Shown here: in pieces, positions 1 through 64,000 of the stretch
How the letters are laid out: every line of letters begins with the position of its first letter
How positions within the stretch are numbered: position 1 is the first letter of the stretch
DNA from: Clavaria fumosa
Taxonomy: Eukaryota; Basidiomycota; Agaricomycetes; Agaricales; Clavariaceae
Length of the DNA stretch: 64,000 nucleotides
Assembly (NCBI GenBank): GCA_951802425.1
Contig: OX637794.1
Location: 3,658,001 to 3,722,000 of the forward strand
Reading direction: 5' to 3'
Made by a program: the position numbers and the translations under genes
The notes under the pieces: model-generated
The model's input: only the letters and a program-made list of their open reading frames with translations
The model's database searches: none
Told to the model about the DNA's origin: nothing

Positions 1-1450
1 TCTCTTTACCCTGCCTGTGGTGTGCAACAGAACCACATGAAAATTTTACTGTGTATAGATACACATGACCCAAACTGGAGCACAGCCACCATACTCCTCC
101 CAGTGAATTGTGTAGTGTACAGGGCAAGGAATGGCCCTCTACATAGTCTTTCTAGTAGTTTCCTGGTCCAGTGGACAGGGCCCTTGCTCTGTGACCATTG
201 TCAGAAGGGCACACAGGCAACTCATTAAGAGTTGTGGAGTGACCACCTGGGACACCATTTGGGCCCCATGCTAGCAAGAATAAGAGTTCTATAGTACATA
301 AGTACATAGAAGAGCAGCCTAAGACAACAGGACTGCTAAGAGATTGAAGAAATCCTGAGTGCCCAAGGCCCAGAACTTTATTTTACAGTGCTATAGAATG
401 CTGGACCTAGCTGTTGCCCCCTTTGATGGGCAGAAAAGGAACTTCTGTACATTCCTCCAATCCCTTTGCCTCCTGTTTATGGCGAACCCGACTACCTATG
501 CTGTGGACCTGGTGAAGGTCCTCTTTGCTCTGAGCAAAATTGTTGGAGATGGATTTGCTGCAGAATGGGCAAATATGAAGGCAGAAGAGATCCTGGGTAG
601 TGGCGAGGCCGGAACCTGGGCAGAGTTTGTGGATGAGATGAAGCAGGCATTTGATGACCCAAATGATCATATGACTGCCCTTGCTGATATTGCAAGGTTG
701 AAACAGGGTGCCACGATGGCACTGGAGTTCTTCGCAAAATTTGAGACACTGGTCTGACAGGTGGAGTTGAGTGAAGAGAAGGACTCAGGAGTCCTAGTCC
801 ATTGGCTGGAGTTGAACCTGAGTAGGAGGCTGGTGGGGAGGATCTATGGTGTCTCCCCAATGCCAGAGACTTATGGAGAATGGAGGATGCTGGCAGAAAG
901 ACTTGATGCCCAGCAAAGACAACTGGATGGGATACTCATGGAATGGATACCACGACCCACCATGACCTCTGCATGACCTTTTGCAACCCTTGCGCAACCC
1001 GTGGCGACCCTACTGCAACCTGGTGCGACCTTTCCGCAACCTCTGGATGGGCCCCTGCTGATGAGAGACATTGTTTCTGATGCCACCAGACTGGCCATGC
1101 TGTCTGATTCTGCCCCCTGCCCAATATGTATCTGCAGGTCCCAAGGGCCCAAACCTGTGCAGTACCGTGTGCCCCCCAAATGGCAGAGGAATATGAGAAA
1201 GAGATTGTGTGGCTTTGAGCCTGCCTGGAGCTGTACAAGAGAGAGAGGAGGGCTCCTGCTGGGGAGAAGGACTGTGCCAGCCCCCTTTCTGTCCCTGTGC
1301 CTGCTGCAAGTATACCCCGATATACTATCTTGCAGCAGAGACATACCCGAATTGGGGCTGAGGTGAAGGAGGAAGTGAGGCTGGCAGAGTGCCCAACCAT
1401 GGTGCAGCCAGAAGTGGGGAAATGTGTGCCATGAGAGCTAGCCATCCAGG
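1..1450 (+). mobile_element. Element E: truncated chromovirus, leader plus gag
   Basis: The stretch is collinear with the leader and gag of the best-preserved element, B (26236-29580), including the leader segment at about 20-250 and the gag core from 398. It runs off the left edge of the window, so its 5' LTR is not seen. The match stops at about 1450, in the spacer just before the protease region, and AT-rich unrelated DNA follows. Compared with B, most CpG sites have become TpG or CpA, so this is an old copy. Confidence 0.85.
398..1450 (+). pseudogene. gag: Decayed gag of element E
   Basis: The frame from 398 gives a capsid-like region containing VAPFDGQKRN and LFMANPTTYAVDLVKVLFAL, as in elements A-D. 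It is broken by TGA at 755-757 and by a further stop at about 974. The CCHC zinc-knuckle region (about 1064-1110) has TGA where intact copies have arginine codons CGA or CGT. The product would have been the nucleocapsid precursor of a retrotransposon. It cannot be made as one protein and is missing the rest of pol. Confidence 0.85.
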
Positions 1451-2190
1451 TTACGAGTTCTTGATTTATCAAGAATTCATTCTTATCAACCCAAAAAAGG
1501 GCCCATCCTTCATTGATTGATTCATTGATTGATTCATTGATTCATCTTTTTGAATGCCTATAGACAAAACTTTCTCAATTTATTAGCCAAAAATCTGAAA
1601 ATATTATGGGATGTAGTATACAATAAGACACATGATATATCTCAAAACTGCATTGATATCTGTGTGCATTCACTCACAATTTAGGAAACAATGTGTAAAA
1701 TGAAAAAAAAATCTCAGACTTCAATTAAATTCTAGAAATCTTGAAAATATTCATGAAGGTAACCTATCATGATAGCATTTTTCAAAATACCGTGTTTTCA
1801 TTAAATCCCACTAGTTCTTCCAGCAATAATATATTAGTTTAATAAAGACAGACAATCATTTTTTCTTTCATCTTTTCTTTTCTTTCATGCTGTGAATCTG
1901 CTTCGTGCCAATTTCAAACTCTGACAATCTGGAAAGTTGCACTCAGGCACTTCTATGAGTTGATGGATTCTCACCATATTTTGAGAGTAGGTGGATATGT
2001 ATGAGTAGTATATACATTAATATTTACAAGAATTTAGCTCATTTATTGGAGGTGCAAGAAAGCAAGAATGTTGTGTTACACTCAAGATTTCTTTGTGGTA
2101 GCATTGAGAGTGAAGTTTTTAATTCAGAGGTAGCAGGCATGTTATACATGATTCTGAAGTGAATTTTATGTTAATTTCAACATAACAAAC
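1451..2190. other. AT-rich intergenic stretch, no gene seen
   Basis: This 740-base stretch is clearly more AT-rich than its neighbours and has no ORF of note. It holds a short tetranucleotide-like repeat of ATTGATTG/ATTCATTG type at about 1510-1545. It separates truncated element E from the start of X1. It could be an LTR or other repeat remnant of a family not otherwise present here; no terminal repeats or target duplication are visible. Confidence 0.6.
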
Positions 2191-2300
2191 TTGTGGATAT
2201 GACTTAGGAGCCATATATGGGAGTCAAAGAGCTAGCAGCTCTAGACCACTACCTTGAATTGCAAGGTGTGGAATCATGGAGGGCGCTGCCTAGGCACCCT
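2191..2300 (+). pseudogene. C-terminal end of integrase/chromodomain region of X1
   Basis: The translated fragment contains EPYMGVKELAALDHYLELQG, the end of the chromodomain tail found at the C-terminus of many basidiomycete gypsy polyproteins, and its equivalent is in X2 at about 34930-35010. The fragment starts abruptly at the AT-rich junction and has an in-frame TGA just before the motif. It shows that the ORF3 region lies directly downstream of pol in this family. Confidence 0.65.
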
Positions 2301-2457
2301 CAAGCAGAGTGTGGATGGAGCACCCACACAGAGTAGTAAATGTGATCGAGCCAGACCACAGGGTCATTAGCCACAGTGATTGAGTCATGTGGTGGCTCCA
2401 GTACAAGACCATAAGAGGGTCTGCCCTCTTTTTCTCTTTTCTCCATCAGCCATAACC

Positions 2458-4244
2458 ATGGATGATCTGATGGGGGAAACCCCATCTCCTCATGCTACCT
2501 GCACCACCACTGCTACTGCTGCTGTCCCTGGCCTTGTGCCAGGGAACTCATTGCCGATGAGCATCATCAGAACAGCTGGGTTGTCTCAGCTATTGTTGTT
2601 GCAAGGGGAGGAGGCCCTCCCCTGGGTCCAAGATCACATGATTCATGTAATCACTCATGGATCCCAGTGCCCTCAGTGCATTGGGTTCCATCATCTCATC
2701 TTTGAGTCACTATTGCACTCAGATGAAATGAAGTGTTTCAGCAAACACTTAAGGAAGCACAGGAAAGCACTAAGCACAAACTCGGGCTGGAGCTTGAGGT
2801 GATGCAGCGCAAGCTGGAAGACTTGTGCAAGGATAATGAGAAGAGCAGTGCCCTTTGCACAGGTCATCAGCAAAAGCTTGAAAAAGCTTATGATAATTTG
2901 GACAAGGTCAAAGAAGACCTTAGAGGGGCACAGGAGAAGATTATCTCCTTGACAGAAAAGTTGGCAAGTGCCAATGAGGAACTTGCTGTGCTGCGAACCA
3001 CAGCAAAGGGAAAGGGACCCAAAAGGGATGGAGCAGGACCCAAAATGGGCCCACACCACCATCTTGTATGTGGACATAGCACTGCCTATGGGGGACATTG
3101 ATGTCCCCATGAGTATTGAAGAGGGTTATCCCCCTCTTCCACCTGCTGGTGTCAGTCAGCAGAATCCTGATGCCTCACTGAGGCATAAATGAACTTTCAG
3201 ATGATTCTCATGCCCCTAACAAGAGGTTACCCCTTTAACATTCCCCAACCAGACAGAGCTCCGGATGGCTACCCTTGGCCATCTGGGGTGTCCATGAAAC
3301 CTGGCACATGGGTCATTGAGTTGAATATGGTTGAGGAGGTGATTGCCCTCAACCAACAAGTGCATCATGGAGTGCCTGATGGCAGTTACAATATGACTGC
3401 CATGATAAAGATGTGCTGAGCCATCAAAGAGGCCCAGAAGAACATGACAGTGGCTAAGCCGCCTATGCCAGTCAAGGACTGGCTGCTGAGGAACTGGAGA
3501 GTTCCTGCTGGGGTTGAGAAATCAGCAGACCAGGTAGCCCACCATCTGCAAGGGCAGATGTCGTGAGAGAGCAGAGGGATGGGTGACCCATCCCTGAGGG
3601 CAGGACCCTCAGAAGTCACAGGAGGGGGAGCACCCTCCTATCCATCATACCAGACATTGCTGTGGGCAACAACAAGAGTAGTTGTGCCTCCCATTAGGGA
3701 GTTCATAGAGGTTGGGGAGCCATTGCTCCCCCAAGAGTTGTGGCTCTCCTTTGTAGGAGGGAAGGGGGAAATTCCCCCTATGAATCCAAAAGGCGACAGA
3801 GGTGCAGTGTCAGACCTGTGCTGCTATGTCAAGGAAATAAGGATAGGCAGAGTGGCCATCCTTGGCATTGATAAAGATGGGGACTCACCCCTGTCTTTTG
3901 CATGCAAGGTGGCCATCTGGCACACCATATTGGCATGTGCACCATCCCAGGCCCAAATGCAGCACCCATTCCTGGCCATGGCTGTGGCCCTCTTTGTTTC
4001 AAAGGGGGTGTATGCACAGGCCACCAAAGGGAGAGTCCTCCCTGTGTGACAGTCCAGACTCTGGACCACAAAAATAATGCTGATGGTTGCACAGATGATC
4101 AAGGTGTTTGCTGACTCTGGAGTCTCCATTGAAGAAACAGAGCTCTGGGAAGAATTTGTACTTGCATGGGCACATGAGTATGTGCAAAAGGGGAATGCCC
4201 CCTTGGACAATGACATCCAGCTAGCACTGGCTGAATGGCAGAAG
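2458..4244 (+). pseudogene. ORF3 of X1, extra ORF downstream of pol
   Basis: The start is taken at ATG 2458 (MDDLMGE), conserved in X2 at 34740. The N-terminal part is Ala/Thr/Pro-rich. A heptad-rich coiled coil follows (about 2733-3000, with KLEDLCKDNEK and SLTEKLASANEELAVL). The C-terminal half includes IPPMNPKGDRGAVSDLCCYV (about 3775-3830) and MVAQMIKVFADSGVSIEE (about 4084-4137). It is broken by a 5-base insertion at about 2728 and by several TGA codons (for example 3189 and 4047), most at former arginine codons. Element A cuts it at 4244. I do not recognise the family. Its place after the chromodomain is where env-like ORFs lie in some gypsy elements, but I see no signal peptide or membrane segment that would support an envelope role. 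Confidence 0.6.
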
Positions 4245-4526
4245 TGTTAGGATGGCTTACATAAGCCATCCTAAAGAGGAGTTGTGGAGAAACTGGGGAG
4301 GGTCATTGGAAGGTCATATGACCTGTGGCTGGGGTCAGATTATGTAATTGTAAGATCACCTGACCTGGCATGTCATGTGATTTGAGGGTCCAAGCATGGG
4401 AACACCAGCAAGTGCTGAGGTGTTTGCTATAAGTACTTCTGCTTTTCCTTTTTTATACTCTTTCCCCTTTATGTTAGTATTGTTGTCATGACCTTACCCC
4501 TAAGTTCTGTGAGACCCAGTCGGATA
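4245..4526 (+). repeat. 5' LTR of element A (282 bp)
   Basis: It begins TGTTAGGATGG and ends CAGTCGGATA. It is recognised by its repetition at 10000-10288 and in diverged form in elements B, D and K. It carries a TATA-like TATAAGTAC at about 4430 and the stretch ATGTTAGTATT at 4471-4481 that matches the primer site. Confidence 0.9.
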
Positions 4527-4527
4527 T

Positions 4528-4538
4528 AATACTAACAT
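4528..4538 (+). promoter_or_regulatory. Self-primer binding site of element A
   Basis: AATACTAACAT lies one base after the 5' LTR. It is the exact reverse complement of ATGTTAGTATT at 4471-4481 inside the LTR, presumably the 5' end of the transcript. This is the arrangement known from Tf1 of fission yeast, where the RNA primes itself rather than using a tRNA. Confidence 0.65.
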
Positions 4539-4751
4539 CCACCCATCTGCCCTAGCCCTGTGTCCTAACCTGGCTAGCCTGGACCCTTAATTTCAAACTG
4601 TGACATGTTGTTGCAGCTCAGCCCCTATCATCCTCTTCTCCTTTCCCTTGCCTGCAGTGTGTAACAGAACTGCACAGAATTTTTACTGTGTGTAGATACA
4701 TGTGACCTGACCTGGAGGATGACAACTGTGACCCTCTCTGTGTGACACTGA

Positions 4752-7700
4752 GTGCCCAAGGCCCAGAACTTTATTTTACAGCACCATAAAATGATGCTGG
4801 ACCCAGCCATTGCCCCCTTCAATGGGCAGAAAAGGAACTTTTGTACATTCCTCCAATCCCTTTGCCTCCTGTTTATGGTGAACCCAACTACCTATACTAT
4901 GGACCTGGTGAAGGTCCTCTTTGCTCTGAGCAAAATTGCTGGAGAAGGATTCACCATGGAATGGGTGAATATGAAGGCAGAAGAGATCCTGGGTAATGGC
5001 AAGGCCAGAACCTGGGCAGAGTTTGTGGAGGAGGTGAAGCAAGCATTTGATGACCCAAATGACCATGTGACTGCCCTTGCTGATATTGCAAGGTTGAAAC
5101 AGGGTGCCATGATGGCACCAGAGTTCTTTGCAAAATTTGAGATGCTGTTCTGACAGGCAGAGTTGAGTGGAGAGAAGGACTCAGACATCCTGGTCCATTG
5201 GCTGGAGTTGAACCTGAGTAGGAGGTTGGTGGAGAGAATCTATGGTGTCTCCACAATGCCAGAGACTTATGGGGGATGGAAAGTGCTGGCAGAGAGGCTT
5301 GATGCCCAGCAAAGGTGACTGGATGGGATGCTTGCAGAACAGACACCCCAACCCATTGCAACCCCTGCACAACCTGCCGCAACCCTACTGCAACCTGGCA
5401 TGACCTTTCCACAACTTCTGGACATGGCCATGGGCCAGGGATGGGCCCCTGCTGCTGAGAGATGTTGTTTCCGATGCCACCAGACTGGCCATGCTGTCTG
5501 ATTCTGCCCCCTGCCTGATATGCATCTGCAGGTCCCAAGGGCCCAAACCCATGCAGTATCAGGTGTGCCCCAAATGGTGGAGGAATACTGAATACAAGAA
5601 AGAGATTGCATGGCTCCGAGCCTGCCTGGAGCCATACAAGAGAGAGAGGAGGGCTCCTGCTGGGGAGAAGAACTGTGCCAGCCCCCTTTCCATCCCTGTG
5701 CCTGCTGCAAGTATACCCTGATATACTATCTTGCATTGGAGACATACTTGAATTGGGGCTGAGGTGAAGGAGGAAGTGAGACTGGCAGAGCACCTAGCTG
5801 TGGTGCAGCCAGAAGTGGGGAAATGCATGCCATGAGAGCTAGCCATCCAGGTGCACTTGGAGGCTCTCAGCACTGGCAAGTTGGCCATGATGAAGGCCCT
5901 TGTCAACTCAGGGAGCACCAACTGCTTCATGGACTTGGAGTGGGCAAAAAAAGTGGGACTAGAGCCATCTCCCCTGCAGTACCCAATCACAATGTACAAT
6001 GTGAATGGGATGCAGAACAGAGATGGAAAGGTCTGGTATGGGATAGACTTGCTGGTGAGGGTTGGTGACCACCAGGAGTGGATCCACTTTCTGCTGGGAA
6101 AGACCCAGTCTCACATGGTCATCCTTGGGCATGACTGGCTCAAGCAACACAACCCTGACATTGACTGGAAGAAGGCAGAGCTGAGCCTTACCTGCTGCCC
6201 CCCACCATGTTCTCTGTCCCTGCTACCCCCTGCACCACTGAAAACAAGTACCCTTGCATCCACAAGTATTCTGGCCACCTGTCACGGTCCTATCCAGTCA
6301 CCTAATCACCTCCGAAACACCTCCGAAACACCTCCGAAGCACCTCCGAAGCATCTCCGGCATCTCCGACACAGTTCCGCCCGAACTCCGCTCCGCTCCAT
6401 CTCCGCTCTGGCTCCAACTCCGAAGCTCCGGTCCGGACTTTCGTTGGACATTGGTCCTTCGGACCGAATGGACTTTGTTTCTAGCATGTTCCTTGGTGCT
6501 AGTCCATGGTTAGTAATCATTGGGATGATGCCCACTACCCATGGGAACTTATTCTTTGCCTTACATGTATCATCTATGCCTTTCTCACTCCTCAGGTGAA
6601 ATTATTGTAGATATTTGATATATTCATGTTTCACAGTCTGCCCTATGCCCTACCCTAGTAGCATATAAGCCCCCATGTATCTCCATGATCCTCAGTTCGA
6701 ATATTAACGTTATTTCTGGTCCTTGTCACTTGGTCTGTGCATTAAGGGACTTCGTCCTCACTGTTCTCAACAGTCCCGATGAGTTCCACAAAACTCCGGC
6801 GGACTCCGACGGACTCCGGGCGATTTCCCTTCGGACTTCGTCCTTCCTTGTCCTGGAAAGCAAAGTACCAGCAAGGTTAAATTGGGACACGTATACACAT
6901 GGTGGCACAACCCATAAGTTGAGGCCATAGTCTCCAACCCTTTGACCCCTTCTAGTCCTTCTAGCTTTTGTGTAGAGGAGAAGTCCTTGCACAACTCCGA
7001 TCCGGACTCTGACTGGACTCTGCTCTGCTCCGGCTTCACCTTTGCCACCCCTTTTTGGTCTCCTCTACACTACCCCTACTCCTGCTTTGAAGCAAAGAAT
7101 CAGATCTTAACACCACCTGTTTTCCTGTTTTCCCAACTCTGGCTCTACCCCCAATTGGCCCAGCCACTACCCTTCAGTTTTTAGTGAAGTGAAGTGGGAT
7201 GAGCTTCTCTGCTCCTGACCAGACTTCGATATTAAGATCAAGTTCAAGAAGGACCCTGGGCACCTTTCCACTAAGCTGTACTCACTGACACAAGAAGAGA
7301 TGGAGGAGATGAACTGTTGGGTGAATGAGCAGCTGGCTTCTGGATGTATCTGGCCTTCGAAATCCCCACATGCCAGCCCCTTCTTCTTCAAACATGAGAA
7401 GAACAAGCTCCAGCCAATCATTGACTACTCAAGGCTGAATGTGCACCTGATCAAGGACAAGTACCCCCTCCCCTGCATCTGAGACACAGTGGATGTGCTT
7501 AAGGGAGCATCAATCTACTCTAAGATTGATGTGAAGGGAGGTTTCCCATCCATGCAGGTCTGGCCAGAGCACCAGCACCACTGTGCCTTCTTGACACCTC
7601 ATGGACTCTTTGAACCAGCTGTCATGTGGTTTGGACTGCAGAATGCACTGGCCACCTTCCAGCGCTTCATGAATCATGTGTTGAGAGGACATGTCCAAGC

Positions 7701-9988
7701 TTATGTGAATGATGTGTTTGTGTTTGCAGAGGATTTGGCAACACATCAGTACTGGATGGATTGGGTCTTGTGGAAGTTCAGGGAGAATGGGCTGTGTCTC
7801 AGACTCAGCAAGTGTGAGTTTGAGAAGGATGAGATCCTCTTCCTTGGGATGAAAATCTCCCACAACTGTTTGGATCATGACCTGGCTAAAGGTGCAGTGA
7901 TCTGTAACTAGCCATGACAGAGGAATGTGAAAGAGGTCTAGAGGTCAACAGGATGCTAAACTACCTCCATTGACCCATCCTGAACCTCTCTGCCTGAGCT
8001 AAACCACTATTCTGACTGACTGGGAAGGTTCTGTGGAAATGGAAGGAGGAGGAAGCAGCTTTCCAAGATCTCCACTTTGCTCTCATATTGGCCCCAGTCT
8101 TGGCTCTACCACAAGACAAAGGGAGATGGAAGGTAGAGATGGATGTGAGCAACTTGGCAACTGGTGGAGTGCTTTTGCAGCAGCAGGTAGATGGGACCTG
8201 GAGAGTGGTGGACTATATCTCCAAGGCCCTCACTGCAGTGGAGAAGAACTATGATGTGTATGACAAGGAGTTCTTGGCCATGATTCAGGCACTTCATGGC
8301 TGGCAGGCATACCTCATCAGAGCAGAAGAGACAATTGAGATCTGGATGGACCATGCAAACCTTCAGTACCTCTGGAAACCTCAGAAGTTGAAGCTGAGGC
8401 AAGTCTGTTGGGTTGGGGGGCTCCAGTGTTTTGACTTTGAGATCAAGTACTGCACTGGGAAGTTGAACACAAAAGCTGATGCACTCTCACAGAGGCTGGA
8501 TTATGGGGAGATGGTGGAGGAGGATGCCCTGGTACAGGTCTTCCCTGAGGCCAAGGCCTGTGTGTCATTCACATCAGAAATGGAGATGCTACTCCAGAAA
8601 AATAGCACAGCACACATACAGAAGCCAGAGGAGCTTGATGATGAGTGAATGAGAGATTGGACAGGACTCTGGCAGAAGAGGGAAGTCACTTGGGCTCTGG
8701 GAGCTCATGAGGCTGTCCTTAAGTTCGAGCATGACCTTCCTGCTGCTGGACACCCTGGCCCCCAGAAGTTGAGAGCAGCACTGATAAAGAGTTATTGGTG
8801 GCAAGATATGGTGAAGGATGTGGATCGGTATGCTCAGGGGTGTGAGACATGCAAGCAGACCAAGCCTGACTGTACCAAGTGTGTGGCCCCACTCCACCCA
8901 CACCCTGTTCTTGATGGTCTCTGGTCAGTAATCTCATGGGACATAGTTGGTCCCCTCCCCCTCTCCCATGGACATAATGCCATCCTTGTCATTGTCAACA
9001 AGTTCACAAAATGGATGCTGCTTGAAGGGATTGGGCTTGACCTCACAGGACTTGGAGTGGCACACCTCCTCCAGGATCAGGTATTCTGTGACCATGGAGT
9101 CCCCCATGAGGTTGTGAGTGACTGGGGGTCCCAGTTTGTGTCTTGGTTCATGAAGGAGTTCTACTCCATGATCTGAGTAAAGGTGAACCCAAGTATGGCC
9201 TTCCACCCACAGACTGATGGACAGATGGAGTGGGTGAATCAGGAGATGGAAATCTATCTCTGGGCCTATGTGGACCGCCTCCAGGATGACTGGGCTGAGT
9301 GGTTGTCCACCACTGAATTTGCTCTTAACAACTGTGAGCACTCAGCAACCGGACAGATGCCTTTCTTCCTTGACTATGGCCAGCACCCATGGAATGGGGG
9401 ACTCCACCCACCCTCAGAGGTAAACCCTGCTGCAGACAAATGGATGGCTAAGCTCATGGAGTCCCAAAGAGCAGCCAAGGAAGCAATGGAGAAAGTGGCA
9501 GTGGTGATGAAGAAGAGCTACAATGTGGGAAAGCACCCAGGTCATGAGTACTCCAAAGGAGACCTGGTCTGGCTGGACACTAGGAACCTGAAGATGGACT
9601 GACCCTCTAAGAAGCTTGACAACAAGTGTACAGGCCCCTTCATGGTCAAGGAGAAGGTGGGACCAGCTGTGTATTGCCTCCAGCTCCCTCGGGCCTGGCA
9701 TATCCATCGAGTCTTCAATGAAAAGCTGTTGACACCATACCATCCCCCCCTTTCCCATCTCAGAATCCTCCACCACCCCCTCCTGCTACAATTGAGGATG
9801 ACCACTTGGAGTATGATGTTGAGGTGATCCTTGATGTCAAGAAGGTTGGGCATGGGGTGAGGTACCTGGCTGAGGAGAACACTTGGGAGCCTTGCTGGAA
9901 CCTCACTAATGTCACACAGGCCCTCAAGGACTTCATCCAGCAACACCCCAACAAAGCAGAGTTGGCAGGTTGAGACACCCAGCCTTAA
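4752..9988 (+). pseudogene. gag-pol: Decayed gag-pol of element A
   Basis: In order one can read gag (about 4790-5153), the zinc-knuckle region (about 5460-5500), retropepsin (about 5900-5920, with N-S-G where B has D-S-G), reverse transcriptase (about 7190-7905), RNase H (about 8080-8480), integrase (about 8700-9500) and chromodomain (about 9795-9960). The RT box reads YVND instead of YVDD (about 7705-7716), so the active site is lost as well. Stops are mostly TGA where B has CGA or CGG (for example 7480-7482 against 30356-30358, and 9174-9176 against 32072-32074). The protease and RT parts are separated by the solo LTR at 6280-7112. Confidence 0.9.
6280..7112 (+). repeat. Solo LTR of a third gypsy-like family, in element A
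   Basis: An 833-bp block starts TGTCACGGTCC and ends GATCTTAACA, flanked by the 5-bp duplication CCACC (6275-6279 and 7113-7117). Element B has continuous coding sequence at the same place (about 29990-30010). The block is rich in CTCCGAA/CTCCGGC motifs. It is related to the solo LTR at 39412-40136, which lies in the opposite orientation. No internal region of this family is in the window. Confidence 0.85.
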
Positions 9989-9999
9989 GAGGGGGGTGA

Positions 10000-10288
10000 T
10001 GTTAGGATTGCTTACATCAGCCATCCTAAAGAGGAGTTGTGGAGAAACTGGGGAGGGTCGTTGGAAGTTCACATGACCTGTGGCTGGGGTCAGATCACAT
10101 TATCGTAAGATCACCTGACCTGGGCCTGGGCACATCACATGATCTGAGGGTCCAAGCATGGGAATGCCAACAAGTGCCAAGGTGTTCAATATAAGTACTT
10201 TCACTTTTCCTTTTTTGTACTCTTTCCCCCTTATGTTAGTATTGTCATCATGACCTTACCCCTAAGTTGTGTGAGACCCAGTCTGATA
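10000..10288 (+). repeat. 3' LTR of element A (289 bp)
   Basis: It follows the polypurine tract AAGAGGGGGGTGA (about 9987-9999), begins TGTTAGGATTG and ends CAGTCTGATA. It differs from the 5' LTR at scattered, mostly transition sites, so the insertion is not recent. Confidence 0.9.
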
Positions 10289-10344
10289 AGAAGCCTCCCA
10301 TACCCCCCCAAAATATGCACTGCTAGAGTGTATAGGGCACAGTG

Positions 10345-12335
10345 CACGTCTGTGCTGTAACAGGAAGTGGGGCCAAGTGCTCGGATGTGCTTTCTGTCAG
10401 GTGATCAGGTGCCGGGATTACGTTAGTCCCGAGTGCCAGAATGAGAGGGTCGAAGGCTGTCTGCTCGATTGGGTCGAATTGGGATACCACTCTGTCGCTG
10501 GGTCTTCCCAGGCCTAGGAAAGAGCGAAGTAGGGTGGCTCTGGCTCTGTATTCAGAGTCATTGGCCTCGATGACTCGTAGGCTTGGTCATGAGTCCCAGT
10601 CACTCACAGATCTCCACAGGTAAACTCGTGGGAAAACCCATGAGTCAGGAAACTTGTGAGTCTGAGTTTGCCTACTGTGGGCTTTTTGAGGATCTTTGAG
10701 GATCTGAGTCAATGGTCTTGACAAGATTTTGGCTGGTGAATCATCAATTACTTGTGAGTACTTGTGAGTACTTGTCATGAGTACTCATGGGGATGAGTTT
10801 CCCACGGATCCAAGTAAGGCCCCATGCACCATGAGTTACTTGCACACACGGATCCAGGTGATCCGCAAGTGCACTCGTGACCAAGCCTAATGACTCGTTG
10901 TCTGAGATTGGCTACTCCATGAGCAAATGCATGTTCGAGTGCTTGGCGGTCTGGGTGATCGCGTCCAAGGATATCGACGCAAATGGAATGACTGAATTCA
11001 GTCAGGTGGTGTGTGAGTCGTGTGATCTGAGCCCATCACTGACTCAACGTCGGGTAGATCCGTCCGGAAGTTGGCATTGTCACTACTTCGGGCCAGGCGG
11101 AGATAGGGTACCTCTCGTCGGCAGTAGGGAAAGCCAGTGTGATTCACCAAAGTATGATAAGGTGATTGGGACAAGTGAACAATGCTAAGGGATTTCCCAT
11201 GTCACCGTGCCCCTTATATACCTCAGGGGTGCTGCGGGTTCCTGTGGCGCAGCCCATCGTCCGCAGCCCAAGGGTGTTATCCATCTACTGCGGTGTATCC
11301 TTCCGCAGGCCTGCTCAGTCCGCAGCTGCCTGATACTGCTCTTCGACGCAGTCCGCAGTTGCCGAATGCTGCCCTCCGATCTTATCTTGGACATCATCGC
11401 CTTTCGCTTATCGGCCCATGTGCTGCTCCACAGTCTTCCACATGGTGCAGCTTATCTCCACATGCTCCTTCGTCTGTCAATTGCTCCTGTGTGATGGTTC
11501 CTTCCCACCGCCTTGCTTATCTCCCAGCTCTTATCTGTCCTTCGTAGTATATAAGGAGGGCCTGTACTGCTTCTCTTTCCCCATCCTCTGTTATGTGCTG
11601 GGGCCCTCACAAACTTAACTTCCTCCCCTCCTCTAATGTCTTCCAACAAGTCGCCCCCCTCATACTCTCTTGCGCAGCCTTCCATTGGGCGATTCAGAGG
11701 GGAGCCGACAACCTCCTCATTCGTACCATTGCCCGATGATGCTACGCTTGCGGCCATCCTGGCCATTTTGCATTGGGATGCCCTCGAGTTGTCCGCCTGG
11801 GCAACCTTATCTGTGACCTACTCGAGGACCCCCATCGTATCGTCTTTTCTTCCATTTCTCATTCACTTTGCTGATCTCTTTCCTGTAGAATGGGATTGTG
11901 CTCCCCCTACTCGGTGGGCCTCCCCCACTTCCTTCTCCGGGTGGAACTCCACTCCTCTGCCCTTGTCCCCTCCGTCAGCCCCTGCGATGGCTATGGTGGC
12001 TCTACCAGACGTTGAGGGCGAGTATGTCCAGGTTGGGGAGTCTCCTTCTCGATCAGTGGACGAGGATAGGCTCTGGGTCTAGTGGCCCAAACGTCGAAGA
12101 TTCTGTTTGACGTAATACATAGTTTCTGGTTTCAGATTGGTTTTTGTATTACTTAGGTGCTTCGATTCCATAAACCAATCCCCCAATGGCCATCAACAGC
12201 GAGGAGCATCTCCTCACTCTTGATTGCCATTGGTACCTTGGTTTTCTTATTTCTAGTGTTGTGGTTGTCCTTAGTCGTGTTGCCTCTGTCGTAGTTTGCC
12301 TTGTTTACATAATCGACTTTGTCATTCTTCCCATG
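10345..12335. other. Unassigned 2-kb insertion in X1
   Basis: Alignment of X1 with X2 breaks at about 10344 and resumes at about 12336. ACAGTG occurs at both edges (10339-10344 and 12336-12341), perhaps a target duplication. Inside are many GTGAGT/ACTCGTGAG-type short repeats (about 10560-10880), a TATA-box-like site at about 11549 and one ORF (11636-12082). The base composition is more CpG-rich than the flanking elements. I find no convincing terminal inverted repeats, LTRs or poly(A) tail, so the class is unknown. Confidence 0.45.
11636..12082 (+). CDS. Hypothetical 148-residue ORF
   Basis: The ORF starts with ATG about 85 bases after a TATATAAGG motif (about 11549), a plausible promoter distance. 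The product is Ser/Pro-rich with a hydrophobic middle (LPDDATLAAILAILHWDAL) and an acidic C-terminus. I do not recognise any domain. It lies inside the unassigned insertion, so it could belong to a mobile element of unknown type or be chance. There is no second copy here to test conservation. Confidence 0.3.
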   Translation: MSSNKSPPSYSLAQPSIGRFRGEPTTSSFVPLPDDATLAAILAILHWDALELSAWATLSVTYSRTPIVSSFLPFLIHFADLFPVEWDCAPPTRWASPTSFSGWNSTPLPLSPPSAPAMAMVALPDVEGEYVQVGESPSRSVDEDRLWV

Positions 12336-12429
12336 ACAGTGCTGCCTCTGGGTGGGGGAGAGGACTGGGGACAAATGGAGGGGCAACATGCCCCTGGAAG
12401 ATGGTGGAAGTACATCCACCATCCAAAAC

Positions 12430-12720
12430 TATCAGACTGGGTCTCACACAATTTAAGGGTAAGGTCATGATGACAATACTAAGATAAGGGGACAAGAGTA
12501 CAAAAAAGGAAACAACAAAGTACTTATAGTGAGAGCTTCAGCACTTGCCAGCATTCCCATGCTCAGACCCTCGGATCACATGACGTGCCAAGGTGCAGGT
12601 CAGGTGACTTTGGTGATTACATAATCCGACCCCAGCCACAGGTCATGTGACCTTCCAACAACCTTCTCTAGTTTCTCCACAACTCCTCTTCTTGGATGGC
12701 TTAGGTAGGTGATCCTAACA
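12430..12720 (-). repeat. 3' LTR of element K (291 bp)
   Basis: On the plus strand it begins TATCAGACTGGG and ends GATCCTAACA. The adjacent TCACCCCCCTCTTAA (12721 onward) is the complement of the polypurine tract. It has the same terminal sequences and length class as the LTRs of A, B and D. Confidence 0.9.
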
Positions 12721-12742
12721 TCACCCCCCTCTTAAGGCTGGG

Positions 12743-13794
12743 TGTCTCAACCTGCCAACTTTGCTTTCTCAGGGTACTGCTGGAAGAAGTTGCAGAGCAG
12801 CATCGCCATGTTGGTGAGGTTCCACTGAGGCTCCCAGGTATTCTCCTCTACAGGGTATCCCAACCACTTCACCAGGTACTTCACCCCACGTCCCACCTTC
12901 TTGACATCAAGGATAGCTTCAACATCATACTCCAGGTGGTCATCCTCAATTGTGACAGGGGGCGGTGGTGGGGGATTCTGGGAGGCAAAGAAAGGGGTGA
13001 TATAGGGAGTGAGCAGCAACTCGTTGAAGACAGGGTGGATGTGCCAGGCTGGGGGGAGCTTGAGTTGATACCCACCTGGCCCAACCTTCTCCATAATGGC
13101 AAAGGGGCCTGCCCACTTATAGTTGAGCTTCTTGGAGGGCTGGTCCATCTTCAGGTTCCAGGTATCCAGCCAGACCAAGTCTCCCTCAGCATACTTATGA
13201 CTCAGGTGTTTCCCAGCATTGTAGCTCTTTTTCATTGCTGCTGCTGCTTTCTCCATAGCCTCTGTGGCTGCTCTTCTGAAGAGCCTCTTCAGGATTCCGT
13301 GAGCTTGGCCATCCACTCATCTGCCACCAGGTTTACTTCTGAGGGAGGCCAGATTCCACCATTCCAAGGGTGTCAGCCATACTTGAGAAAGAAAGGTGTC
13401 TGTCCCATTGCTGAGTGCTCACGATTGTTAAGAGCAAACTCTGCAGTGGACAACCATTCAGCCCAGTCATCCTGGAGATGGTCCACATAAGCCCGGAGAT
13501 AGATCTCCATCTCCTGGTTCACCCATTCCATCTGTCCATCAGTCTGCAGATGAAAGGCCATACTTGGATTTGCCTTTACCTGAATCATGGAGTAGAACTC
13601 CTTCATGAAGCAGGACATGAACTGGGAGCCTCGGTTACTCACGACCTTGTGAGGGACTCCATGGTCACAAAACACTCGATCCTGGAGGAGGCACACTGCT
13701 CCAATTCCCGTGAGGTCAAGCCCAATTGCTTCAAGCAGTGTCCGTTTCATGAATTTATCGACAATGACCAGGATGGCATTATGTCCACAGAAGA
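12743..13794 (-). pseudogene. pol: Integrase C-terminus and chromodomain of element K
   Basis: Reading down from 13794, the integrase core is recognisable with GHNAILVIVDKFMKRTLLEA, the second Asp region (VSNRGSQFMSCFMKEF, with N for the usual D) and the Glu region (QTDGQMEWVNQEMEIYL). The C-terminal domain and a chromodomain (YLVKWLGYPVEENTWEP, about 12830-12880) follow. The frame shifts once at about 13290-13370. Without gag, protease and RT it is not functional. Confidence 0.85.
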
Positions 13795-14019
13795 TGTAAT
13801 ACTTTCTATCCCTCAAAAGAACTGGACTCAACTGTATATTGAGCTAGTAGTTCTAAGTAGAGGGATCTACCCTCTCTGTACAGTTGCAACAGTGTATATA
13901 TAGGCGAGCAGCCCTTCAGAGGGCCACTGATGTAAGCATAACCAAGCAGCTATGCTTATGGAACTAAATATGGTAGGTAGAATATGTAATAGGAAATATA
14001 GAAGGCTGGGGGCCTTACA
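13795..14019 (-). repeat. 3' LTR of X2, family H (225 bp)
   Basis: On the minus strand it starts TGTAAGGCCC and ends AAAGTATTACA. It is collinear along its full 225 bp with the LTR at 36347-36571, sharing the TATATATA box region, the CAACTGTACA stretch and GAGGGATAGAAAG near the end. The purine tract GGTGGGGGAGGG directly precedes it (14020-14031 on this strand). Together these tie the ORF3 elements to family H. Confidence 0.85.
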
Positions 14020-14031
14020 CCCTCCCCCACC

Positions 14032-14892
14032 AGAGAGGCCCCTAACTGGAAATGCTGTGCAGGCAGCGCAGGACAATGAGCAGGATTGTATAAAACATTA
14101 AAGGGGCGCATCCCCTTGGGCAGGGTTATCGTCATGTCACCAGGCACAGTCCCCTCCTGGGGCCTTCGCGTGGTGCTGACAGGTCTGGCCCAGTGGTCTG
14201 CACAACCTGCCCCCAGTTGGACAGCATATCATGAGCAGCATGCCCTGGTGGGGGGTGCCCCAAGTGCTGCTGTCCTGTCCTGTGGGGTAGGCAATTTTTT
14301 AGAAGGCTCAGATGCTTAGTCCGAGCCCTGCTCATAGTTGCATGGCAGCTCACCCTTGTCATCACTCCAGTTGTGTGATGACACAACAGGCCTCTTTGTG
14401 GCCTCAGCAGCTGATGACTTAGCTGCTTTCTTTTTTTGTTTTTGGGAGGGCCTCACACCCTCTGTTTGGGATATTGTTAAACCCCCAATAGGCAGCCCTA
14501 GGGTGTTTCAGATGGTAGATGTACTTACACCATCTTCTAGGGGCATGTCACCCCTCTGTTCATCCCCCATCCTCTCCCCCACCTGGAGGCGGCATGGACA
14601 CATGCCATGCCCTATGCACTCTAGCAGTGCATATGTTTGGGGGGGTACAGGAGGCTTCTCCCATTCAGCCAGTGCTAGCTGGATGTCATTGTCCAAGGGG
14701 GCATTCCCCTTTCGCACATACTCGCATGCCCATGTGAGTATGAATTCATCCCAGAGCTCCGCTTCTTCAATGGAGACTCTGGCATCAGCAAACACCTTGA
14801 TCATCTGTGCAACCATCAGCATTACTTTCGTGGTCCAGAGTCTGGACCATCGCACAGGGAGGACTCTCCCTTTGATGGCCTGTGTGTATGCC
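14032..14892 (-). pseudogene. C-terminal part of ORF3 of X2
   Basis: This part is collinear with the end of ORF3 in X1 (about 4050-4244 and 10289 onward) and extends it. It includes MVAQMIKVFADARVSIEE and WDEFILTWACEYVRKGNAPL (about 14700-14830), then a segment with VPPQTYALLECIGHG. This piece is not cut at the site where A sits in X1, so it documents the pre-insertion state. Stop codons follow at about 14507 and beyond. The function is not recognised. Confidence 0.6.
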
Positions 14893-15180
14893 TATCAGAC
14901 TGGGTCTCACACAACTTAAGCATAAGGTCATGACAACAATACTAAGATAAGGGGAAAAGGGTACAAGAATGGAAAAGACGTAGTATATATAGCAAACGCT
15001 TCGGCATTTGCTGGCGTTCCCACGCTCGGACCTCTCGGATCACGTGACACGCCCAGGCCCAAGTCATGTGATCTCCTGATTATGTAATCCTCCACCACAG
15101 GTCATGTGACCTTCCAACAATCTTCTCTAATTTCTCCACAACTCCTCCTTTTGGGATGGCTTAGGTAAGCAATCCTAACA
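14893..15180 (-). repeat. 3' LTR of element D (288 bp)
   Basis: On the plus strand it starts TATCAGACTGGG and ends GCAATCCTAACA, followed by the complement of the polypurine tract. It contains a TATATATA box and CACGTG within GGATCACGTGAC. Confidence 0.9.
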
Positions 15181-15189
15181 TCACCCCCC

Positions 15190-16449
15190 TCTTAAGGCTG
15201 GGCGTCTCGACCAGCTAGCTTGGCCTTGTCAGGGTGGGCAAGGAAGAAGTCCCGGAGCAGCAGTGCTACATTGGTGAGGTTCGTATGGGGCTCCCAAGTG
15301 TTTTCCTCCACTGGGTATCCCAACCACTTCACCAAGTACTTCACCCCATGCCCCACCTTCTTGACATCAAGGATTGCCTCCACATCATACTCCAGGTGGT
15401 CATCTTCAATTGTAGGGGGTGGAGGGGGAGGTAGATTCTGGGAAGGGAAGGAAGGGGGATGGTATGGTGTCAACAGCAACTCATTGAAGACCCGATGGAT
15501 GCGCCAGGCCCGAGGGAGCTTGAGGCAATACCCAGCAGGTCCCACCTTCTCCTCAACTGCGAAGGGGCCTGCTCTCTTGTTGTCAAGCTTTTTAGAGGGC
15601 CGGTCCATCTTCAGGTTTCTAGTATCCAGCCAGACCAGATCTCCCTCAGAGTACTCCCGACTTGGGCGTTTCCCCTTATCATAGCTCTTCTTCATTGCTG
15701 CCACCGCTTTCTCCATCGCCTCCTTGGCTGCTCTTCGGGACTCTGTGAGCTTAGCCATCCACTCATCTGCTGCCGGGTTCACCTCAGAAGGTGGGCGGAG
15801 TCCCCCATTCCAAGGGTGTCGTCCATAATCGAGGAAGAAAGGCGTCTGTCCTGTTGCAGAGTGCTCACGATTGTTAAGAGCAAACTCAGCAGTTGACAAC
15901 CACTCGGCCCAATCATCCTGGAGGTGGTCCACATAGGCCCGGAGATAGATCTCCATCTCCTGATTCGCCCGCTCTGTCTGTCCATCAGTCTGTGGGTGGA
16001 AGGCTGTACTCAGGTTTGCCTTTACTCGGATCATAGAGTAGAACTCCTTCATGAACCGAGACACAAACTGGGAGCCTCGGTCACTCACAACCTTATGAGG
16101 GACTCCATGGTTGCGAAACACTCGAACCCGGAGGAGACGCGCCGCTCCAAGTCCCGTGAGGTCAAGTCCGATTGCCTTGAGCGGTGTCTGTTTTGTGAAC
16201 TTGTCAACAATGACAAGGATGGCATTATGTCCATGGGAGAGGGGGAGGGGACCGACTATGTCCCATGAGATCACTGACCAGGGACCATCAGGAACAGGGT
16301 GGGGGTGCAGTGGGGCATGCTTGGTACGGTCAGGCTTCGTCTGCTGGCAGGTCTAACACCCCTGGGCATACCAATCTGCATCTTTCACCATGTCCGGCCA
16401 CCAATAACCCTTCACTAGTGCTGCTCTCAACTTCCGTGGCCCAGGGTGT
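15190..16449 (-). pseudogene. pol: Integrase and chromodomain part of element D pol
   Basis: This part is largely open (360 residues from 16274 to 15192). It starts with DIVGPLPLSHGHNAILVIVD, then VSDRGSQFVSRFMKEF and FHPQTDGQTERANQEMEIYL, giving the D, D and E of the integrase core. A GPY-like C-terminal domain and a chromodomain (EYDVEAILDVKKVGHGV and YLVKWLGYPVEENTWEP) follow. The zinc-binding N-terminus continues on the far side of element C, at 22346 and up. The domain is intact in sequence, but the parent gene is split and carries stops elsewhere. Confidence 0.88.
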
Positions 16450-16754
16450 TGTCAGACTTAGTCTCACGGTTCACACAACTTAACGTAAGGTCGATGATGA
16501 TGATACTAACATAAGGGGAAAAGGGTACAAGTAAGAAAGCGACATAGTATATATAGCGAGCGGTTCGGGAGTTGCCGGAGTTCCCACGCTCGGACCCCGT
16601 GCGTCACGTGATGCGTCCAGGCCCGGGTCACGTGATTTTCCCATTATGTAAGCCACCACCCGTTCGGGTCACGTGACTCATCCGCAAACTTCCCGCAACT
16701 CTTTTGCGATCCTTTCTTGGCCTTTCCAACCTGCTTATGTAAGCGATCCTGACA
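16450..16754 (-). repeat. 3' LTR of element C (305 bp)
   Basis: It is repeated at 22041-22345 with only a handful of differences, several of them CpG transitions. It contains several CACGTGA palindromes and a TATATATA box. Confidence 0.93.
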
Positions 16755-16765
16755 TCACCCCCCTC

Positions 16766-19700
16766 TTAAGGCTGGGTGTCTTGACCTGCCAACTTTGCCT
16801 TGTCAAGGTATTGCTGGAAGAAGTCCCGGAGCAACAGTGCAACGTTAGTGAGGTTGCGACGAGGTTCCCAGGTGTTTTCCTCTGCAGGGTATCCTAACCA
16901 CTTCACCAAATACTTCACTCCCCGTCCAACCTTCTTGACATCAAGAATTTCCTCCACCTCATACTCCAAGTGGTCATCGTCAATTGTGGGGGGTGGGGGT
17001 GGAGGCAAGTTCTGGGAAGGGAAAGAGGGAGCAATATACGGGGTGAGTAGCAACTCATTGAAAACCCGGTGAATGCGCCATGCTCGGGGGAGCTTGAGTC
17101 AGTATGCTGCTGGTCCAACCTTCTCTTCGATAGTGAAGGGTCCAGCCCGCTTGTTGTCAAGCTTCTTGGATGGTCGATCCATTTTCAGGTTCCGGGTATC
17201 CAGCCAGACTAAGTCCCCCTTTGAGTATTCACGACTCGGGCGCTTTCCTTTATCATAGCTAGCCTTCATCGCATCTGCCGCCTTCCCCATTGCATCCCTG
17301 GCTGCTCTTCGGGATTCCGTGAGCTTGGCCATCCACTCGTCTGCTGCAGGGTTCACTTCAGAGGGCAGCCGGATACCACCATTCCAAGGGTGCTGGCCAT
17401 ACTCCAGATAGAAAGGTGTGAATCCAGTGGCTGAGTGCTCATGGTTATTGAGTGCGAATTCGGCTGTGGATAGCCACTCTGCCCAATCATCCTGCAGATG
17501 GTCAACATAGGCCCGGAGATACACTTCAACCTCCTGATTGACCCACTCTGTCTGTCCATCTGTTTGGGGGTGGAAGGCAGTGCTCGGGTTCACCTTAACT
17601 CCAATCATCCCATAAAACTCCCTCATGAATCTGGACACAAATTGGGTTCCCCGGTCACTCACAACTTTCTGCGGGACTCCATGGTCGCGGAAGACCCGGT
17701 CTCGAAGGATCCGAGCAGCACCAAGTCCCGTGAGGTCAAGGCCAATAGCTTCAATGAGAGTTCGTTTTGTAAACTTGTCGACAATGACAAGGATCGCATT
17801 GTGACCACATGAGAGGGGGAAAGGCCCAACAATGTCCCAAGAGATGACTGCCCAGGGGCTCTCAGGGACAGGGTGCGGATGGAGCGGAGCGGTGCGCCTG
17901 GTACAATCAGGCTTGATTCATTGGCATGTCTCACATCCACCTGCATACCGATTGGAATCCTTCACCATGCCCACCCACCAGTAGGACCTCAGCAGAGCCA
18001 CCCTCAGTTTCCGTGGACCAGGGTGTCCTGCGATGGGGAGGTCATGCTCAAAGGTGAGCACTGCCTCACATGCTTCTGGGTGCACCCAAGTGATTTCTGC
18101 CTTCCGCCAGAGTCCCATCCGATCTCTCGTCCACTCATCATCAAGCTCCTCCGGCTTCTGCACATATACCGTGCTGTTTTTCTGGAGTAGCGTCTCCATC
18201 TCCGATGTGAACGATGTGCGGGTCTCAGCCTCTGGGAAGACCTGTACTGGTGCATCCTCCTCCACCATCTCTCCATAATCTGGCCTCTGTGAGAGTGCAT
18301 CCGCTTTCGTGTTTGACTTCCCAGTATGGTACTTGATCTCGAAGTCAAAGCACTGGAGCTCTCCAACCCAACGGACCTGCCTCGGTTTCAACTTCTGGGG
18401 CTTCCGGAAGTACTGGAGGTTAGCATGGTCTGTCCAGATTTCGATAGTCTCTTCCACCCCAATCAGGTAAGCCCGCCACTCGCATAGTGCCCAGATTACA
18501 GCCAGGAACTCCTTGTCGTACACATCGTAATTCTTCTCAGCTGCAGTGAGGGCTTTGGAGATGTAGTCTACAACTCTCCAAGTCCCATCCACCTGCTGCT
18601 GTGAGAGAACTCCTCCAGTCGCCAAGTTGCTCGCATCCGTTTCTACCTTCCATCTCCCTTTGTCTTGTGGTAGAGCCAAGACCGGGGCTGATACTAGTGC
18701 CAGGCGGAGATCTTGGAAGGCTGCTTCCTCCTCCTCCTCCCATCTCCACGGGACTTTCCCTGTCAGCCGGAAGAGTGGTTTTGCCCGGGCAGAGAGATTC
18801 GGGATGTGCCGGCAGAGGTAGTTCAGCATCCCATTGAATCTTTGTACCTCTTTCACATTTTTCGGTCTGGGCCAGTTACGGATCGCCGCGCCTTTAGCTG
18901 GGTCATGCTCTAGACAGTTGTGGGAGATCTTCATCCCCAGGAAGAAAACCTCACTCTTCTCGAACTCGCACTTGCTGAGTCTGAGACACAGGCCATTCTC
19001 CCCAAACTTCTTCAAGACCTGATCCATCCAATACTGATGTGTAGCCAAATCCTCTGCAAACACTATAACATCATCGACATAGGCTCAGACATGCCCCCCT
19101 GCAATCTCTTTTCTCAACACATGGTTCATGAAGCACTGGAAGGTTGCAGGCGCATTCTGCAGCCCAAACCACATAACTGCCGGTTTGAAGAGTCCACGAG
19201 GCGTTAGGAAAGCACAGCAGTGCTGATGTTCTGGCTAGACCTGCATCGATGGGAAACCTCCCTTCGCATCAATCTTGGAATAGATGGTCGCCCCCTTTAA
19301 CACATCCACAGTGTCTTGTATGAGGGGGAGGGGGTACTTGTCTTTGATTAGATACGAGTTCAGCCTAGAGTAATCGATAATCGGCCGCAGCTTGTCCTTC
19401 TCACATTTGAAGAAGAAGGGGCTTGCATACAGGGACTTCGAAGGTCGGATTCGTCCAGAAGCTAGCTGCTCATCCACCCAGTGATTCATTTCCACCATCT
19501 CTTCTCGCGTCAGAGAGTATAGCTTAGAGGAGAGGTGTCCAGGGTCTGTTTTAAACTCGATTTTGATATCAAAGTCAGGGCGGGAGCAGGGGAGCTCATC
19601 CCACTTTGCTTCACTAAAAACCAAAGGGTAGCGGCTGGGCCAATCAGGGGTAGGGCCAGTGTTGGGAAAATGGGTGTCCGGGATACTGGCCGAGGCCAGG

Positions 19701-20389
19701 GTACTTGCTTTTGGTGGACCTGAGGGTCGAACAGGGGACTGGTGGCTGTGTGGGGAGGAGGCACAGGAGTTGGGGCAGCGGGTGATCCTTACTTCAGCTT
19801 TCACCCAGTCAATCTCTGGATTATGACGCTTTAGCCAATCATGCCCAAGGATTGCCGTGTGGGACTGAGTCTTCCCTAGCAGGAAGTGGATCCGCTCCTG
19901 GTGGTCGCCAACCATCACAAGCAGCTCCATCCCATACCGGATCTTACCATCTCTGTTCTGTGTTCCATCCACATTATACATGGTGATTGGATTCAGCAAG
20001 GGAGATGGTTCCAATCCTACTTTTTTCGCCCACTCCAAGTCCATAAAGCAGTTGGTGCAGCCTGAGTCAACAAGGGCTTTCGTAGTTGCCCCTTTGCCAG
20101 TGCTGAGAGCCTCCAGGTGCACCTGGATGGAGAGCTCTCGGGGCATACGCAATAGGGTGTCCTTCAGCACCTCTGCAAGGTGCTTTGTTGGCTCCACTTG
20201 GCTGCTAGTCCCCTTTTCTCTTTTCAGTATTTCACTTTTAGCGGTTTCCGTTTCTGCTTTGTCCTTCACCTCAGCCCCAATCTGGGTGTGTCTCCGCTGC
20301 AAGATAGTGTATTTTGGGATACTAGCTGCGGGTACAGGGACGGGAGGGGGGCTGGGATATCTACTCATGAGACTCCAGTTCGGACTCAC
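16766..20389 (-). pseudogene. pol: pol of element C: protease, RT, RNase H, integrase, chromodomain
   Basis: The reading starts in a frame overlapping the gag stop (20386-20389). Retropepsin has LVDSGCTNCFMDLEWAKK. The RT palm motif YVDDVIVFAEDL is intact, and RNase H has ETDASN. The integrase has HHCC and DDE motifs and the chromodomain has YLVKWLGYPAEENTWEP. It is interrupted by TAG at about 19233-19235, TGA at about 19085-19087 (H-V-stop-A-Y-V-D-D) and TGA at about 17918-17920 (Q-stop-I-K where B has Q-R-T-K). It is nearly intact but cannot make a full protein without readthrough. Confidence 0.9.
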
Positions 20390-21387
20390 TGGGCCTCGTC
20401 TCCAAAATCCGGCTCCTCAACAGGAGCCCTCTTCTCTCTCTCGAGCAAATCCAGGCGGTCTCGGAGCAGTGCGATCTCGTTCTCATAGTCCTCTGCACTA
20501 TGTGCCTGGCTTTCCACGGCGCAGACCTGCAGCCTCGGGATCTGTGGACGTGTGTCCTGGAGCTGGCAATCTCTCACCATGTGACCAGCTTGGCCACATC
20601 GGAAGCAGGTGCGCAACACTCCAGGGGCACAGGCATGATCCACCACCATGGCATCACCGGCATTGGTGGGACGCGGCATGGTGGGAGGGGCAGGGGTGCA
20701 GGCCAGAGGCTGGGCCAGGAAGGGACGGGGGGCTGGGGCGAAGCGGGTTTGTTGAGGGAGAGGGCGGCTGGTTGTGGGCAGAGCAGGACGCACAGAGTTC
20801 TGTTGTGCGATGACTCCGTCGAGGCGACGCTGCTGAGCGTCTAGCTTTTTGGCAAGTGCCTTCCACTGCACGTAGGTCTCTGGCATTGGCGAAACACCAT
20901 AGACCTTTCCCACTAGCCTCCTGCTCAGATTCGACTCCAGCCAATGGACCAGGATGTCCGAATCGGCCACTTCTGTCATCCCCGCTCTTCGGAACATTGT
21001 TTCGAACTTTGTGAAGAACTCAGGTGCCGTCATGACACCCTGTTTCAACCTTGCAATATCTGCGAGGGCAGTCGCACGGTTGTTCGGGTCATCGAATGCT
21101 CGCTTCATCTCTTCCACAAATTCTGCCCAGGTTCCAACCTCGTTGTTACCCAGGATTTCCTCTCCCTTCACATTTGCCCATTCTGCGGCAAACCCCTCGC
21201 CAGTAATTTTGCTGAGGGTGTAGAGGACCTTTGCCAGGTCCGTGGCATAGATTATCGGATTCGCCATAAACAGGAGGCGGAGTGACCAGAGGAATGTATG
21301 GAAATTTCTTTTTTGCCCATCGAATGGGGCGACGACTAAATCCAGCCTCATGGCATGGACTTCAGGCAGGGCAACATGGTCAGCCAT
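20386..21387 (-). CDS. gag: gag of element C
   Basis: The 333-residue ORF from ATG 21387 is the nucleocapsid precursor. The capsid-like domain (about residues 15-165) contains VAPFDGQKRNFHTF and ALADIARLKQGVMTAPEFF. A Pro-rich linker follows, then a CCHC zinc knuckle CFRCGQAGHMVRDC (about residue 270) and a short coiled-coil tail (EIALLRDRLDLLERE). The frame is intact, unlike the other gag copies. It ends with TGA at 20386-20388 in a different frame from pol, whereas in B gag and pol lie in one frame. Expression of pol would therefore need a frameshift, unless this is decay. Confidence 0.88.
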   Translation of the reverse strand: MADHVALPEVHAMRLDLVVAPFDGQKRNFHTFLWSLRLLFMANPIIYATDLAKVLYTLSKITGEGFAAEWANVKGEEILGNNEVGTWAEFVEEMKRAFDDPNNRATALADIARLKQGVMTAPEFFTKFETMFRRAGMTEVADSDILVHWLESNLSRRLVGKVYGVSPMPETYVQWKALAKKLDAQQRRLDGVIAQQNSVRPALPTTSRPLPQQTRFAPAPRPFLAQPLACTPAPPTMPRPTNAGDAMVVDHACAPGVLRTCFRCGQAGHMVRDCQLQDTRPQIPRLQVCAVESQAHSAEDYENEIALLRDRLDLLEREKRAPVEEPDFGDEAQ

Positions 21388-22028
21388 CACAGACCCTGGT
21401 GGTGGTGATGGGGTTTCGGGGACGTCAGTAACAGGGGAATCGGGGGGGAGCTGGGCTCGACCCAGTCTCGGATGCAGACGCTGTAAATAGAATTCCGGGC
21501 CTTGGGCACTCAGGATTTCTTCGATCTCTTAGCAGTCCTGTCCTCTCAGGCTGCTCTCTATGTATCCAGGTACTTATAGAACTCTTATTCTATAAAACTT
21601 GTTGCTAGCGTGGGGCCCGAATGGTGTCCCAGGTGGTCACTCCACAACTCCTAGTGAGTTGCCCGTGTGCCCTTCTGACAATGGTCACAGAGCAAGGGCC
21701 CTGTCCACTGGACCAGGAAACTACAGAAAAACTATGTGTAGGGCCTTTCCGTGCCCTGTACACTACACGATTCACTGGTACGTAGCTGTAAAGCAAAGTT
21801 CCGGGCCTTTGGCACTCGGTGTCTCTTGGGGAGGGTCACAGTAGACTTCCTCCGGGTCTGGTCACGTGTATCTACACACAGTAAAAATTTCACACGGTTC
21901 TGTTGCACATCGTGGGCAGGGTAAAGAGAAAGAGGATGAGGGGGATAAGCTGTCACAGAGTGTGACAGTTTGAGATAGGGGTCCAGGCTAGCCAGGTTAG
22001 GACATGGGGCTAGGGCAGACAGGGGTTG

Positions 22029-22039
22029 ATGTTAGTATT
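22029..22039 (-). promoter_or_regulatory. Self-primer binding site of element C
   Basis: On the minus strand AATACTAACAT lies one base after the 5' LTR. Ten of its bases are the reverse complement of ATGTTAGTAT inside the LTR (22094-22103). This is the same arrangement as in A and B. Confidence 0.6.
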
Positions 22040-22040
22040 G

Positions 22041-22345
22041 TGTCAGACTTAGTCTCACGGTTCACACAACTTAACGTAAGGTCGATGATGATGATACTAA
22101 CATAAGGGGAAAAGGGTACAAGTAAGAAAGCGACGTAGTATATATAGCGAGCGGTTCGGGAGTTGCCGGCATTCCCACGCTCGGACCCCGTGCGTCACGT
22201 GATGCGTCCAGGCCCGGGTCACGTGATTTTCCCATTATATAAGCCACCACCCATTCGGGTCACATGACTCGTCCGCAAACTTCCCGCAACTCTTTTGCGA
22301 TCCTTCCTTGGCCTTTCCAACCTGCTTATGTAAGCGATCCTGACA
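22041..22345 (-). repeat. 5' LTR of element C (305 bp)
   Basis: It is the same length as the 3' LTR. Its outer edge is CTGACA, followed by the duplication GGTGT. Confidence 0.93.
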
Positions 22346-25300
22346 GGTGTCCAGCAGCAGGGAGGTCATGCTCAAACTCGAGGACAGCCTCACGAGCTCC
22401 TAGGGGGACCCAAGTGACTATCCCCTTTCGCCAGAGTCCAGCACGATCTCGCGTCCACTCATCATCAAGCTCCTCCGGTTTCTGTATGTGTACTGCGCTA
22501 TTTTTCTGGAGTAGCATCTCCATTTCTGATGTGAATGACACACAGACTTCCATTTCTGGGAAAACCTGCACTGGTGCATCCTCCTCCACCATCTCTCCAT
22601 AGTCTGGTCTCTGGGAGAGTGTGTCTGCCTTTGTGTTTGACTTGCCAGTGTGATACTTTATCTCAAAGTTAAAGCACTGGAGCTCCCCAACCCAACGGAC
22701 CTGTCTTGGTTTCAGCTTCTGGGGCTTCCGGAAGTACTGGAGGTTCGCATGGTCTGTCCAGATCTCGATCATCTCCTCTGCTCCAATGAGGTATGCTCGC
22801 CACTCGCGAAGTGCCCGAATCACAGCCAAGAACTCCTTGTCGTACACATCGTAGTTCTTCTCAGCTGCAGTGAGGGCCTTGGAGATATAGTCAACAACTC
22901 TCCAGGTTCCATCTGTCTGCTGCTGCGAGAGCACTCCACCAGTCACCAGGTTACTTGCATCTGCCTCTACCTTCCATCTCCCTTTGTCCTGAGGCAGAGC
23001 CAAGACCGGGGCTGATACAAGTGCCTGATGGAGATCTTGGAAGGCTGCTTCCTCCTCCTCCTCCCATTTCCATGGAACATTCCCAGTCAGCTGGAAGAGT
23101 GGCTTTGCCCAGGCAGAAAGATTCGGGATGTGCCAGCAGAGGTAGTTCAGCATCCCATTGAACCTCTGGACATCCTTCACATTCTTAGGACGTGGCCAAT
23201 CTCAAACTGCCACACCCTTGGCCGGATCATGCTCTAGTCTGTTGTGGGAGATCTTCATCCCCAGGAAGATGATCTCACTCTTCTCAAACTCGCATTTACT
23301 GAGTTTGAGACACAACCCATTCTCTCCAAACTTCCTCAAGACCCAATACCGATGTGTAGCCAAGTCCTCTGCAAACACAATGACATCATCCACATAGGCC
23401 CTCACATGTCCTCCTGCAATCTCCTCCCTCAACACATGATTCATGAAGCGTTGGAAGGTAGTAGGGGCATTCTGCAGTCCAAACCACATGACAGCTGGTT
23501 CGAAGAGTCCACGGGGTGTCAGGAAGGCGCAGCAGTGCTGGTGCTTGGGCCAGACCTGCATAGATGGGAAACCTCCCTTTGCATCAATCTTAGAGTAGAT
23601 CAATGCTCCTTTAAGCACATCCACTGTGTCTCGGATGCGAGGGAGGGGGTACTTGTCCTTGATCAGGTGTGCATTCAGCCTCGAGTAGTCGATGATCAGC
23701 TGCAGCTTGTCCTTCTCATGTTTGAAGAAGAAGGGGCTGGCATATGGGGATTTTGAGGGCTGGATTCATCCAGAAGCAAGCTGCTCATCCACCCAATGGT
23801 TCATCTCCACCATCTCCTGCCGTGTCAAAGAATACAGCTTGGAAGAGAGGTGCTCAGGGTCCTTTTTGAACTCGATTTTAATATTGAAGTCTGGTCGGGA
23901 GTGGGGAAGCTCATCCCACTTTGCTTCACTAAACACCAAAGGGTAGCGGCTGGGCCAATCGGGGGTAGGGCCAGAGTTGGGAAAATGGGTGTCCAGAATA
24001 CTCGTGGATGCGAGGGTACTCGTTTTCAGGGGTGCAGGGGCTTGAGGGGATGGGGAACACTGTGGGGGGCAGTGGGTAAGGCTCAGCTCTGCCTTCTGCC
24101 AGTCGATATCTGGGTTATGCCACTTGAGCCAGTCATGCCCAAGGATGACCTTGTGGGACTGGGTCTTTCCCAGCAGAAAGTGGATCCGCTCCTGGTGGTC
24201 ACCAACTCTCACCAGCACCTCTATCCCATACCGGACCTTTCCATTCCTGTTCTGCATCCCATCCACATTATACATGGTGATTGGGTTCAGCAGGAGAGAT
24301 GGCTCCAGTCCCACTCCTTTCACCCACTCCAAATCCATGAAGCAGTTGGTGCACCCTGAGTCAACAAGGGCCTTCATTGTGGTCCCTTTGCCAGTGCTGA
24401 AAGCTTCCAAGTGCACCTGGATGGCTAGCTCTTGTGGCACATGTTTCCGCACTTCTGGCCACACTCTGGTTAGGCGCTCTGCCAGTCTCACTTCCTCCTT
24501 CACCTCAGCCCCAATTCGGGTATGTCTCTGCTGCAAGATAGTATATCAGGGTATACTTGCAGCAGGCACAGGGATGGAAAGGGGGCTGGCACACTTCTTC
24601 TCCCCAGTGGGAGTCCTCCTCTCTCTCTCACACAGCTCTATGCAGGCTCGGAGCCATGCAATCTCTTTCTCATATCCCTCTGCTATTTGGGGGGCACATG
24701 GTGCTGCCCAGGTTTGGGCCCTTGGGACCTGCAGACACGTATCAGGCAGGGGGCAGAAACGGACAGCATGGCCAGTCTGGTGGCATCGGAAACAACATCT
24801 CTCATCAGCAGGGGCCCATCCTTGGGCCATGGCCACATCCAGAGTACACAGCAGAGGGGTCACAGGGGGTCACAAAATGGTCATGGCAGTAGGGTTGCAG
24901 TGGGTCGCAGTGTCCGTTCCGTGAGTATCCCATCCAGTCACCTTTGCTGGGCATCAAGCCTCTCAGCCAGCACCTTCCATTCTCCATATGTCTCTGGCAT
25001 CGGGGAGACACCATAGATTCTCTCCACCAACCTCCTACTCAGGTTCAACCCCAGCCAATGGACTAGGATTCCTGAGTCCTTCTCTGCACTCAACTTCGCC
25101 CATTGGAACAGTGTCTCGAATTTCGCGAAGAACTCCGGTGCTGTCGTGGCACCCTGTTCAGCCCTGCAATATTGGCAAGGGCAGTCACATGGTCATTTGG
25201 GTCATCGAATGTGCGCTTCATCTCCTCCACAAACTCTGCCCATGTTCCGGCCTTGCCACTACCCAGGATCTCTTCCGCCTTCATATTTGCCCACTCTGCA

Positions 25301-25480
25301 GCGAATCCTTCTCCAGTAATTTTGCTCAGAGCAAAAAGGACCTTCACCAGGTCCACAGCATAGACAGTCGGGTTCGCCATAAACAGGAGGCGAAGGGATC
25401 AGAGGAATGTATGGAAGTTCCTTTTCTGCCCATCAAGGGGCAACAGCTAGGTCCAGCATTCTGTAGCACTGTAAAATAAA
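22346..25480 (-). pseudogene. gag-pol: gag, protease, RT and RNase H part of element D
   Basis: Reading down from 25480: a gag capsid-like region (about 25090-25380), zinc knuckle CFRCHQTGHAVRFC (about 24755-24800), retropepsin LVDSGCTNCFMDLEW (about 24330-24370), RT with AYVDDVIVFAEDLATH (about 23355-23400), RNase H EADASN (about 22950), and the integrase N-terminus up to the C insertion. It has a small deletion after LATHRYW (about 23345) and a frameshift in gag (about 25160). TGA codons replace arginines, so it is not functional. Confidence 0.9.
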
Positions 25481-25650
25481 ATTCCGGGCCTTCGGCACTC
25501 AGGATTTCTTCGATCTCTTAACAGTCCTGTCCTCTCAGGCTGCTCTTCTAGGTACTTATGTACCTATAGAACTCTTATTCTATGAAACTATTGCTAGCGT
25601 GGGGCCCAAATGGTGTCCCAGGTGGTCGCTCCACAACTCCTAATGAGTTG

Positions 25651-25776
25651 CCCAGGCCCAAGTCATGTGATCTCCTGATTATGTAATCCTCCACGACAGG
25701 TCATGTGATCCAACAATCTTCTCCAATTTCTCCACAACTCCTCCTTTTGGGATGGCTTAGGTAAGCAATCCTAACA
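25651..25776 (-). repeat. Truncated 5' LTR of element D
   Basis: Only the outer 126 bases (U3 side) remain, matching about 15055-15180 of the 3' LTR. They are joined directly to leader sequence at TTGCCC. GCCC occurs at both parental breakpoints, so a microhomology-mediated deletion fits. Confidence 0.85.
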
Positions 25777-25831
25777 ATGCCCCCTTTGAGGCAAAGAGTT
25801 AGGCCAGGAATGGGTGCTGCATCCAGGCCCA

Positions 25832-26122
25832 TGTTAGGATCGCTTATGTAAGCCATCCCAAAGTGCAGTTGTGGAGAAACTGGGGAGGGTTGTTGGAAGG
25901 TCACATGACCTGTGGCTGGGTCGGATTATGTAATCATGTAAGATCACATGACCTGGGGCCTGGGCGCATCACGTGATCCGAGGGTCCGAGCGTGGGAACG
26001 CCGGCAAGTGCCGAAGCGTTCGCTATAAGTACTTTTGCTTTTCCTTTTTTGTACTCTTTTCCCCTTATCTTAGTATTGTCGTCATGACCTTACGCTTAAG
26101 TTGTGTGAGACCCAGTCTGATA
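25832..26122 (+). repeat. 5' LTR of element B (291 bp)
   Basis: It begins TGTTAGGATCGC and ends CAGTCTGATA. It contains TCACGTGAT (about 25968), a TATA-like TATAAGTAC at 26024-26032, and ATCTTAGTATT at 26067-26077, the predicted 5' end of the RNA about 43 bases after the TATA element. Confidence 0.93.
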
Positions 26123-26123
26123 T

Positions 26124-26134
26124 AATACTAAGAT
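26124..26134 (+). promoter_or_regulatory. Self-primer binding site of element B
   Basis: AATACTAAGAT lies one base after the LTR and is the exact reverse complement of ATCTTAGTATT at 26067-26077. Elements A and C have C/G reversed at the third-last position of the site, and their LTRs carry the compensating base. Confidence 0.7.
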
Positions 26135-26696
26135 CTGCCTGTCCGCCCTAGCCCCGTGTCCTAACCCGGCTAGCCTGGACCCTTAATTTCAAACTGTGAC
26201 ACGTTGTCACAGCTCAGCCCCTATCATCCTCTTCTCCTTTACCCTGCCCGCGGTGTGTAACAGAACCGCGCGAAATTTTTACTGTGTGTAGATACACGTG
26301 ACCAGACCAGGAGGAAGTCAACTGTGACCCTCCCCAAGTGATACCGAGTGCCCAAGGCCCGGAACTTTGTTTTACAGCTACGTACCAGTGAATCGTGTAG
26401 TGTACAGGGCAAGGAAAGGCCCCTACATAGTCTTTCTGTAGTTTCCTGGTCCAGTGGACAGGGCCCTTGCTCTGTGACCATTGTCAGAAGGGCGCACGGG
26501 CAACTCATTAGGAGTTGTGGAGCGACCACCTGGGACACCATTTGGGCCCCACATTAACAAAAGTTTCATAGAATAAGAGTTCTATAGGTACATAAGTACA
26601 CAGAAGAGCAGCCTAAGAGGACAGGACTGTTAAGAGATCGAAGAAATCCTGAGTGCCCAAGGCCTGGAACTTTATTTACAGCATCCAGGGCCTGTG

Positions 26697-27131
26697 ATGG
26701 CAGACCATGTCGCCCCGCCTGTAGCCCAACCTATGAGGCTTGACCTATCTGTTGCCCCCTTTGATGGGCAGAAAAGGAACTTCCGTACGTTCCTCCGATC
26801 CCTTCGCCTCCTGTTTATGGCGAACCCGACTGTCTATGCTGTGGACCTGGTGAAGGTCCTTTTTGCTCTGAGCAAAATTACTGGAGAAGGATTCACTGCA
26901 GAGTGGGCGAATATGAAGGCGGAAGAGATCCTGGGTAGTGGCGAGGCCGGAACCTGGGCAGAGTTTGTGGAGGAGATGAAGCGCGCATTCGATGACCCAA
27001 ATGACTGTGCGACTGCCCTTGCCGATATTGCAGGGCTGAAACAGGGTGCCATGACAGCACCAGAGTTCTTCGCAAAATTCGAGACGCTGTTCCGATGGGC
27101 GAAGTTGAGTGCAGAGAAGGACTCAGGAATC
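26697..27131 (+). pseudogene. gag: gag N-terminal part of element B, interrupted
   Basis: The ATG at 26697 (MADHVAPP) is chosen because the gag of element C begins in the same way. The capsid-like domain holds VAPFDGQKRNFRTF and LLFMANPTVYAVDLVKVLFA. After about 145 residues the frame enters the hAT-like insertion at 27132 and continues open into its heptapeptide repeats, making a chimeric ORF to 27713. The rest of gag resumes in the compatible frame after 28894. The insertion breaks the gag-pol gene; this is the main defect of element B. Confidence 0.85.
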
Positions 27132-27212
27132 GAGGACTTTACACTCGGCCACCCATTCCGATGGACTCCACTGGACTCCAATGGAGTCCATTGGAGTCCA
27201 ACCAGCTCCATT

Positions 27213-27443
27213 GGAGCCAGCAAGGACTCTATTGGAGCCAACAAGGACTCCATTGGAGCCAGCAAGGACTCCATTGGAGCCAACAAGGACTCCATTGGAG
27301 CCAACAAGGACTCCATTGGAGCCAACAAGGACTTCATTGGAGCCAACAAGGACTCTATTGGAGCCAACAAGGAATCTATCGGAGCCAGCAAGGACTCTAT
27401 CGGAGCCAACAAGGACTCCATTGGAGCCAGCAAGGACTTTGTC
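27213..27443 (+). repeat. 21-bp minisatellite, 11 units
   Basis: Eleven consecutive 21-bp units start GGAGCCAACAAGGACTCC or close variants (AAC/AGC, CTCC/CTCT/TTCC). As 21 is a multiple of three, the plus-strand gag frame stays open and would encode GANKDSI-like heptapeptides. It is present only in the left half of the hAT-like element. Confidence 0.92.
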
Positions 27444-27629
27444 GGACTTGGCCAGGAGTCCAATGGAATTTCTTCCAGTGGACTCCAGTGGACTCCAGTG
27501 GACTCCAGCCATGGACTGGAGTCCACTGGAGTCCATTGGAGCAGTCCCATTGGAGTCCACATGGAGTCCATTGGAGTCCACTGGAGTCCACATGGAGTCC
27601 AATGGAGTCCTAACACAGCTGAAGAAAAT

Positions 27630-27703
27630 GTCACCAGCTGGAGTCGAACCCAGATCTTTGTGTCGCTTGGAAATGCAATTACCAGCTATGCCATGCAGCC
27701 ACA
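27630..27703 (-). other. tRNA-derived segment, left arm
   Basis: On the minus strand an A-box-like TGGCATAGCTGG (27682-27693) and a B box GGTTCGACTCC (27640-27650) stand 43 bases apart, the spacing of a tRNA gene. The acceptor and anticodon stems do not pair well, so I read this as a tRNA-derived pol III promoter or degenerate tRNA, not a working tRNA. Confidence 0.5.
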
Positions 27704-28492
27704 GTTATCTTAGCCAATATAATCCCTATAGCCCTTGTCCTGAGCTCTGTGGAGTCCTTAGGAGTCTGACTGGAGTCCTGAGGAGTCCTCAGGAGTCCTT
27801 AGGAGTCCGACTGGAGTCCTGAGGAGTCTGACTGGAGTCCTGAGAAGTCTGACTGGAGTCTTCAGGAGTCTGACTGGAGTCCTGAGGAGTTCAACTGGAG
27901 TCCTGAAGAGTTCAATTGGAGTCCTGAGGAGTCCAACTGGAGTCCTGAGGCACTTCACAGAGTCATGAAGTCAATTCTGACTGTAATAACTGACTGGAAA
28001 TACTCCTTGAGACTTGGCCTGCAATCTGCATGGAGTCCTGAGGAGTCCAACTGAAGTCCTGAGGAGTCCATGCAGATTGCAGGCAAAGTCTCAAGGAGTA
28101 TTTGCAGTCAGTTATTACAGTCAGAATTGACTTCATGACTCTGTGCAGTGCCTCAGGACTCCAGTTGGACTCCTAAGGACTCCTGAGGACTCCAGCCAGA
28201 CTCCAGTCAAACTCCAGTCGGACTCCTCAGGACTCCTGAGGACTCCAGTTGGACTCCTGAGGACTCCAGTCAGACTCCTCAGGACTCCAGTCAGACTCCA
28301 GTCAGACTCCAGTCGGACTCCTCAGGACTCCAGTTGGACTCCTCAGGACTCCAGTTGGACTCCTCAGGACTCCAGTTGGACTCCTAAGGACTCCTGAGGA
28401 CTCCAGTCAGACTCCCAAGGACTCCTCAGGACTCCTAAGGACTCCACAGAGCTCAGGACAAGGGCTATAGGGATTATATTGGCTAAGATAAC

Positions 28493-28566
28493 TGTGGCTG
28501 CATGGCATAGCTGGTAACTGCATTTCCAAGCGACACAAGGATTTGGGTTCAACTCTGGCTGGTGAC
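28493..28566 (+). other. tRNA-derived segment, right arm
   Basis: This is the inverted partner of 27630-27703, with A box TGGCATAGCTGG at 28503-28514 and a weakened B box GGTTCAACTCT at 28546-28556. The two copies differ at several sites, so the pair is not freshly duplicated. Confidence 0.5.
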
Positions 28567-28667
28567 ATTTGTTTTCTTCCATTATGCTCAGACTCCAGTG
28601 GACTCCAGTGGACTCTGTGCAGACTCCTGAGGAATCCAGTGGACTCCAATCAAGTCCAGTGAGTCCA

Positions 28668-28760
28668 ATCACAGTCCTGACACAGTCCAGTGGAGTCCAA
28701 TCACAGTCCTAACACAGTCCAGTGGAGTCCAATCATAGTCCTGACCCAGTCCAATCACAG
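28668..28760 (+). repeat. 32-bp tandem repeat near the right end of the hAT-like element
   Basis: About three copies of a unit containing CACAGTCCAGTGGAGTCC and AATCACAGTCCT follow each other. It is an independent local expansion of the same GGAGTCC theme. Confidence 0.75.
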
Positions 28761-28894
28761 TCCAGTGGGACTTGGTTCGGAGTCCTGTGGAGTCCTGAGG
28801 ACTCCAACTGGAGTCCGAGGAGTCTGACTGGAGTCCGGGGAATCCGGTGGAGTCCATTGGAATGGGTGGACCAGTGTAAAGTCTTGCAGGAATC

Positions 28895-31800
28895 CTAGTC
28901 CATTGGCTGGAGTTGAACCTGAGTAGGAGGTTGGTGGAGAGAATCTATGGTGTCTCCCCAATGCCAGAGACATATGGAGAATGGAAGGTGCTGGCTGAGA
29001 GGCTTGATGCCCAGCAAAGGCGACTGGATGGGATACTCACGGAACAGACACCGCGACCCACTGTGACCCCCGCGCGACCCACTGCGACCCTACCGCGACC
29101 TGCCGTGACCATTTCGCGACCTCTTGTGACCCCTCTGCTGTGTACTCCAGATGTGGCCATGGCCCGAGGATGGGCCCCTGCTGATGAGAGATGTTGTTTC
29201 CGATGCCACCAGACTGGCCATGCTGTCCGTTTCTGCCCCCTGCCTGATACGCGTCTGCAGGTCCCAAGGGCCCAAACCCGGGCAGCACCATGTGCCCCCC
29301 AAATGGCGGAGGGATATGAGAAAGAGATTGCATGGCTCCGAGCCTGCATAGAGCTGTGTGAGAGAGAGAGGAGGACTCCCACTGGGGAGAAGAAGTGTGC
29401 CAGCCCCCTTTCTGTCCCTGTGCCTGCTGCAAGTATACCCCGATATACTATCTTGCAGCGGAGACATACCCGAATTGGGGCTGAGGTGAAGGAGGAAGTG
29501 AGACTGGCAGAGCACCTAACCAGAGTGCGGCCAGAAGTGCGGAAACATGTGCCACGAGAGCTAGCCATCCAGGTGCACTTGGAGGCTTTCAGCACTGGCA
29601 AAGGGACCACAATGAAGGCCCTTGTTGACTCAGGGTGCACCAACTGCTTCATGGATTTGGAGTGGGCGAAAGGAGTGGGACTGGAGCCATCTCTCCTGCT
29701 GAACCCAATCACCATGTATAATGTGGATGGGACACAGAACAGGGATGGAAAGGTCCGATATGGGATAGAGGTGCTGGTGAGAGATGGTGACCACCAGGAG
29801 CGGATCCACTTTCTGCTGGGAAAGACCCAGTCCCACAAGGTCATCCTTGGGCATGACTGGCTCAAGCAGCATAACCCGGATATCGACTGGCAGAAGGCAG
29901 AGCTGAGCCTTACCCGCTGCCCCCCACAGTGTTCCCCATCCCCTCGAGCCCCTGCACCCCTGAAAACAAGTACCCTCGCATCCACGAGTATTCTGGACAC
30001 CCGTTTTCCCAACTCTGGCCCTACCCCCGATTGGCCCAGCCACTACCCTTTGGTGTTTAGTGAAGCAAAGTGGGATGAACTTCCCCGCTCCCGACCAGAC
30101 TTCGATATTAAGATCGAGTTCAAAAAGGACCCTGAGCACCTCTCCTCCAAGCTGTATTCTTTGACATGGCAGGAGATGGTGGAGATGAACTGTTGGGTAG
30201 ATGAGCAGCTTGCTTCTCGACGAATCCGGCCCTCGAAATCCCCATATGCCAGCCCCTTCTTCTTCAAACATGAGAAGGACAAACTGCGGCCAATCATCGA
30301 CTACTCAAGGCTGAATGCACACCTGATCAAGGACAAGTACCCCCTCCCCCGCATCCGAGACACAGTGGATGTGCTTAAAGGAGCATCGATCTACTCTAAG
30401 ATTGATGCAAAGGGAGGTTTCCCATCTATGCAGGTCTGGCCCGAGCACCAGCACCGCTGCGCCTTCCTGACACCCCGTGGACTCTTCGAACCAGCTGTCA
30501 TGTGGTTTGGACTGCAGAATGCCCCTGCCACCTTCCAACGCTTCATGAATCATGTGTTGAGGGAGGAGATTGCAGGAGGACATGTGAGGGCCTATGTGGA
30601 TGATGTCATTGTGTTTGCAGAGGACTTGGCTACACACCGGTACTGGATGGATCAGGTCTTGAGGAAGTTTGGAGAGAATGGGTTGTGTCTCAAACTCAGT
30701 AAATGTGAGTTTGAGAAGAGTGAGATCATCTTCCTGGGGATGAAGATCTCCCACAACAGACTAGAGCATGATCCGGCCAAGGGTGCGGCAGTCCGAGATT
30801 GGCCACGTCCTAAGAATGTGAAGGATGTCCAGAGGTTCAATGGGATGCTGAACTACCTCCGCCGGCACATCCCGAATCTTTCTGCCTGGGCAAAGCCACT
30901 CTTCCAGCTGACTGGGAATGTTCCGTGGAAATGGGAGGAGGAGGAGGAAGCGGCCTTCCGAGATCTCCGCCAGGCACTCGTATCAGCCCCGGTCTTGGCT
31001 CTGCCTCAGGACAAAGGGAGATGGAAGGTAGAGACAGATGCAAGCAACCTGGCAACTGGTGGAGTGCTCTCGCAGCAGCAGACGGATGGAACCTGGAGAG
31101 TTGTTGACTATATCTCCAAGGCCCTCACTGCAGCTGAGAAGAACTACGATGTGTACGACAAGGAGTTCTTGGCTGTGATTCGGGCACTTCGCGAGTGGCG
31201 AGCATACCTCATTGGAGCAGAGGAGATGATCGAGATCTGGACAGACCATGCAAACCTCCAGTACTTCCGGAAGCCCCAGAAGTTGAAGCCGAGGCAGGTT
31301 CGTTGGGTTGGAGAGCTCCAGTGCTTTGACTTTGAGATAAAGTATCGCACTGGCAAGTCGAATACAAAGGCAGATGCACTCTCCCAGAGACCGGACTATG
31401 GAGAGATGGTGGAGGAGGATGCACCAGTGCAGGTTTTCCCAGAAACGGAAGTCCGTGTGTCATTCACATCGGAAATGGAGACGCTACTCCAGAAAAATAG
31501 CGCGGTACACATACAGAAGCCGGAGGAGCTTGATGATGAGTGGACACGAGATCGTGCTGGACTCTGGCGAAAGGGGATAGTCACCTGGGTCCCCCTAGGA
31601 GCTCGTGAGGCCGTTCTCGAGTTTGAGCATGACCTCCCCGCTGCTGGACACCCTGGGCCCCGGAAGTTGAGAGCAGCACTAGTGAAGGGTTATTGGTGGC
31701 CGGACATGGTAAAAGATGTGGATCGGTATGCCCAGGGGTGTGAGACATGCCAGCGGACGAAGCCCGACCGTACCAAGCGTGCTGCCCCACTGCACCCCCA

Positions 31801-32908
31801 TCTGGTGCCCGATGGTCCCTGGTCGGTGATCTCATGGGACATAGTTGGTCCCCTCCCCCTCTCCCGTGGACATAATGCCATCCTTGTTATTGTCGACAAA
31901 TTCACGAAACGGACACTGCTCGAAGCGATCGGGCTCGACCTCACAGGACTTGGAGCGGCGCGTCTCCTCCGGGATCGAGTGTTTCGTGACCATGGAGTCC
32001 CTCACAAGGTTGTGAGTGACCGGGGGTCCCAGTTCGTGTCCCGCTTCATGAAGGAGTTCTACTCCATGATCCGGGTAAAGGCAAATCCAAGTACTGCCTT
32101 TCATCCGCAGACTGATGGACAGACGGAACGGGCGAACCAGGAGATGGAGATCTATCTCCGGGCTTATGTGGACCATCTCCAGGATGACTGGGCTGAATGG
32201 TTGTCCACTGCGGAGTTTGCTCTTAATAATTGTGAGCACTCAGCAACAGGACAGACACCTTTCTTCCTCGATTATGGACGACACCCATGGAATGGGGGGC
32301 TCCGGCCACCTTCTGAGGTGAACCCGGCAGCGGATGAGTGGATGGCTAAGCTCATGGAGTCCCGAAGAGCAGCCAAGGAGGCAATGGAGAAAGCAGTGGC
32401 AGTGATGAAGAAGAGCTACGATAAGGGGAAATGCCCAAGTCGGGAGTACTCTGAGGGAGATCTGGTCTGGCTGGATACTAGAAACTTGAAGATGGACCGG
32501 CCCTGTAAAAAGCTTGACAACAAGAGAGCAGGCCCCTTTGCAGTTGAGGAGAAGGTGGGACCTGCTGGGTATCGCCTCAAGCTCCCTCAGGCCTGGCGCA
32601 TCCATCGGGTCTTCAATGAGTTGCTGTTGACACCATACCACCCCCCTTCCTTCCCTTCCCAGAACCTGCCTCCCCCTCCGCCCCCTACGATTGATGATGA
32701 CCACCTGGAGTATGATGTGGAGGCGATCCTTGATGTTAAGAAGGTGGGGTGTGGAGTGAGATACCTGGTGAAGTGGTTGGGATACCCTGTAGAGGAGAAC
32801 ACTTGGGAGCCACGACGGAACCTCACCAATGTGGCACTGCTTCTCTGGGACTTCTTCCTTGCTCACCCTGACAAGGCCAAACTAGCTGGTCGGGACGCCC
32901 AGCCTTAA
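28895..32908 (+). CDS. pol: gag C-terminus plus full pol polyprotein of element B
   Basis: One open frame holds, in order: end of capsid, zinc knuckle CFRCHQTGHAVRFC (about 29190-29231), retropepsin LVDSGCTNCFMDLEWA (Asp at about 29626), reverse transcriptase with YVDD (30592-30603), RNase H with ETDASN (about 31033), integrase zinc finger CETCQRTKP (about 31740), core motifs VSDRGSQF (about 32010) and QTDGQTERANQEME (about 32110), and a chromodomain (about 32695-32870) with YLVKWLGYPVEENTWEP. All catalytic residues I can check are present. It would copy and integrate the element, the chromodomain steering it to marked chromatin. Its natural start lies upstream of the hAT-like insertion, so here it is cut off from its initiation site. 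No stop codon interrupts it. Confidence 0.93.
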   Translation, partial: LVHWLELNLSRRLVERIYGVSPMPETYGEWKVLAERLDAQQRRLDGILTEQTPRPTVTPARPTATLPRPAVTISRPLVTPLLCTPDVAMARGWAPADERCCFRCHQTGHAVRFCPLPDTRLQVPRAQTRAAPCAPQMAEGYEKEIAWLRACIELCERERRTPTGEKKCASPLSVPVPAASIPRYTILQRRHTRIGAEVKEEVRLAEHLTRVRPEVRKHVPRELAIQVHLEAFSTGKGTTMKALVDSGCTNCFMDLEWAKGVGLEPSLLLNPITMYNVDGTQNRDGKVRYGIEVLVRDGDHQERIHFLLGKTQSHKVILGHDWLKQHNPDIDWQKAELSLTRCPPQCSPSPRAPAPLKTSTLASTSILDTRFPNSGPTPDWPSHYPLVFSEAKWDELPRSRPDFDIKIEFKKDPEHLSSKLYSLTWQEMVEMNCWVDEQLASRRIRPSKSPYASPFFFKHEKDKLRPIIDYSRLNAHLIKDKYPLPRIRDTVDVLKGASIYSKIDAKGGFPSMQVWPEHQHRCAFLTPRGLFEPAVMWFGLQNAPATFQRFMNHVLREEIAGGHVRAYVDDVIVFAEDLATHRYWMDQVLRKFGENGLCLKLSKCEFEKSEIIFLGMKISHNRLEHDPAKGAAVRDWPRPKNVKDVQRFNGMLNYLRRHIPNLSAWAKPLFQLTGNVPWKWEEEEEAAFRDLRQALVSAPVLALPQDKGRWKVETDASNLATGGVLSQQQTDGTWRVVDYISKALTAAEKNYDVYDKEFLAVIRALREWRAYLIGAEEMIEIWTDHANLQYFRKPQKLKPRQVRWVGELQCFDFEIKYRTGKSNTKADALSQRPDYGEMVEEDAPVQVFPETEVRVSFTSEMETLLQKNSAVHIQKPEELDDEWTRDRAGLWRKGIVTWVPLGAREAVLEFEHDLPAAGHPGPRKLRAALVKGYWWPDMVKDVDRYAQGCETCQRTKPDRTKRAAPLHPHLVPDGPWSVISWDIVGPLPLSRGHNAILVIVDKFTKRTLLEAIGLDLTGLGAARLLRDRVFRDHGVPHKVVSDRGSQFVSRFMKEFYSMIRVKANPSTAFHPQTDGQTERANQEMEIYLRAYVDHLQDDWAEWLSTAEFALNNCEHSATGQTPFFLDYGRHPWNGGLRPPSEVNPAADEWMAKLMESRRAAKEAMEKAVAVMKKSYDKGKCPSREYSEGDLVWLDTRNLKMDRPCKKLDNKRAGPFAVEEKVGPAGYRLKLPQAWRIHRVFNELLLTPYHPPSFPSQNLPPPPPPTIDDDHLEYDVEAILDVKKVGCGVRYLVKWLGYPVEENTWEPRRNLTNVALLLWDFFLAHPDKAKLAGRDAQP

Positions 32909-32919
32909 GAGGGGGGTGA
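32907..32919 (+). promoter_or_regulatory. Polypurine tract of element B
   Basis: AAGAGGGGGGTGA directly abuts the 3' LTR, where plus-strand DNA synthesis is primed. The same tract stands before the 3' LTRs of A, D and K (and in C as the complement). Confidence 0.8.
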
Positions 32920-33288
32920 TGTTAGGATCGCTTATGTAAGCCATCCCAAAGTGCAGTTGTGGAGAAACTGGGGAGGGTTGTTGGAAGGTCACATGACCTG
33001 TGGCTGGGTCGGATTATGTAATCATGTAAGATCACATGACCTGGGGCCTGGGCGCATCACGTGATCCGAGGGTCCGAGCGTGGGAACGCCGGCAAGTGCC
33101 GAAGCGTGGGAACGCCGGCAAGTGCCGAAGCGTGGGAACGCCGGCAAGTGCCGAAGCGTGGGAACGCCGGCAAGTGCCGAAGCGTTCACTATAAGTACTT
33201 TTGCTTTTCCTTTTTTGTACTCTTTTCCCCTTATCTTAGTATTGTCGTCATGACCTTACGCTTAAGTTGTGTGAGACCCAGTCTGATA
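32920..33288 (+). repeat. 3' LTR of element B (369 bp) with 4 x 26-bp array
   Basis: It has the same ends as the 5' LTR. At about 33078-33181 a 26-bp unit (starts GTGGGAACGCC, ends CGAAGC) is present four times against once in the 5' LTR, exactly accounting for the 78-bp length difference. Confidence 0.93.
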
Positions 33289-34740
33289 GCCCAGGATGGT
33301 GCACATGCCATTATGGTGCACCAGATGGCCCCTTGCATGCAAAAGACAGGGGTGAGTCCCCATCTTTATTAATGCCAAGGACAGCCACTCTGCCCATCCT
33401 TATTTCCTTGACATAACAGTGCAGGTCTGACACTGCACCTCTGTCACCTTTTGGATTCATAGGGGGAATTTCCCCTACTCTCCTACAAAGGAGAGCCACA
33501 GCTCCCCAACCTCTATGAACTCCCTCATGGGAGGTGCAACTACTCTCATCATTGCCAGCAGCAATGTCTGGTATGACGGATAGGAGGGTACTCCCCCTCC
33601 TGCGACTTCTGAGGGTCCTGCCCTCAGGGATGGGTTGCCCATCCCTCCACTCTCTTGCAACATCTGCCCTTGCAGATGGCAGGCTACCTGGTTTGCCAAT
33701 TTCTCGACCCCAGCAGGAACTCTCCAGTTCCTCAGCAGCCAGTCCTCAACTGGCATAGGTGGCGTTCTTCTGGGCCTCCTTAATGGCCCATCGCATCTTC
33801 ATCATGGCAGTCATATTGTAACTGCCATCAGGCGCTCCATGATGCACCTGTTGGTTGAGGGCAATCACCTCCTCAACTGTTTTCAACTCGACGACCCATG
33901 CGCCAGGTTTCACAGACACCCCAGATGGCCAAGGGTAGCCATCTGGAGCTCTGTCCAGTCAGGGGGCATTAAAGGGATAACCCCTTGTCAGAGGTGCAAG
34001 GATTGTCTCTGCGAAAGTTCATTTATGCCTCAGTGAGGCATCAGGATTCTGCTGACTGACACCAGCAGGTGGAAGAGGGGGATACCCCTCTTCAAAACTC
34101 ATGGGGACATCAATGTCTCCCATAGGCGGCACTATGTCCACATACAAGATGGTGGTGCATGCCCATTTTGGGTCCTGCTCCAAGGGATCCCTTTTGGGTC
34201 CCTTTCCCTTTGCTGTGGTTTGCAGTGTGGTGAGTTCCTTGTTGGCACTTGCCAACTTTTCTGTCAAGGAGAGAATCTTCTCCTGTGCCCCTCTAAGGTC
34301 TTGTCCAAATTATCATAAGCTTTTTCAAGCTTTTGCCAATGACCCGCACAAAGGGCACTGCCCTTCTCATTATCCTCGCACAAGTCTTCCAACTTGTGCT
34401 GCATCACCTCAAGCTCTGGCCCAAGTTCACGCTTAGTGCTTTCCTGCACTTCCTTAAGCATTTGCTGAAACACTTCATCTAAGTGCAGCAGTGACTTGAA
34501 GATGTGGCAATGGAACCTGATGCACTGAGGGCACCAGGATCTGTGATTGCTTGCATGGATCATGTGATCCTGGACCCAGGGGAGGGCCTCCTCCCCTTGC
34601 AACAACAACAGCCAGGACAACCCAGCCATTCTGATGATGCTTGTTGGCAGTGAGTTCCCTGGCACAAGGCCAAGGATGGCAGCGGCAGTGGTGGCATGGG
34701 TAGTGCAAGGAGATGGGTTTTCCCCCATCAGATCATCCAT
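33289..34740 (-). pseudogene. N-terminal part of ORF3 of X2
   Basis: It starts at ATG 34740 (MDDLMGE). It contains the Ala/Thr-rich segment, then QMLKEVQESTKRELGPELEV and a coiled coil (about 34200-34480), then the central region with YPPLPPAGVSQQNPDASLRHK at about 34030-34080. A TGA follows RHK here as in X1, so this stop was inherited by both copies. Further TGA codons and frameshifts are present. It is unrecognised as a family; its conservation in two copies argues that it was once a real ORF. Confidence 0.55.
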
Positions 34741-34899
34741 GGTAATGGCTGATGAAGAAAAGAGAAAAAGAGGGTGGACCCTCTTAAGGTTTTGTACCTT
34801 ATGGTGGAGCCACCACATGACTCAATCATGGTGGCTAATGACCCCACAGTCTGGCTTGATCACACTTACTTCTCCATGCAGGCGCTCCATCCATGCTCT

Positions 34900-35493
34900 G
34901 CTCGAGGGCACCTAGGCAGCACCCCACATGAGTCCACACCTTGTAGTTCAAGGTAGTGGTCTAGAGCTGCTAGCTCTTTGACTCCCATATACAGCTCCCA
35001 AGTCATATCTCTGAGGTTCCATCAGACCTCACATTCTATGTGGCATCCTTCCCACCTATGGCCAATAATGGTGTCTACCAGCCATTCTTCCTTTGGATCC
35101 ATTCCAAAGTCATAAAAGACTTTCACTTCACAATGTGGAAATAATGCATTGTTGTTTGGCTCATGTCACTGTAACCAGCTGACATGGAACATTAGGTGGA
35201 TTCTCCTCGACTTTAGAGCTCCAGCTCATACATAGACATTTCTGGTCTACATGCCCATATTGGGCCCAATGAACTTAGGCATGAGCTTTCTAGCTTGCCT
35301 TTTAGGGAGATTTAGATTCTCCATTGAGAGGTAGACTAGCTCTCCCTCTCTAAATGGGTGTTCTTCCCATCTATGCTGGTTAGCATAAAATGTCTGGTGG
35401 ACATGACTTTCTATGATTGTGTCATGTGCCATTGAAAGGTTGAGCGTGGCCTTTTCCACAAACATCCTTACTCCCCTGGGCACAGCCTGGAGG
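34900..35493 (-). pseudogene. pol: Integrase C-terminus and chromodomain region of X2
   Basis: It reads from 35493 with VPRGVRMFVEKATLNLSMAH (the GLY-rich linker before the integrase C-terminal domain), REGELVYLSMENLNLPKRQA, then KFIGP. After stops it reads FDYGMDP-like and EEWLVDTIIGHRW, ending in LAALDHYLELQGV. These motifs are typical of a second group of basidiomycete gypsy polyproteins, different from A-D. Several TGA codons interrupt it. The 5' side is cut by the LTR of element L. Confidence 0.75.
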
Positions 35494-36346
35494 TGTCAGT
35501 CCAGGTCTCACACGGAGAGATGTGTAAGGGAGAGAGCTCGATTTCAACATGGGGAACTACTACTATCACAACAAGGGTATATATACTAGAGAATGAGGCA
35601 GCGCAGGGCATGAGTCATGTGGGCAGAAACGAGGCTGTGTTCTCTGAGTCGCGAGGAGTCACAGAAGCAAGGAAGAGCAAAGGAAAGACCATATAAGGAT
35701 AGGGACGGTGTGCCAGGACAAAGGAAGCGATGACAGGGGGAATGTAGGACACAGGCATGATTGACCAAGGGGAGGTCTCAATTTAGATGGATATGGCTAG
35801 ATTAAATGATGGGGAATGTCAGTTCCGCTATCCTGGATCCACCTCCATCACGAATACCAAAGTGTGGGAAAACACCTAGCGAGTTGTGCGGGTCACATGA
35901 CAGGTAATGCAGATAACGCCCACACAAGGTCGCGGTCAGGTGTCATAGGTCGCGGGAGTCATGTGATTTCGCTTTTCGCTATTCGTTATCTTTCTTTGGT
36001 ATTCGTTATGGCTGCTTATGTAAGCGATCCTGACATGGCCCCCTCCTCAAGGCTGGGCATCTTGACCGGCCAATTTCGCCTTGTCTGAGTGTTTGTTGAA
36101 GAAGTCGCAAAGGAGCAGCACTACATTAGTGAGATTGCTACGCAGTTCCCAGGTGTTATCTTCAGGAGGATAGCCAGTCCACTTTACCAAATATTTCACT
36201 CCATGACCCACTTTCTTTACGTCTAGGATTTCTTCGACATCGTATTTGAGGTGGTCATCATCAATGGTAGGAGGGGGAGGTGGAGGTCTGGCTTGGGAAG
36301 GGAAGGAGGGAGGGTTATAGGGGGTTAGGAGTATTTCATTAAAAAC
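35494..36346 (-). mobile_element. Element L: truncated chromovirus, 3' end
   Basis: It has a 542-bp LTR (35494-36035, ends TGTCAG/CTGACA, related to C by its ends) preceded on the minus strand by a polypurine tract and a chromodomain-coding stretch. It is cut at 36346 by the 5' LTR of the family-H element. It inserted into X2 after GGAGG (35489-35493); the partner duplication is lost. Confidence 0.8.
36047..36346 (-). pseudogene. pol: Chromodomain end of element L pol
   Basis: The fragment includes VFNEILLTPYNPPSFPSQ, a Pro run, KYDVEEILDVKKVGHGVKYL and VKWTGYPPEDNTWE, which is the chromodomain core with its aromatic residues. Only about 100 residues remain upstream of the stop, so it is not functional. 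Confidence 0.85.
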
Positions 36347-36571
36347 TGTAAGGCTATAGGCCTTTTCTATTCTTTTATTACATAATCTACATACCATAAT
36401 AGTCTACTAGCATAGCCGCTTAGGCTATGCTTACATCAGCAGCCCCTAGAGGGCCGCTTGCCTATATATACCATGTTGCGACTGTACACAGATAGTAGAT
36501 CCCTCTACATAGAACTACTACACTCAATATACAGTTGAGTCCAGTTCTTTTGAGGGATAGAAAGCTTTACA
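36347..36571 (+). repeat. 5' LTR of family-H element (225 bp)
   Basis: It begins TGTAAGGCTA and ends AAAGCTTTACA, with a TATATATA box at about 36470. It has the same length as 13795-14019. Confidence 0.88.
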
Positions 36572-36849
36572 ACCTTCAACACAACAAGTGTGGTTAGAAA
36601 TGGGTTACACCCGTATAGCCGCACAGAAAAAGTACAACAGGAAGGGAGGAGAAACTCCTCCCTTGGTAGGACCTCTGCACGACACAGGCGTCGTGCAGCC
36701 AGAGGGAATAGGACCCTCTGTCGAGCCCAGCGGTGAACCCCCGCTAAGGGCTGACGTGGCATCACCGGCCCCTGACGACGGCATTAGGTCCGAAATGCTG
36801 TCGACACGAGGAGGGCGCCACAACGCGCCAAGTCACTGGCGAGGCGCCA

Positions 36850-38462
36850 TTGTTTGAGAAGGCCGGCCCTTCAAAAGGAAAGGGCAGAGAGCCCTTGGAA
36901 ACCCGCGAGAGGTGGCTGCGAGAGCGGTCAAGCTCGTGGGCTCCCTCCAATAGTGGAGACGAGCCCACAGCAATAGCGCAAGCTAACGCTGTAGCCAAGA
37001 GACTCTTGGACATTCAGGCAGAATTCTCCCACCAGGACAAAGAGTTTGAGGCTCTTGTAAGGGCGATGAAAAATCGCCAAGCCACTATTTGGCAATGGCT
37101 ACGCAAGGAGGCTACCCACATTAGGCGGGTGTTGGACTCGCTAGATGAGCAGGGAACCGCGCTAGCGGCTCCCTTATGGTGGCAACACCGTGATTCGTTG
37201 GAACCTGAAGTGGGGTTTGCCCTGCCGAGTCAGGCACCCCCAGGGGTAGCCCTGGAGGCCAGATGGTCAGTGCCAGCTGACCGCGAGGAAGGGTGGCGAA
37301 GGGAGAACTGCGCGGATGGTTCTCAAACCCCTGGCGAACCAGGAATAGAAGGTGGCAGCCCTCGAGAAACAGTGGGGCCGGAGCTGTGGCTTATGTCACG
37401 CTACCCACAGCTGGGTCAGCAAGAGCCAACAGGCCGGATGGGCCCGTTCAGATGGATGGAACTGCCCCAGAAGGAGCGGGAGATTACTCGGGAAGTATCC
37501 CCAAGTTCTACAAACTATCAGAGTGATGTATTACATCGCTACCTCGTGATGATACAAGATAAAACCTCGCTATTGCCTGAGGCAATAGCTGAGATTAAGG
37601 GGATTAAGATTGACCCCCCTGAGCTTTATGACGGACGAGACGACCTTGTCGTCTGGGAAAGGTGGCTCGATGGCCTCCTTAATTACTTCTACTTCTATAG
37701 AGTAGTCAGCCTGCAGTTGGAGCACCAACGTGTTATGCTAGCGGGGTCACACTTAAGCGGAATAGCCGCTACTTGGTATACCCAAGAAGTAACGGGTTTA
37801 TCCCATGCTCCTCAAAGGTCCACCTTTGAGGAATTGATAACCGCTATGTTTAAGTGGTTCCTGACTGAGGTAATGGCCCAGAAGGCAGTGGATGCCTTCT
37901 ATCAGGTGAAGTTTACAAAGGCGAAGGGCGCCTTGGGATTCTGGAACGAATTGGTCCAGGCGGCAGAGAGAATGCTCACCCCGCCTGATGCCGGTACGAT
38001 GAAAAGGCAGTTCCTTAACGGCCTGCCTAACGAGATGGTGGAGGCCATCTTCAAAACTTGCGTGATTAGTGTCGAGTTATCCTCGGTTGAGGATATTATT
38101 GACACTAGTCGCCAAGTGGAAGCGACCCTCCACTACCTCCAGCAGCAGAGGGCAGTGCCTTCGGCAGGGAACCAGGCAGGTCCCAAAGGAAACCCGCCCA
38201 CAGGCAGAGTGCCTGTGGGGCAGAGGTTTGTGAGACTGCAGCTGATATGGCCGCACACAGACCGTAGGCCAGGGGAACCTGTTCCCCTGCGGATCGACTG
38301 CACATGAGACGAGCATGCCCAAGCTGGAGGGAGCAAACCCCAGCTAGAACCGCCTAAGGTGGTGCCCAAGATTGGGGTACAAGGCGGAGCGGAAAGCTCC
38401 TCTAACATGCTATGTGTGTGGGAAAGTAGGGCACTACGCGAATGTGTGCCCTCAGTCACAGT
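36850..38462 (+). pseudogene. gag: gag of family-H element
   Basis: The main frame runs to 38307. It has a charged N-terminal region with a coiled coil (about 37000-37180, EFSHQDKEFEALVRAMKNRQ), a linker, and a retrotransposon-gag capsid domain (about 37600-38150) with YDGRDDLVVWERWLDGLLNY, AGSHLSGIAATWY and VKFTKAKGALGFWNELVQAA. After the stop at 38305-38307 a CCHC knuckle CYVCGKVGHYANVC appears in another frame (about 38410-38455), so a frameshift has occurred. No ATG near 36850 fits, so the true start is uncertain. Confidence 0.8.
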
Positions 38463-38818
38463 GAAAGCCAGAGGCTTCTAGGGGAAATGTAAGGAACTAC
38501 ACCTTACAAGAGGATCCAGGCAGGATGGAGCCCGAGGAACTGCAGGAAACACCTGCAGTTGAAAGTGAGGAACCGGAGGGTGAAATCCCACTGGAGGAAG
38601 TCGCGGAAGACGACTATGCTGGTCGCAGGGACCAGTACGATTCAGACGAGCTTGAGGAGGAGGCGGAAAGCGACCAGGTCGCTGGAATCCAGGAAGTGGA
38701 AGAGGATGAAGTCCTCTACATGACAGAAGTATGCATTGGCCATGGTGATGTAGGCCGCGAGGCATTGCCTTGCCTCCTTTGTCACTACCGGGCATGATCC
38801 CATCTGATCTTTCTGGAC

Positions 38819-39271
38819 GTGCGCCCGAAACGGCCTGTCGTCGACATGAACAGTGTAAAAGTGTACACACTTTTCGATTCGGGAAGTACCCCGGACCTGA
38901 TGAGCCTGGACTTTGCCTGGGTGACGAAGGTACCAACCTTCCAACTGGATAATCCAGTTCCTATCCAACTCGGCTGTATCAGCAGCCCATTGACGATCAC
39001 ATGTGGATGCCGCGTAGCAGTGGATTTGGGAGGAATACTGGTGGAGGACCAGTATTTTGATATAGCAAACATCGACCACTATGATATCATAGTCAGAACG
39101 GTGTTCATGTATGACTGCTGTGTGATACTGGATGTGCACCGACGTGCAATCCGGATTGGTGAAGGAAAGGGGAAAACCCTTCAGGTGATGTCACCCAGTG
39201 AGGAGACGGAAGCGTTACACCTCTGTATATCGGCTAAGAATGCACTGAGGAAGGAAGCTCAAAAGAGCTGA
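38819..39271 (+). pseudogene. pol: Protease region of family-H element
   Basis: TLFDSGSTPDLMSLDFAW carries the D-S-G active site of a retropepsin. CRVAVDLGG and the DHYDIIVRTVFMYDC segment correspond to the C-terminal half of the fold. The frame is open but separated from gag and RT by stops and by the solo LTR at 39412. Confidence 0.75.
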
Positions 39272-39411
39272 CTACACTCAGGCCCCCAGGATAAGGGTGA
39301 GCCCTGGAAGGGGGGAGAGGCTAATGCCTCTGTAAAGATAGATGACGCCTACCTCAAAGGCAGGCGTGAGTATTGGTTTAACCAGTACACCGAGCTCTTT
39401 GGGGGAGTTCC

Positions 39412-40136
39412 TGTCACGGTCCTAACAAGGTTAGCGGCGAAGGGGTTAGCGGAGTGGAGCGGAGATATTCTATCGGAGTCCGGTCGGAGTTCGATATCGG
39501 AGAAACGGAGAAGTAAACACGAGGAAGAGAGACTTATGGGACTGCGGCCTCAACGTATGTGTTGTGCCACCGCGTATATACGTGTCCCTATTTATCAAAC
39601 AAGAACAATACCTAAGGGAGGATCAGAACACAAGTCAAAACTCCGAAGTTGATCAGAGTCCGCCGGAGTTGGTCGGAGTTGATCGGATGACGTGGAGAAC
39701 GTCGAGGATGATGAGGACGAAAGCTCAGAGATGTTTTTAGGATCAAGAGACGTTAATATTCGAACTGAGGAGCAGGGAGATACAGGTGGAAACTTATACT
39801 GCAAGGACAGAGTATAGGAGTAATGTGAAACAATGTACTTATCAAATTACTAGGAGAGTTTCACCACTTGTGCCTGTGCAATTTTCTTGGAACAAAGAAA
39901 CAACAACAAAAGCAACTCCCATGGGTCAAGGGTATCCTCTCAGTAGTGAACAGAATGAGGGGATGGAGGGAGAAGGTTCTAGAACGAAGTCCGAATGGTC
40001 CGAAGGTCGGCGGAGTAAAGTCTGATGAAGATGCGGAGCGGGGCGTACGGAGTTACGGCGGAGCGGATCGGAGTTGGTACGGAGCTCGGAGTCTGGGGCG
40101 GGGATAGTGCTTATGCAAGCGGATGGGGTCGTAACA
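39412..40136 (-). repeat. Solo LTR (725 bp) in the family-H element
   Basis: It begins TGTCACGGTCC and ends GGGTCGTAACA, with perfect duplication GTTCC (39407-39411 and 40137-40141). Shared internal stretches such as CAGTTCGAATATTAACGT show it is the same family as 6280-7112 but inverted. Coding sequence of the host RT continues on both sides. Confidence 0.88.
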
Positions 40137-40141
40137 GTTCC

Positions 40142-40931
40142 CCCCAGACCACCGCTGTTTTGGGCAGTGAACCACCACATACCCTTAATAGATGAAAAGC
40201 AAGTCTATAATTATTACCTGCCTCGGTGTGCTGAGGCATTCAAGGAACAATTCCTTGAGCAGGTGAACCGTTATATTACTAACAGTTGGTGGGAAGCAGG
40301 AGCAGCATTGCAAGCAGCTCCTATGCTATGCATACCAAAAAGCAGCCGGAACCCACTGCTACAGACAGTCATAGACTGTCGGAAACAGAATGTGAACACA
40401 GTACGGGATATTACCTCATTGCCTGATCAGGATCAGATCAGACAGGACGTGGCTAGAGCCACATATAGGTCAAAGATTGACCTATCGGACGTGTATGAGC
40501 AAGTATGCGTAGAACCTGAGGACGTGTGAAGACAGCATTCGCAACCATCTTGGGCACCATGTTCTCATAGGTGATGCAGATAGGGGATTGTAATGCCCCT
40601 GCTACCTTCCAGCACCTGATGATGCACATATTTTGTCATCAGTTGGGAAAGTATGTGCATGTGTACTTAGACAATGTATTTGTCTTCTCCAAGACCTTGG
40701 AGGACCATGAGCATCACTTAAAGACGGTCTTTGAGACCCTCAAAGGCATGAGCCTTTTCTTGAGTAAGAAGAAGTGCTCGTTATACGCAAAGAGCATAGA
40801 TTGCTTAGGGCATATTATAGATGCCTGAGGAATCCACGTCACAGTGGATAAAATCTGTAACTGGAAAACACCGACAAGCGTTAACGAGGTGCAGAGGTTC
40901 CTCAGATTAGTACAGTACATCGGACAGTTCA
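40142..40931 (+). pseudogene. pol: RT fragment of family-H element
   Basis: The first frame holds LPRCAEAFKEQFLEQVNRYI, the fingers motif VIDCRKQNVNTVRDIT and the palm YRSKIDLSDVYEQV. After stops, NAPATFQHLMMHIF and YLDNVFVFSKTLEDHEHHLK follow. The catalytic box therefore reads YLDN instead of Y-x-D-D. It is cut at 40931, before RNase H. Confidence 0.82.
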
Positions 40932-41203
40932 TGTCAGGATCGCTTACATAAGCAGGTTGGAAAGGCCAAGAAAGGATCGCAAAAGAGTTGCGGGAAGTTT
41001 GCGGACAAGTCACGTGACCCGAACGGGTGGTGGATTACATAATGGGAAAATCACGTGACCCGGGCCTGGACGCATCACGTGACGCACGGGGTCCGAGCGT
41101 GGGAACGCCGGCAACTCCCGAACCGCTTGCTATATATACCACGTCGTTTTCTTACTTGTACCCTTTTCCCCTTATGTTAGTATTGTCATCATCGACCTTA
41201 TGT
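40932..41203 (+). repeat. Truncated LTR of the C subfamily
   Basis: It begins TGTCAGGATCGC as in element C read on the other strand. It carries several TCACGTGAC palindromes, a TATATATA box and ATGTTAGTATT, and is broken at CCTTATGT where element I begins. Confidence 0.88.
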
Positions 41204-41901
41204 TGTAATGGGTAATACGGTTCTTGCTGCAACTGCTTGATTACAGTCAAGTTCTTCAGGGGTTCCTGTAAAGCGTTTAAGATTCACCAAACACCCTTGA
41301 GGATGTGGAGTGTGAGTTCAAAATATGTGAGGAACAGAAATATACGATGTCCAGAATATTCGGCTATGTGTCCAATAAAATCCGATAAAAGTGATGTGAT
41401 AAGACGAAGGGCCGGCAACGACGGAGGCCAGCAGATCAAAAGTTGCGACAACAAGTGAACTTAAGGGAGGTCTCTAAGAGACAGAGGGGGTCCAGAAAGC
41501 TCTATTTCAGAAAAGTCCGAAGTGTGCTTAAGTACAGTTCTGTAAGTACAGCAAATTGGAATGTACGGAAATGTCCGGAAAACATATGGAACAGTGCCAT
41601 GTCACGTGAAGGGTTATATGGAGGAGTTATATCACAAGGGATTTGAGTAGCTCGGAGGAATGAAATGTCCGATGAGTAGCACATGTCCGGACCGCTCGTA
41701 AACTGAAGGAAAGTGGGGCTGGTACAGCAAAGGGGTACTAGGAACAATGGGCAAAGTACTGCAAAGGGTTTGAAACATTCAAATGATTGAATGGTTGAAA
41801 GGGATCACAATATGAAATTTACAGCATGTTATATGAAATATAGGAATGGGAATGGAATAGTGAGTATGTCGAGCGCTGACCATGCTGGAGTGATGAAATA
41901 G
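41204..41901 (-). repeat. Left LTR of element I (698 bp)
   Basis: On the plus strand it begins TGTAATGGGTAATACGG and ends GTGATGAAATAG. It is the 3' LTR by pol orientation and is the same length as the right copy. Confidence 0.85.
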
Positions 41902-42276
41902 AAAGGCGTGGGCGGTGTGTGAGACATGCGGGCTGTGATCGTCACGGGGGATTGAAGACCGGGGAGTCCGATATCGGATATATATCGGATGCTATCAGAC
42001 ATTATCGGACGGTGTCGGATGGTTATCGGATCATATTGTGCGTAATTGCCTTGGATCGCAAAATATCCGGATGGTCGGTATCTGTCATATTTCCGTGTCT
42101 AGACCACATATAATCCTTACATTCTCCCAGGGGCTGAAAATGCAACCGCCCTCGGTTGCAACCAAATGAGGCCAAATAACCGTTTGTTGATTGTGAAGTA
42201 CGTGTCGTATCCGTGTACACAGGTCCAAACACATACTTGTGCTTTCTTCTTCTTCCATCGTCACGGGTCATTGAAT

Positions 42277-43837
42277 ATGGAAAACTTCGACGCTGTAATC
42301 TTTCAGAACGCAGTTCAGGCCATGGTGGAAGCACAGGCCGTGGCTCCGGGGAACGTTCTGCCTGAGTCAGGCCAAGATGCTGAATATGCGGAGTGGGTAC
42401 GGGGGTACGGAACAGATGCGGTGCACGACAGTATTTTTCGTTCGTGGTGTTGAGCTGACATATATTCTTTTTAGGATGATTTTCTTGCAGGATTTGTGGC
42501 CGCGATTGAGGAGGATGTAGAGGTAGATGAGGGGCTCGTGGCCGTCGCGCGAAGACTGAAGAGGTGGAAGAAGCAGCGTGGTGAAGTGTGGGCCGCCGAG
42601 CTGGCGAAGAAAAACGAGGAGGCCGAAGCCGAAAAACAGCGCGAGAGCGAGGAGAGGGCGGCCACCGAGTGGGCCATCGCGGAGGAGAGAAGAACGGAGG
42701 CAGCGAAGGTTGCCGAGAAGAGGGCACGTCTTGCCCGGGCGCGCCTGATCGTTGTTAGTGACAGTGATGATGATGGCGAGGCGGCAGCGGCAACAGCAAC
42801 AACAACGACGGGGGCAGCAGAGTCTGGCGCAACGGCAGCGGCGACAACAACAGTATCACCAGACGCCGCGGAGCTGCGTGGGGACGAGGTAGTGACTGCG
42901 GAGGTGGAGACAGGAAAGGTACGGGTGGCAGCGGCGGAAGATCGGGACGGTCATCGGACCGTGTGGGGAACCGACGGGGTGACGCCCGTCGGTGTTATCA
43001 AGGCGGCGGCAGTGAGTGCGGTGGCCAGGGAAGGCGAGCAGACGGTCGAGGAGCCCGTGCTGGTGCACCGGGACGGCGGGCGGATGACGGCAACGCCGGT
43101 GTGGGTGGAGATTGCGAGGCGGAGGGCGGCGGAGCGGGGGCGAGGGAGGAGGAGCGGAGCGGGGGTGGACATAAAGTCCTGGGCTGCGCGGCAGCCTGGA
43201 GATAAGGTGAGTGATCGATTAGAATGTGTGAGGGTTTTAGATATCTGATCTGAAGAGTAGGAACACGATCCGGTTTGTGAGGAGTGCGCCCAGAAGCGGC
43301 AGGCGTGTTATGGAGTGGAGGGGGTAGCGTGCCGGTGGTGCCGGACCTACAAGGTATCGTGTAGTCTGTCGGCTGTATGAGGTAAGTGGTATTCTTTTTA
43401 TTTCCATGATGAGACAAATGATAGGTGAGTTTTTAGGGATGAAGTTGGAGAGGGCGCCGGTGTCCGGAATGGGAGGTAAGTCAAGAAAGTATCGGGTCCG
43501 CATTTGCTAACGTATCAGAACAGGTCTGAAGGCGGCGGAAGCGACCGGGAGCAAAAGACCGAGGCGAGGTGCGACACGGGCACCGGTCCGTGAGGAGACA
43601 ACGCTGGAGGAGGAGGAGGACGGCAATGTGGAGCTGGTGGAGGAGCCGCCGGCAAAGAGGAGGAAGGGGGAGGCGGGTCCTAGCCGGAAGGGAAAGGAGC
43701 GAGAGACGGCGCGCGTGGTGTCAGGGAGGGAGGCGCTCGACAGGGCATTGGAGATGATGGAGAGGGGGGCGGACCAGGTGAAGGCCGGAGCGGAGCTGCT
43801 CCGGATGCTCCTCCTGGGCGAGTTGTCTGCTAAGTAA
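42277..43837 (+). CDS. Antisense Zn2Cys6-type protein gene inside element I
   Basis: The start at ATG 42277 (MENFDAVIFQNAVQAM) fits the coding pattern. The long second exon (about 42478-43206) encodes a charged coiled coil (AELAKKNEEAEAEKQRESEE) and an Ala/Thr-rich linker. An in-phase intron 43207-43260 leads to an exon with six cysteines spaced C-x2-C-x6-C-x7-C-x2-C-x6-C (43276-43362), the pattern of fungal GAL4-type zinc clusters. Two further introns (about 43375-43440 and 43473-43525) lead to a basic, nuclear-type segment (PPAKRRKGEAGPSRKGKER) and a C-terminal helix ending at 43837. The first intron (about 42430-42477) has no phase-consistent donor that I can confirm. It may bind DNA or nucleic acid, perhaps acting on the element or host promoters; this is inference. 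It runs opposite and convergent to pol. Confidence 0.65.
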
Positions 43838-44050
43838 ATGAAAATTTGCTTTCTTTTTGATTTGGTGCTATATATTTTGTTACTGAGTGGAGAAATAGGT
43901 GAGACGTGTGAGACTGAGGTATGAAGTGAAGAACGTCGGGTATAAGGTTTGGACTTGTCCGAAATTTCAAATTTTTAATTTTTAATTTTTTTTGAGGGAG
44001 AGACATCAATATAAAATATGGGGGAACGAGGGATACGATGGAAAAGAATG
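43838..44050. other. Convergent gap between antisense gene and pol of element I
   Basis: AT-rich, with a run of TTTAATTTTTAATTTTTTTT at about 43970-43992 that could serve transcript ends in either direction. No gene is seen. Confidence 0.5.
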
Positions 44051-44051
44051 C

Positions 44052-45420
44052 TTAATGGCAAGGCCGGAGGTTTCGGGATGCTCCGGAACGTTGCGGACGA
44101 GTTTCTGGAGTGTCGTTGTCGGTAGTTTCATTATCGGATTTGTCGGATAGTGAGGCGAGTTGATCGGGGTTTTGATCGGCTTCAGTTATTGTATCGGACG
44201 CCTTGTATTGTTCATCGGGTGCATCGATATCCTTCTTTTCTTTGACTGGATCGATGATGGAAGTAATTGGGATTGAGGTATGAGATCGAGGGTAGTATGG
44301 GATGATGTGGAATGCTGCGTATCGAATTTTGGACATGGCACCGTCAAGCTCCAATAAAATATATGTGCCGTGTTGAGTTCAGTGGACAACTATCATCGGA
44401 CCGAAAAATCGTGGCTTTGTCTTCTGATTTAATTCCATTTCGACAGCCAAATTGTGGATCAGTACCAATGATCCGGGTTTGAAATCGTAGTCGACAATCG
44501 CGTTCCGATGGCTGTCGATAAACTGTTGAACGGATTGCCTTCGGGCCGCGAGAACCTTGGCGGCGATCGTTGCGAGGTCTTCCTCTCGTTTTTGGAGTTG
44601 CCGGGTGCGAAGAGCGATTAATTCAGGCATCGTCATCGGAGCATCGGCTGTTGGGATTAGATAGGTTGCTTCAGCTATATCAAATGGGAAAAGTGGTTCT
44701 ATGCCGTGGGCGATAAAAAATGGTGAATGACCGGTGGACCGCTGTATTGTGGTTCGTTCAGCCCACATGATTGAGGGTGTGACATCGGGCCATTTCAATT
44801 CGTCACCATTTGCGGCTTTGATGAGTGATTCGCGGACCGAGCGGTGGGCACGTTCAATCACCCCGTTGGCATGGGAGTTGTATCCGGAAATGCGAATATG
44901 ATGAATTCCGTAGTGTTTTCCGAGGAAGTCGAGTGCTTTAATAAAAGGTGATCCGTTGTCCGTGATGAGCTCTTCTACCGCTCCCCATCGGCATAGGATG
45001 TCCTCGAAAATGAAGGTGCCGATTAATTTAGCGGTTTCATTTCATAGCAGTCGTCCTTCGGGATATGCGGATAGCGAGCAACGCACATGTATGAAAAGTC
45101 TGTAGCCACGAGCTCTGGGAAGGAACATAGTATCGATATGAACGCAGCGGAATAGTCCGGCTGGGGTGGCGACAGTTGGAGGAATAAAGATTTTTCGGAT
45201 CTGTCGCGTCTGACACTGATGACAGGTCTGGACAAACCATTTTACATCTTGATCTAGCATCGGCCACCAAAATCAGTTGAGAAGCCGGCTCCGGATGACG
45301 AAGATCCCTTTGTGTCCGAGGGAGTCGTGTGCTTCGGTAATGATTTGGAGTTGTTTGTAATCCGGAAGTACGAGTTGATGACATCCATTGGGGCGACGAC
45401 GCCAGAGTTTGTTATCTAAA
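44052..45420 (-). pseudogene. pol: Integrase of element I
   Basis: The zinc-finger half has AHDSLGHKGIFVIRSRL and CHQCQTRQIRK. The core has VHIDTMFLPRARGYRLFIHV, then ITDNGSPFIKAL and the Glu region YNSHANGVIERAHRSVRESL. The C-terminal domain continues to about 44052 with KFGPFVVV-like sequence. TGA codons break it at about 45276 and 45043, at places where relatives have arginine, and again at 44379. It lacks a chromodomain. Confidence 0.8.
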
Positions 45421-45423
45421 ATA

Positions 45424-47797
45424 AAAAAATCGGATGCCGATCGGATTAGACAGCGGAGCTGAGTGGAATCCAAATTCAAATTTTGCATTGGATTCCGGAG
45501 GAAGGATTCGATGTTATGTATGTGTTGCTCTCTCTTGTTCGCGGCATCGGATCGGGGGATAAGGATTTCTGGGGAATTGTTCGGGGCAGGTGAATCGTCG
45601 TGTAATTCGGTGGAGTTATATAGCGTGGATCCTGTGTAAACTTTGAAGCAGGTGTTGGTAATGGTAGGAGAGCGAGCTTTGGGCGAAACTGTGATAACCG
45701 AAGATTGGGGTGCTCGATTCATGCATTCCATGGCGAACGCGTAACTCCGATCGATCCAGTCTTCGTGATTTTCTGATTCGGTGTCGTTTTCACCATCCGC
45801 GGCACATCTACATGAAAGTCCATCGGCTCCGGTATGTTTATCTGCAGGTACGTGAACCAGGTCGAAATCAAACAGTAAAATTGCGGCAATCCATCGGTTC
45901 ATCACGGCATTGGGTTGAATGTCTGGGTTATTTAGCATGCCTTTAATGAACTTTGTGTCCATCTCGACGGTGAATTTCGGGAGTCCAGTGAGAAAAATTC
46001 GGTATGATCAGAGAGCGCGGAAGAGTCCGTATAACTCGATCTTTGCTTGAGAGTACCGGGCTTCGCATTGATTCCAGGTGATGGAGCCAAAGCGGGAGGG
46101 ATATCGTATTCCATCTTCTCCGATTTGGAATAGTGCGAAACCAATGGCGATATTTGATGAATCAACGGCGAGGATTACAAGTTGTCCGGAGCGGTAGTCG
46201 ATTGGTCGGATAGCGGAGGAATTTATTATTGCATGTTTCAAGCGCTCCATGGAGTTTATCTCTTCTCCCTCGAATTTGAATAGGATGTCCTTTCAGGTGA
46301 GGTTGACGAGTGGTCGGGCAAGTACAGCATAATTTTTTATGAAGTGCCGGAGGAGTCCGCAATCGCCTAAAAACAATCGGACATCGGTTAGCGATTCGCA
46401 TGGTGGCCAGTCGCGGATTCATTGAATATTTGAGTCGTCCGGGATTCGGCCATCGTACATGCAGATATGTCCAGTTACGGTTGCTTGTGGTGCGCAAATT
46501 GTTGTTTTCTTGCCATTGAAGGTTCCTCCAACCTTTTTGATCCGCTCGAGTACCCGGTTGATGTTATTCAGGTGTTCCCACACGAATTGTTGTATTTGCG
46601 GGTTTTCCGGAATGGTCTCGTAGGTGCCGTCCGAAAGTTCATATCGAGTTTTCGGGCCCTTGATCGCTACATTGTCTACAAATGGGATGGTTACGTGCGG
46701 AATTTCGTCTTGTAGAATATGCATGACGTCGCCGTGCATAATCTGCGTTGCGTTGGTGTATCCCATTGGGATGCAGGTGAGCCATTTAGCTCCAAGAGGG
46801 GTTTGAAACGTGGTAAGGTCTCGACTTCTCTCATCAAGAGATCGCTGATCGAAGGACACAAATAAATCGAGCGATCCGTAGCATCCGCATCCGGCGAATG
46901 ATTCCGCAAAAACTTCCATTATCGGGGGAACCGCAGAATCGCTGATAGTGACTTTGTTCAACGGCTGGAGGTTGTGCACGAGTTGGAGGGACTTTCCATC
47001 TTTCTTCAGAACGCAAAACCACTGTGACCGATAGGAGGAGTTAGATTCTTCATAAACGCCGGCAGCGATCTTCTCCCGAATGACTTTGAGGACTTCATCG
47101 TAAATACCTGGGGGGATGGGGATATTCTTGAAGGTCCAGGGGATGTGTTCGATAGTTGGGATTATTATTGGATTGAAGTATTTTGCATCGAAGCGCCCCT
47201 TCTCCGTCTCTTTCCATGCGAAGGCATTTTCCTGTACTTTGATTAAGTAGTGCACCAACTTTTCCTCTTCTGGCCATAAAAAGCCGGTTGGGTTTGCATT
47301 GTGTGCATCCTTGCGATCCTGTGTATATCGAATGCCCGGTGTAAAGTCCGGTGTAAAGTCCGGTGGGTGTGTCGGGAGTATGGGGATATCGGAGAGGGGA
47401 TCGGGGTGTTGCCATCGGACAATCCGAAATTCTTCAGGTAGAGTTGCTTTGATCGGGTTGATACGGTTTGCGACTTTCTTGTATTTCTTTCCAAGGTAAA
47501 CTGGCATAACGGTGTCTGGAGACAGTGTATTGGTTTCTGAGTGGTTGGGGTACATTACGTGTGTGGTATCGTGGTACACCAGTGTGTATCCGGCGCTGAC
47601 CAAGGCTTCACATGAAGTGCCCGAAATATCGGCAAAAGGAAGGGGATCGACAGGAACTAAATTTTCAAGAGAAGGAGATAAGAGATTGCGAACAGAAGTA
47701 GATAGAATAGCTGGAGACTCGTGTTTGGGTATAGCTTCCGTGTCCGCTTTGATTGGAGATGGCTCCGGAATGTTGCAGTGATCCGGGGCTCCAGCTA
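45424..47797 (-). pseudogene. pol: Reverse transcriptase and RNase H of element I
   Basis: The RT region (about 46420-47100) contains SYRSQWFCVLKKDGKSLQLV, HNLQPLNKVTI, YGSLDLFVSFDQRSLDERSR and TTFQTPLGAKWLTCIPMGYT. The catalytic box is FVDNVAIKG, so the second essential Asp of Y/F-x-D-D is Asn, a G-to-A change at a CpG. RNase H follows (about 46010-46250) with LAVDSSNIAIGFALFQIG and QAKIELYGLFRAL. The frame is broken between them. It cannot make active enzyme. Confidence 0.82.
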
Positions 47798-48600
47798 TTA
47801 AAAATCCGGATGCGTTTTCTGAAGTTTGAGGTTTTTCCGGATCGGGATACGCTCTTTTGTCGGTACGGTGATCCTTTCTCCAGTGTTCGGATCGTTCAGG
47901 ATCAGGTCTTGGGCACCATGAGGATGGTCGATAGTTTGGGAGCCGGTAAGCATAAAGAACGGGCGTCCGACGAGGACCTTGCAAGGTAGGGTATCGGCGA
48001 CCTGCATTTGGACGTGAAACGTGCATGGACCGATCTGCAGGGGAAAGTTCTTTATTAATCCGAGCGTCGGGGCGATGGTACCGTGTGAGGACTCCATATG
48101 AATTACACACTCAGAGTGCAGCGGATTACCGAGCTTCTCCCAAACGTCTCTTCGCATTGCCACGATCGAGCTGCCTTGGTCGAGCAGGCACTCCGCAGTG
48201 ATCCGGCTATCCAATATGCCTTCTATGATGCGGAGCAGAGTGGCATCGACAGCTACAACAAGATCGGAGGTGTCCGGCGCTGTAATGTTTGTATAAAGCG
48301 TATCCTGTACGACGGACGCAGTGACCGGAACACGGCAGGCTGTAACCATATCTTTCATCTTTTTGCGGATATCCCCGGAAATAGCGAGGAGCTCGCGGGG
48401 GGTGACTCAGACCGGTATATGCAGTGCGCAATCGAAGACCTGTTGGACTGTACCCTGATTTTCAATAGGAGCTTGGTAATGGTATTGCACATCGGAGCGT
48501 TCGGCTTTCTCGGGCTTCGAAGGGCGGGTCGCCGGAGGTGTGGGGATGGCAACGGATTAGCGTTTTTCAGGGGTCCGAACTTCTTCTTTCCCTTGTCCAT
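47798..48600 (-). pseudogene. pol: Protease region of element I
   Basis: ECLLDQGSSIVAMRRDVWEK has D-Q-G-S in place of D-S/T-G, a variant seen in this gypsy group. Downstream, LPCKVLVGRPFFMLTGSQTI is the usual C-terminal retropepsin segment. It lies in a different frame from both gag and RT, and the frame ends at 47798. A Lys-rich linker precedes it (about 48560-48620). Confidence 0.7.
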
Positions 48601-48627
48601 CTTCTTGGCTACCTCCATTGTAAATGT

Positions 48628-50052
48628 TCAAACCATTCTTTCAAGCGTCTCTTCATCATCAAATGCATCTCCGGATGGTTCCTCGGCTTCGGTAACAGAA
48701 TCTGAAGGATCAGGTGGTTGGGCTTCATAAATGGCCGTGGTCGTCGGCTGTGTGTTCTGTGACTGGTATGTTGCGTAATATTTATAAAAATGCTCCGATA
48801 GGTTGTTTCCTGCAATAGTGCCTGGCAAATATCATCCGGAAGGCAGGCAAATCCTGCCCTCTGTATTCCGAATGCATTTGCCGGACTTGATGTATTCAAG
48901 GGCCTTCGGACAGGCACTAACAAAATGACCTAGTTCCAAACAGAAATTACACGTCCGGCCTGCAGGGGAATTCGTCATCCGAGGAGCGGAATGTCTTGCT
49001 GGTTTGAGAGACTTGGCTGATAAAATTGATTCGAGGCGAGCCATTGTGGAAGCGAATGTTGCCAAGGCTGCGGCCATATCAAACTCTTCCTTCTTGACCA
49101 CCGGTTTCGTTTCTCTCCTGGGGGCTGAAGATGCGAAGCGGACGGGTCCGGAGAATTGATTGGTTGTTGCAGAGTGCGGGGACGTCGAAGAGAGTAGGAA
49201 CTCGGCTGCTGCGTGTACTTCGTTCATGGGGTATGGATCCTCCGGATGGTGATTTGGTAGTATAATAGCGAGCCGGCTTTCGATCCGGCGTCTTGTATGA
49301 TCCCCAAATCCGAGGATGTAAAGTCGGTTTCTGTCATTTATAGACATACGTTGGGAAGTGATCAAGTGCGAGGTAATCTGGAGAAAGTCCCGGTAGTATT
49401 CTCCGTGTTCTGCGCACATGTAAACTCCCTTTTGCGCCGAGTCCGATATGAAACGGTCCAAATCAGCGATAGAAAACAAGCGACCGCCATCGGAACCTGG
49501 GTAAAGATGTCGGACAGCCGCTTTGAAGGTTTCCCAAGTCCATTCCGGATCCGGGGCTGGTGTGAGGGTCTCCCAGAGGAGGCATGTGTCTGTGTCGAGG
49601 TAATGCTTGGCGTACCGAATTAAATCGGCTTCTGGAACGTCTGGATTAATGCCGGTGAGTACAATGTCGATGTCCTCGAAGTACCAGTTGAGGTGTGTCG
49701 GTACTCCGTCGAAGGCAGGAGCCCCGTGAGCGCCACGGAGCGGATATCTCGGTTGATTTGCCATTTGGATTGGTGCGTGGGGAAGTTCTTGTGTGGCGTC
49801 GAGAGGGTTCTGTGGTTCGTCCGTTGGAAGTTGTAAGGTGTTCGGTTCGAGGGGTAGTGGAGTGAGTGGCAAGTGCGGTTCTTCGAAGATTGTTGGTATT
49901 GTGATAGCCGGGGTTGCAAAACTGGTGTGAGAATATACGATTGATGAAATACTAGGGATATTCGATGGAAGAAGATGAGAAGTTTCGATAATCTCTCCGG
50001 AGGGTTCGATATACGATGTATCCGGTATTGGATGCAGGTTCCGAGCTTTCAA
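48628..50052 (-). pseudogene. gag: gag of element I
   Basis: The open frame 50052-48832 encodes about 406 residues. The N-terminal third is Pro/Ser-rich. The capsid-like region holds VPTHLNWYFEDIDIVLTG, TWETFKAAVRHLYPGSDG and DRNRLYILGFGDHTRRRIES. A zinc knuckle CNFCLELGHFVSAC (about 48915-48955) follows. A TGA at 48832 after LPSG is followed by more coding-like sequence (YLPGTIAGNN) to about 48628, so the stop is probably a mutation. It precedes protease on the same strand. Confidence 0.82.
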
Positions 50053-50153
50053 GCGTTCGGACCGTCGAAGCTGAGGAGCGGATGAACCTCTAGGGATCCT
50101 TGAGGGTGGTAGTGAAGACGTCTTGTTGAACGCCTCGCGGTGGGCTCCAGAAT

Positions 50154-50851
50154 TGTAATGGGTAATACGGTTCTTGCTGCAACTGCTTGATTACAGTCAA
50201 GTTCTTCAGGGGTTCCTGTAAAGCGTTTAAGATTCACCAAACACCCTTGAGGATGTGGAGTGTGAGTTCAAAATATGTGAGGAACAGAAATATACGATGT
50301 CCAGAATATTCGGCTATGTGTCCGATAAAATCCGATAAAAGTGATGCGATAAGACGAAGGGCCAGCAATGACGGAGGCCAGCAGATCAAAAGTTGCAATG
50401 ACAAGTGAACTTAAGGGAGGTCTCTAAGAGACAGAGGGGGTCCAGAAAGCTCTATTTCAGAAAAGTCTGAAGTGTGCTTGAGTACAGTTCTGTAAGTACA
50501 GCAAATTGGAATGTACGGAAATGTCCGGAAAACATATGGAACAGCGCCATGTCGCATGAAGGGTTATATGGAGGAGTTATATCACAAGGGAATTGAGTAG
50601 CTCGGAGGAATGAAATGTCCGATGAGTAGCACATGTCCGGACCGCTCGTAAACTGAAGGAAAGTGGGGTTGGTACAGCAAAGGGGTACTAGGAACAATGG
50701 GCAAAGTACTGCAAAGGGTTTGAAACATTCAAATGATTGAATGGTTGAAAGGGATCACAATATGAAATTTACAGCATGTTATATGAAACATAGGAATGGG
50801 AATGGAATAGTGAGTATGTCGAGTGCTGACCATGCTGGAGTGATGAAGTAG
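50154..50851 (-). repeat. Right LTR of element I (698 bp)
   Basis: It repeats 41204-41901 at equal length. Differences are mostly C/T and G/A transitions, in line with CpG decay after insertion. Confidence 0.85.
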
Positions 50852-51130
50852 TTCTGGTGGGATAGGGGGTTTGAGCGGCTCTCCGGTTGAGGTGAATACT
50901 CCGGAGATTCGTAAGAATTTCGCGATGGCAAGTAGTCCTTTGGTACCGCTGAGCGGGATTGGCGGAGAGTGGTCGCGATGCACTTCCGATAGTATGTGTC
51001 GGTGTTCGTCGTATGCTCGGCAATTATGGAATATATGGTCTATGTATCTCGTCGCTGGAGTTGTTGGGATCGTGTCTCCACAGAGGCATTCGGGCTCGTG
51101 AGGTATTTTCATATATTGTGATGCTATCAT
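50852..51130 (-). pseudogene. Remnant of a LINE reverse transcriptase C-terminus
   Basis: The frame contains ECLCGDTIPTTPATRYIDHI, FHNCRAYDEHRHIL and GTKGLLAIAKFLRISGVFTS. This is the zinc-finger and conserved tail seen at the end of many basidiomycete non-LTR reverse transcriptases. The rest of the LINE is absent, and the LTR of element I cuts its 3' end. It is too short to say more than the class. Confidence 0.65.
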
Positions 51131-51663
51131 ATGACAGGCACACAGTACAGCATTGATGGCAGAGGATAGTCATTTAGAGAAGTTCAATCAGAGTAGCTGG
51201 TAACAAGGCAATGTGAGAGCCAGTGTCATCTAGGCCTTTATGTTGGCCCTGATATATGCCTCATTAATTGATGAATGGGCCATTGAGCAATGTATTAGCC
51301 ACAGTTATGTAGGCCTATATGTTCATTACTACAAATTTACAATTCGGCCAACATGCAGTCTTCGCAGGTAATACATTTTTCAGGCTGGGCCTACACATTT
51401 GCCCAATGATGTCTCTTGATTGGCCCTCATGTATGCCTCATTAATTGATGATTGGGCCGTTGAATCAGCATTTATATACTGCAACATTGGCAAAGACAAA
51501 GACACGGTTGTATGTATGGTACGTATTTATGAGATAAAGGATGAAGTGGGGACAGAGGTATGTGGCATGGGTTTGTAGGTTATATTGCCATTATTTAGTG
51601 TGGGTCAGGCGGTTAGGTCAGATATCCATGTTCCTTCATATGTGAAGGAACAGATGCTTTACA
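51131..51663. other. Gene-free stretch with a 44-base direct repeat
   Basis: A 44-base segment starting TTGGCCCT, with GCCTCATTAATTGATGA inside, occurs at 51243-51286 and again, with a few changes, at 51420-51463. The stretch also holds several GGCC-flanked short segments. It is probably the 3' flank of the neighbouring minus-strand gene. No ORF of note. Confidence 0.6.
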
Positions 51664-53240
51664 CTACTGTTGATTTATAATTAGCCAGCGCCCTCCAAAA
51701 ATTTCGCCTCCCAGCCAAACTTTCTCCTCAGGTGCATTGAAGATAAGTTTGTTGGTGCACTGCGGATTTCGACAAGCAAATATTCTCGCCCCAGCATTAC
51801 CAGTAGATGAGACCCAGGAGCGGATGCAGCCACAAGCCTTGCACTGCACTGGGAGCTGATTTCCCCAAGGGCGAAGCTCAGGGTGAACCCACATATAACG
51901 AGCACCACGTATTTGTCCCTCTCTTGCCTGGAGATGGACGATGTCGGTGTGGCAACAAATTGCTGATGTCGCAGGTAGGAGCCTCCAGAGACAGTCCTCC
52001 AGAGGGAATCCCTCCACCAGAACTTGCTGGGCGTAGCCAACTACAAACCCTGCCGTAAGGCAAGGTTGCAGCTCAGCGGCTGTGAATGCGATGACATCCG
52101 AAATCAAAAGGCTGGAAATTTTGATTAATTAGCAAATTGAGAGTGCTAGTTATTGTCTTACCGCTTGGTTGCCTCTGCTAGCTCTGAATAACTATGGAAG
52201 TTCTTGACTAATGTTCCACAGGACATCATCCACAATGTGACCTCTGCCCCTTTGAGGAATGTCAAGTGGGCAGGTGGGAGGAGGACATCGAGAAACTAAG
52301 GCTTCAAATTAGCTGGAGGCAGATGCATTGTAAACAAACTCACGGGTTTGACCTGGGTGCATAACCCAGGTGAAAGAAAGAGGTCGCCAGTGTCATCATG
52401 AGAATGATTTGTAATAAAAATTACGACATGGGGATGTTTATTTCTGTGAAAATGGTTAGTACAATATGATATGAAACAGAAAGCTCATACTGAATCTTAT
52501 GCACCAAGCTCTTCATGTACTCTGCGTGCAAATTGATAAGGATGTCATTGGCAAGATCGAACACAACCTCTTCATACTGCAACACCTCATCTCCAAGATA
52601 CGACCGCATATAGTCAGCGAGAAGTCTTGCCGGCGTTCCAGCATGATCCATTCCTTTGAGGAGAAAGTGCAAGACAAGTAGTCCCTTGTTGCTGACACGA
52701 GAATTTGCAGTCATTTGAAAATTGCCTACTACCTTGAGAGGTTGTGCAAACGCTGGTCGCAATCTTGCCGTGTCGGGCTTCCCGTCGATGATGTCGAGGC
52801 CCTTTGTCAAATAGAACCCCTACAATGCAAAGATAAGAGAACGAAACAGAATAAGTAAATCAATGCTCACATAATATGGGCTGAGGGTGGTCCTTTGAAA
52901 GACCGAGCGTGGCAGGTGAGACACATGAACTTGAGGTGTTCGGTGTCAATCGAAGTTGGGACAGTGAGGCATTTTGTGCATAGCGCCTGAGCACAGTAAT
53001 CACAGACAAAAAGAAAACCACCATTAAGGCACATGTAGCAGAACTGTGGAAAAAGTTTATTGTTTTGTACCAGTGCTCAGAGCAAAGGCGAATACTCACA
53101 TTTTCACCCTCACTAGCAAATTCTGGTCTAACCAGCACTGTAGAAGTAGCTGTCATTCTTGTGGATACAGCTGACCCTGGGACAATGCGGAGAGCGTGAC
53201 CGCTGGTACTTCTCTGTGCTGTTTGTTTGTTTCGAGCCAT
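51664..53240 (-). CDS. H3-tail-mimic, PHD-like zinc finger, putative caspase-like protein
   Basis: I read six exons: 53240-53100, 53043-52871, 52819-52491, 52443-52344, 52295-52162 and 52111-51664, about 440 residues. The start gives M-ARNKQTAQRSTSG, identical to the histone H3 N-terminus at 9 of its first 13 positions, Lys4 included. Exon 2 has a PHD-like finger (C-x2-C-x8-C-x2-C-x4-C-x2-C-x15-C-x2-C, with GGFLFVCDYC). Exon 4 has HVVIFITNHSHDDTGDLF and exon 5 TLWMMSCG, about 45 residues apart. This matches the His and Cys strand ends and spacing of caspase-like peptidases. Exon 6 ends in a zinc ribbon (CKACGC, FACRNPQC). Introns 1, 3, 4 and 5 are phase-consistent; intron 2 is not with the obvious GTGAGC donor, so a splice variant or a one-base lesion is possible. 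The protease call is inference; the H3-like start and cysteine patterns are direct. Confidence 0.72.
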
Positions 53241-53585
53241 TGCGAGGGGGATAAGCACTAAGAGAGAGTGAGGGTCATGCATATATAATGTTTTCCAGAT
53301 CACCTTGACTACAACAATACAAGACTACATCTCTTGAATAGGGGAGGTTCAGTCGACAGTGGTACCACACAACGATTAGACAGAGGGGAGAACAAGGTGT
53401 GAAGCAATAAGTTCAGACAAGAAGGAAGTTTCTATAACTACCAGGGTAGGCAAGTACAATGATTGGACAAAGGGGGAACAAGACATGTTCAGACCAGGAA
53501 GGACTACTGTATGTGTAGTTACAAAGGCACAACAAGAATATATCCAAGGCTGGGACAAAGCATCAAGAGAGCGTGATGAGTGTTG
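53241..53585. other. Upstream region of the H3-tail-mimic gene
   Basis: About 350 bases with no ORF worth calling. It should hold the promoter of the minus-strand gene; I see no clear TATA box. Confidence 0.5.
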
Positions 53586-54067
53586 AGAAGGGCTAATGCT
53601 CAAACGTTCTCTCGTTTACTTGTGTCTATAATAATTCTCATTCACTTGTTTATAGTTGTCCCTTTGTGTCTACCTGCTCTCCTCTCCTTGTATTTACCTA
53701 CTGGTGCCGTCGTGCCCTCTTGGCATTCGTGCTATGGCCCTGTAGCGGATACTTGCGGAGACAAGACCTTGTGCATGCCTGCCACTGCCATGCTGTCCCG
53801 CCCTGCCCTGCTGCCACCGCTGCTCCCTTTCCCCACCCTGACGCTCTGCTTCTGCCCTGTCCCTGCTGCCACCAATGGCCCCAGTCCCCGCCATTGGTCT
53901 GTGACCACTGTTGGGGGCTTGGGCCATTGCTGCCGCATGCTGCAGCCGCAGCCGCCACCACTGTCATTGCCGCCACATACAAATGGCGTAAACTGATGAA
54001 AAACACTCCCTTCACAGGATGTGTGATGACAGCAGAGGGTGCATGGCTTCGAAGCCACTAGCCCTGC

Positions 54068-54085
54068 TTAGGGTTAGGGTTAGGG
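54068..54085 (+). repeat. Interstitial telomere-like array (TTAGGG)3
   Basis: Three perfect TTAGGG units, the telomere repeat of most basidiomycetes, within an internal region. Confidence 0.9.
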
Positions 54086-54415
54086 CTGCAAAACTGCATA
54101 AGTTACAGTATGATTTCTTTATATCATCTTCATTTCAAAAAAAGTGTCAAGTACAAATAATTTACAAGTCTAGTGTAAAACGTATCAAAAAGAAAACCAT
54201 GTCAGGCATTTACGTCAGAGGATGGGTGGCCAAATCCACCTCTGACTAGCCATTCACATTGCAATATATGCTTCATTGCAAAGAGGGCACTGCAATCTAA
54301 GCAGTGCCCCACTTCACTGAAGCAAGAGTTCCCCCCAGTCTCGAGTAGATAAAAAAAATGGACTTACTGATTGTTGTCCATAAGAGAGGGAATCTGTAAG
54401 AAACTGGGGTGGGAG

Positions 54416-54640
54416 GACGCTAAGCACATGGCAGCTAGCAGTCCATCCCGGAGCCCATACGGCAACCCCAAGGTATGAGTGGGGTGAGAGGACGCTAACC
54501 ACATGGCGGCTAGCAGTCCATCCCAGAGCCCATACGGCAACCCCAAGGTATGAGTGGGGTGAGAGGACGCTAACCACATGGCGGCTAGCAGTCCATCTTG
54601 GAGCCCATATGGCAACCCCAGGGTATGAGCACAAGCAAGG
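54416..54640. repeat. 75-bp tandem repeat, about 3 units
   Basis: Units start at 54416, 54491 and 54566 with GACGCTAA(C/G)CACATGGC and contain CCATACGGCAACCCCA. The minus-strand frame stays open across them as a 25-residue repeat, but I see no other sign of coding. Confidence 0.88.
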
Positions 54641-55789
54641 CAAAATCACTTACAATGATGAGGGGTTGGGGGAGGTCGTCTGCATAATAGATGACACTCA
54701 CATCCTTGGCCCAATTGGCCACCCCAGGTGGGTATGAATGAGGGTTGGTTGGGGCCGGCTCGCATCTAAGCTGCCACAAAACCAAAAGGCCCATACAGCC
54801 ACCCTCTTCACATAAAATTCTGAAAAACCACATCAACGAGCACCACATCGACCAATAATGAGTCGCATTGGAATACACGCACCTCTGCAGGTGTCAAGCT
54901 AAGAGACACCTGATGACAGACAAGGGCAGCATTCCCTGTGCGGCACTGCAGTTGCCGCACAGAGAATGCTGTCCCTGTCCATCACGAACCATAAAATAGA
55001 TGTCCCAGGCGGCGTGGCAGGAGGCTCGGTGGGCGGGTAGACAGGGGAAACAAGGCGGACAAGAGTGACAAGGCGGACAAGAGCGATGAGGCGGACAAGA
55101 GTGACGAGGCGGACGAGAGCAAGGTGATGGAGCGGAAGACAAAAGATGGTGTGACCATCTTTTGTTTGTTTGTTTGATATCTAAGGCGATTCAACATTTG
55201 GCTCTGTTTGTTTATATTGATATGTCACATGATCTCAATAAATTACATGATCACATGTTGCCTTCTCACTGCCCTGCTCACTCCTGCCATGCCTCACCCA
55301 CTCGCTCCTCGCTCTGCCGCGTCTGACCCGCTTCTCGACCACCCACTCTCTGCTCTGCTAATTCCAGTGCACCCAGTGCCCTGCTTCTGCCGCTTAGTGC
55401 ACCCTGCACCCTGCCCACACCGCTTAGCACACCCTGCACTCCATCCACAACACCTGGCGCACCCCGCGTTCCATCCACACTGCCTGGGCCCTGCATATGC
55501 CATCTGGTGCACCCTGTACTCTGCCTACACCAACCCCGCCTTACTGCCCACTCCCAACCTCATGTCATCAATGGTGCGTTGTTATCCCATCCCCCTTCTC
55601 CCCTTGCTACTCTTTCAGCCTCACAGCAACCACGGCGGCAGCATCAACGACAACGACAACGATGGTTGCATGGCCAGCAACGACGGCGGTGATGACAGTG
55701 GTGGCGGCGGCGGCTGCATGGCCAGTGACGACGACAACGGCGGCAGCAGCAGCGGCCAGCGATGACGACAGCGGCGGCGGCGGCGGCAC

Positions 55790-56130
55790 AGCAGCATGCG
55801 GCAGAAATGGCCCAAGCCCCCAACAGTGGTCATAGACCAATGTCAGGGACTGGGGCCATTGCGGCAGCGGCAGCAGCAGCAACAATGATGGCTACGTGGC
55901 CAGCGACGACAACGACGACGACAGCAGCGGCCATCAATAGTGACGATCGTGATGGCTGCATGGCCAGCAATGACGACGGTGGCGGCGGCGCAGCAGCAGC
56001 AGCATTGGCACGGCCAGCAAGGACGACGAGGACGGCGGCGGCAGCGGTGGCGCGGCAGCATGCAGTGATAATGGCCCAAGCCCCCAACAGTGGTCATAGA
56101 CCAATGGCAGGGACTGGGGCCATTGGGCAA
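55790..56130 (+). repeat. 70-base dispersed repeat, two direct copies plus one inverted at 53877-53950
   Basis: The segment ATGGCCCAAGCCCCCAACAG, with GACTGGGGCCATTG further on, occurs at about 55806 and about 56070. It occurs inverted at about 53880-53935. The flanking triplet runs are also partly mirrored, hinting at an inverted duplication of about 2 kb. Confidence 0.75.
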
Positions 56131-56922
56131 GGAGCGGCTGGGCGGAGAGTGGCAGTAGGAGCAGCAGGGCAGGGAATGGCAGCAGGGTGTGGAATGTGGA
56201 ACCGGGGTGGCGGCAGGGCGGGGAATGGGTGGGCGACGAGCAGGTCACAGAATTGGTTGGCGACAAGCAGGTCAGGATGGGAAGCGGGTCAGGGATCAGG
56301 GACAGTAGCAAGGCATGGAGGAACAGAGGTGGCAGCAGGGAGGAGGGAGCAGGGGCAGCAGCACGGCGGTGATGCATGACAGATCGAGGGTGGCAGCAGG
56401 GCGGGGAGTGCGACCGGGCAGGGAGTGTGGCAGATGAAGAGCATGGCAGGGTGGGGACCATGGCGGGGCAGGGAGCAGGCCGTTCCCTGCCCCATCAGAC
56501 ACATGATGAAGCAGACCAATCAGGATCAGGGGTGGCGGCAGGGCAGGGAGTGATGAGATGGGGGTGATGTAACGCAACAGGGGATGGCGGTGGTCAGGAG
56601 GTGGAGGAAGTCTCCAAGGACAGGAAGGTGTCATCCAGCGGGGACGCCTAGTGCTGATATCGCTGAAAATTGTACTACAAATGACATTATTTTTCTCATG
56701 TTACCTTTCCTTTCATTTCAGAGCCTTCTGTGCTCATACACTTCCATGTCATTAGAGGGAGACCACCCGGATTGTGCTACATTCAGATTTCAAGCAGAAG
56801 CACAAGAGCAGAGGCCCGTGACAGTGTAACAGTGGGGATCCCGGGCACTGCCACCGTCAATTTCATCCTTTTTTAGTACTTGAATCCTTGTTACTTGAAC
56901 TCACTCCCAAACCACACTTTCA

Positions 56923-59900
56923 ATGTCTACTTCGATGAACAAATCCTCTTCCTCGACAAGCAAAATGTCGACTTCAGCATTGCTCACCATCTTCGATCCC
57001 CAAACAGTCTGCACGAGTGCTGTTTTCCAAAACTATCCTTGGTTGACCGACATCATCATGAAGCCTGGACTTCTGGAAAGCAACATTGCTACTTGGCTGG
57101 GACAGCACCACAACTTAGGAGAGGAGCAAGTTTCCCTCTGCAAGGTTCAATTCAAACTTATAAACTTAGGATTATTTGCTTATCAAAGCTAATCGTCTAG
57201 TCGATCGCTCAGTCTTTGGATCGTTTTGGACCTGGAAGCACGGCACTGAAGAAGGAAAGAGCAGTCAACAAATACTTCCGGGCATCATACAGTGACTTGG
57301 TTAGCAGAGAGAAATGGGAGAAACACGACACATCGGCTCTCATGAGCGCTGCTCATTTCGTTTTTCGTCATGCCCTTTTGGACCGCTTGGCATTTTCGAT
57401 TGTTGAGGCTCCTCCATCCCAGCTAACGCCTCGATCTGAATTGCCTAAGATGCCCAAGAAGTTTAGCGATGTGCGTTAAATTTCTTTCCCTTATTCCAAG
57501 TTTCTTATCTTTCATAGTATATTGGTACCATTAAGGATTGGCTCAAGCCCATTGAAAAAGCACATGGGTCTCAAAGCTTTCAAGCCATGGATCCATTGAC
57601 GAATTCTGCGGCGTATTTTGGCACCTCCCTTCCTGCACACCCTTCGCCAAAGCAGGAACAACTGATCAAAGCTGTAAAGTTCCTTGGTGGGGGCCTGGAA
57701 CGAATGCGAGACATCCAGGTCAAGTCCATACTTCTAAACTTTGAGATGATGGCATTTGCCATCACTTGGTTTGGCTTGGTTTGTGTCCAGCAATTTTTTT
57801 GTTGGGAATTATAACTAACATTCTCTCAGAATAATGCCACAGGTTTTGCTGAGTCAACCCAGGACTGGGTCAATATTTTAAATGAGTGAGAGCAACATAG
57901 TTTGCCTTATCCAAATTTCCAACTAAGTTTTTTCACACAGACAATTAGAAAGTGAGGGTCTTCCTCTGTCTTCCAGCCTTGTCTCAAGGCTCACAGATCC
58001 ACGTCTTGGCCCGATGCTCTTCGAGCATGTGTGCAGACTCTTCCACTACTGCCTCTCTGTCAGTCCCCTTTTTGCCCTGACAACAAGGGCATTTGACCAG
58101 TCGCAACTGCGACAAAGTTTCTTGGTATCGGTGAGTGCCTCATTTTTATGTCAGATTGTGTTTATGAAACAGGCAATATAGACTGCAATGTACTTGGGTA
58201 ACGAAAAGCCTGCGTTTTTGGGATTGATGGAGAAAGCACTGTGGAGAGCTCTGATGCAAACAAGCATCACCGGCAACTCATCAGCGGCCCTGAATGGCTT
58301 CCTTACAGAGTTTCAAGACCTTCAGGTGCAGTTCAAGGGGCCAGAAATTCAGATGGATTGGTATTCTCCATCCCGTATGTTATTTTGATCTTTTTGTCCC
58401 TGAATGAAACTGACTGCAAAGAAAGGGCAAGTCCAACGTGTCATCACAGCTCCCGAACCATGTTCCATCGAAGAAGAAGCAGAGCCCATCATTGCTCCTG
58501 AAGCTGGTCCCCCGGAGCATGTCGAAGACATCATTCCTGCTCTGGAAGCAGATCCCCAGGGCGTCACTTCTGCTCATGAAGCAGGTCTGATTGAGCAAAC
58601 ACCAATTTTCCCCATGCTCGAATACGACCAGCAGGAGCTCTCAGACACTCAAGACGCTGAAGAAGCTGAAGGTGCATTGGAGAAGCCACTGAAACACAAG
58701 GTTCATCGTCCAATGCGAAGGGCAGCAAAGAGACTCCGGCATGAATCAGACCAGGAGAATAAGGATGACAAGTTGATCCCCAATGAGGAAGCTGTGATGA
58801 GGAAAGGGAAAGGAAAGGCGACACAGGATACACATGTGGGCCAAGGCAAGACAAAGCCACCTGGACCCATCCACCAGGGTAGAAAGGCTGCCTTGAAGCC
58901 AATTCGGAGTATCATTGACCTGACGGTCAAGGTATGACTTATATTGACACCCCAACAAATGCTGATTGAATTGTTTTATTTAGCATGTAGAGAAAGTGGA
59001 GGAGCTCTCCTCTTTACCCCTCCCCAAGGTAAGCAAAATCTCAACTACTGCGTAATATTTTAATTCACACAATGCAGATGGAGAATCACTCCATCAAAGT
59101 CAAAATGTATGATGCAAATCCTGATACCGAGCCAACCATCTATGAGCATTTCACGACTTCAGATTCAGTACGTTTAACACTTTTTTTCATGGATATCTCT
59201 CAAAATAAAGCAGGCATTCCACGAGTATCCTGTCCTAATGGACATAATAGAAATGGTCGAAGAGGAATATGTCAATCAGGTCCCTAAGCATCGTCTTCCA
59301 ACTGCCAGGTCGCAAACATTCCATCCAGATGCGTCTGTGATATTCGTCACAACCTGGACTGAGTTCATGAAGATGACTAGTCTGGAAATTCAAGAGGTGT
59401 TCCGTCGTCGACATATTCTTATTACGAATACGCCAATTTCAACCCTCGACTTTGATGAGGAGGGATTATCGACGTTGGCTCCTCTACATCAGGAATGTGT
59501 GTTCCAAGGTGAGTCTAAAATATTTTTCAAGTTGATTCATCTAAGTCAGCTTCTATAGTTGCAGAGATGTGAAAGCACTCTGATGCAAATCTGCTCCGCA
59601 CTGGGACACTCCACAATTTGCTGGAGTCAACACATGATGTTACAAAACGACGGATTTTGAATGGCCTTGACTTCCCGATGGGAAGCCTCAGCCTCCCTCC
59701 ACCACCTCGATTCAGGCATGTCCCATTTGTTGCTCTGACACATGACAACTGAAACAATAACTAAATCAGCGCTTTTGCAACTCATGAGTGGGCACGCCAC
59801 CAAACCCAAAAGATGGATGGCTTCGCAAACCAACCTGACAAAGACGACCTGATCTGGGGCATTGCAGCCACTGGTGGGACCATCAGCATGCCCCATATTG

Positions 59901-61181
59901 ATGATGTTGGCCTTGCAGTTGTTTCGACTGTCATGTCAGGGTCAAAGTGGTGGGTGGTGATGCGCCGCCGTACAGACGCAGAAGACTACGACTATCGCGG
60001 CAATATCTTTTCGACGCATGCCTTCCCCCTCAGTTGGGGTGATTGTAGCACCGGAAAAGAGTTTTTATGTGCGGAGGCTATACACCTGAAGACAGGAGAT
60101 ATTTTGTGAGTTGCAATAATTATCACGTGCAATATTTACTGACAATCCTACAGTTTCATGCGTCCTGGCACACTCCATTTTGTGCTTGGCCCAGAGCCGA
60201 CGATTGTTTACGGCCGGCACTTTTATTCCGCATCCACGATAGCTCACAGCTGTGCTTCAGCCCTGCATACATTTGTGCTCAACCCAATAATCACCAATCA
60301 AGAGCACCAATTGACAACCACATACTTGTGCAAGATGATGGCGGTCTGGGTTGAGCACTATGTCACGGGGAAATCCAAATATGGTAGAATCTCTCCATCA
60401 TTATGTATGTCATCTGATAATTGTTTTAGCATTTGGTGAGGCACTTGCCCACATCCCCGATGTCACAACAAGACATGGACTCCTCAATATTATCATGGTG
60501 GGGAACATGCTTGAATTTGCGATAGCCCTTGGCCTCAAGTCACATGGGAGGAAACCACTGCCTGAAATACTTGAAGAGCAAAATGTTGCGATGTGGCGAT
60601 ACCGCATCTTCCAGAGCTGGTTCATCGAACGATACATTCTTGAGATTGGTGGTCAAGGGGTGAACCCATCATATCTCTTCTACAAATTGCTCATCCAGTT
60701 TGGCACGGCACTTTGTTCTTACATGAAAAGGTGGGAGAAAAAGGCACCACTCACAATCACTGCACAGCAGGTGATTGCAGCAGTGCTTGAGCACCTTCGG
60801 AAAGACTGGCAAGACCTTCTGGATGCCTTCCAGAAGTTGCTCCATGACGATACCAGTGCTGGTAATTGGTTCTCCTGGGATGGCCCTGACTTCCACATAT
60901 TTCCCCGCGACAATACTCAGGTTTGGACGGAGCTGGAAGATTTGCTGGATGATCCAATTTATGAACAGGTCTCTGAAGAAGAGCAAGAGGACAGTGATGC
61001 AGGAGATGACCATTCTGAGTTGGGGACAATACGTTCTAAGAGGCCCCTCTCCCCGCATGATGGTATGTGTTTCATTATATACTTTCATCTAGATGCAGCA
61101 GATTTTCTAATCAATACAACAGATAATTCAGACATGGAATCGATGGTCCATGTGAGACAGAGGCGCGGTTTCAATGCCTGA
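56923..61181 (+). CDS. JmjC-domain-like oxygenase, multi-exon
   Basis: The start is at ATG 56923 (MSTSMNKSSSSTSKM). More than ten short exons follow to TGA 61179-61181. The N-terminal half is helical and unrecognised. A charged linker with basic stretches (MRRAAKRLRHESDQ, about 58710) and KGKGKATQ follows. The core has THEWARHQTQKMDGFANQ, LIWGIAATGGTISMPHIDD (His 59894-59896, Asp 59900-59902), SGSKWWVVMRRR and, in the next exon, RPGTLHFVLG (His 60176-60178). This gives the HxD...H iron triad and likely 2-oxoglutarate Lys of the JmjC/cupin fold. The C-terminal region (60430-61062) is helical with an acidic tail. One intron looks GC-AG (about 59717-59769). A TGA at 59570-59572 falls in the natural frame just after an acceptor; unless splicing avoids it, the copy is a pseudogene. 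Substrate unknown; histone or protein hydroxylation/demethylation is the family expectation. Confidence 0.75.
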
Positions 61182-61512
61182 CCCTAGCCATTGATTTTGA
61201 TTAGACATAGAATAGAGCACATGTACTAGGAAGCACCGACTGAGTCATCGGAACCCTTGCTTGATGTATATATGCATTTACTTTTTTTGAAAGAAACTAA
61301 CAGTTCGTAATGGCTGTGAGATGTGACTGCTGTGGAATTTCGTACATTAAAAAAATACACAAGGCTCACATACTCAAAGGACATTTTGCATATTGTTATG
61401 GAGAGTTACGGTCACAGTGTGACTGTCACACCCGGGGTCCCGGGCACAGCCTCAGCAAGTCACAGTCACAACGTGTGACAAGTGACTCACATGAGCCAAG
61501 TTATTTTCTCAC
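61182..61512. other. Intergenic region
   Basis: No gene is called here. It contains imperfect GTGACTGTCACAC/GTCACAGTCACA short inverted stretches at about 61416-61480. Confidence 0.5.
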
Positions 61513-61575
61513 GTGACACACCACTTCTTGCTTCCCAACAATGCCACTGCTTTATCAGTTAGGCTAGCAAAGAAA

Positions 61576-63683
61576 ATGACACAGTGGACGACCCCAGAGT
61601 ATACCAAAATACTCACAGAAAGTCTTGTAGCCTACAGACAGGCAAACTCAAAAGACCGCCTCGAAATTGTCAAGCAAATCAAAGCGAAAATCAAGGATTC
61701 AGCTGAGCAGGACAACAAATGTGTCCCAGAGGATCTTAGCACCATAACCTATGCATTTTATGTGTCTCCTGAGTTGATTTGATGTTTGTCTGTTCATAGA
61801 AAATTCACAATTGGCTCCACAATAACCGCAGGGCTGTCAGTGGAGGGGAGGAGTTTTCTGGTTCAGAAGATGATGGCAACCAAGGCCTTCAGTTCAGCAA
61901 ACGACAGAGGTGGACCCTCCAGCGTGTTGTGGAGCAGTGCAAGAAGGGGATTATCAATGCCAGGGCCCAGGAGTTGTCAAATGCTGAGAGGGGATCAGTC
62001 CAGTTCCTCAGCTCATATCGTCATGCTAGGACTGAGATTTGTCAAGAGCTAACACAAGAGGAGCATCAGAAATACATGGGGTTGGTGGAGAAATGGAATA
62101 GGGAGCCTGTCCCAGTTCCTGTGCAGAGAGAGTGAGTATTTTAATTTACCTTTCTCAACCAGTAGAATGGCTGAAATGTTGCTTGGAGATTGGCTTCTCG
62201 CAAATTTATGCATGAGGCCCTGAAGTTTGCCCGTTTTGCAAAGGAGCAGATGGGTGTTGAATTATTTATGTTGACTGGCTGGCAAGATGAGAAAGGGAAT
62301 ATAAAGAAGACAAAGTGAGTCTCAATTGCATGCCCACTGGTCCATCAGATTAATTCTCTGTATACATGCTCCAGGATTCAGACCCCTGGACCTGTGACTA
62401 GTGGGTTCAAGGTACAATTTCACAAAGTTGGTTGTGAGGTGTGGGAGGAGTGGGATAAATATTTGGCTGAGACATGGAATGGTGAGAAAATGATGTGAAG
62501 CCAAGGTTGGGGAAGTACTGACAGGATTTCAGATGAGTTACAAAGGAAGCCTTTTGTTGATGAAGAGGAGATGCTATCAAGGAAAGGAAGAGATATTAGT
62601 GTGCCATGGGATTTGCTAACAGATCATGAGGGATGGCCCATTCTTCCTTTAGAACTCAACCTACCACTCGCACAACTCAAAGAAATTTTGCGGTCATTTT
62701 TTACTATCACTTATCGTGAGTCTGTCTTGCTCAATAGTCCAAGTCTGACAAGTTACTTCCAACATGTAGGCAATACAACAAAAAACAAGAAGGTTGCTGT
62801 CCCTTGGCAACTGATAGCTGATGCTCCACACAAGTTTATTCCTCATGAATACCTTCCAGAGGGAATGCAAATTTGCAAGCCTTCAAAAATGCAATATGTC
62901 AATGTCAGAAGGCTCTGTGATTTCCTGCATCACTGACAGACTTTGGGCCAGAAAATATTACGGTTTCAATATGTTCTCCCACAGCACCAGAGAGGGAAGC
63001 CATCAAGGCATCTAGTCAACTATCACCAGCAACCTGAACAAGAGCCATCATTGTCATCTGACAAAGAGGTGAAGAGGCTCTCCCTCAAGAAGGGGAAAGA
63101 ACGAGAGGTCCAGCCTGTCCATATCAGTACTGAGTGAGTGTTCTCATATCATCATTATCATCATCATCATCATCATCAATGCACATTTGAAATGCACATA
63201 GTGAGGACATTGGCTCAGATGAGTCAGACAGTGATTTGGGGTGCATCTATGATGGGGATAATGATGATAGGGTTGAGGCTTCTGTTCCCCCTGATAGTGA
63301 TGCAGAAGAATCCTGTCTGAGCAAGCAGGTGGATATGTGAAGGGATGATGGTATTGAGGGGAATGGGTTAGAAGGTGACCATGACAGGCAACATCCAGGT
63401 GAGAATTTTCCAGTCCAGCATAAATACAATACAGATAATGGAATTTTGGACAGGAGAACAAGGGATGTGGGATGATGTGGGTGTGCATAGAGATGTTCAT
63501 GGCCTTGTTGCTCATATGGCAGTTCAGATCCACAAGGAGGCAGGGCCCAGCCTGCCCAATAGGAAAAGGGTATACCATGATGAAGAGGAGGAGGAGAGGT
63601 CTAAGCAATATAGGACCAGGGCTAGAGAGAGGGCTTCCATGAATGCCAAGAAGCGGGTACTGCGACCAAGGGTGAAGCACTGA
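61576..63683 (+). CDS. Uncharacterised multi-exon gene with homeodomain-like helix
   Basis: The start is taken at ATG 61576 (MTQWTTPEYTKILTES); an in-frame ATG at 61513 is possible. Exon 1 is helical and Lys-rich. Exon 2 begins KIHNWLHNNRRAVSGG, reminiscent of the WFxNRR recognition helix of homeodomains, and continues with RQRWTLQRVVEQCKKG. Later exons contain EALKFARFAKEQMGVELFM, DISVPWDLLTDHEGWPILPL and YFQHVGNTTKNKKVAVPWQL. The 3' end encodes an acidic stretch (SDESDSDLGCIYDGDNDD) and a basic tail. Possible stops at 62496-62498 and 62934-62936 can be read as lying in introns ending CTGACAG; the TGA at about 63338 cannot easily. It may be a decayed member of a repeated fungal family. Function unknown. 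Confidence 0.5.
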
Positions 63684-64000
63684 AAATCATCCTTGACACT
63701 GGTGACAGTCATTTGTAGTGCATATCAATCTGCATGATGTCTCACTAGGTCCTAATAATTCTTTGCAATCTGTCCTTTTGTGGTGCCTATAGTTTGGCCC
63801 TTTCTAAGGAATTTCAGATAATGATCCACTTCCTGAATCAGTCAGCTTTGCATTAGATCATTGAAGAACCTGTGCCTATCAGAAAGCATATTTGAGTCTT
63901 GTTATTAGATGCATCATGTTGTTCAGAAGATTCATACCTTTATAAGCAATATCTGATAATAATATCCTCCTTCATTATTCCCACTGGATTGTTGAAGGTG
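63684..64000. other. Right edge, no feature seen
   Basis: AT-rich, without a recognisable ORF or repeat. Probably the 3' flank of the preceding gene. Confidence 0.5.

Follow-up and report, generated by a model that had tools for sequence, protein, structure and literature searches.

The window analyzed in the current study, a stretch of 64,000 nucleotides of Clavaria fumosa DNA, carries on its minus strand a six-exon gene (51664–53240) for a protein with an H3-like N-terminal tail, a PHD-type finger and a His/Cys domain, exon 2 being frameshifted in this copy. Exon 1 (53100–53240), which encodes the tail and a linker, opens with MARNKQTAQRSTSG and holds the H3-like start MARNKQTAQRSTSGHALR at 53187–53240, to which homologous tails were found in other families of the gene. 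The finger with its eight Cys (52909–53043) lies within exon 2 (52871–53043), exon 3 (52491–52819) encodes the first half of a predicted alpha/beta domain, and exons 4 (52344–52443) and 5 (52162–52295) carry the conserved His (52404–52406) and the conserved Cys (52218–52220), respectively, which are 46 residues apart where an earlier note on this DNA had given about 45. Exon 6 (51664–52111) covers the C-terminal region, in which the zinc ribbon recorded by that note is present as a zinc-ribbon-like Cys motif (51757–51843). The six-exon model proposed from the window alone also holds: the introns, of about 50 nt each, fit as GT-AG introns, and two further families of the gene (B and F) share the same six exons in the same phases, with an exon 4 of 100 nt (96 nt in the B copy L034) and an exon 5 of 134 nt.

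Compared with the other copies read, the window copy misses one base in exon 2, 3' of the finger, so that its start and its His/Cys region are in different frames. Among the first eight copies read, three keep an open frame over their whole length (L001, L003 and L008), three are broken (L002, L005 and L004, the last being the window copy) and two remained unparsed. Intact copies of the gene are present elsewhere in the genome, and the gene region of 1.7 kb has 19 near-full-length genome matches at 93–100%, the window's own counted. The window copy is also without the transposase/TET half of the element to which it belongs, the nearest KDZ transposase match lying 72 kb away and the nearest TET match 74 kb away. 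With the missing base and the missing half, it is a decayed transposon member.

The gene travels as cargo in a large KDZ (Kyakuja-like) transposon, together with a TET/JBP gene. In the window, the transposon part extends from 50848 to 64000, at 97–98% to fuller copies, and runs past the right end of the window; its stretch 50848–58000 has a near-full match at 98% in four other places and the stretch 55000–64000 a full match at 97–98% in eight other places, with further partial matches, while 61311–64000 represents the inner part of a terminal inverted repeat of about 3.7 kb. A different repeat adjoins this fragment at 48000–50851 and contains, by eye, a gag-like zinc-knuckle ORF (48832–50190, minus strand). 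The exemplar element (C1:5224838-5251066; 26,229 bp) has long inverted ends, the outer 1,167 bp of its arms being 99.9% identical; its left arm measures 3,698 bp, the inner part of which was matched, at 98.9%, to the arm of the window copy and not to its own other arm. Its ends read CACCCCC...GGGGGTG (CA..TG) and a 7-bp target duplication, ACTGCGC, is found on both sides (one element checked). The left half encodes a KDZ transposase (PF18758, 1e-30), a CxC2 domain (PF18803, 2e-27) and a Tet_JBP domain (PF12851, 1.8e-18).

The TET-containing Kyakuja elements of Agaricomycetes described in PMC12730594 have CA..TG ends and a 7-bp target duplication, and the KDZ transposase with CxC2, Tet_JBP, the ends and the duplication are shared with the element studied here. 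The differences lie in the terminal inverted repeats of about 3.7 kb, which the same paper reports as absent from Kyakuja-1/2_LB and the Laccaria Kyakuja families, and in the H3-tail/PHD gene. In view of these inverted repeats, the assignment to Kyakuja, and not to another KDZ lineage, is by ends and duplication only. The main text of PMC12730594 contains no PHD, caspase or JmjC and uses 'histone' four times, the passage shown standing in the introduction.

Several other features were observed within the same element. A multi-exon gene on the plus strand (59178–61181) with PHIDDVGLAVVSTVMSGSKWWVVM looks JmjC/cupin-like by eye and gave no match in Pfam or PDB searches. The terminal inverted repeat holds an ORF of 212 aa (L043:2714-3349, minus strand; about 62.5–63 kb in the window) with a sub-threshold similarity to the GTF2I repeat (E 0.0025). 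Three tandem repeats of 75 bp, 91–95% alike, lie at 54405–54629, and a short telomere-like TTAGGG run is found at about 54068–54086.

The N-terminus of the window protein had been described as a copy of the histone H3 tail, and this description was borne out, as 9 of the 13 residues after Met are identical to H3; the fixed-start probability of such a match is about 8e-9. We grouped the related genes by eye into families, with A as the window family, and read nine families in total. Twenty-five loci were looked at, which yielded 20 rows with the start, two of these rows being one locus twice; the commonest tail, MARNKQTAQRSTGGRALR, was found in 8 of the 20. The window tail has Ser12 and His14 in place of the Gly12 and Arg14 of this commonest form, both by CpG transitions. 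More generally, the tail differences among family A copies (L009–L031) are, by eye, mostly C-to-T or G-to-A at CpG and resemble methylation decay, despite the presence of a TET gene. An in-frame ATG is also present in family A 14 codons upstream of the H3-like Met; in families B, G and H, a stop codon precedes the H3-like Met with no other in-frame ATG between them.

Seven divergent families (A, B, F, G, H, J and K) open with MARNKQ, MARTKQ or MPRTKQ. Family B, which is 62% identical to A over exons 3–6, starts with MARTKQTPKKSTGGRALR, and family F (31% identical to A overall and 26% over exons 3–6) with MARTKQTAKTSTGSPSVR. Families G (MARTKQNPKKTTSG, and MARTTQTPKKTTDS at a second locus), H (MPRTKQSASRSTGA), K (MARTRQSAKRSSGA) and J (MARTKQSAKRSSGA) keep such a start at 21–24% identity to A over exons 3–6. 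Homologues lacking the H3-like start, which the earlier note had named in advance as speaking against its proposal, do exist, and make up two of the nine families read (D and E, both 40–44% identical to A). Family D begins, by exon assignment, with MASRSQKRRLPTKEEL, and in family E, the first exon of which is not established, there is no H3-like start upstream of the finger. Tail-less and tail-bearing genes also occur as paralogous pairs, e.g., at C9:2155247-2160900 (an E copy), where a gene without tail and Cys lies near a tail-bearing gene with His and Cys.

Seven tail rows were compared residue by residue (A, B, F, G, the second G locus or G2, K and H, family J having been read afterwards). 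R2, Q5 and R17 do not vary among the seven, position 3 is N instead of T in family A, positions 10 and 11 are mostly S/T, K9 remains in just three of the rows (B, G and G2) and K14 is mostly lost. K4 is mostly kept; the K locus has R instead, and locus L074 has T. Identity to H3 over 13 residues ranges from 7 (K, G2) to 11 (B). In 15 pairwise comparisons of the tail codons (rows A, B, F, G, K and H), pS was 0.68–1.07 versus a pN of 0.13–0.34, i.e., the synonymous sites are near saturation and the residues are kept. Since the tail is kept in divergent families and pS exceeds pN, it is old and selected and not a recent capture, and these comparisons indicate that it is kept by selection in seven families. 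The suggestion of the earlier note that selection acts on the K4 part stands as far as selection on the tail is concerned, but the emphasis on K4 does not, given that the invariant positions are others and that K4 is replaced in two loci. Having an ART/NKQT-type start directly after the initiator Met, which is above chance and conserved, the tail may be classed as an H3 N-terminal mimic.

Chance resemblance or an annotation artefact could be invoked for a tail as short as this one, and the weakest rows, those of K and L074 with 7 of 13 residues each, are not striking genome-wide by themselves. Against such an explanation stand the fixed-start probability of the window tail and that of the family B tail (4e-12), both over 13 residues, as well as the distribution of the start in the genome. 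The pattern M-A-R-x-K-Q-T is found in 28 places, which by coordinates and codons are 18 family A, five B and three F copies and the two host H3 genes, and its reversed control is found in none genome-wide. Similarly, M-[AP]-R-T-K-Q occurs in 51 places genome-wide and its control in none; in 42 of the 51, a body of this gene superfamily follows on the same strand within 2 kb, and the other nine comprise the two host H3 genes, one place with Ser at position 2, one unrelated place and five family-type starts. Outside this genome, seven metagenome proteins were found as relatives, and one of them (P0008), an independent protein called from an ATG further upstream, shares the start (MARTKQSAKRSSGAPATRATL). 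We consequently regard chance or artefact as hardly credible. Both host H3 genes (C3:2275108 and C8:1131616) apparently have an intron inside the G13 codon, a codon close to where the best-kept part of the mimics ends.

The association with the transposon was also seen across families. Among the 42 places mentioned above, at least 33 have a KDZ match within 15 kb and at least 18 a TET match, and, for families A, B, D, E and F together, a TET match is found no further than 20 kb away in 43 of 46 gene copies, where about 5% would be expected at a random place. Of the 20 MPRTKQ-type (H) starts, at least 15 have a KDZ match no further than 7 kb away and, among the matches listed, at least one has a TET match within 15 kb; with one in 20 near TET, the gene does not seem to be tied to it.

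The Cys-rich finger of PHD spacing was confirmed, and an alignment of five families gave eight zinc ligands with the PHD-like spacing C-x2-C-x8-9-C-x2-C-x4-C-x1-2-C-...-C-x2-C. The fifth ligand is Cys as in ADD fingers, His being usual in PHD fingers. In Pfam, PHD stayed below the cut-off for the B finger (best 21.0 bits versus 24) and gave no match for the F finger. A single-sequence PDB search with the finger gave weak matches to CHD4, TRIM66, PHF21A, AIRE, SP140 and ATRX (E 0.001–0.005), and a profile of the five families matched CHD4 (2e-10), PHF21A (1.5e-7), AIRE (6e-5) and ATRX (0.013), whose fingers read H3 unmethylated at K4. The same profile list also includes NSD2, NSD3 and a FYVE-type finger (3e-4 to 5e-4), rabphilin and TAF3, which are not known to be readers of this state. 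With the PHDs of CHD4, PHF21A (BHC80) and AIRE and the ADD of ATRX, the finger has in common the Cys pattern, GG-x-h-x-x-C-D and a lead-in of acid-x-aromatic-Cys. This lead-in, with an acid three residues before the first Cys and an aromatic residue directly before it, reads GENFC in A, GEQYC in B and HDNWC in F and, by splice inference, NDEWC in H, J and K and NDRWC in G. The finger differs from all four in its position behind an H3-like N-terminus, and the full protein is otherwise unlike them. Overall, it appears to resemble most the PHDs known to bind the unmodified H3 N-terminus. Since the tail is kept by selection and the finger resembles readers of the H3 N-terminus, we may with good reason infer that tail and finger bind each other.

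The domain behind the finger had been taken for a caspase-like peptidase, held off by contact between tail and finger, and the protein accordingly for a chromatin-sensing protease or cell-death switch. The His and Cys are kept in nine tail-bearing loci read there (A, B, F, two of G, two of H, J and K), and, as in CHAT and caspase proteins (clan CD), they follow successive strands of the predicted alpha/beta domain. The likeness does not extend to sequence, as Pfam CHAT and C14 gave no match in these genes and a comparison of profiles with CHAT proteins of the same genome gave a probability of 0.1% and a score of 13.1, which at least 10 of 40 shuffles exceeded. Both predicted models of the domain have a mean pLDDT of 50; in the fold search, the matches of the B model spoke weakly for a caspase-haemoglobinase fold, with unrelated folds interleaved among them and all Z < 8, and the matches of the G model were generic Rossmann-like ones. 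With fold matches as weak as these, the caspase-like fold is unproven, and nothing connects the gene to cell death. We therefore consider a restrained peptidase or cell-death switch very unlikely.

The tail-less families provide a further clue. In D and E, the lead-in is SQRC and TQRC, with S or T for the acid and R for the aromatic residue, and the Cys of the His/Cys domain is absent from both, as is the His from D. Because D and E are nearer to A than the tail-bearing families F–K are, their tail was probably lost together with the acid and the Cys. This joint absence fits one functional unit of tail, finger lead-in and Cys, in a suggestive and not a statistical sense, as the argument involves two tail-less families only. 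The same families bear on another possibility, namely that the tail binds in trans, either to the finger of another molecule or to that of a nearby D or E paralogue, forming a chromatin oligomer or heterodimer that could serve, e.g., target-site choice. Such an assembly or tethering is in line with the finding that an F match is no more than 10 kb away in at least four of five E copies, as is a J-type start in at least six of 12 D copies. Nevertheless, we think it rather improbable, as the D and E fingers, without the acid and the aromatic residue before the first Cys, look like poor tail binders and a single gene of this type was seen in each of the A and B elements read.

Considering the tail, the finger and their joint absence, the reading we prefer, and to which we would give nearly even chances, is that of a KDZ accessory gene for a self-regulated H3-tail reader, in which the tail is a built-in pseudo-ligand. 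After removal of Met, the N-terminus would display the H3-like tail (ARNKQT/ARTKQT...STGG...R), which, on a linker of at least some 25 residues, could occupy the protein's own finger. Binding of the tail would close the finger and perhaps also the attached His/Cys domain, and release would follow when nucleosomal H3 tails compete or when host enzymes modify the mimic tail. In this way, a step in the life cycle of the element, either the choice of target or, jointly with the TET enzyme, relief from silencing, may be coupled to the state of the chromatin. Binding in cis, a regulatory role and an enzymatic activity are what we infer here from sequence comparison.

The main rival to this self-regulated reader places the action of the tail in trans, as a decoy. 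The tail would then bait host enzymes and readers of the H3 tail (H3K4/K9 methyltransferases, an LSD1-type demethylase and heterochromatin readers), titrating or recruiting them so that the element escapes silencing, and the finger would only bring the protein to chromatin. Viral histone mimics are known, and the retention of R2, Q5, R17, mostly K4, and S/T at positions 10 and 11 suits a bait, as does the TET/JBP gene in the same element, which others have proposed (PMC12730594) to counter silencing. On the other hand, only the B, G and G2 rows retain K9, and a pure bait has no need of the acid close to the finger; tail, acid and Cys are absent together. We take a decoy to be possible but unlikely.

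A self-regulated reader of this kind would have precedents. According to PMC5663869, an internal H3-mimicking linker of BAZ2B competes with H3 for the protein's own PHD, i.e., a histone mimic in the same polypeptide is set against H3 at a PHD that reads unmodified H3. In BAZ2B, the mimic is a linker inside a host protein and is rich in lysine, whereas the present one nearly copies the genuine N-terminus of H3 and is encoded by a transposon. The order of H3 tail, linker and PHD is also that of an H3.3-linker-BRD1 PHD fusion, which, by the title of PDB 2l43, was engineered in the laboratory, while the present fusion is natural and conserved.

Extending the reading to KDZ lineages with and without TET, we tentatively suggest, as something that may well prove wrong, a recurrent accessory gene in which a natural fusion of H3 tail, linker and H3K4me0 reader is joined to a His/Cys enzyme, and which would either switch its own enzyme or occupy the silencing machinery of the host. 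Viruses and a few host regulators are the main known sources of histone mimics, and no report of a transposon-encoded histone-tail mimic was found in the open-licence literature searched. The founding KDZ-TET paper (Iyer et al. 2014, PNAS) reportedly mentions additional proteins in such elements, so that an earlier notice of this gene is possible.

Overall, in dozens of copies and several divergent families, a transposon retains a near-copy of the H3 N-terminus beside a finger that resembles H3 readers, often near a TET-type enzyme. Should tail and finger prove to bind each other, these genes would serve as a natural test of histone mimicry within one molecule, and of the ways in which transposons sense or defeat H3-based silencing.
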